Of a stretch of DNA of 33,353 nucleotides, positions 1-33,353 are shown in pieces. Source of the DNA: Deltaproteobacteria bacterium (GTDB taxonomy: Bacteria; Desulfobacterota; Desulfobulbia; Desulfobulbales; SURF-16); contig JAOZSN010000007.1 in the NCBI GenBank assembly GCA_029939635.1, positions 1-33,353 on the forward strand. The letters are read 5' to 3'. The notes beneath the pieces are model-generated. The model was not told where the DNA came from and ran no database searches. It was given only the letters and a program-made list of their open reading frames with translations. Within the stretch, counting starts at the first letter, position 1, and each line of letters starts with the position of its first letter. Made by a program: the position numbers and the translations under genes.

Positions 1-188
1 GCCTCAAAAACAGCCGCAAGGGAACCAAATTGCTGCAACAGAGTGCGGGCTGTTTTCTTACAATTGCGCCGTGGTGTACCCAAGGTGAGGAGTAATTCCA
101 GCACCTCATCATCATTTAAGGCAGTAATACCACGCTCAGAAAATTTCTGGCGCAAGCGGTCACGATGGCCTTCTCTGCTGTCAGCCAT
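1..188 (-). CDS. radC: RadC-like (UPF0758/JAB-domain) DNA repair protein, N-terminal part, truncated by the window edge
   Basis: Reverse complement from the ATG at 188 reads MADSREGHRDRLRQKFSERGITALNDDEVLELLLTLGTPRRNCKKTARTLLQQFGSLAAVFEA and stays open to position 1. This resembles the RadC N-terminal helix-hairpin-helix region (GHRxRLRxxF...DxExLELLL...PRRxxKxxAxxLLxxFGSLxxVxxA). Confidence 0.85.
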   Translation of the reverse strand, partial: MADSREGHRDRLRQKFSERGITALNDDEVLELLLTLGTPRRNCKKTARTLLQQFGSLAAVFE

Positions 189-376
189 ATGGCAAAAATC
201 CTTTTTTGCGGTGAGCTGTACTCACAAGCTACATTATTGATACTGCCCGGTACCCTTTTTCTGTCGTAAACCATGCGAAAACTACAAACATTGCTGAATA
301 CGCCGAAAAAACAGCTCCCACCCGCCTTATCTATTGAGCAACTCAGAAAATTTATTACTCACGGGCACGAACAGAG

Positions 377-553
377 GAGGTAGGGGTCATTCTCGGAGTG
401 TAGCTCAGCACATTGCGTAGTCCTGCCTTAATGAACAAACGACAAACAGTACCTTTATTTAGCGGCAATGCCGCGTGATCAGAGTTTTTCTTTTGTGAAT
501 TTAGGCAGGCAAGCAGTGTGGTGTCGCGATCCGGAGAGAATTACCCCTACCTC
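377..553. repeat. Long imperfect palindromic intergenic element (MITE-like or structured RNA)
   Basis: Outer arms 377-394 (gaggtaggggtcattctc) and 536-553 (gagaattacccctacctc) are reverse complements at 17/18. Inner degenerate arms cctgccttaatgaacaaacgacaaac vs RC cctgcctaaattcacaaaagaaaaac. Central palindrome gcggcaatgccgc at 462-474. Confidence 0.6.
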
Positions 554-602
554 CGGATCGCAGCCCCGGAACCAAGAAATTGCCAAACTCCTTGATAAGG
601 AG

Positions 603-2036
603 TTATTTTTTCAACTCCTTACCAAACAACTGATTAGCCATCTTGGGGTTAGCCTTACCCTTGGAGGCCTTCATAAGCTGACCAACAAAAAAGCCCATGA
701 GCTTGGTCTTGCCCTCTTTAAACTGACCAACCTGATCTGGATTGGCAGCAATGATCTCCTGCACCATCTGCAGAATCTCGCCCTCGTCACTGACCTGAAC
801 CAGGTTCTTTTCCTTGACGATGGTCTCGCTATCTTTACCAGAGGCTATCATTTCCTCAAAGACGGTCTTGGCAATCTTGCCGCTGATAGTCCCCTTGTCC
901 ATAATGGCCAACAGCCCACCGAGATCCTTAGGGCTGACCGGAAAAGTGGCGATGGACATGCCCTCCTTGCCCTTCATCTCCCGCATAACTTCCGTCATAA
1001 TCCAGTTTGCCAGTTTCTTGGCATTAGGATAGACAGCCATGGCCCCCTCAAAATAATCAGCCAGAGCGCGCTCAGAGGTAAGGATTGTCGCCGCATCGGC
1101 TGATAAACCAATCTTATCCTGAAAACGCTGACAGCGCTGTTCTGGTAACTCAGGTAATGATTCTTCCACCCGCGCAATCCACTCATCATCAATAACCACC
1201 GGTACCAGATCAGGGTCGGGGAAATAGCGGTAATCATGGGCCTCTTCCTTTCCACGCATGGCATTGGTCTGGTTCTTGTCCGGGTCCCAGAGCAGGGTCT
1301 GCTGAACCACGGCACCACCATCCAGGAGAATATCACGCTGACGGCGAACCTCATACTCCAATCCGCGCTGGACATTACGAAAGGAGTTCATGTTTTTCAG
1401 TTCAGTACGGGTGCCAAGTTCTTCCTGGCCCATGGGACGCAAGGAGATATTGGCATCGCAGCGAAAACTGCCCTCCTGCATATTGCCATCACAAATATTC
1501 AGATAGGTAACAATGGCGTGTAGCTTGCGAAGATAGGCAACTGCCTGCTCTGGTGAACGGATATCAGGCTCGGAGACAATCTCCAGCAGCGGCGTACCAG
1601 CACGGTTCAAATCCACATAGCTCTTGGGGGCGCTATCGTCATGGACCAACTTACCGGCATCCTCCTCCATATGAATACGGGTGAGACCGATACGACTGCT
1701 TGTGCCATCCACCTCAATATCCACATGGCCATGTTCACAGATGGGCAGGTCAAACTGGGAGATCTGATAGCCCTTAGGCAAATCAGGATAAAAATAATTC
1801 TTGCGGGCAAACTGATTGGTACGGGTTATCTGGCTATTGGTGGCCAGCCCCAGTCGGATACCAAACTCCACCACCTGCTTGTTCAATACCGGCAAAACCC
1901 CAGGCATAGCTAGACAGACCGGACAGGTATTGCTGTTGGGTGGTCGGCCAAACTCAGTGGTACAGTTGCAAAAAATCTTTGATTTAGTCTTCATCTGGGC
2001 GTGAATTTCCAACCCAATTACAATTTCAAATTCCAT
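603..2036 (-). CDS. gatB: Aspartyl/glutamyl-tRNA(Asn/Gln) amidotransferase subunit B
   Basis: 477 aa. [23 protein letters not shown]...[15 protein letters not shown]...[16 protein letters not shown] is the characteristic GatB N-terminus. Confidence 0.97.
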
Positions 2037-2227
2037 TACTCTTCCTTGGCATACTTCTTTTCGACTGCTTTGGCGGCCTGTCTGGCCTTATCCAGAGGAT
2101 CTTTTATCGAGTGGGTCAATTTATCTGCGGTCTTATCAGTCAATTTCTCTATATCACCCTTGTCGTCTCCACCAGAACAGGCGGTAAGTAGTAAACCAAC
2201 AGCAATAGAGATGAGTATTTTCGCCAT
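2036..2227 (-). CDS. Small putative lipoprotein
   Basis: 63 aa with lipobox-like signal [23 protein letters not shown]/stop region abuts gatB start. Confidence 0.6.
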
Positions 2228-2248
2228 TCGACATCCTCCTTTATTGGG

Positions 2249-2785
2249 TTACCCCTTATGAATCCAGGCACTCAGCCGTGATAATTCTTCCGGCCATTGG
2301 CTACTGATCCGTATCTTAATAAACTGCAGCAAAAGCTGGTCAATGGTCTTATAGGCTGTCTCCAGCATACCGATGCGATCCAGAAGGCGTCCTTCAACAG
2401 CCTCATCGTCATCACCCTCATCGGCACTATCTAAAGTCTTTGGCACCTTCACCGAGCGAAACTCTAGCAGGCTGGCCTTGATAGTCATATGCCATTCATA
2501 TTCACCACGAACCATGTGAATACGAGCCTGCTCAAGCTTCTTACCCTGGCGCAGGCCGGTGCGAGCCTCTTTGAGTTCCGACTGTAACCCCTGGCATACC
2601 ACCTTTTCCAGAGATTCACCCTCGCCATACTCCAACAGCATATGCTTTTCAAAGATGAGCTGGATATCCTCACCGCTCTCTTCCACCAGCACAGTGCCAC
2701 CACGCTCCTCACTCTTATACCAAAGCCAGGAGAGAAATTCTTGGCCCAAGAAACGCTTTTCAACAATCAGGTCAACGAGATCCAT
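2249..2785 (-). CDS. RdgC-like C-terminal-type protein
   Basis: 178 aa. ...FLGQEFLSWLWYKSEERGG... resembles the FLGxEFLxWLWxxxE motif of RdgC-type proteins; adjacent to a second RdgC-like ORF. Confidence 0.55.
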   Translation of the reverse strand: MDLVDLIVEKRFLGQEFLSWLWYKSEERGGTVLVEESGEDIQLIFEKHMLLEYGEGESLEKVVCQGLQSELKEARTGLRQGKKLEQARIHMVRGEYEWHMTIKASLLEFRSVKVPKTLDSADEGDDDEAVEGRLLDRIGMLETAYKTIDQLLLQFIKIRISSQWPEELSRLSAWIHKG

Positions 2786-2909
2786 TAGTGACTTACTCCG
2801 TAATTACTGCCATAAAAAACAAGGCTAGGGAAATTTGTGTAAAATGACTATGTTACAATTATCTACAAGTCACTTATGCCGTTCCTAAATAATATTCCCG
2901 TCAAAGGTG

Positions 2910-3515
2910 CTAGACAAGTACCGCCGGTGAAATATTAGCAAGGGCCTGACGTCCAGCAGTATCAAGCATTGATTCAGCCAGATTATAGGGAACCTGGAGC
3001 ATGAGATGGAGTTCGAAGGTATCCTTGAAAAAATCCTCCAACAGCTCCTGGGCCTTTTGGTTAGTAGAAAAAAAGAGCAACGAGCTATCACTTAGATTCC
3101 AAATCAGATCATAGGTAGCAGGTACTGGTACAGCTTTTTTCATCAGCATGAGCTGCATATTCTCTTTGATCTCCAACTTCTGGTGGCGATTAAGCTTGGG
3201 AATTTGACGCTCTCGTTTAATGCGCTCCTCCTCCTTAAGGCAAAATTTCTTAAGCACCTTAGGCGACACCTTACGCTCATCCACCCGCATGGTCAGGCAG
3301 ACATAGTCCGCCACCCCATAGGAGGCATAGGCAAATTCGGCATCAAACATATTCATCACCGATACCCAGCCGATTGAAAACTCATCATAGGTGTCATCAA
3401 TATCTTTAAAGGCAAAGCGCGACACCTTATCAGCGACAAGATCCCAAAAATTAGCCGGAGGATCACCAAGCACTTGATAGCGCACAAAGGTGGCAGAAGC
3501 AGAAAGAAGGCCCAT
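2910..3515 (-). CDS. RdgC-like N-terminal-type protein
   Basis: 201 aa, MGLLSASATFVRYQVLGDPPANFWDLVADKVSRFAFKDIDDTYDEFSIGWVSV..., resembles RdgC-family N-terminal sequences. Confidence 0.6.
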   Translation of the reverse strand: MGLLSASATFVRYQVLGDPPANFWDLVADKVSRFAFKDIDDTYDEFSIGWVSVMNMFDAEFAYASYGVADYVCLTMRVDERKVSPKVLKKFCLKEEERIKRERQIPKLNRHQKLEIKENMQLMLMKKAVPVPATYDLIWNLSDSSLLFFSTNQKAQELLEDFFKDTFELHLMLQVPYNLAESMLDTAGRQALANISPAVLV

Positions 3516-3622
3516 AGGGAATTCCCAGAGAGTGAAGGTTAAAGGTTGAAAAATTAAGCCAAAAATATAGCAGACTACCCCATATTTTCATAGCCTGAAA
3601 AACAAAGAAATCCGAGCCAAGG

Positions 3623-3717
3623 AAAAAGGCGTGTAGGTGTGGCTGGCACTGCCGATAATAGTAAAGCTATATCGGCAGTGCCAGACGCGACCAGATACCG
3701 TGCCTACACGCCTTTTT
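3623..3717. repeat. Nested palindrome (15-bp outer and 15-bp inner arms), possible bidirectional terminator or mobile palindromic unit
   Basis: Outer arms aaaaaggcgtgtagg (3623-3637) / cctacacgccttttt (3703-3717). Inner arms ctggcactgccgata (3643-3657) / tatcggcagtgccag (3670-3684). All pairs perfect. Confidence 0.85.
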
Positions 3718-4658
3718 CAGCCGACGAGCCAGACTGCTACGTCTGTTACATTCGCCAATACCCGGTCGGAAACACCCCTGAAAATGCCCTTGTCTTTCTC
3801 TGGCCTACGGCCCATGACAATGGTGGAAAAGGCCTTTTCATGGGCCAGGTTGGCAATGGTCTGGGCGGGCTCAACACCCTTGGTATTTTCCAGACACCGG
3901 ATGCGATCACCACTGATGCCCGCCTCTTTCAGTACCTGTTCCGAGGCATGGAAATGAAAGAGACCATCATCATTGCCCCGCAGATGCTCATCACACCACT
4001 CTTTGCCCCATTTCTCGTGAAACTCTTCTCTAGGGGAAATATGGTCGGCAGCCAGCATGGCACCGGAATGAAACAAGGTGACCTCTGCGGTAGGGTTGTT
4101 CTGCAGCATAAAGCCGAGATGATCCACCGCAGCCAGCGAATATTGACTACAATCCACCGGTACCAGGAATTTATCACCCCCAGGTGCACCATTGACGATC
4201 CACAGGGGTAGACTATGATTCTTCTCCATGATCTCCGAGGAGATAGAGCCGGAAACAAACTTGAGGAGGGCAGGGATCTCTCTTTTACTGAGCAACAAGG
4301 CATCATACATCCCCTTCTGACCCATGGTTCTCAGGGTGGCAGAAGAGGTGCCAAAACCAAATTTACACTCCAACTCCAGTTGCTCCTCGCTGAAACCTGC
4401 TGCATAAAATTTGCGGGCAAGAGACTCCAAGTGGCGCTGCGCTGTGACTTTTTTCTGCACTGCCCCCTTGTCAGTCTTAGCCACTGACTCCAAATCGCCC
4501 AGCAAGGCCATAGAAGCCGAGGCCTTATGGAAGGGAATGATAGTAACCAGATGAAAAAGGATATCGTGCTGTTGTGCAAAAAGACCGGAAAGCAGATACT
4601 CACAACTCCAGTTATCAAGGCTGGAACCATTCAGGGCAACGAGAATTTTTTTCTGCAT
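3717..4658 (-). CDS. Universal stress protein, tandem UspA domains
   Basis: 313 aa. MQKKILVALNGSSLDNWSCEYLLSG... and second repeat GGDKFLVPVDCSQYSLAAVDHLGFML...TIVMGRRPEKDKGIFRGVSDRVLANV. Confidence 0.85.
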   Translation of the reverse strand: MQKKILVALNGSSLDNWSCEYLLSGLFAQQHDILFHLVTIIPFHKASASMALLGDLESVAKTDKGAVQKKVTAQRHLESLARKFYAAGFSEEQLELECKFGFGTSSATLRTMGQKGMYDALLLSKREIPALLKFVSGSISSEIMEKNHSLPLWIVNGAPGGDKFLVPVDCSQYSLAAVDHLGFMLQNNPTAEVTLFHSGAMLAADHISPREEFHEKWGKEWCDEHLRGNDDGLFHFHASEQVLKEAGISGDRIRCLENTKGVEPAQTIANLAHEKAFSTIVMGRRPEKDKGIFRGVSDRVLANVTDVAVWLVG

Positions 4659-4715
4659 GATACATTCCTCTGTAAAAAGTCTGAAACAAGAATGCCTTAT
4701 TAAAGGTATCCTAAA

Positions 4716-6290
4716 TCATATGCGCCCTTCAATATATTTAATCATCTGGCTCATGGACATTTTCATGCTGGACGGACCAGAACGCACCAGAAAATCCTCG
4801 TTTTTGCCCACCACTAAGAACACAGGCCGACGTACTCGCTCACACTCAATGATCAAAAGCATCTTGCCCTCAAGCAGACAAATTTTGAGTTGAATGAATC
4901 GGACAAATTCCGGGCCGATATGATGGCTGATCAGGCTCTTAAAATGAAGGCGAACCTTATCCTCATTGGCAAAATTATCAGCACCAATGCCCATAATAGT
5001 GCCGTCATCCTCAACACCAATGAGTAAAATACCACCATCTGAATTCATAAAAGCCACCACCGCCTTGAGCCAGGCCAATTCAATCTCCTTGCCCTTTTTT
5101 CCTGTTTTCAGGTTGGTACGCATGGTGGATTTAAACTCCAGAGAAGCGCTTTCCCCGGCCTCAATAAGGCTACGCAACTCATTTTCCAGATTCTGGTTAC
5201 TGATGTTCTGCCGCGGTAGATCACGGAGCTGATAGCTGTATTTTGCCACCAGCCGATAGGCAAAGACAACACCGCCACCAATAACCAAAAGAGCAACCAG
5301 GCCCCACTGCAACCAACGCTGTTTCACATCAGCCATGATCTCTTTTTCAGGCACAATAACCACCACCCAGGAAGAGGCATCTGCTCCGTCCAGCGGAGAA
5401 AACCCGGCCCACCATGATTGACCGGCGCTGCTAAATTCCAGGGCTTGCTTCTCTCCACGCTCATCTGCCTGCCAAAGCTCCATGGCCCGGGTGACAGGCC
5501 CACTGCTCTGTCGCAACTGCGTGGCCTGATTATGGACAATAATTGAGCCGTCTCGCTCAATGAGAATGATATGACCGTTTTTACCCACCCCCAGACTATT
5601 CAAAAAATTCAGTAAATCTTCCTGTAATAGATCCAGGGCCAAAACCTGGTCTACCCCATCCTGGCTTGACCAGGAAATGGCAGCGGTGACACCGATCTTA
5701 CCGGCAGTGAAAAACATGTACGGCTCGGTCCAGAATATCTCATCTCTGCCTGCCACCGCCTCAGCAAACCAGGGCCGAGAGCGGGGATCATATTGCAAAT
5801 GTTCCTGCCAGCTTTTGTCCGCCTTACTTGTATCGCGCCACTGGCGCCACTGCGCCGTACCTCCTCCCTCATTCAGGGAAGTAAAACGCCTACTCTTCCA
5901 GGAGTCCTTCTCTCGATGCAAAAAAAATTCTCCACCATTGGAATCGGCCAGCATCACAGCAGATATATGGGGATAGGCCTGCAAGACAGGAACAAGCAGA
6001 CGCATCATGCCCTGTTCATCCAGGCTGGCAAACATTCCTGCTTCACCCCATTGCCGGCCAATCTGCAAGGTGGTCTCGATAGGATCAGTAAACTGCCTAA
6101 ACCTCTTTTTAACTATGGTGGTGGTGTCAGTGATGATGGTGGACGAAATGTCCCGCCGCATGGTCAGACCAAGGTAGGCACTGGTGGCAATAATGAGCAA
6201 GGTGGTGAGCAAAAGCACGCCTATAATATCACGCAATAAACGGCGCCTGATATTTTGCGGATAGTTTGGAAATAGGTGGGTGATATCCAT
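4716..6290 (-). CDS. Transmembrane Cache(PDC)-type sensor fused to a cytoplasmic AlbA_2/Schlafen-like domain
   Basis: 524 aa. N-terminal TM, extracytoplasmic region with ...DPRSRPWFAEAV...YMFFTAGKIGVTAAIS (Cache-like), second TM WGLVALLVIGGGVVFAYRL, then LIEAGESASLEFKST...AVVAFMNSDGGILLIGVEDDGTIMGI (AlbA_2 signature). Confidence 0.8.
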   Translation of the reverse strand: MDITHLFPNYPQNIRRRLLRDIIGVLLLTTLLIIATSAYLGLTMRRDISSTIITDTTTIVKKRFRQFTDPIETTLQIGRQWGEAGMFASLDEQGMMRLLVPVLQAYPHISAVMLADSNGGEFFLHREKDSWKSRRFTSLNEGGGTAQWRQWRDTSKADKSWQEHLQYDPRSRPWFAEAVAGRDEIFWTEPYMFFTAGKIGVTAAISWSSQDGVDQVLALDLLQEDLLNFLNSLGVGKNGHIILIERDGSIIVHNQATQLRQSSGPVTRAMELWQADERGEKQALEFSSAGQSWWAGFSPLDGADASSWVVVIVPEKEIMADVKQRWLQWGLVALLVIGGGVVFAYRLVAKYSYQLRDLPRQNISNQNLENELRSLIEAGESASLEFKSTMRTNLKTGKKGKEIELAWLKAVVAFMNSDGGILLIGVEDDGTIMGIGADNFANEDKVRLHFKSLISHHIGPEFVRFIQLKICLLEGKMLLIIECERVRRPVFLVVGKNEDFLVRSGPSSMKMSMSQMIKYIEGRI

Positions 6291-6293
6291 ACT

Positions 6294-7901
6294 CTATTGC
6301 TCTCCTTTCCCCAAAGAAGCACAGACATGATGACCATAGCCAGCTCCAGCCTCGGCATAAATATTATAGGCGGTGGATGCACCAGCAGCCAATAACTCGT
6401 TGAGCTCATCATCAAAAAGAGCGGTGGCGGTCACCTGGCCCTGGAAGCCAATTTGCTTCAACTCCTGCAGGGCAAACATGTTAGCGCGATGGTTGGGTAT
6501 GGCCAGCATCACCAGCTGCACGCCAGCAAGATTCACCTTATGCCAAAAATCAAAATCAGTGGCATCCCCCAATATTACCTGATGGCCTGCCTGTCTATGT
6601 GTATCAACTGTTGCCTGGTCAAAATCCAACCCCAGAACCCTATCACCATGTCGGGCAAATGCCGTATCATACGCCCCCATACCCACGCGGCCCATGCCAA
6701 AAATGAGGATGGCTGCCTGACCCACATCCACTGCCACCTCGTCAGGATGCTCTCCATTCCTCTCAAAACGAGCCAATTTCGCTGTGAAGCGATCATACAG
6801 GGCATTGGCCTGACTATTAAGAGGCGCCCCAAGAATAAAGGAAAAAGTCAAAGCCAGAGAGAGAATGACCAACCACTCTGGCCCCAACCAACCCTGTTTG
6901 CTGGAAATACCCACCACCAGCAGACCAAAGATGGAATAATTTGACAATACCAAGGAAGAGAGGAAGGCTGTTCTGGCCCGCAGCTTAAAGCGACACAGCA
7001 CGAGCATATAAAGAACAGATTTCACAGGTATGAATACCACCAAAGCCAAGGCAAGAAAGGCCTGGCTCCAGGCCAACTGGGCAAAGATGCCTATCTTCAT
7101 AAAAAAGGCGACTAAAAAAAGATCCTTAAAGCCATAGAGAGACTTAGACATTTCAGAGGCACGAGGGTGGCCGGAAACCAGAACACCAAAAACCAGGGCA
7201 CCAAGATCTGGTTTGAGCCCCACCAGGGTAAAACTGGTGGCACCAATAACTATGGAGACAAAAAAACCAGCCAGGATGAGTAACTCACCATGACCGCTGC
7301 GATCCATAATATAAAAGAAGAGGGGCCGCACACCTGCCAGCAGCAGCGGCAGAGCCAGGGCCCAGAGTGAAGGAAACTCGCCCTTGGAAAAAGTAATAAA
7401 GAGTACAGCCAGGATATCCTGCATGATGAGGATACCAATGGCAATGCGGCCATGCAGGGCACTCATCTCACCCTTCTCCTCCAGGGTCTTTACTGCAAAG
7501 ATGGTACTGGAAAAACTCAAAGCAAAGCCAAGCAGCAGGGCCTGGTTAAAATCGAGACCGGTGAGGGCGGCCAGGCCCAAGGTGGAACCAGCCAGGATGA
7601 GCAAACTATAAAAAATGACGCAGAAAAAGACATGGAGGGTGGTGCCAGCCCAGATCTCCGGTCGGGTCATACTCTTCAGATCCAGTTTAAGACCAATGGT
7701 AAAGAGCAACAAAATGATACCATAATCGGCCAGAACCTCCAGCTTTATGGTTCCTCCGGTAAGTCCCATAAAGTTGAGCACAAAACCGACAACTAAAAAA
7801 CCGATCATGGGCGGTAATTTAAGCAGCTTAAACACAAAGCCGCCGACAAAAGCAGCTCCCACCCAGATAATATTTATATACTCCGGTGCAAGGGTATCCA
7901 T
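6294..7901 (-). CDS. Kef-type cation/proton antiporter with TrkA-N (KTN) domain
   Basis: Start set at the ATG at 7901 (MDTLAPEYINII) preceded by AAGGAGGGA, rather than the longest ORF start 7973 that overlaps the upstream gene. Na+/H+ exchanger-like TMs plus AAILIFGMGRVGMGAYD...GLDFDQATVDTHRQAGHQVILGDATD. Confidence 0.9.
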   Translation of the reverse strand: MDTLAPEYINIIWVGAAFVGGFVFKLLKLPPMIGFLVVGFVLNFMGLTGGTIKLEVLADYGIILLLFTIGLKLDLKSMTRPEIWAGTTLHVFFCVIFYSLLILAGSTLGLAALTGLDFNQALLLGFALSFSSTIFAVKTLEEKGEMSALHGRIAIGILIMQDILAVLFITFSKGEFPSLWALALPLLLAGVRPLFFYIMDRSGHGELLILAGFFVSIVIGATSFTLVGLKPDLGALVFGVLVSGHPRASEMSKSLYGFKDLFLVAFFMKIGIFAQLAWSQAFLALALVVFIPVKSVLYMLVLCRFKLRARTAFLSSLVLSNYSIFGLLVVGISSKQGWLGPEWLVILSLALTFSFILGAPLNSQANALYDRFTAKLARFERNGEHPDEVAVDVGQAAILIFGMGRVGMGAYDTAFARHGDRVLGLDFDQATVDTHRQAGHQVILGDATDFDFWHKVNLAGVQLVMLAIPNHRANMFALQELKQIGFQGQVTATALFDDELNELLAAGASTAYNIYAEAGAGYGHHVCASLGKGEQ

Positions 7902-7912
7902 AGCTTCCCTCC

Positions 7913-8578
7913 TTAGAAGGTGTCTTCCTCTAAGTAGAGGGGGGTAAAATCTCGCAGTGGGCACGCCTGACAACGGGGATTTTTTTTACGACAAAACTCC
8001 TTACCCAGACAGACGATGAGGGCATGGTACTCATTATAGAGAGCTGTTTCCATGGGTAATGAGGAAGTCATAACCTCCTGTATTTCGTAGTAACTACTTT
8101 CTTCGCCTATCTGACCATGACGACTCAAAAAACGATGGGTATAGGTGTCCACCACAAAGACCGGTTTTTGGGCCGCATAAAGGATGATAGAGTCAGCTGT
8201 TTCCGGACCAATACCCTTGACCCCTAACAGGGTATGGCGCAAAGCATCTACATCTTGATCAAAAAACAGCTCAAGATCGCCCTCTGTTTCGTCATTAATA
8301 CATTGGAGCAAATTTTGCAGGCGGCTGGCCTTAAGATTATAATAGCCTGAAGGGCGGATCAGGGCAGCAAGCTGCTTTTGGGGAAGGGAAGCCAGGGCGG
8401 CAAAGGAGAGAAAATTTTCTGCCTTGAGATTATCTAAGGCCTTGGTGACATTGCCCCAGTTGGTATTCTGGGTCAAGACAGCCCCCACTAAAACCTCAAA
8501 GGGGCTGTCGGCCGGCCACCAATTCTGCCTCCCGAAATGGGCAAGCAGCACATCGTACATTTCCTGTAAGATGTTCAC
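7913..8578 (-). CDS. Endonuclease III-like HhH-GPD DNA glycosylase with C-terminal 4Fe-4S motif
   Basis: 221 aa. VLVGAVLTQNTNWGNV...LLGVKGIGPETADSIILYAAQKPVFVVDTYTHRFLSRHG...CRKKNPRCQACPL. Confidence 0.9.
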   Translation of the reverse strand: MNILQEMYDVLLAHFGRQNWWPADSPFEVLVGAVLTQNTNWGNVTKALDNLKAENFLSFAALASLPQKQLAALIRPSGYYNLKASRLQNLLQCINDETEGDLELFFDQDVDALRHTLLGVKGIGPETADSIILYAAQKPVFVVDTYTHRFLSRHGQIGEESSYYEIQEVMTSSLPMETALYNEYHALIVCLGKEFCRKKNPRCQACPLRDFTPLYLEEDTF

Positions 8579-8590
8579 CGAAACACCAAC

Positions 8591-8923
8591 TTAATCACCA
8601 CGCATAAAAAAGATATAAATAGCCACCATAATGGCACCTAAACCCACTCCAGCCACTGGTATGATTTTGCCAGGTTGCAATTCACCATCCACGACAAGAT
8701 CTTGGGCATAAGGCGTACCGGTGAAGATCCACAGCCCAACAGCTAAGGCCAGCATGATGATGTTATTGATGGCCATTTTATAAACCCACCAGCCAATCTG
8801 GACGATGAGAGGAACCAACACCCAGGGATTGGTGAATAACCCCTTGACATCTACATCAGACAACTGCTGGGGAATATTGGTATTCGTCCAAAATTCCAGC
8901 AATGAACTCATAAAACCATCCAT
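8591..8923 (-). CDS. Small membrane protein of unknown function
   Basis: 110 aa with about three hydrophobic segments; ends 12 bp before the Nth-like gene. Confidence 0.65.
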   Translation of the reverse strand: MDGFMSSLLEFWTNTNIPQQLSDVDVKGLFTNPWVLVPLIVQIGWWVYKMAINNIIMLALAVGLWIFTGTPYAQDLVVDGELQPGKIIPVAGVGLGAIMVAIYIFFMRGD

Positions 8924-8977
8924 AATAACCTCCAGAAGAAGGATAGTGTAGTCAAGTCTCCCTACCAGAAACTTTCC

Positions 8978-10297
8978 TTACTTCTCACTATCAATTTCAG
9001 TGGGGCAACGACCAGGCATGGTGGCCTTTTTGTACACCTTTATGGCGCAGTAGTTACCACACATGGAGCAGGCGTCGCCCTTATAGGAATTACCTAGTTC
9101 ACGGTAATGGGCTGCCTTGACTGGATCAATGGACTGATCGATCTGCCCCTTCCAGTCCAACTTATTACGACATTTAGCCATGGCAAGATCCTTATCCATG
9201 GCACCAGGGACGCCCTTGACGAGATCAGCTGCATGGGCCGCGATACGCGAGGCAATGACGCCCTCATGAACATCATCTGCACTGGGCAACTTCAAATGCT
9301 CTGCCGGCGTAACATAACAAAGATAATCAGCACCGGCCGCAGCAGCAATGGCACCACCAATGGCACCGGTGATATGGTCATATCCAGGTGCAATATCAGT
9401 CACCAGGGGGCCAAGGACATAAAACGGTGCCCCGTGACAGAGACGTTTCTGCAGTAACATGTTGGCCTGAATCTGATCCATAGGCATATGACCAGGACCC
9501 TCAACAATTACCTGTACCCCAGCATCCCAGGCACGCTGGGTCAGCTCACCAAGATGGATAAGCTCCTGAACCTGGCCACGATCAGTGGCGTCAGCAATGC
9601 AACCAGGCCGCAGACCATCACCTAAGCTAATGGTTACCTCATGCTCTTTTAGAATGGCCAGGATCTCATCATAATGCTCGAAAAAAGGATTTTCCTTTTT
9701 ATTATGGCTCATCCATTCAATAGTAAAGGATCCCCCCCGGCTAACCACACCCATGAGACGTTCATCATTTTTGACCTGGGCCAAGGCGCTACGTGTCAGG
9801 CCGCAGTGAATGGTCATAAAATCGACGCCATCCCGGGCCTGCTCTTCGATACAGGAACGCATCTGCTCCCAGGTAACCTCACCAATGAGCTTGTTCTCCT
9901 TCTCCACCACATCAGCAACAATCTGGTAAACTGGTACTGTACCTAATGGAATAGGGCAGTTCTCCAGGATACCACGCCGCACATCGTTGATGTTTTCACC
10001 CATGCTGAGATCCATAACCGTATCTGCACCAGCATTAAGACAGACTTCTAGCTTTTCCAGCTCCTGCTTGGCCTCGGGTAAATCTCGGGAAGCACCGATA
10101 TTGGCATTAACCTTGGTGGACAACCCCTTCCCCACCGCCATGACATTTGCAAAATCATGGTGAATATTTTTGGGAATGGCAATGGTGCCATTGGCCACAC
10201 CGGCCATAAGTACTTCAGGGCTTATCCCCTCACGACGAGCGCAAGCCTCAAAGATAGGGGTTATGGTGCCATTAATGGCATCTTCACGAATTGACAT
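8978..10297 (-). CDS. thiC: Phosphomethylpyrimidine synthase (short form)
   Basis: 439 aa. ANVMAVGKGLSTKVNANIGAS...DTVMDLSMG...EGPGHMPMDQIQANM...C-terminal CSMCGNYCAIK cluster motif. Confidence 0.97.
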   Translation of the reverse strand: MSIREDAINGTITPIFEACARREGISPEVLMAGVANGTIAIPKNIHHDFANVMAVGKGLSTKVNANIGASRDLPEAKQELEKLEVCLNAGADTVMDLSMGENINDVRRGILENCPIPLGTVPVYQIVADVVEKENKLIGEVTWEQMRSCIEEQARDGVDFMTIHCGLTRSALAQVKNDERLMGVVSRGGSFTIEWMSHNKKENPFFEHYDEILAILKEHEVTISLGDGLRPGCIADATDRGQVQELIHLGELTQRAWDAGVQVIVEGPGHMPMDQIQANMLLQKRLCHGAPFYVLGPLVTDIAPGYDHITGAIGGAIAAAAGADYLCYVTPAEHLKLPSADDVHEGVIASRIAAHAADLVKGVPGAMDKDLAMAKCRNKLDWKGQIDQSIDPVKAAHYRELGNSYKGDACSMCGNYCAIKVYKKATMPGRCPTEIDSEK

Positions 10298-10546
10298 TAT
10301 CTATTCTCCACGATTTATTTCTACGCAGCTCACCGCTACAAAAAACGACATAACCGCAACAGATTCGGCTTAATTATACAATTTTAAAACCCACCACCAT
10401 ACCAGTGGCTCTGGGAAAATGTCAACGGGAATCACTAGGCAAATTATGGGGAGTAGCGCTGAGCAACGGGCCGATAACCCAGACTGGCCATGGGCAGACC
10501 CAGACAGATGAAGAGAAGGAAGGAGAGAGCAGGAATACGAGAAAAA

Positions 10547-10945
10547 TCAGGCACCAACTAAACTACGAATCTTGGCAGTTAATTCACCAAGATTAAATGG
10601 TTTGACAATACTCTCGACAAACCCATAGGGCTCTGGCTGCTGAATAACCGGATCATTACTGTCGCCACTGGCAGCGATCATCACCACATCAGGATATTTC
10701 TGGATAATCGCCAGGGCTGCTTCCTGGCCACCCATACCATTACGCACAGTGAGATCCATAATAACTGCATCAAATTTACCACCCTCTTCCCGGCGATTAG
10801 AATAGGCCTCAATGGCCTCTTCGCCACAGGTGGTAGTAGTAACATTATAACCCAGGTAGCTTAACGAATCCTCAAGGAGCTGACGAATGGTGGCCTCATC
10901 ATCCATAACCAGGACATATCGATCAGTAACTTTAATATCTTCCAA
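10547..10945 (-). CDS. Stand-alone response regulator receiver domain protein
   Basis: 132 aa. YVLVMDDEATIRQLL...DAVIMDLTVRNGMGG...GFVESIVKPFNLGELTAKI (acidic pair, phospho-Asp, Lys). Confidence 0.9.
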   Translation of the reverse strand: MEDIKVTDRYVLVMDDEATIRQLLEDSLSYLGYNVTTTTCGEEAIEAYSNRREEGGKFDAVIMDLTVRNGMGGQEAALAIIQKYPDVVMIAASGDSNDPVIQQPEPYGFVESIVKPFNLGELTAKIRSLVGA

Positions 10946-11190
10946 AATCTACTCCCTACACTTAGTTTTGTCCCCCAGGACGACGTGGTATACGAAAACA
11001 AATTATCTAAATAAATAATGGGTTTGTCAACATGATCTTCTGCTATTTTCTCGCTTGACACCATTTTTTTTATGCTTATTTTTTCTCGCCGTATCTATTT
11101 AACACAAATTATTAGTGATAGCTTGGTGGGAAAAATAACGACCAAACCCACCAGAATAACTAGCAAATAATTACCTTGGAAGGAACATCA

Positions 11191-13056
11191 ATGAGCGAAG
11201 TACAGGCAGAAACCAAAGAATTTAAATCGGAAGTTAAACAGCTTCTTGATATTGTTATTCACTCCCTCTATACCGAAAAAGAAGTATTCCTGCGAGAGCT
11301 GGTATCTAATAGTGCCGATGCCCTGGAAAAATTTCGCCACCAGCAATTATTGGATGGTGAGGTCTTTGATAAGGACGCCCCTTTAGAGATCAACATCAGC
11401 TTTGATGAAGAAGCCCACACCCTGACCATTACTGACACTGGCGTTGGTATGACCAAGGATGAACTAGAAAAAAATCTGGGCACCATTGCTCATTCTGGCT
11501 CAGGCACCTTTCTAACTGAGCTGGCTGATGCCGCCCAAAAAGACGTCAACCTTATTGGCCAGTTTGGTGTTGGTTTCTATGCTGCCTTCATGGTGGCCGA
11601 CAAGGTAACGGTGCAGTCGCGCTCCTTTCAGCCAGATGCCGAAGGATATCAGTGGGAGTCTACTGCCGACGGGAGCTACACCCTGTCAGCCTGCTCAGGC
11701 CTGCATCGCGGCACTAAGATCGTTTTGGAACTCATGGAGGATGCCCATAATTATGCATCTGAATATGATATCAAGCGGATCATCACCCAATACTCCAATT
11801 TTGTTTCTTTCCCTATTAAAATTAAGGGAGATGAGGTCAATACAGTTCAGGCTCTCTGGTCCAAATCAAAATCTGATATTAAAGATGAGGAGTACAACGA
11901 ATTTTTCAAGTTTATCGCCAATGCCAGTGATGACCCGCTCTGTCACCTCCACTTCTCTGCTGATGCGCCCCTTGCCATTAAGTCCCTGGTTTATGTTCCC
12001 AAGGATAATTTTGAGGAGATGGGTTTTGGCCGCATGGAGCCTGGTGTCAGTCTCTACTGCCAGAAAATCCTAATCGAGCAGCAGAGCAAAGAGATCCTGC
12101 CCGAATGGATGCGTTTTGTCAAAGGTGTCATTGACAGTGAAGATCTACCCTTGAATATTTCGCGCCAGGCCTTGCAAGACAGTGCCCTGGTAGCCAAAAT
12201 TAATAAAATTATCACCAGCCGGTTCCTTAAATACCTGGCAGAACTGGCCAAAAAAGAACCCGAGACCTACGAAAAAATCTGGAAAACCTTTGGTATTTTC
12301 CTCAAAGAAGGTGCCACCAGTGACTTTATGCACCGTGATGCCATTGCAAAACTGCTCCGTTTTGAATCATCCAAATCAGAGCCAGGCAAACAAATTTCCC
12401 TGGCCGAGTATGTTGAACGCATGGCTGAGGATCAAAAGGATATTTATTATATTAATGGTCCCAACCGTGATGCCATTGAGGCTGGCCCCTATTTAGAGGC
12501 CTTCAAAAAGGGTGATATTGAGGTGCTCTATACCATGGAGCCCATTGACGATTTTGTCTTCAGTCATCTTGGTGAGTTTGACGATAAAAAAATGGTCTCT
12601 GCCGATCGTGCTGATCTTGAGCTGCCTGAGAAGGAGAGTGATGAAAGTACTGAGGAGGGGGAAAAAACTGAGGCCATGGAATCTGCGGTGGCCGACTCCC
12701 TGATTAAATGGATGAAAGAGACTTTAGGTGACAAGGTAAAAGACGTCCTGGCATCTCACCGCCTGGTGGACAGCCCAGCCATCATCGTTAACCCTGACGG
12801 TATGTTCACCTCCTCCATGGAGCGCATTATGAATGCCACCAATCAGGAACACCAAATCTCTACCAAGAACATGGAGATTAACACCAGCCATGCCCTTATT
12901 AAAGATCTTGCCACCATGCGCACCAAGGATGAGTCCTTTGCCGCCAGTGTGGTGGGACAAATTCATGATAATGCCATGATCCAGGCTGGTCTGCTGGTTG
13001 AACCACGTACTATGGTGGATCGCAGCTATGCAATTATGCAGCGGGCGTTGAAATAG
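11191..13056 (+). CDS. htpG: Molecular chaperone HtpG (Hsp90)
   Basis: ETKEFKSEVKQLLDIVIHSLYTEKEVFLRELVSNSADALEK...; start chosen at 11191 after GGAAGGAA rather than 11176. Confidence 0.97.
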   Translation: MSEVQAETKEFKSEVKQLLDIVIHSLYTEKEVFLRELVSNSADALEKFRHQQLLDGEVFDKDAPLEINISFDEEAHTLTITDTGVGMTKDELEKNLGTIAHSGSGTFLTELADAAQKDVNLIGQFGVGFYAAFMVADKVTVQSRSFQPDAEGYQWESTADGSYTLSACSGLHRGTKIVLELMEDAHNYASEYDIKRIITQYSNFVSFPIKIKGDEVNTVQALWSKSKSDIKDEEYNEFFKFIANASDDPLCHLHFSADAPLAIKSLVYVPKDNFEEMGFGRMEPGVSLYCQKILIEQQSKEILPEWMRFVKGVIDSEDLPLNISRQALQDSALVAKINKIITSRFLKYLAELAKKEPETYEKIWKTFGIFLKEGATSDFMHRDAIAKLLRFESSKSEPGKQISLAEYVERMAEDQKDIYYINGPNRDAIEAGPYLEAFKKGDIEVLYTMEPIDDFVFSHLGEFDDKKMVSADRADLELPEKESDESTEEGEKTEAMESAVADSLIKWMKETLGDKVKDVLASHRLVDSPAIIVNPDGMFTSSMERIMNATNQEHQISTKNMEINTSHALIKDLATMRTKDESFAASVVGQIHDNAMIQAGLLVEPRTMVDRSYAIMQRALK

Positions 13057-13065
13057 AAAACGACA

Positions 13066-13160
13066 GTTACCGGTTTCCGGTTGACAGTTGCCGGTTTATG
13101 GATGTTATCTAAATAGATAGCTTTTCCTTGAACCGTAAACTGTAACCGGAAACCGTAATG
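13066..13160. repeat. Inverted-repeat element built from short CCGGTTT/CAGTT words; right arm overlaps the start codon of the next gene
   Basis: Left arm gttaccggtttccggttgacagttgccggttt; right arm aaccgtaaactgtaaccggaaaccgtaatg; 12-nt exact core cggtttccggtt (13071-13082) / aaccggaaaccg (13144-13155). Confidence 0.75.
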
Positions 13161-14027
13161 ACTGACGCCGCCCTACTTCTCCCCCTCTGGTCAATGCCAC
13201 TGATCAGCTTTGTCATCTCTTTTTTTACCTCCATGGCCGGGGTGTCAGGGGCCTTTCTGTTGCTGCCGTTTCAGGTTTCGATTCTCGGCTTCTCCTCACC
13301 CTCAGTATCTGCCACCAATTTCCTCTACAATATCATTGGTTGCCCTGGTGGTATCTCCAGCTACCATAAACAAGGCAGAATGATCTGGCCCTTGGCCTGG
13401 CTTATTGCCCTGACCACCCTGCCTGGTATTCTCATCGGCTATTATATCCGTCTGCGCTTTCTACCAGATCCAGCCACCTTCAAACTCTTTGTGGGCTGCG
13501 TACTCCTCTATCTTGGCAGCCGTCTCCTTAAGACCGCTCGCCAGCAACCAGGTCAACACCATGCTCCTGCTACAGACTATAGCATCAATAACATCTATCG
13601 TGAGGCCAGCTCCCTCACCTACACCTTTCAGGGCAACGATATCAGGGTAAACATAGTACTATTAGGGGGATACAGCCTGTTCATCGGCATTATTGGCGGT
13701 ATTTACGGTATTGGTGGCGGTGCCCTTATTATGCCATTCTGTGTTTCCATCTTAGGCATGCCAGTCTACACCGTAGCCGGGGCCACCCTCTTTGCCACCT
13801 TCATCGCCTCCATTTGTGGGGTTGCTGTCTACAGCTGGCTCCCCATCTATAACGGTCTCACCGCCCCACCAAACTGGCAGCTTGGCATTCTCTTAGGAAT
13901 TGGTGGTCTGCTCGGCATGAACCTTGGCGCCCGCCTGCAAAAACACGTGCCAGAAAAACGTATCAAACTGCTGCTGGCCATCATCATTTTGCTGGTGGCT
14001 ATCCGCTATGTAACAGCAGGCTTGTAA
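13158..14027 (+). CDS. TauE/SafE family sulfite exporter-like permease
   Basis: 289 aa. GVSGAFLLLPFQVSILGFSSPSVSATNFLYNI...GGIYGIGGGALIMPFCVSILGMPVYTVAGATLFATF. Confidence 0.85.
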   Translation: MTDAALLLPLWSMPLISFVISFFTSMAGVSGAFLLLPFQVSILGFSSPSVSATNFLYNIIGCPGGISSYHKQGRMIWPLAWLIALTTLPGILIGYYIRLRFLPDPATFKLFVGCVLLYLGSRLLKTARQQPGQHHAPATDYSINNIYREASSLTYTFQGNDIRVNIVLLGGYSLFIGIIGGIYGIGGGALIMPFCVSILGMPVYTVAGATLFATFIASICGVAVYSWLPIYNGLTAPPNWQLGILLGIGGLLGMNLGARLQKHVPEKRIKLLLAIIILLVAIRYVTAGL

Positions 14028-14046
14028 TTACCTGGGAAATGGAGCC

Positions 14047-14508
14047 ATGGACACAACACGTCGAGAATTTTTTAAACGCGGCAAAACCGAGATCCGGCCT
14101 CCCTGGGCATTGAAATCAGAGCTTTTCTTTGCCGCCTGTACTCGCTGTCATGACTGCATCCCCGCCTGCCCTAACCATATTATCTCCACGGATAAATTCA
14201 ACTACCCTCTCCTTGATTTCGGCAAAGGGGAGTGTACCTTCTGCGGGAAATGCCTCACAGCCTGTACACCCCAGGCCCTTTTGTCAGCGGAAAAGCCTTG
14301 GGACTATATTGCCGTAATTAAGGAAAGCTGTCTGGCTCTGCATGGCACTCTCTGTCGTCTCTGCGGCGATGAATGTGAGTCCCGTGCTATTTCCTTTCCT
14401 CCCCAACTGGCAGGCTTTGGCCCGCCGGTCATCTCTGCTTCCACCTGCACTGGTTGTGGAGCCTGCCTACGCCAATGTCCTACCCAGGCCATCTCCCTAA
14501 AAAGATAA
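14047..14508 (+). CDS. napF: NapF-like ferredoxin-type protein
   Basis: 153 aa, several CxxCxxCxxxC clusters, RREFFKRGKTEIRPPWAL N-terminus, first gene of nap order FDAGHBC. Confidence 0.9.
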   Translation: MDTTRREFFKRGKTEIRPPWALKSELFFAACTRCHDCIPACPNHIISTDKFNYPLLDFGKGECTFCGKCLTACTPQALLSAEKPWDYIAVIKESCLALHGTLCRLCGDECESRAISFPPQLAGFGPPVISASTCTGCGACLRQCPTQAISLKR

Positions 14509-14656
14509 TAGTTACTATTACTTCTTTTTTTGATAAAATTTATCTCGTTTGATTTTTGCCTCAGAAATCCATACAATAGATGGCACTATGTAATAGCGGT
14601 ATCAAACGAACAGGCGCAGCCGCTCTCTAACAAACAATCTACCAAAGGATGAACAG

Positions 14657-14893
14657 ATGAATATTGCTGGAGTTGTTGTGCATGCCCGACCTGAGGATGC
14701 TGCTCTGATTCAGGCTGAAATCTCCACCATGCCAGGTGCGGAGATCCATGGTGTCAAAGAGAATGGCCGTATAGTGGTCACCGTTGAGGATGAGGATTAC
14801 AAAAAAACCAGTGATGCGGTGTTGAACCTGCACCAGATTAAGGGGGTGCTGTCTGCCACCCTGGTATACCAACACTGCGAAGAAGATTCGTAA
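14657..14893 (+). CDS. napD: NapD chaperone for NapA maturation
   Basis: 78 aa. MNIAGVVVHARPEDAALIQAEISTMPGAEIHGV...GRIVVTVED. Confidence 0.93.
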   Translation: MNIAGVVVHARPEDAALIQAEISTMPGAEIHGVKENGRIVVTVEDEDYKKTSDAVLNLHQIKGVLSATLVYQHCEEDS

Positions 14894-14945
14894 CGACAGT
14901 TTCCAGTTAGATGGTCACAGATAAAAACAAAGCAAGGAGAAAAGT

Positions 14946-17462
14946 ATGAAGCTATCCAGGCGTAAATTCATCAAGGCCAATGCCGTTGCTGCTACTGCGG
15001 TGGCTGCCGGTATGTCCATTCCCAAGGCCGAGGCGTTAGCCAAAGAGGGGGATCTGGATATTCGCTGGGACAAGGCCCCCTGCCGTTTCTGCGGCACGGG
15101 TTGTTCTGTGCTGGTAGGCACCAAGAATGGCCGCATGGTGGCCAGCCAGGGTGACCCCGATGCCCCGGTTAATCGTGGACTGAACTGTATTAAGGGCTAT
15201 TTTCTTTCCAAGATTATGTATGGCAGGGATCGCCTGAAGACCCCAATGCTACGCAAGAGAAACGGCAAGTATGATAAAGAGGGTGAATTTACCCCAGTGA
15301 GCTGGGATGAGGCCTTTGATATTATGGCCGTTAAATTTAAAGAAGCCATCAAGAAAAAAGGGCCGACGTCAGTGGGTATGTTTGGCTCCGGCCAATGGAC
15401 GATCTTTGAGGGCTATGCCGCCTCTAAGCTCATAAAGGGAGGTTTTCGCTCCAATAATCTTGACCCTAATGCCCGCCACTGTATGGCCTCGGCCGTGGCT
15501 GGTTTTATCCGTACCTTTGGCTCAGATGAGCCCATGGGCTGTTATGATGACCTGGAATATGCCGATGGCTTTGTGCTCTGGGGTTCCAATATGGCTGAGA
15601 TGCACCCCATTCTCTGGTCACGCCTCACCGACCGCCGCCTCACTGCTCCCCATGTCAAGGTGGCAGTACTCTCCACCTTTGAAAACAGGGGCTATGAATT
15701 AGCTGATCTCACCCTAACCTTCAAGCCCCAGACCGATCTTTACATCCTCAACTTCATTGCCAACTATATTGTCCAGAACAATGCGGTCAATGAGGACTTT
15801 GTTGCCAAGCATGCCACCTTCAAGCAGGGCAACACCGACATCGGTTATGGCCTGCGCCCCACGGATCCCCGCGAAAAGGCTGCCAAGAACGCCAAAAAGG
15901 CTGGCGGCAGCAAGGATATCACCTTTGCTGAGTATAAAAAATTCATCTCGCAATTCACCTTGGAAAAAACATCCAAGGAAACAGGTGTGCCAGAGGCAAA
16001 TCTTGTGGAGTTGGCCAAGATGTACGCTGACCCCAAACGCAAAATTGTCTCCTACTGGACCATGGGCTTTAACCAGCATACCCGTGGCACCTGGGCCAAT
16101 AACCTGATCTACAATATCCACCTGCTCACCGGTAAGATCTCTGAGCCTGGCAATGGCCCCTTTTCCTTAACCGGCCAGCCTTCTGCCTGTGGTACTGCCC
16201 GCGAGGTTGGCACCTTTGCCCATCGCCTCCCTGCTGACCTGGTGGTCAAAAAAGAGGCCCACCGAACCTTTACTGAAAAAATCTGGAAACTGCCCAAGGG
16301 TACCCTGAACGGTAAGGTTGGCTATCATGCTGTCCTGCAAAACAGAATGCTTAAGGATGGCAAGCTCAATGCCTACTGGGTGATGTGTAATAATAATATG
16401 CAGGCCGGGCCCAATTTTAACGATGAGGCCTACCCCGGCTATCGCAACCCAGAAAACTTCATTGTTGTCACCGATCCCTACCCTACTGTCACAGCCATGG
16501 CCGCTGATCTCATGCTACCCACCGCCATGTGGGCAGAAAAAGAAGGTGCCTACGGTAATGCTGAACGGCGTTCTCAGTTCTGGCGGCAACAGGTTAAACC
16601 CCCAGGAGAGGCCAAGAGTGACCTCTGGCAGCTGGTGGAATTCTCCAAACGGTTCAAAGTTGAAGAGGTATGGCCAGAGGATCTTATTGCCCAAAAACCA
16701 GAGTATCGTGGCAAAACTCTGTACGACATCCTCTTTGCCAATGGCCAGATCGATAAATTTCCCAAACAAAAGGTTACCGATGCCGTCGGCAATGTCTATG
16801 ACAGCGACGAGATGGATCATTTCGGTTATTACCTGCAAAAAGGCATCTACGAGGAGTACCGCCTCTTTGGCCTACAAGGCCCCAAAAAAGGCCATGAGTT
16901 AGGCAGCTTTGATGATTACCACAAATCCCGCGGCCTGCGCTGGCCAGTTGTTGATGGCAAAGAAACCCTATGGCGCTACCGGGAAGGCTATGATCCCCAT
17001 GTGGCCAAGGGCAGCGGTATCCAGTTCTACGGCAATAAGGATAATAAGGCCCGTATCTTTGCCCTGCCCTATGAACCGCCTGCAGAAATGCCAGATAAAG
17101 AATATGACCTGTGGCTCTGTACCGGGCGTGTCTTGGAGCATTGGCATACCGGTTCCATGACCCAGCGTGTCCCAGAGCTGTATCGTGCCGTGCCCAATGC
17201 AGTCTTATTCATGAACCCTGAGGATGCCAAATCTCGCGGCCTGCGGCGTGGTATGACAGCCAAGATCTCCACCAGACGGGGAATGATTGAGGCCTCCATA
17301 GAAACCAGAGGGCGAAACAGAATGCCCAAAGGTATGGTCTTCCTGCCATTTTTTGATGCCAGGAGGCTGGCAAATAAGCTTACTCTTGATGCCACCTGCC
17401 CCATTTCCAAGGAGACGGATTATAAGAAATGCGCGGTTAAGGTTGAACGGACTAAGGCATAA
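14946..17462 (+). CDS. napA: Periplasmic nitrate reductase catalytic subunit NapA
   Basis: 838 aa, Tat signal [32 protein letters not shown] 4Fe-4S motif, [15 protein letters not shown] Mo-ligand region. Confidence 0.97.
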
Positions 17463-17473
17463 GGGGAGATACC

Positions 17474-18244
17474 GTGAAACAAGCTAACAACCCCACAAAA
17501 CCAGAAATAAGCAGCCGCAGGCAATTTTTGGCCAGCAGTGCCACAGCTGCCTGCGGGGTTGCCCTTTTTGGTCTTGGAGGCTGTGTGGGCAGTGATGAGA
17601 GTGGTGTCATGCTCAGACCACCGGGCGCCTCAAAAGAATTTCTGTCCGCCTGCATCCGCTGCGGCCAATGCGTCCGAGCCTGTCCGTACAACACCCTTAA
17701 ACTTGTCTCTCTTTTTGGTAAAGGTGGTACCGGCTCCCCCCATTATGAACCACGGCAGATACCATGCGAAATGTGTGAGAATTTACCCTGTATCAAGGCA
17801 TGTCCTACAGGGGCGCTAGACCCGGAACTGACCGATGTCAATAAGGCCAAGATGGGGATCGCGGTGCTGGTGGATCAAGAGACCTGCCTCAACTATCTTG
17901 GCCTGCGCTGCGGTGTCTGTTACCGCGCCTGCCCAAGTATTGATAAGGCCATTACCCTTGATGCCCAGCATAACCAGCGCAGTGGCAAACACACCCTGTT
18001 TTTGCCAAAAGTTCATTCTGACCATTGTACTGGTTGCGGCAAATGTGAAAAATCTTGTGTGCTGGAAACCCCAGCCATCAAGGTATTACCACGTGACCTG
18101 GCCAAGGGTGAACTGGGGCATCATTACCGGCTCGGTTGGGAGGAAAAGCAGAAGAAAGGCAAAAGTCTTATTCCAGAGGCCTTGGATTTACCAGACCGCA
18201 TGCCTGAATTTTCGCCCCTTTCCCATGATGAGGTGAAACCATGA
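17474..18244 (+). CDS. napG: Ferredoxin-type protein NapG
   Basis: 256 aa, GTG start, Tat-type signal [21 protein letters not shown], four Cys clusters, between napA and napH. Confidence 0.93.
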
Positions 18245-19017
18245 AATGGCTCATTTTACGAAGGATAAGTCAACTGACCATTCTCACCTTGTTTTTACTA
18301 GGACCACTGGCAGGAATCTGGATTGTCCGTGGTAATCTTGCCGGATCAATGACCCTTGGAGTTCTTCCCCTCACCGATCCTCTGGCCTTATTGCAGACTA
18401 TGGTGGCTGGGCATACACCTGCCACAACAGCTCTTTTCGGTGCCCTGATTGTCATGGCGCTCTATCTGTTTGTAGGAGGCCGGGTTTTCTGTGCCTGGAT
18501 CTGTCCAGTTAATATTATTACGGATAGTGGTGAGTGGCTTAACAAACGCCTTGGTTTCAAACATGCAGGGTCTACAGGCCCTGGCTTACGATACTGGCTC
18601 CTGGCCATGGTAATTGTCCTGGCAGGCCTCACCGGCATGGCAACCTGGGAAACAGTCAACCCCACCAATGTTATGGCTCGCTCGTTGATTTTTGCCAGTA
18701 GTGGAGCTATCTGGATGGCAGCGTTCCTGTTTATCATGGCGCTGCTCATCAAGGGGGGCTGGTGCCGCATCTGTCCCACTGGTGCCCTATACTCATTACT
18801 TGGCTATGCCAGCCTGCTCAAGGTCAGTGCCACCAATAGAGAGAACTGTGATAACTGCAAGGCCTGCTATCAGGTATGCCCTGAACCCCAGGTTTTGGTG
18901 GATCCTCTCAAAACAACAACTATATCCCCTGTTATTCGTTCCGGCCAATGCACCAACTGCGGACGCTGTATTGATGTCTGTGGTCAGGATGTATTCCGCT
19001 TCGCTAGCAGGTTTTAA
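18241..19017 (+). CDS. napH: Quinol dehydrogenase membrane component NapH
   Basis: 258 aa. [22 protein letters not shown]...[17 protein letters not shown]...; 4 bp overlap with napG. Confidence 0.93.
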
Positions 19018-19031
19018 AAGGAGTTTAAAAA

Positions 19032-19460
19032 ATGAAAAAAGTACTTCTTATTCTTGCCCTAAGCTGTATTGCAATGCCATTACACGCGGAAGAGGTAAAA
19101 TCATTGCGAGGCACCAGAGATCTTGATGCCTGCTCTGAACCACCGCAAATCAATCGCCTCATTGCAGATGACCGCCCTATTCCCCGTGATTTTGTCCAAC
19201 AGCCTCCCCTCATCCCCCATAAGAAAGAGGGATACCGGATAGACAAAAATTATAATAAATGTCTCAGCTGTCATAGCTGGGCCAATTATAAACAGGCCAA
19301 GGCCACCAAGGTACCCCCCACCCATTTCCAGGATCGGGAAATGAAAGAACGGGCTAACCTTTCACCCAGTCGCTATTTCTGTACCCAGTGCCATGTTCCC
19401 CAGACGGATGTCAGACCCTTGGTTGATAATGAATTTGAACCTGTCAAAGCGCTGCGCTAA
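19032..19460 (+). CDS. napB: Diheme cytochrome c subunit NapB
   Basis: 142 aa, signal peptide, two CXXCH motifs (CLSCH, CTQCH), ...PPLIPHKKEGYRI. Confidence 0.93.
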   Translation: MKKVLLILALSCIAMPLHAEEVKSLRGTRDLDACSEPPQINRLIADDRPIPRDFVQQPPLIPHKKEGYRIDKNYNKCLSCHSWANYKQAKATKVPPTHFQDREMKERANLSPSRYFCTQCHVPQTDVRPLVDNEFEPVKALR

Positions 19461-19478
19461 CATAAGGAGCAATACGCA

Positions 19479-20054
19479 ATGAGCAATAGAAATAAAGCAT
19501 CAGGCTTCAAATGGGCAACGTTCCTCCTGGGTGGTATAGTTGGAATTGTGCTCCTTGCAGTCTTTCTTGGAGAACTCCATTATTCCGCCTCGGAAAAATT
19601 TTGCATCTCCTGCCATGAGATGGAAGATAATGTCTATATGGAATACAAGGATACAGCCCATTACATGAATAAATCCGGTGTACGGGCCACCTGTACTGAC
19701 TGCCACCTGTCCAATAATTTAGTGGAAAAGGTGGGTCGCAAGGTAAAGGCCGTCAATGAGGTTATCCAGCATTTCAGTGGTACCATCGATACCAGAGAAA
19801 AATTTATCGACCATCGCCTGAAACTGGCCGAACGGGTCTGGGCTGAAATGAAGGCCACTGACTCCCGGGAATGCCGTTCCTGCCATACAGAAGAAAATAT
19901 GGACTACACCAAGCAGTCCAGCCGGGCCATGGCCCAGCATCTTCAAGGTGAAGCAGAGAATAAAACCTGTATTGACTGTCATAAGGGCTTGGCCCATAGG
20001 CTACCCGATATGCATACCATTGACCCTTCAGCGGTTATTAGCGTAACTGAATAG
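19479..20054 (+). CDS. napC: NapC/NirT family tetraheme cytochrome c
   Basis: 191 aa, N-terminal TM, four CXXCH motifs (CISCH, CTDCH, CRSCH, CIDCH). Confidence 0.93.
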   Translation: MSNRNKASGFKWATFLLGGIVGIVLLAVFLGELHYSASEKFCISCHEMEDNVYMEYKDTAHYMNKSGVRATCTDCHLSNNLVEKVGRKVKAVNEVIQHFSGTIDTREKFIDHRLKLAERVWAEMKATDSRECRSCHTEENMDYTKQSSRAMAQHLQGEAENKTCIDCHKGLAHRLPDMHTIDPSAVISVTE

Positions 20055-20057
20055 TAC

Positions 20058-20110
20058 CTATTAAAGGTTGTCTTGAAAAACTAGATATTTTTCAAGACAA
20101 CCTTTAATAG
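20058..20110. repeat. Perfect 23-bp inverted repeat with 7-nt loop directly after napC
   Basis: ctattaaaggttgtcttgaaaaa-ctagata-tttttcaagacaacctttaatag. Confidence 0.9.
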
Positions 20111-20118
20111 TATAAACA

Positions 20119-20164
20119 AAGAAAGGGGTGCTGCTGCCAATATGGGCAACAGCACCCCTTTCTT
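20119..20164 (+). terminator. Likely rho-independent terminator of the nap operon
   Basis: aagaaaggggtgctgctgcc (20119-20138) / ggcaacagcacccctttctt (20145-20164), one mismatch, GC-rich stem followed by a short T-rich run. Confidence 0.75.
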
Positions 20165-20220
20165 ATTATGGACAGTGGTTACTAAGGCATGGGAGACAAA
20201 GGAAGAAATAATCTCAAAGA

Positions 20221-20922
20221 TTGACAGCCAATTTCCGCCTGCCTTATACTGAAGGTTACCCCCTCTGGTACCTGGTACCTCTGGTGGAAATTAATCAATC
20301 GCCCTTATTGAGACCTTCTATCGCCATGCCTACTGTCAACCGCCTCCCCCTGCTGGGCGAGGCAGGTCATCATAACGATCAGGATACCGGTGACCATATC
20401 TGGCGCATGGCCGCCTATGCCCGTACCCTGGCCAAAGCGTCCGGTTGGTCCGAAGATATGGCTCAACGGCTTGAACTGGCTGCACCCATGCATGACACTG
20501 GTAAAATAGGCATACCGGATGCCATCCTCAAGGCACCTCGTAGCTTGACAATACCCGAGTGGCAAATCATGAAACAACACTCCAAGATAGGCTGTGACAT
20601 CCTTCATAAATGCGATACCGCCATATTCACCATGGCAGCAGAGATAGCCTGTAGCCACCATGAAAAATGGGACGGCAGCGGCTACCCAGATTCATTGGTT
20701 GGCCAAAATATCCCCGAGGCCGCCCGCATTGTTGCCCTGGCGGATGTCTTCGATGCCTTGACCATGACACGTCCCTATAAAAAAGCATGGAGTACTACTG
20801 AGGCCATGGCTGAAATCAGCCGAGGTTCAGGCAGCCATTTTGAACCACGCCTGGCTGAACTGTTCACTGATCTTCAAGCCGATATTTACCAGATCAAGGA
20901 GAGGTGGGATAACAAGGAATAG
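20221..20922 (+). CDS. HD-GYP domain protein (c-di-GMP phosphodiesterase-like), no receiver domain
   Basis: DTGDHIWRMAAYARTLAKASG...APMHDTGKIGIPDAIL...HHEKWDGSGYPD...ALADVFDALTMTRPYKK. ORF-track start is a TTG; an ATG at 20326 is an alternative. Start uncertain. Confidence 0.8.
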   Translation: MTANFRLPYTEGYPLWYLVPLVEINQSPLLRPSIAMPTVNRLPLLGEAGHHNDQDTGDHIWRMAAYARTLAKASGWSEDMAQRLELAAPMHDTGKIGIPDAILKAPRSLTIPEWQIMKQHSKIGCDILHKCDTAIFTMAAEIACSHHEKWDGSGYPDSLVGQNIPEAARIVALADVFDALTMTRPYKKAWSTTEAMAEISRGSGSHFEPRLAELFTDLQADIYQIKERWDNKE

Positions 20923-20992
20923 TCTGCTGTCAAAGGAAACTGGTATACTGACTTCTGACTCTTTTTTATTGTTACTGTTCAAGGTTAAAACC

Positions 20993-21008
20993 CTCGCCTT
21001 TAGGCGAG
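20993..21008. repeat. Short palindrome cctcgcctttaggcgag, resembling IS200/IS605-type end hairpins
   Basis: ctcgcct/aggcgag stem in aaaaccctcgcctttaggcgagaggcattttgc. Confidence 0.4.
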
Positions 21009-21042
21009 AGGCATTTTGCTAGCAGCTGATTTTTCTATTTCT

Positions 21043-21150
21043 AAATATCGAGGTCACAAGAAATGTCGAATAATGAAGGGTGGATGTTATCTTAATTGAG
21101 AAAAGTACCTTCCTTCGACATTCGATATTTCTGGTGACCTCTGCGGTTCG
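21043..21150 (+). repeat. Intergenic inverted-repeat element, copy 1 of a two-copy family
   Basis: Shares with the RC of 24707-24862: acaagaaatgtcga (14/14), atgaagggtgga, atctt(g)att, and cttccttcga[c/g]attcgatatttct...ctgcggttcg. Also self-complementary left/right arms. Confidence 0.75.
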
Positions 21151-21284
21151 CTGTTCCAGGGAAACCGGCTAAGCCGGTTTCAAATCGGTGGTTGTTTAGT
21201 TTGTTTCACAGGCAACAATGATTATATTCTGGAGATAATGCACTACATTTTTCTCTAGCTGTCCATTCTCAAGGAGGAGAAATC

Positions 21285-22766
21285 ATGCTACCGGGAATTA
21301 ACTCTTCTGTCTCTGCTCTCATTGGTCTTAACAAAAAGGCCGCCAATACTGCCAATAATGTCGCCAATATCAACACCCCTGGCTTTAAGTCCAGTCGAGT
21401 CTCCTTTCAGGATGTCCCTGGGCAGACTGTTTCCAGCGCCTCTGGCTCAAGTCAGGTTGGCCATGGTGTAACGGCCAGCACTATCAGCACAAATCAATCC
21501 CAGGGGCCTTTAGCAGGAAGCGAGAATCCTACTGATCTTGGCATCAGCGGCCAGGGCTATTTTATCCTCCGCCAACCAGGTAGCGAAACAGCCGACACCT
21601 ACAGCCGTGATGGCGGCTTTGGCTTTGATACCCAAGGGAACCTGGTTTCTGCTTCTGGCGCTATGGTGCAAGGCTGGCAACTTGATCCGGCCAGTGGTGA
21701 TCGGCAGGGCAACATCGGGGACATCACAGTTCCCAAAACAACCGCCCCCGGCCCGACCCAGGAGATGAGCCAGGTGGTTAACCTTGATGCCCGTCTGGCC
21801 ACGGAAGAGACACCTGAGACCCTTTTTAACGCCTGGGATGGTAGAAATGCCACTGGGGCTAACCCAAGCCCAGCCATTGATCCAAATCGCTTTGAGTATC
21901 AAACATCCACTAAAATCTATGATAGCCAGGGCAACAGTCATGATGTGACCATCTATTATGATCGCACTGAAAATGACAATGAATGGGAATTTATGGTAAC
22001 CACTGATCCTTTAGAGGATCAACGCGCCTTATCTGCCGAACAGCAGGCCGCTAACCCGCCATTTACCACTATATCAGCCACTGATCATAAAGGAGCAGGA
22101 GCCTTACTCTATGGCACCATGCAGTTCAGCACCTCCGGAGATATTAACAGCATCTCCGCCTATGAGGTACCCCTTGATGGTCAGCTGGATCCAAGCCAGG
22201 ATACCCACAAGATTACGTTAGGCAGTGAACAGAGTCAGTACAGTTTTGCCACTAATTTTACTGGAGCAGCAGAAAACCAGGCTATCTCACTGAACTTTGG
22301 GGCCAGCTATAGTGGCCAGAACGATACATTCCAGCCCTCAGCCCTTTCCAGCACCCAATATGCCAATTCATCCACCACCATCCAGCAGAACCAAGATGGC
22401 CATGGAGCCGGCTTCTTGCAGGGTATAGCGGTGGATACCAATGGCGTGGTCTCGGCCAGCTACTCCAATGGCCGTACTGAACCAGTGGCCCAAGTAGCCC
22501 TGGCTAATTTCGCTAACCCAGGCGGCTTGAGTAAAGCCGGAGGAAACCTCTATACTGCCACAAGTGCAGCAGGCACAGCCACCACTGACGCCCCCAACAG
22601 CAGCGGCCTTGGTGGCATATCCCCCACCTCCTTTGAACTCTCCAATGTGGATCTGGCGAAGGAACTCACCGACATGATGGTCACCAAACATAGCTTTAAG
22701 GCCAATATCAATATGATTAAGAGCTATGATGAGATGCTGGGGAGCCTGTTGGATATTAAAACGTGA
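21285..22766 (+). CDS. flgE: Flagellar hook protein FlgE
   Basis: 493 aa. INSSVSALIGLNKKAANTANNVANINTPGFKSSRVSFQDV...TDLGISGQGYFILR...YSRDGGFGFDTQGNLVSASGAMVQGW; C-terminal SNVDLAKELTDMMVTKHSFKANINMIKSYDEMLGSLLDI. Confidence 0.9.
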   Translation: MLPGINSSVSALIGLNKKAANTANNVANINTPGFKSSRVSFQDVPGQTVSSASGSSQVGHGVTASTISTNQSQGPLAGSENPTDLGISGQGYFILRQPGSETADTYSRDGGFGFDTQGNLVSASGAMVQGWQLDPASGDRQGNIGDITVPKTTAPGPTQEMSQVVNLDARLATEETPETLFNAWDGRNATGANPSPAIDPNRFEYQTSTKIYDSQGNSHDVTIYYDRTENDNEWEFMVTTDPLEDQRALSAEQQAANPPFTTISATDHKGAGALLYGTMQFSTSGDINSISAYEVPLDGQLDPSQDTHKITLGSEQSQYSFATNFTGAAENQAISLNFGASYSGQNDTFQPSALSSTQYANSSTTIQQNQDGHGAGFLQGIAVDTNGVVSASYSNGRTEPVAQVALANFANPGGLSKAGGNLYTATSAAGTATTDAPNSSGLGGISPTSFELSNVDLAKELTDMMVTKHSFKANINMIKSYDEMLGSLLDIKT

Positions 22767-22780
22767 AGCACATGAAAAGA

Positions 22781-22811
22781 TGAACATCGAACATTGGACG
22801 TTCGATGTTCA
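22781..22811. repeat. Inverted repeat tgaacatcgaac-N7-gttcgatgttca downstream of flgE
   Basis: 12-bp perfect arms 22781-22792 / 22800-22811. Confidence 0.85.
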
Positions 22812-22873
22812 ATGTTCAAAACAATTATTAGCTTGCTCACATTCTCTGCAAAGCCCTCCAAACGCCGCCCCCC

Positions 22874-23773
22874 TCACAACAAAAAATAAAGCCCACTTAA
22901 ACTGGCAAACGACAAAACAATACCCCATCCCACCAGGGCAGCGGCCAACTCCGGAGCCAGCCCTGCCGCCAGTGCTAAAGCTCCAGCAGTAATCATCGGT
23001 GGCATACCTGCCTCAAAAACTGCAATCTGCCCAGCCCCATCACTTAGCCCCATAAGACGATACAATAACAATGCCAGTAAAGGTGCGACCAACAGCTTAA
23101 TGGCCAAGCCCATAAAAAAAGGCGAGCGATACTGTCCAGGCAATCTAATTTTAAGCTGTAACCCCACTGCCACCATAACTGCAGGTACCAGGCTGTCACC
23201 CACCCGACCAAAGACACTGTGCAAAGCCAGGGGAACATCTATACTGCGCAACAACAAACCACAGAGCAGGGCAAGGAAAGGTGGAAAGATACAGATCTTC
23301 ACAAGCATGGTACGCATGGTTGGCTGTGTCTTGCCTTCATAGGCGGCCAGCACTAGAGTACCGTAGGTAGAGAGGGCAACAAAGGAACCTAACTGATCAT
23401 AAATCACGGCATAGCCAACATAGTCTGCCCCAAAAAAGGCATGGACCATGGGAATACCTAAAAATGAGGTGTTGGCCAAGGGTACGCAGAGGAGCAGGCA
23501 GCCCATTACGGGACGCGACCAACCAAAATAACGTTGGCCAATGAAGAGCAAACAAACTCCCCACGCCACCATGAGCCAAGGCATAACAACGACGACCCAG
23601 AGATCATCAGAAAAAGTCAGGCTGGGAATCTGAGCCAGTACCAGGGCAGGCAAGGCCACATAGATAACATATAGATTAAGGGACCGGGCCATCTCAGGCG
23701 CTGGAATGTCGCGTCGACGCTGCAGCAGCATACCAGCGGCCAAGCAGCAAAAAATCAGGATAAAATTAGTCAT
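22874..23773 (-). CDS. AEC (auxin efflux carrier) family transporter
   Basis: 299 aa, about ten TMs; ALPALVLAQIPSL...NTSFLGIPMVHAFFG...GMPPMITAGALALAAGLAPELAAALVGWGIVLS. Confidence 0.85.
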   Translation of the reverse strand: MTNFILIFCCLAAGMLLQRRRDIPAPEMARSLNLYVIYVALPALVLAQIPSLTFSDDLWVVVVMPWLMVAWGVCLLFIGQRYFGWSRPVMGCLLLCVPLANTSFLGIPMVHAFFGADYVGYAVIYDQLGSFVALSTYGTLVLAAYEGKTQPTMRTMLVKICIFPPFLALLCGLLLRSIDVPLALHSVFGRVGDSLVPAVMVAVGLQLKIRLPGQYRSPFFMGLAIKLLVAPLLALLLYRLMGLSDGAGQIAVFEAGMPPMITAGALALAAGLAPELAAALVGWGIVLSFASLSGLYFLL

Positions 23774-23828
23774 AGTATCCTGCTCTTACATGACACACAG
23801 AGCTTATGCAACCCTTGTTATGACCTCT

Positions 23829-24686
23829 TTAACCAAAACGTCCGGTAATATACTCCTCGGTCAAACGATGCTGGGGAGTGGTGAAAACCTGCTCTGTGGC
23901 GCCCACCTCAATAAGATAGCCCAGGTGGAAATAGGCCGTACGTTGGGAGACACGGGAGGCCTGTTGCATAGAGTGGGTGACAATGGCAATGGTGTAGTGT
24001 TCCCGGAGCTCATCAATAAGCTCTTCAATACGGGCTGTGGCTATGGGATCAAGGGCCGAGCATGGCTCATCCATAAGAATAACCTCTGGGCTGACAGCAA
24101 TGGTGCGTGCTATACATAGACGCTGCTGCTGGCCACCAGAGAGCCCTGTGCCAGGTTTATCAAGGCGATCCTTCACTTCTGCCCATAAACCAGCCTTACG
24201 CAACGAGGTCTCCACAATTTCATCAATATCACCCTTATGACTGGCCAGACCATGGATGCGGGGGCCATAGGCAATATTTTCATAGATAGATTTGGGAAAT
24301 GGGTTGGGCTTTTGAAAAACCATGCCAACCTGGGCGCGTAGCGGTACCACATCCACCATTTTATCATAGATATCCTGGCCATCCAGCTCAATACTACCAG
24401 AAACCCGACAGCTATCTATGGTATCATTCATACGATTCAGACAGCGCAAAAAGGTGGATTTACCACAACCGGAAGGACCGATCATGGCCATAACCTCATT
24501 GCTGCCAATATCTAAACTGACCCCATAAATGGCCTGTGTATCACCATAGGAGACATCCACATCACGGCACTCCATACGTGCCTTATCTACGAAGGGCTGC
24601 CCCACGGTTTCACGTGAGTCACGGGGGGCAATGGCAGTGCTGAGGTCTACAGTTTGAGAAGAAGGGATTGTTAAATTCATAGTCAT
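23829..24686 (-). CDS. pstB: Phosphate ABC transporter ATP-binding protein PstB
   Basis: 285 aa. Walker [80 protein letters not shown]. Confidence 0.97.
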
Positions 24687-24706
24687 TCAAATCGTGTAAT
24701 TAACAA

Positions 24707-24862
24707 CGAACCGCAGAATATCGAACAAGAAATATCGAATCTCGAAGGAAGTGCCCTTGGGGCATACTTTCTTTATTAATCAAGATTCTTCCACCCTTCA
24801 TCATCGGAGTCTTCGCTACGCTGCGCTTACCTCGACATTTCTTGTTCAATATTCAATATTCG
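24707..24862 (-). repeat. Intergenic inverted-repeat element, copy 2, opposite orientation, between pstB and pstS
   Basis: cgaaccgcagaatatcgaacaagaaatatcgaatctcgaaggaagt ... ccacccttcatc ... ctcgacatttcttgttcaatattcaatattcg; matches the RC of 21043-21150 with an extra ~30-nt segment (gtaagcgcagcgtagcgaagactccg on the RC). Confidence 0.75.
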
Positions 24863-24867
24863 TTTTT

Positions 24868-25914
24868 TTACATCTCCAGAGGCTTCAATATCTTAATATC
24901 ATCAGCAAAAGAGGCGCGTTCCTCAACCGGCATAGGGATCATACCTTTATCAGCCAAATAACCTTCTTCACCCCAGGCTTGGTCACTGGAAAACTCTGCC
25001 AGATATCCTTTAATAGCAGGAACCGCGTCCACATGGGCCTTTTTCACATAGAAGTAGAGAGGGCGCGAGACAGGATAAGAACCATCTGAGATATTCTCAA
25101 AGGTTGGTGCCACACCCTCAATCATGGAACCCTGCACCTTATCGGCGTTTTGATCCAAAAAGCTATAGCCGAAGACACCCACTGCTATTGGGTCAGCGCC
25201 AAGTTTTTGGACAATGAGATTATCATTCTCACCCGCCTCAACATAAACACCATCTTCCCGCACCGCTCGGCAGACCGCCTTGTAATGCTTTTTATTCTGC
25301 TTCTTCATGGCCTTGAGCCAGGGAAAGGTCTTGCAACCACCCTCAACGGCCAGCTCGGCAAAGGCATCACGGGTACCAGATGTGGGCGGTGGACCGAGAA
25401 CCTTAATTTTGGTGTTGGGCAGGCTAGGATTCACCTCAGACCAGATCTGATAGGGATTTTCCACCAGCTCCTCTCCGCCCTTGGGGTTTGGAACCTCTTT
25501 GGCCAAGGCCAGATAAATATCACGACGGCTGAGCTTGAGCAAAGGAGATTTCTTAGAATTAGCCATAACAATGCCGTCATAGCCCACCTTAACCTCAATA
25601 ATGTCCTTTACACCATTGGCCTGGCATCTATCATATTCAGACTTCTTGATCCGACGTGAGGCATTGGTAATATCAGGATGCTGCAGGCCAACCCCAGAAC
25701 AAAAAAGTTTCAGTCCACCACCGGAACCAGTTGATTCAATTTTAGGAGTTTTAAAGCTACTGGTCTTACCAAAACGCTCAGCCACAGTGGTGGCAAAGGG
25801 GTAAACAGTGGAGGATCCCACCACGCTGATATAATCACGGGCCTGAGCCACACCAGCAGTCAACATACAGGCGGCCACCAAGGCCACTCCAATCTTTAAT
25901 CCTTTCATAGTCAC
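24868..25914 (-). CDS. pstS: Phosphate ABC transporter substrate-binding protein PstS
   Basis: 348 aa with signal peptide; RDYISVVGSSTVYPFATTVAERFG...STGSGGGLKLFCSGVGLQHPDITNASRRI. Confidence 0.93.
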   Translation of the reverse strand: MTMKGLKIGVALVAACMLTAGVAQARDYISVVGSSTVYPFATTVAERFGKTSSFKTPKIESTGSGGGLKLFCSGVGLQHPDITNASRRIKKSEYDRCQANGVKDIIEVKVGYDGIVMANSKKSPLLKLSRRDIYLALAKEVPNPKGGEELVENPYQIWSEVNPSLPNTKIKVLGPPPTSGTRDAFAELAVEGGCKTFPWLKAMKKQNKKHYKAVCRAVREDGVYVEAGENDNLIVQKLGADPIAVGVFGYSFLDQNADKVQGSMIEGVAPTFENISDGSYPVSRPLYFYVKKAHVDAVPAIKGYLAEFSSDQAWGEEGYLADKGMIPMPVEERASFADDIKILKPLEM

Positions 25915-25957
25915 ATCCTCATAAATTCAGTTTCAAGTTAAAAATACAAGTTTAAAG

Positions 25958-26039
25958 ACACAGGTGTCACGACTCAGGAAAACGTTTCTCAGGCAGTTTA
26001 TCTTTACCATAACACCCGACACCTGATCCCTGACACCTC
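25958..26039. repeat. Inverted repeat of GGTGTC/GACACC words between pstS and pstA
   Basis: cacaggtgtcacgactcagg vs acacccgacacctgatccctgacacct; RC of the left arm (cctgagtcgtgacacctgtg) aligns to cctga-tccctgacacctct. Confidence 0.65.
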
Positions 26040-26044
26040 TAGTT

Positions 26045-27319
26045 TTACCAACGTCGTTCAAAACGCCTGCGCAGATAGACTGCTGCCCCATTCATGCAGA
26101 TGAGAAAGGTCAACAGCACCATGATGGCAGCCGAAGTTTTCTCCACAAAGGCCCGCTCTGGGCTATCGGCCCATAAGTAAATCTGCACCGGCAAGACAGC
26201 GGCAGGATCAGTCAACGCCGTTGGTATATCTACTATAAAGGCCACCATACCAATCATCAGCAGGGGGGCTGTTTCCCCCAAGGCCTGTGCCATACCAATG
26301 ATCGTGCCGGTGAGCATGCCCGGCATGGCCAAGGGCAGGACATGGTGCATTACCATCTGTACCTTGGAGGCGCCAATACCTAAGGCCGCCTCTCGTATTG
26401 ATGGGGGTACGGCCTTCAAGGCTGCCCGCCCAGCAATAATGATAGTGGGCAAGGTCATAAGGGAGAGCACTAGCCCACCCACCAGAGGGGCTGAGCGGGG
26501 CAGGCCAAAGAAATTAATAAACATGGCCAGGCCCAACAGACCAAAGATAATGGACGGTACCGCAGCCAGGTTATTGATGTTTACCTCAATGATATCAGTC
26601 CAACGATTGGTGGGGGCAAACTCCTCCAGGTAGACGGCTGCCCCGACGCCAAGGGGAAAGGCAATGGCCAGGGTAACCAGCAATGTATATAACGAACCCA
26701 TGGCTGCACCGCGAATACCTGCCAGCTCTGGTTCGCGGGAATCACCACTGCTGAAAAATGTTGTATTAAATTTTTTACATATCACCCCCTGATTCTCCAG
26801 ATCATCAATCCAGCCGATCACCTTATCAGAGATCCGCCTCTCTGATTCTGGACTATGGCGGTCAATATGACCTTTTAGCAGCATATCCACATCATCATCC
26901 GCTGGGACCCATACCGTCTGTATTGTGCCGATCAGTTCAGGATTTGCCATCACCATATCTCGCAGTTGATATTCTGCGCCGGTGGATATCAGGCCATAGA
27001 GACTACGCTTATCACGCCGCCCCTGAACTTCAGGCAGGGCATTGCGCAATGCCTCCTTGACCATACTGCCGTAATAGGCCTTGCCTGGATTAGTAATATC
27101 TATCTTTGTCTCATCAAGATGAACAGTAATGCTGATAAAGGTCTGGACAAAGGCGGTGTAGCCCTTCATGCTGATGGAGATAAAGAGCAGGGAGAGAAAG
27201 GCCAAACTCAAAATGATCGCGGCCAGGCCCAGACGACGAAAGAGACGCTCAAACCGATAACGCTTTTTCAGGCCTCCCTGGACAACATCAATAGTGCGTA
27301 ACCTACTCATATTGCTCAC
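26045..27319 (-). CDS. pstA: Phosphate ABC transporter permease PstA, extended (DUF3333-like N-terminal region)
   Basis: 424 aa; C-terminal permease GSLYTLLVTLAIAFPLGVGAAVYLEEFAP...LPTIIIAGRAALKAVPPSIREAALGIGASKVQMVMHHVLPLAMPGMLTG; ~180-aa periplasmic insertion after the first TM. Confidence 0.93.
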   Translation of the reverse strand: MSNMSRLRTIDVVQGGLKKRYRFERLFRRLGLAAIILSLAFLSLLFISISMKGYTAFVQTFISITVHLDETKIDITNPGKAYYGSMVKEALRNALPEVQGRRDKRSLYGLISTGAEYQLRDMVMANPELIGTIQTVWVPADDDVDMLLKGHIDRHSPESERRISDKVIGWIDDLENQGVICKKFNTTFFSSGDSREPELAGIRGAAMGSLYTLLVTLAIAFPLGVGAAVYLEEFAPTNRWTDIIEVNINNLAAVPSIIFGLLGLAMFINFFGLPRSAPLVGGLVLSLMTLPTIIIAGRAALKAVPPSIREAALGIGASKVQMVMHHVLPLAMPGMLTGTIIGMAQALGETAPLLMIGMVAFIVDIPTALTDPAAVLPVQIYLWADSPERAFVEKTSAAIMVLLTFLICMNGAAVYLRRRFERRW

Positions 27320-28685
27320 TATATTTGCGAACCACCCGTAGGGCGATAATATTTAAAATAAGGGTGACAATGAACAGCAATAACCCCAAGGCAAAGGCAG
27401 CCAAGGTTTTGGGGCTATCAAACTCCTGATCTCCCACCAGCAGGGTGACGATCTGTACAGTAACCGTTGTCACCGTCTCCAACGGATTTACAGTGAGATT
27501 GGCCGCCAGTCCTGCTGCCATTACCACAATCATGGTCTCTCCTATGGCCCTGGACATAGCTAGCAGCACCGAACCAACAATACCTGGCAGGGCAGCTGGC
27601 ACTACAACGCGAAGTACGGTTTCGCTCCTGGTGGACCCTAAAGCATATGCTCCATCCCGCATGGCCTGGGGTACTGCAGTGATCACATCATCAGACAGGG
27701 ATGAGACAAAGGGGATGATCATAATGCCCATGACGAGCCCAGCGGCCAGGGCACTCTCTGATGAAACGGTTAAGCCTATAATCGCCCCCATATCGCGCAA
27801 AAACGGGGCCACGGTGAGTGCGGCAAAAAATCCATACACCACGGTGGGTATTCCAGCTAATATTTCCAACAGTGGCTTGGCTATCAAGCGCAATTTTTTG
27901 CTGGCATACTCAGACAGGTAGAGAGCAGACATCAACCCCAGAGGTACTGCCACTAACATGGCAATACTTGATATCATCAACGTCCCCCAAAACACTGGCA
28001 ACGCACCAAAGGCACCTGAGGAACCCACCTGCTCTTCCCGGATGGCCATCTGCGGACTCCACTGCGGATTAAAGAGAAAATCCGTAAGGGGAATCACCTT
28101 GAAAAAGCGAATGGCCTCAAAGAGCACAGATAATACAATTCCCACCGTGGTGAGGATTGCCAGCATAGAGCAGGCCACGAGTAGTATTCTCACTACTCGT
28201 TCCACCTGATTGCGAGCCCGTAGTCCTGGGGTGATGCGCCTTAAGGCTAATCCACTAAATCCTACAGTCATAGTGAGAACTACTACGGCCAACGCCGCTC
28301 TGCTTGTTGCATGCAAGCTTTTATAATGAGCGACAGCCTGCTCCATCTCAGCGGTGACATCCCTACTTATGACGCCTCCATCAGCCAGACTCTCTATATC
28401 GTATAAAAGGATACTTTGTTGTAAGGTTGATAGCTCACGCAACTGCTGGGGGAGATCTGCCAACACAAGGTTACTGACAATTGCCGCCTCACAGAGAAAC
28501 CACACCAAAACAACGAGTAGAGCCGGTAATCCGCACCATAATGCTGTAAAAAATCCATAGTGCGTTGGCAAGGAATGCAATGAACGGATGTTATTTCCAC
28601 TCACCGTAAAGGCCTTTTTACGGCCAATCTGATAGACAATGGCAGAAAGCAGTACAACGAGTATGAAAATATTCAAAGGGGTCAT
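27303..28685 (-). CDS. pstC: Phosphate ABC transporter permease PstC, extended form
   Basis: 460 aa; LFNPQWSPQ...GALPVFWGTLMISSIAMLVAVPLGLMSALYLSEYAS...GIMIIPFVSSLSDDVITAVPQAMRDGAYALGSTRSETVLRVVVPAALPGIVGSV. Confidence 0.93.
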   Translation of the reverse strand: MTPLNIFILVVLLSAIVYQIGRKKAFTVSGNNIRSLHSLPTHYGFFTALWCGLPALLVVLVWFLCEAAIVSNLVLADLPQQLRELSTLQQSILLYDIESLADGGVISRDVTAEMEQAVAHYKSLHATSRAALAVVVLTMTVGFSGLALRRITPGLRARNQVERVVRILLVACSMLAILTTVGIVLSVLFEAIRFFKVIPLTDFLFNPQWSPQMAIREEQVGSSGAFGALPVFWGTLMISSIAMLVAVPLGLMSALYLSEYASKKLRLIAKPLLEILAGIPTVVYGFFAALTVAPFLRDMGAIIGLTVSSESALAAGLVMGIMIIPFVSSLSDDVITAVPQAMRDGAYALGSTRSETVLRVVVPAALPGIVGSVLLAMSRAIGETMIVVMAAGLAANLTVNPLETVTTVTVQIVTLLVGDQEFDSPKTLAAFALGLLLFIVTLILNIIALRVVRKYSEQYE

Positions 28686-28803
28686 GTGTCAGTACAAGTT
28701 CCAATATGAAGGAATATAGCCTCATTTGGGCCAGCTGCTTGCTGGCTTATTTTCGGCCTTTAAACTCCCTGTTATTTTGTTGAACACGACACTACTTTTC
28801 GAT

Positions 28804-28820
28804 TGTAAGAATTATGTTAA
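28804..28820 (-). promoter_or_regulatory. Candidate Pho box between pstC and phoR
   Basis: Reverse strand TTAACA-TAATT-CTTACA, two half-sites at 11-bp period, as in published Pho box architectures. Confidence 0.35.
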
Positions 28821-28869
28821 AAGATCAAAAAAACTTTTCTCCCCCTTTCTATTTTATGTTTTTCAATCT

Positions 28870-30660
28870 ATGTACAGAGTCATGAATAAAAAACGCCTCT
28901 TTGTTCTTTTCTCATCCTATCTTGCCATTACCCTGGTGGCCCTTTTTCTCACCACCCTGTTTACGACCCGGGCTGTGCGTACCTTTCACCTGCAAAATAC
29001 CACTGAGGATCTGCAGGCTCGTGCTGTTCTCATTAAAGACCAGATCACGCCGCTTTTTACAGATAAACGCTGGCCCGAGTTACAGCTTCTTTGCCAAGAC
29101 CTCGGTAAGAAATCTGCGACCCGTATCACCGTGATTGCCAGTAGTGGTCAAGTGACTGCGGACTCCCAGGAAGATCCACACCAGCTTGATAACCATGGAA
29201 GCCGCCCAGAGATTATTGCTGCTCAAGAGGGTCGAATTGGCACATTCAGCCGCTTTAGCACCACCCTGCAACAAAATCTCCGCTATGTCGCCATTCCTCT
29301 CCACCACCAGGATCACATTGTTGCCTCCTTACGTCTGGCTGTCCCCCTTGCATCTCTGGATGCCGCCTTTGCTGGTATTCGTCTGACCCTCAGCCTGGGG
29401 TCCATTGCCGTGGCGTTGCTCATTGCCTTTGTAACCTGGTATATCTCGCAACAAATTAGCCGACCTGTACTTGCTATGTGTGACGGTGCCCAACGCTTTG
29501 CCCAGCGCGATTTTGATACTCCTATCCCTGTTCGTGGCCCAGATGAGCTTATGGAGCTTTCCCGTGGCCTGAACAGCATGGCCCAAGATCTGCGCCATCA
29601 TATCGCCACTGTGGTCAATCAACGCAACGAATTAGAAACAATCTTTGCCAGTATGATTGAGGGCGTCTTTACTGTTGATGCTGATGAACGATTCACCAGC
29701 ATTAATCAAGCTGCGGCTGATCTTCTTGAGACCAGTAGGGATAAGGCCTTAGGCCGCACTGTGCTGGAGACAATGCGCAATAGTGACTTGAAAATCTTCA
29801 TGGATCAGACCCTGCGTTCAGATATTGCTACCCGCAATGAGTTAACTCTCCTTCACCACAATGACCAGACAGTCATTGTCTCTGCCCATGGAGTGCAACT
29901 CCCCGAAACCACTCGCCCTTCCAAGGCCATGGTTGTTCTCCATGACATTACCCGCCTTAAAAAGTTAGAGAATATCCGCCGTGATTTTGTCAGCAATGTT
30001 TCCCATGAGCTTAAAACACCAATCACCTCCATTCAAGGCTTTGTGGAAACCTTGCTGGATGGTGCTATTGATGACCAGGAACATAATAAACGCTTTCTTG
30101 CTATCATCCATACTCAGTCATTACGTCTTAATGCCATTATCCAGGATCTTCTTACCCTTTCTCGCTTGGAAGAGAGACAACAGGCCTTGAAACTGACACG
30201 TGTCGCTCTTCTACCTTTACTGCAAAACGCTATCAATTCCTGCCGTCTTGAGGCTGAGACTAAAGAAATTACCCTCACTGTTACTGAATCAGCACCAATT
30301 ACAGCCTTGGTAAATAAACCACTATTTGAACTCGCTTTAACTAACCTCATTGGCAACGCTATTAAATATTCCCCATCTCGTACTGAAGTCACGATACTGA
30401 TACATCAAAAAAATTCCTCAGCCCTCATCACTGTTACTGATCACGGTGAAGGCATTTCTTTAAGCCACCAAGGTAGAATTTTTGAACGCTTTTATCGCGT
30501 TGACAAAGGGCGAAGTCGTCAGGCTGGTGGCACTGGGCTGGGTCTTGCCATAGTCAAACACATCATGCGTTGCCACCATGGTGAAGTTCGCCTTACGAGC
30601 ACCCTGGGACAAGGGTCAACTTTCACTCTTATTTTACCGCTACAGAATGCAGCTTCTTAA
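28870..30660 (+). CDS. phoR: Phosphate regulon sensor histidine kinase PhoR
   Basis: TMs, HAMP-like, PAS-like, HisKA FVSNVSHELKTPITSIQGFVETLLDGA, HATPase NLIGNAIKYSPSRTEV...GTGLGLAIVKHIM. Start could be 28726, 28870 or 28882. Confidence 0.9.
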   Translation: MYRVMNKKRLFVLFSSYLAITLVALFLTTLFTTRAVRTFHLQNTTEDLQARAVLIKDQITPLFTDKRWPELQLLCQDLGKKSATRITVIASSGQVTADSQEDPHQLDNHGSRPEIIAAQEGRIGTFSRFSTTLQQNLRYVAIPLHHQDHIVASLRLAVPLASLDAAFAGIRLTLSLGSIAVALLIAFVTWYISQQISRPVLAMCDGAQRFAQRDFDTPIPVRGPDELMELSRGLNSMAQDLRHHIATVVNQRNELETIFASMIEGVFTVDADERFTSINQAAADLLETSRDKALGRTVLETMRNSDLKIFMDQTLRSDIATRNELTLLHHNDQTVIVSAHGVQLPETTRPSKAMVVLHDITRLKKLENIRRDFVSNVSHELKTPITSIQGFVETLLDGAIDDQEHNKRFLAIIHTQSLRLNAIIQDLLTLSRLEERQQALKLTRVALLPLLQNAINSCRLEAETKEITLTVTESAPITALVNKPLFELALTNLIGNAIKYSPSRTEVTILIHQKNSSALITVTDHGEGISLSHQGRIFERFYRVDKGRSRQAGGTGLGLAIVKHIMRCHHGEVRLTSTLGQGSTFTLILPLQNAAS

Positions 30661-30874
30661 TTTTCTCGCCGTAAATCCCATTTTTAACAGTATTCTAACA
30701 TTAGCCGTGTATATCATGTTCACCTGTTACTGTCTGGCCATACAAATTTTTTTACGGCAGCCATTAGCTTTAAACTAATACTTAAGGGTACCTTGAATAA
30801 TTTGATATTCGGAATCTCCCTTCGGACCCTTACCTGCTCATAGCAATTAGCCCTTTCCTTTTCAGGAGAACTTC

Positions 30875-31558
30875 GTGACCTCTGACATTCAATCAAATAT
30901 TGATAAACTTAAACAACATATCGTTTACCTTGGCACTGTTGTCGAAGAGAGCCTTCATACCAGCATCAAGGCTGCCCAAAACCTGGATTCTACCCTTGCC
31001 GCAGCTGTACAAGATGCTGATGATAAAATTAATGCATTGGAAGTCAATATAGAGCAAGCTTGCACCAAAATACTTGCCCTTCACCAACCTGTTGCCAGCG
31101 ATCTACGCTTTGTTGTTGCTGTTCTTAAAATTAACTCTGAACTTGAACGGATAGGTGATTTGGCAAGTAAGGTTGGTGACAAGATTCTGCTGATTTCGGC
31201 AAAGCGTCGCAAAACAAACCCACTACCTAAAGTCATCATACCTGAAAACTTCGCAACTATATTCAGCCAAACCAAGGATATGTTTAGCCAATGCCTTGAT
31301 GCTTTTGTTAATGAAGATGCCGATCTAGCCTACCGTATCCTCATTGCTGATGATGCCGTTGATGAATCTAAGCAGCGCATCCGAGAAGAACTCAAAGAAA
31401 TTGGGAAAACCACTCCGAACCAGCTCGCCTACTCTCAGTTTCTCCTCAGCATTGCCCGGATACTTGAACGTATTGCTGACCATACTACCCATATCGCCGA
31501 AGACACCATCTACATGCTGCAAGGCCGCATTATTCGCCACACAGAGGATATCTTTTAA
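30875..31558 (+). CDS. phoU: Phosphate signaling complex protein PhoU
   Basis: 227 aa, GTG start after AGGAGAA; DDKINALEVNIEQACTKILALHQPVASDLRFVVAVLKINSELERIGDLASKV. Confidence 0.95.
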   Translation: MTSDIQSNIDKLKQHIVYLGTVVEESLHTSIKAAQNLDSTLAAAVQDADDKINALEVNIEQACTKILALHQPVASDLRFVVAVLKINSELERIGDLASKVGDKILLISAKRRKTNPLPKVIIPENFATIFSQTKDMFSQCLDAFVNEDADLAYRILIADDAVDESKQRIREELKEIGKTTPNQLAYSQFLLSIARILERIADHTTHIAEDTIYMLQGRIIRHTEDIF

Positions 31559-31636
31559 CGTCAATTGCCCGTCTGCTTTAAATGACTATAGTTTCGATAA
31601 AACAATGAGTTATAAATATTAACTGCCAATACTTCC

Positions 31637-32338
31637 ATGACTTCCCCTATTACCATCCTTGTAGTTGAAGATGAAGAAGATATCCAGCATCTTATTACCT
31701 ATAATTTGCTCAAAGCTGGCTACCAGGTGCACTGTGCCGGAGATGGAGAATCCGCTTTAAAAATTATAGCTACCACTCCTCCATCTCTGATTATTCTTGA
31801 CCTTATGCTGCCAGGCATGAGTGGTCTTGACGTATGCCGCCAGCTCCGTGACTCTGTCGAAACCATCAATACCCCTGTTCTTATGCTCACTGCTAAAAGC
31901 GAAGATGAGGACATCCTCGCCGGCTTTGACGCGGGTACCGATGATTATCTACCCAAACCCTTCAGTCCGCAGGTTCTTGCCGCCCGAGTTGCAGCTTTAT
32001 TGCGTCGTGTCCCTGCCACCCCACCCCATGAGGAAGATCACCTTACCTTTGCTGCGATAAACCTCTCCCTTGATCTCAACCTGCATGAATGCCTGTACAA
32101 TGGCACCCCCTGCGGTCTGACCAGCAGTGAATTTGCCATCCTTCAATTACTAACCAGCCGTCCTGGCTGGGTCTACAGCCGCCAACAAATAATTGATTCA
32201 ATCCACGGTTTTGATTATTGCCTCACCTCACGTGCCATTGACGTGCAGATCAGTGGTCTCCGTAAAAAACTGGGCCACGCCCACAAATTTATCAACACTG
32301 TACGCGGGGTTGGCTACCGTTTTTCTGTTGATGTGTAA
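31637..32338 (+). CDS. phoB: Phosphate regulon response regulator PhoB-like (OmpR/PhoB family)
   Basis: 233 aa. ITILVVEDEEDIQHLITYNLLKAGY...LILDLMLPGMSGLDVCRQLR...GADDYLPKPFSP-like; winged helix ...SRAIDVQISGLRKKLG...IRTVRGVGYRF-like. Confidence 0.9.
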   Translation: MTSPITILVVEDEEDIQHLITYNLLKAGYQVHCAGDGESALKIIATTPPSLIILDLMLPGMSGLDVCRQLRDSVETINTPVLMLTAKSEDEDILAGFDAGTDDYLPKPFSPQVLAARVAALLRRVPATPPHEEDHLTFAAINLSLDLNLHECLYNGTPCGLTSSEFAILQLLTSRPGWVYSRQQIIDSIHGFDYCLTSRAIDVQISGLRKKLGHAHKFINTVRGVGYRFSVDV

Positions 32339-32536
32339 ACATTTCCCCTCTCCCCTTAGCACCAGGCAACTCTCTCTTGACACAGACGCTTCACCTGTTT
32401 ACTCTCTTTGCTTACCCGTATCAGTTCCGGAGCACTTCAGAACTGAACAGTAAAAAGTTTAGGGTATTTTGGCCCCACCTCCATTGTCCCTTTAGTTTTA
32501 CTTTTTGACCTATCCTTTTTTCAGCGAGCAATTGCC

Positions 32537-32968
32537 ATGAGCAGCAAAATTTATGTCCTCCATTTCCCCAAAGAAACTGGTGATCAACCTATTATCAGCC
32601 AGCTGGTGAAAAAATTCGATATTGATTTTAATATTCTTAAAGCAACCATTTTCCCTGGGAATGATGGTCTCATGGTGATTGAACTCAATGGCCACAAAAA
32701 AAATGTTAAAAACGGTTTGAGCTATCTTCGTGATTGTGGCGTTACCATTAAATCAATTTCAACTATTATTCGCCGCGATGACGACAAATGTTTCCAGTGC
32801 GGCGCATGCACAGGCAGCTGCCCAACAGGTGCCCTTTACATCAAACGACCTAGCATGGAGGTCATTTATGACCCAGATAAATGCACAGGCTGCGGTCTCT
32901 GTGTAAACGTCTGCCCTGTACATGCCATGGATGTTGCCCGCAACCTGACACTCAACTCACTTGAATAA
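32537..32968 (+). CDS. NIL domain plus 2x[4Fe-4S] ferredoxin protein
   Basis: 143 aa; N-terminal NIL-like region followed by CFQCGACTGSCPTGAL and CTGCGLCVNVCPVHAM. Confidence 0.88.
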   Translation: MSSKIYVLHFPKETGDQPIISQLVKKFDIDFNILKATIFPGNDGLMVIELNGHKKNVKNGLSYLRDCGVTIKSISTIIRRDDDKCFQCGACTGSCPTGALYIKRPSMEVIYDPDKCTGCGLCVNVCPVHAMDVARNLTLNSLE

Positions 32969-32993
32969 CAAGTAACTTCGGAAAACCAACCAG

Positions 32994-33353
32994 TTACACT
33001 GAAATCAGTTCAGTATCCTCATGACTATAGGCTGGCGTACAGCAACACAATATTTTCAGTGGCTTCATTCCTATATTCGTAACAGAATGGAATGCCTTGG
33101 CTGGAATACAAATCGTATCTCCCTTTTGGACCTCCTCAATAGCATCATCCACGCGTAGCTCACCGACTCCGTCGAGGATATGATATATCTCTTCGCTACG
33201 ATGATGACAATGGTGCTCGGTTTTTGATCCTGGTTTAATCTCAGCCTCAGCTACTGACATAGTCTCACTACCTTGAATGGCAGGATGCATTAATTCTCTT
33301 ATTACCGAGCCATCTTTAGTTGTGTATGCCTGGATCTTGTTATACTCGCTCTT
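32994..33353 (-). CDS. Cupin domain protein, truncated at the window edge
   Basis: Frame remains open past the internal ATG at 33290 to the edge: KSEYNKIQAYTTKDGSVIRELMHPAIQGSETMSVAEAEIKPGSKTEHHCHHRSEEIYHILDGVGELRV. Confidence 0.85.
   Translation of the reverse strand, partial: KSEYNKIQAYTTKDGSVIRELMHPAIQGSETMSVAEAEIKPGSKTEHHCHHRSEEIYHILDGVGELRVDDAIEEVQKGDTICIPAKAFHSVTNIGMKPLKILCCCTPAYSHEDTELISV

Follow-up and report, generated by a model that had tools for sequence, protein, structure and literature searches.

IRE1 has a sensor outside the membrane, a transmembrane (TM) segment and an RNase inside, together with kinase and KEN domains. KefF and KefG, the ancillary proteins of Kef antiporters, are soluble and flavodoxin-like. 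Among Schlafen-type enzymes, SLFN13 has a tRNase core (PF04326) whose catalysis requires E205, E210, and D248 (PMC5862951). The single AlbA_2 domain of SAMD9 cuts tRNA, for which binding depends on K198 and catalysis on E196 (PMC12331169), and PUCH of C. elegans (TOFU-1, TOFU-2 and SLFL-3 or SLFL-4) is a Schlafen-domain RNase with a TM-helix membrane anchor (PMC10567574). Bacterial Schlafens are reported to be anti-phage effectors in work cited in PMC12839542. On the sensor side, the ligand residues of the dCache_1AA domain of PctA are Y121, R126, W128, Y144, and D173 (PMC10104139). The main text of a Cache-domain survey (PMC4822843) mentions neither AlbA nor AAA_4.

The window analyzed here, a 33,353-nucleotide stretch of DNA, encodes a Cache-TM-AlbA_2 receptor that resembles each of these systems in part. 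With SLFN13 it shares the domain family and fold, and the E-x4-E and D triad is at aligned positions; however, SLFN13 is a soluble chain with two lobes, whereas in the receptor one such domain follows a TM helix at the C-terminal end. The AlbA_2 tRNase domains of SAMD9/SAMD9L (7ksp, 9o0d) are among the closest solved folds to its AlbA_2 domain, but SAMD9 is soluble, has SIR2 and NTPase modules and lacks the transmembrane sensor that the receptor has. PUCH also combines a Schlafen domain with a TM anchor, although it is a mitochondrial, three-protein assembly that has no sensor and makes piRNA. The PctA-type dCache_1 amino-acid chemoreceptors have the sensor fold and ligand residues in common with the receptor, yet their output is MCPsignal after HAMP, while that of the receptor is AlbA_2 without HAMP. 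IRE1 is alike in design but not homologous, and its kinase and KEN domains were not found in the receptor using Pfam. KefF/KefG and the receptor are both encoded beside a KefC-like antiporter but have no common fold. Both domains of the receptor are known; to us, it is their combination and context that are apparently new. The first-pass annotation knew of no described pathway with this architecture, and we likewise found no description of it in the literature searched, although work on bacterial Schlafens may contain a prior mention.

Architecture and distribution of the receptor

The receptor gene (4716–6290, on the minus strand, which the first-pass annotation had not specified) is an ORF with an ATG start that encodes 524 aa and has Pfam matches and >60 full-length homologs. 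Hydropathy identified two TM segments, TM1 at residues 22–40 (6171–6227, minus) and TM2 at residues 326–344 (5259–5315, minus), which correspond to helices 12–83 and 315–356, respectively, in the AlphaFold2 model. That full-length model (mean pLDDT 78) runs from a long TM1 helix through a tandem Cache fold and an equally ordered, long TM2 helix to the AlbA_2 domain. Between the TM segments, on the extracytoplasmic side, is the periplasmic dCache_1 sensor (residues 50–313; 5352–6143, minus), which was matched by Pfam (E 2.9e-13, 50.4 bits vs. a curated cut-off of 45). Its assignment is supported by alignment to PctA, by the motif table and by Foldseek matches of the full-length model to tandem-Cache structures of amino-acid chemoreceptors (the PctA, PctC, Mlp24, and Tlp3 sensor domains). 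The SLFN_AlbA_2 output domain (residues 376–516; 4743–5165, minus) was assigned from a Pfam match to PF04326 at residues 380–511 (E 5.7e-19, 69.2 bits vs. a curated cut-off of 25.3), alignment to SLFN13 (5yd0), a domain model and Foldseek. The residues PQNIRRRLLRD precede TM1, consistent with an N-terminus on the inside. Basic residues are present both on the N side of TM1 and after TM2, and the AlbA_2 domain is therefore expected to be cytoplasmic.

These results bear out the initial description of a membrane-anchored Cache sensor fused to AlbA_2, since the Pfam matches above cut-offs, the two TM segments, the AlphaFold2 model and the orthologs all agree. AlbA_2 had been placed directly after TM2; the order is correct, but the actual junction is a linker of ~30 residues from the end of TM2 (~344) to the start of AlbA_2 (376). 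No HAMP, kinase, cyclase, GGDEF or HTH domain was found in the receptor at E ≤ 1 (Pfam), and AlbA_2 occupies the slot usual for HAMP/kinase/GGDEF outputs. The receptor also differs in this respect from the ToxR/CadC-type membrane-bound transcription factors, which have an HTH DNA-binding domain. A chance fusion or misassembly is ruled out because full-length orthologs keep the same domain order and >40 independent genomes carry the fusion.

The architecture was found by profile search in ~45 of the 258 genomes of the order, and copies also turn up in several more families of Desulfobacterota. Named relatives of the receptor, which is single-copy in its own genome, come from Desulfobulbaceae, Desulfocapsaceae and other Desulfobacterota MAGs. 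Ordinary AlbA_2 proteins of this phylum carry the domain at the N-terminus, and nearly all of them lack a TM segment. The C-terminal AlbA_2 subfamily of the receptor has three further settings, with other phyla surveyed through plasmid and phage records: behind GmrSD_N (L115, L118) or, on plasmids, DUF262; joined to a Methylase_S-like region or an N-6 methylase; and as part of small, Cache-less proteins that have two TM helices (L165, L168, L169). The claim that AlbA_2 domains are usually in soluble proteins has an exception in this second class, the small two-TM proteins, which occurs in several phyla. As part of the Cache-gated RNase reading developed below, we tentatively suggest, at somewhat less than even chances, that Cache-TM-AlbA_2 proteins are one part of a broader group of AlbA_2 proteins, anchored in the membrane and present in several phyla.

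Several features of these relatives were recorded separately. The GmrSD_N-AlbA_2 fusions (L115:214–2481, L118:4372–6507) have partial PADLOC matches (HEC-05); in them a type IV restriction-like protein bears a Schlafen-type domain. The small TM-AlbA_2 proteins without Cache (L165:5761–6567, L168:5989–6924, L169:5992–6855; on plasmids, L204:2213–2974, L206:2105–3010, L207:2150–3118) come from Desulfobacterota, Bacteroidota, Proteobacteria, and Actinomycetota. They have two TM helices (three in Actinomyces) and their sole annotation, where there is any, is "ATP-binding protein." Those on plasmids are from Pontibacter, Sphingorhabdus, Methylomonas, and Actinomyces. The Sphingorhabdus gene (L205:2198–3007) is annotated as two ORFs, with a break in the EFK region that is a frameshift or sequencing error. 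In the protein of Pontibacter kalidii (L208:2219–2977) the EFK motif, and with it the second catalytic Glu, is seemingly lost, a possible pseudo-enzyme. Three of the plasmid genes (L204, L205, L208) adjoin RND efflux, heavy-metal P-type ATPase or CDF genes, which may be real or a plasmid bias. A link to metal exporters was set aside as the cases are few, metal genes are abundant on plasmids and the chromosomal two-TM copies are flanked by other genes.

Predicted sensor pocket and output active site

Each of the PctA ligand residues has its counterpart in the receptor (Y167, R172, W174, Y191, and D220, by alignment to PctA), while the structural Y129 of PctA is F175. This dCache_1AA residue set is kept in 38 of 62 fusions, and its retention varies with the neighboring gene: 4/4 for copies linked to a CPA2 antiporter, 11/14 for those linked to a family-3 (amino-acid-type) solute-binding protein (SBP3) and 1/14 for those linked to NhaA. 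Because the set is kept in CPA2-linked copies and mostly lost in NhaA-linked ones, the ligand probably differs between branches; judging from these residues, it is probably an amino acid or close analog in the branch that includes the window copy, and a different ligand in the NhaA branch. The SBP3 gene is directly upstream of many fusion copies, which fits amino-acid sensing without proving it.

In the output domain, E380, E385, and D428 correspond to SLFN13 E205, E210, and D248 (phmmer alignment to 5yd0, whose chain numbering offset of 13 was counted by hand). All 63 of 63 fusions have this triad, and K387 is likewise present in every one. The E and K of the receptor's EFK motif look like SAMD9 E196 and K198. 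Across the fusions AlbA_2 is much better conserved than the sensor, with a mean pairwise identity of 62%, as opposed to 26% for dCache, 26% for TM2 and 22% for the linker, and every one of the 33 columns that are ≥97% identical is within AlbA_2. A fixed output under a diversifying sensor would fit an enzyme with a universal substrate.

The AlbA_2 domain model, built from 34 relatives, has a pLDDT of 96. Its PDB matches at E ≤ 0.001 (Foldseek) are all AlbA_2/Schlafen-type structures: SAMD9, SLFN5, SLFN11–14 and two from bacteria, labeled DIP2311 and RecG-related. The nearest solved folds include the SAMD9 tRNase domain, SLFN11, SLFN13, and SLFN14. Where metazoan SLFN proteins have an N-terminal core with two lobes in one chain, the receptor holds a single AlbA_2 stretch (Pfam). 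The first-pass annotation had proposed a one-component transmembrane system with a nucleic-acid-binding or nucleolytic output. Sensor class, topology and catalytic-type residues argue for such a system, and we favor the nucleolytic reading over plain DNA binding because both the SLFN13 triad and a lysine (K387) resembling the tRNA-binding lysine of SAMD9 are invariant. Nuclease activity is unproven for many of the AlbA_2 proteins of bacteria in which these residues are present. The second Glu apparently missing in the distant two-TM relative L208 suggests that catalysis may be dispensable in some membrane-bound members.

Gene neighborhood

Directly upstream of the receptor gene, with a gap of 3 bp, is a gene for a CPA2 (KefC-like) cation/proton antiporter with TrkA_N (6294–7973, minus, likely start ATG at 7901; Na_H_Exchanger 5.8e-37 and TrkA_N 1.3e-16 in Pfam), a neighbor also found in L080, L075, and L077. 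The receptor has a strong ribosome-binding site, AAAGGAGAG, within the 3′ end of the CPA2 gene. Downstream in the same direction, after a 57 bp gap, is a double universal stress protein gene (3717–4658, minus; Pfam Usp). The gene order CPA2, receptor, double Usp, RdgC-like is kept in another genus (L080), and the wider surroundings in the window are housekeeping genes (GatB, ThiC, HSP90, Pst). The RdgC-like protein beside the operon (2910–3515, 201 aa), which is conserved at this position (75% in L080), is a partial match to, and shorter than, the ~300-residue RdgC profile. No RNA element in the locus matched Rfam, and promoter and terminator scans of it showed no clear excess vs. shuffles.

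On the tree of fusions, CPA2 is found in both main clades, being upstream of the receptor in L075 and L077 of the other main clade and also near the L159 copy. NhaA, with its IxDDxGA motif intact, is found at three places, immediately upstream in a clade of 12 members and likewise at two positions apart from it (L113, L159); in three checked genomes of the 12-member clade the fusion-linked NhaA is the only NhaA. Single cases have the beta subunit of a Na+-pumping oxaloacetate decarboxylase (L111), a Na/Ca exchanger (L110) or MscS (L112; convergent in L005) as the neighbor. CPA2 or NhaA occurs within 1.5 kb at 19/65 fusion loci, vs. 0/40 dCache loci and 0/42 other AlbA_2 loci. The Fisher p for this enrichment is 9e-8 using a count of 18 and ignoring kinship between loci, and 2e-4 in a rough clade-level version with assumed counts (5/20); the NhaA reference was taken from a fusion locus, making the comparison partly post hoc, whereas the window CPA2 was a prior query. 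Many fusion copies have no antiporter neighbor and are found in SBP3, AAA, enolase or chaperonin contexts, and families f91, f56, and f23 are flanked by other genes. The antiporter link is recurrent and lineage-dependent, not universal. Ahead of SBP3- or NhaA-linked copies from different genera is a pair of genes for an ABC_trans_aux lipoprotein and DUF3124 (L096:3417–4540, L085:3927–5063; accompanied by MlaD in L078).

Electrophile stress, which the Kef neighbor implies and which was part of the initial proposal, is too narrow a setting, as the partner in other lineages is NhaA or another cation transporter. Electrophile/glutathione-gated Kef regulation was rejected as the general role for the same reason, with NhaA, the Na/Ca exchanger, the oxaloacetate decarboxylase beta subunit and MscS replacing CPA2.

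Proposed mechanism and alternatives

We give about even chances to a one-component receptor of the inner membrane whose Schlafen-type (tRNA/rRNA) nuclease output is gated by ligand and connected with cation/pH or amino-acid stress. The periplasmic dCache domain, with its amino-acid-type pocket in the window copy, would dimerize and either bind a small molecule or read periplasmic conditions, and TM2 would relay its state straight to the cytoplasmic AlbA_2 domain without HAMP or a phosphorelay, the paired TM helices acting as the gate. Schlafen domains act in pairs or sets, as in the two-lobed active SLFN13 (PMC5862951) and the three-protein PUCH complex (PMC10567574). Because SLFN13 is two-lobed while the receptor has one domain per chain, dimerization of AlbA_2 must be assumed; a receptor dimer would provide the pair. 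In the active state, we infer, the paired domains would be a metal-dependent endoribonuclease acting on structured RNA, most likely tRNA or rRNA, whose cutting would lower or reshape translation, while the co-expressed cation/proton antiporters would bring ions or pH back into balance when that condition prevails. Since the receptor pairs with antiporters, the trigger may be a state that demands adjustment of ion/pH balance and translation together. A more specific proposal is that a Schlafen RNase in the cytoplasm is under the direct control of an extracytoplasmic Cache sensor and serves the homeostasis of ions, pH or amino acids, not antiviral defense; this is plausible, though we hold it with a little less than even confidence.

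Alternatively, the receptor might be a membrane-tethered transcription regulator in the manner of ToxR or CadC, with AlbA_2 binding DNA so as to control the antiporter operon according to the state of the sensor. This would follow one-component logic, the gene sits in the operon it would control, and the annotation of the AlbA_2 structures of SAMD9 and SLFN5 is binding of DNA or DNA/RNA. We nevertheless consider it unlikely: an HTH or other sequence-specific DNA-binding domain is absent (Pfam; HTH none at E ≤ 1), binding needs no invariant acidic triad, and AlbA_2 is nearly fixed while the neighbors change, unlike a regulator tracking different promoters. The close spacing between the receptor gene and CPA2 or NhaA, which are a few bases apart, and the swapping of unrelated ion transporters at receptor loci could also mean that the receptor contacts and gates the antiporter itself, with AlbA_2 being a protein- or nucleotide-binding domain and not a nuclease. 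That reading is highly doubtful, as the partners are structurally unrelated and a near-invariant AlbA_2 surface could hardly suit all of them; furthermore, the transporter neighbor is missing at many copies and the carboxylate triad is retained.

It is similarly improbable that the receptor is a membrane-bound defense effector, which would sense envelope damage or phage entry and cause abortive infection through an AlbA_2 RNase, the antiporter link being incidental. Bacterial Schlafens are reported to be anti-phage in work cited in PMC12839542, and GmrSD_N and R-M components are among the fusion partners of this AlbA_2 subfamily. However, the window receptor and its antiporter neighbor have no match to the defense models of PADLOC 2.0, the surroundings are the housekeeping genes listed above, the gene order is conserved across genera (window, L080) and the amino-acid pocket is intact.

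The receptor, found in a group of sulfate-reducing-type bacteria, combines a small-molecule sensor on the outside with an inside domain like the RNA-cutting portion of the antiviral Schlafens of animals. Its frequent operon with a sodium or potassium/proton antiporter suggests a salt or nutrient stress sensor of an undescribed kind. With its invariant triad and separable sensor the receptor is testable by chimeras, and its recurrent association with Na+/H+ and K+/H+ antiporters provides a concrete phenotype to seek. A gated RNase, if that is what the output is, would be a new output type for the large class of Cache receptors, which otherwise have chemotaxis, kinase, cyclase or phosphatase modules, and would represent a non-immune role for Schlafen domains in bacteria, in which outside chemistry is linked directly to RNA turnover at the membrane without a phosphorelay.
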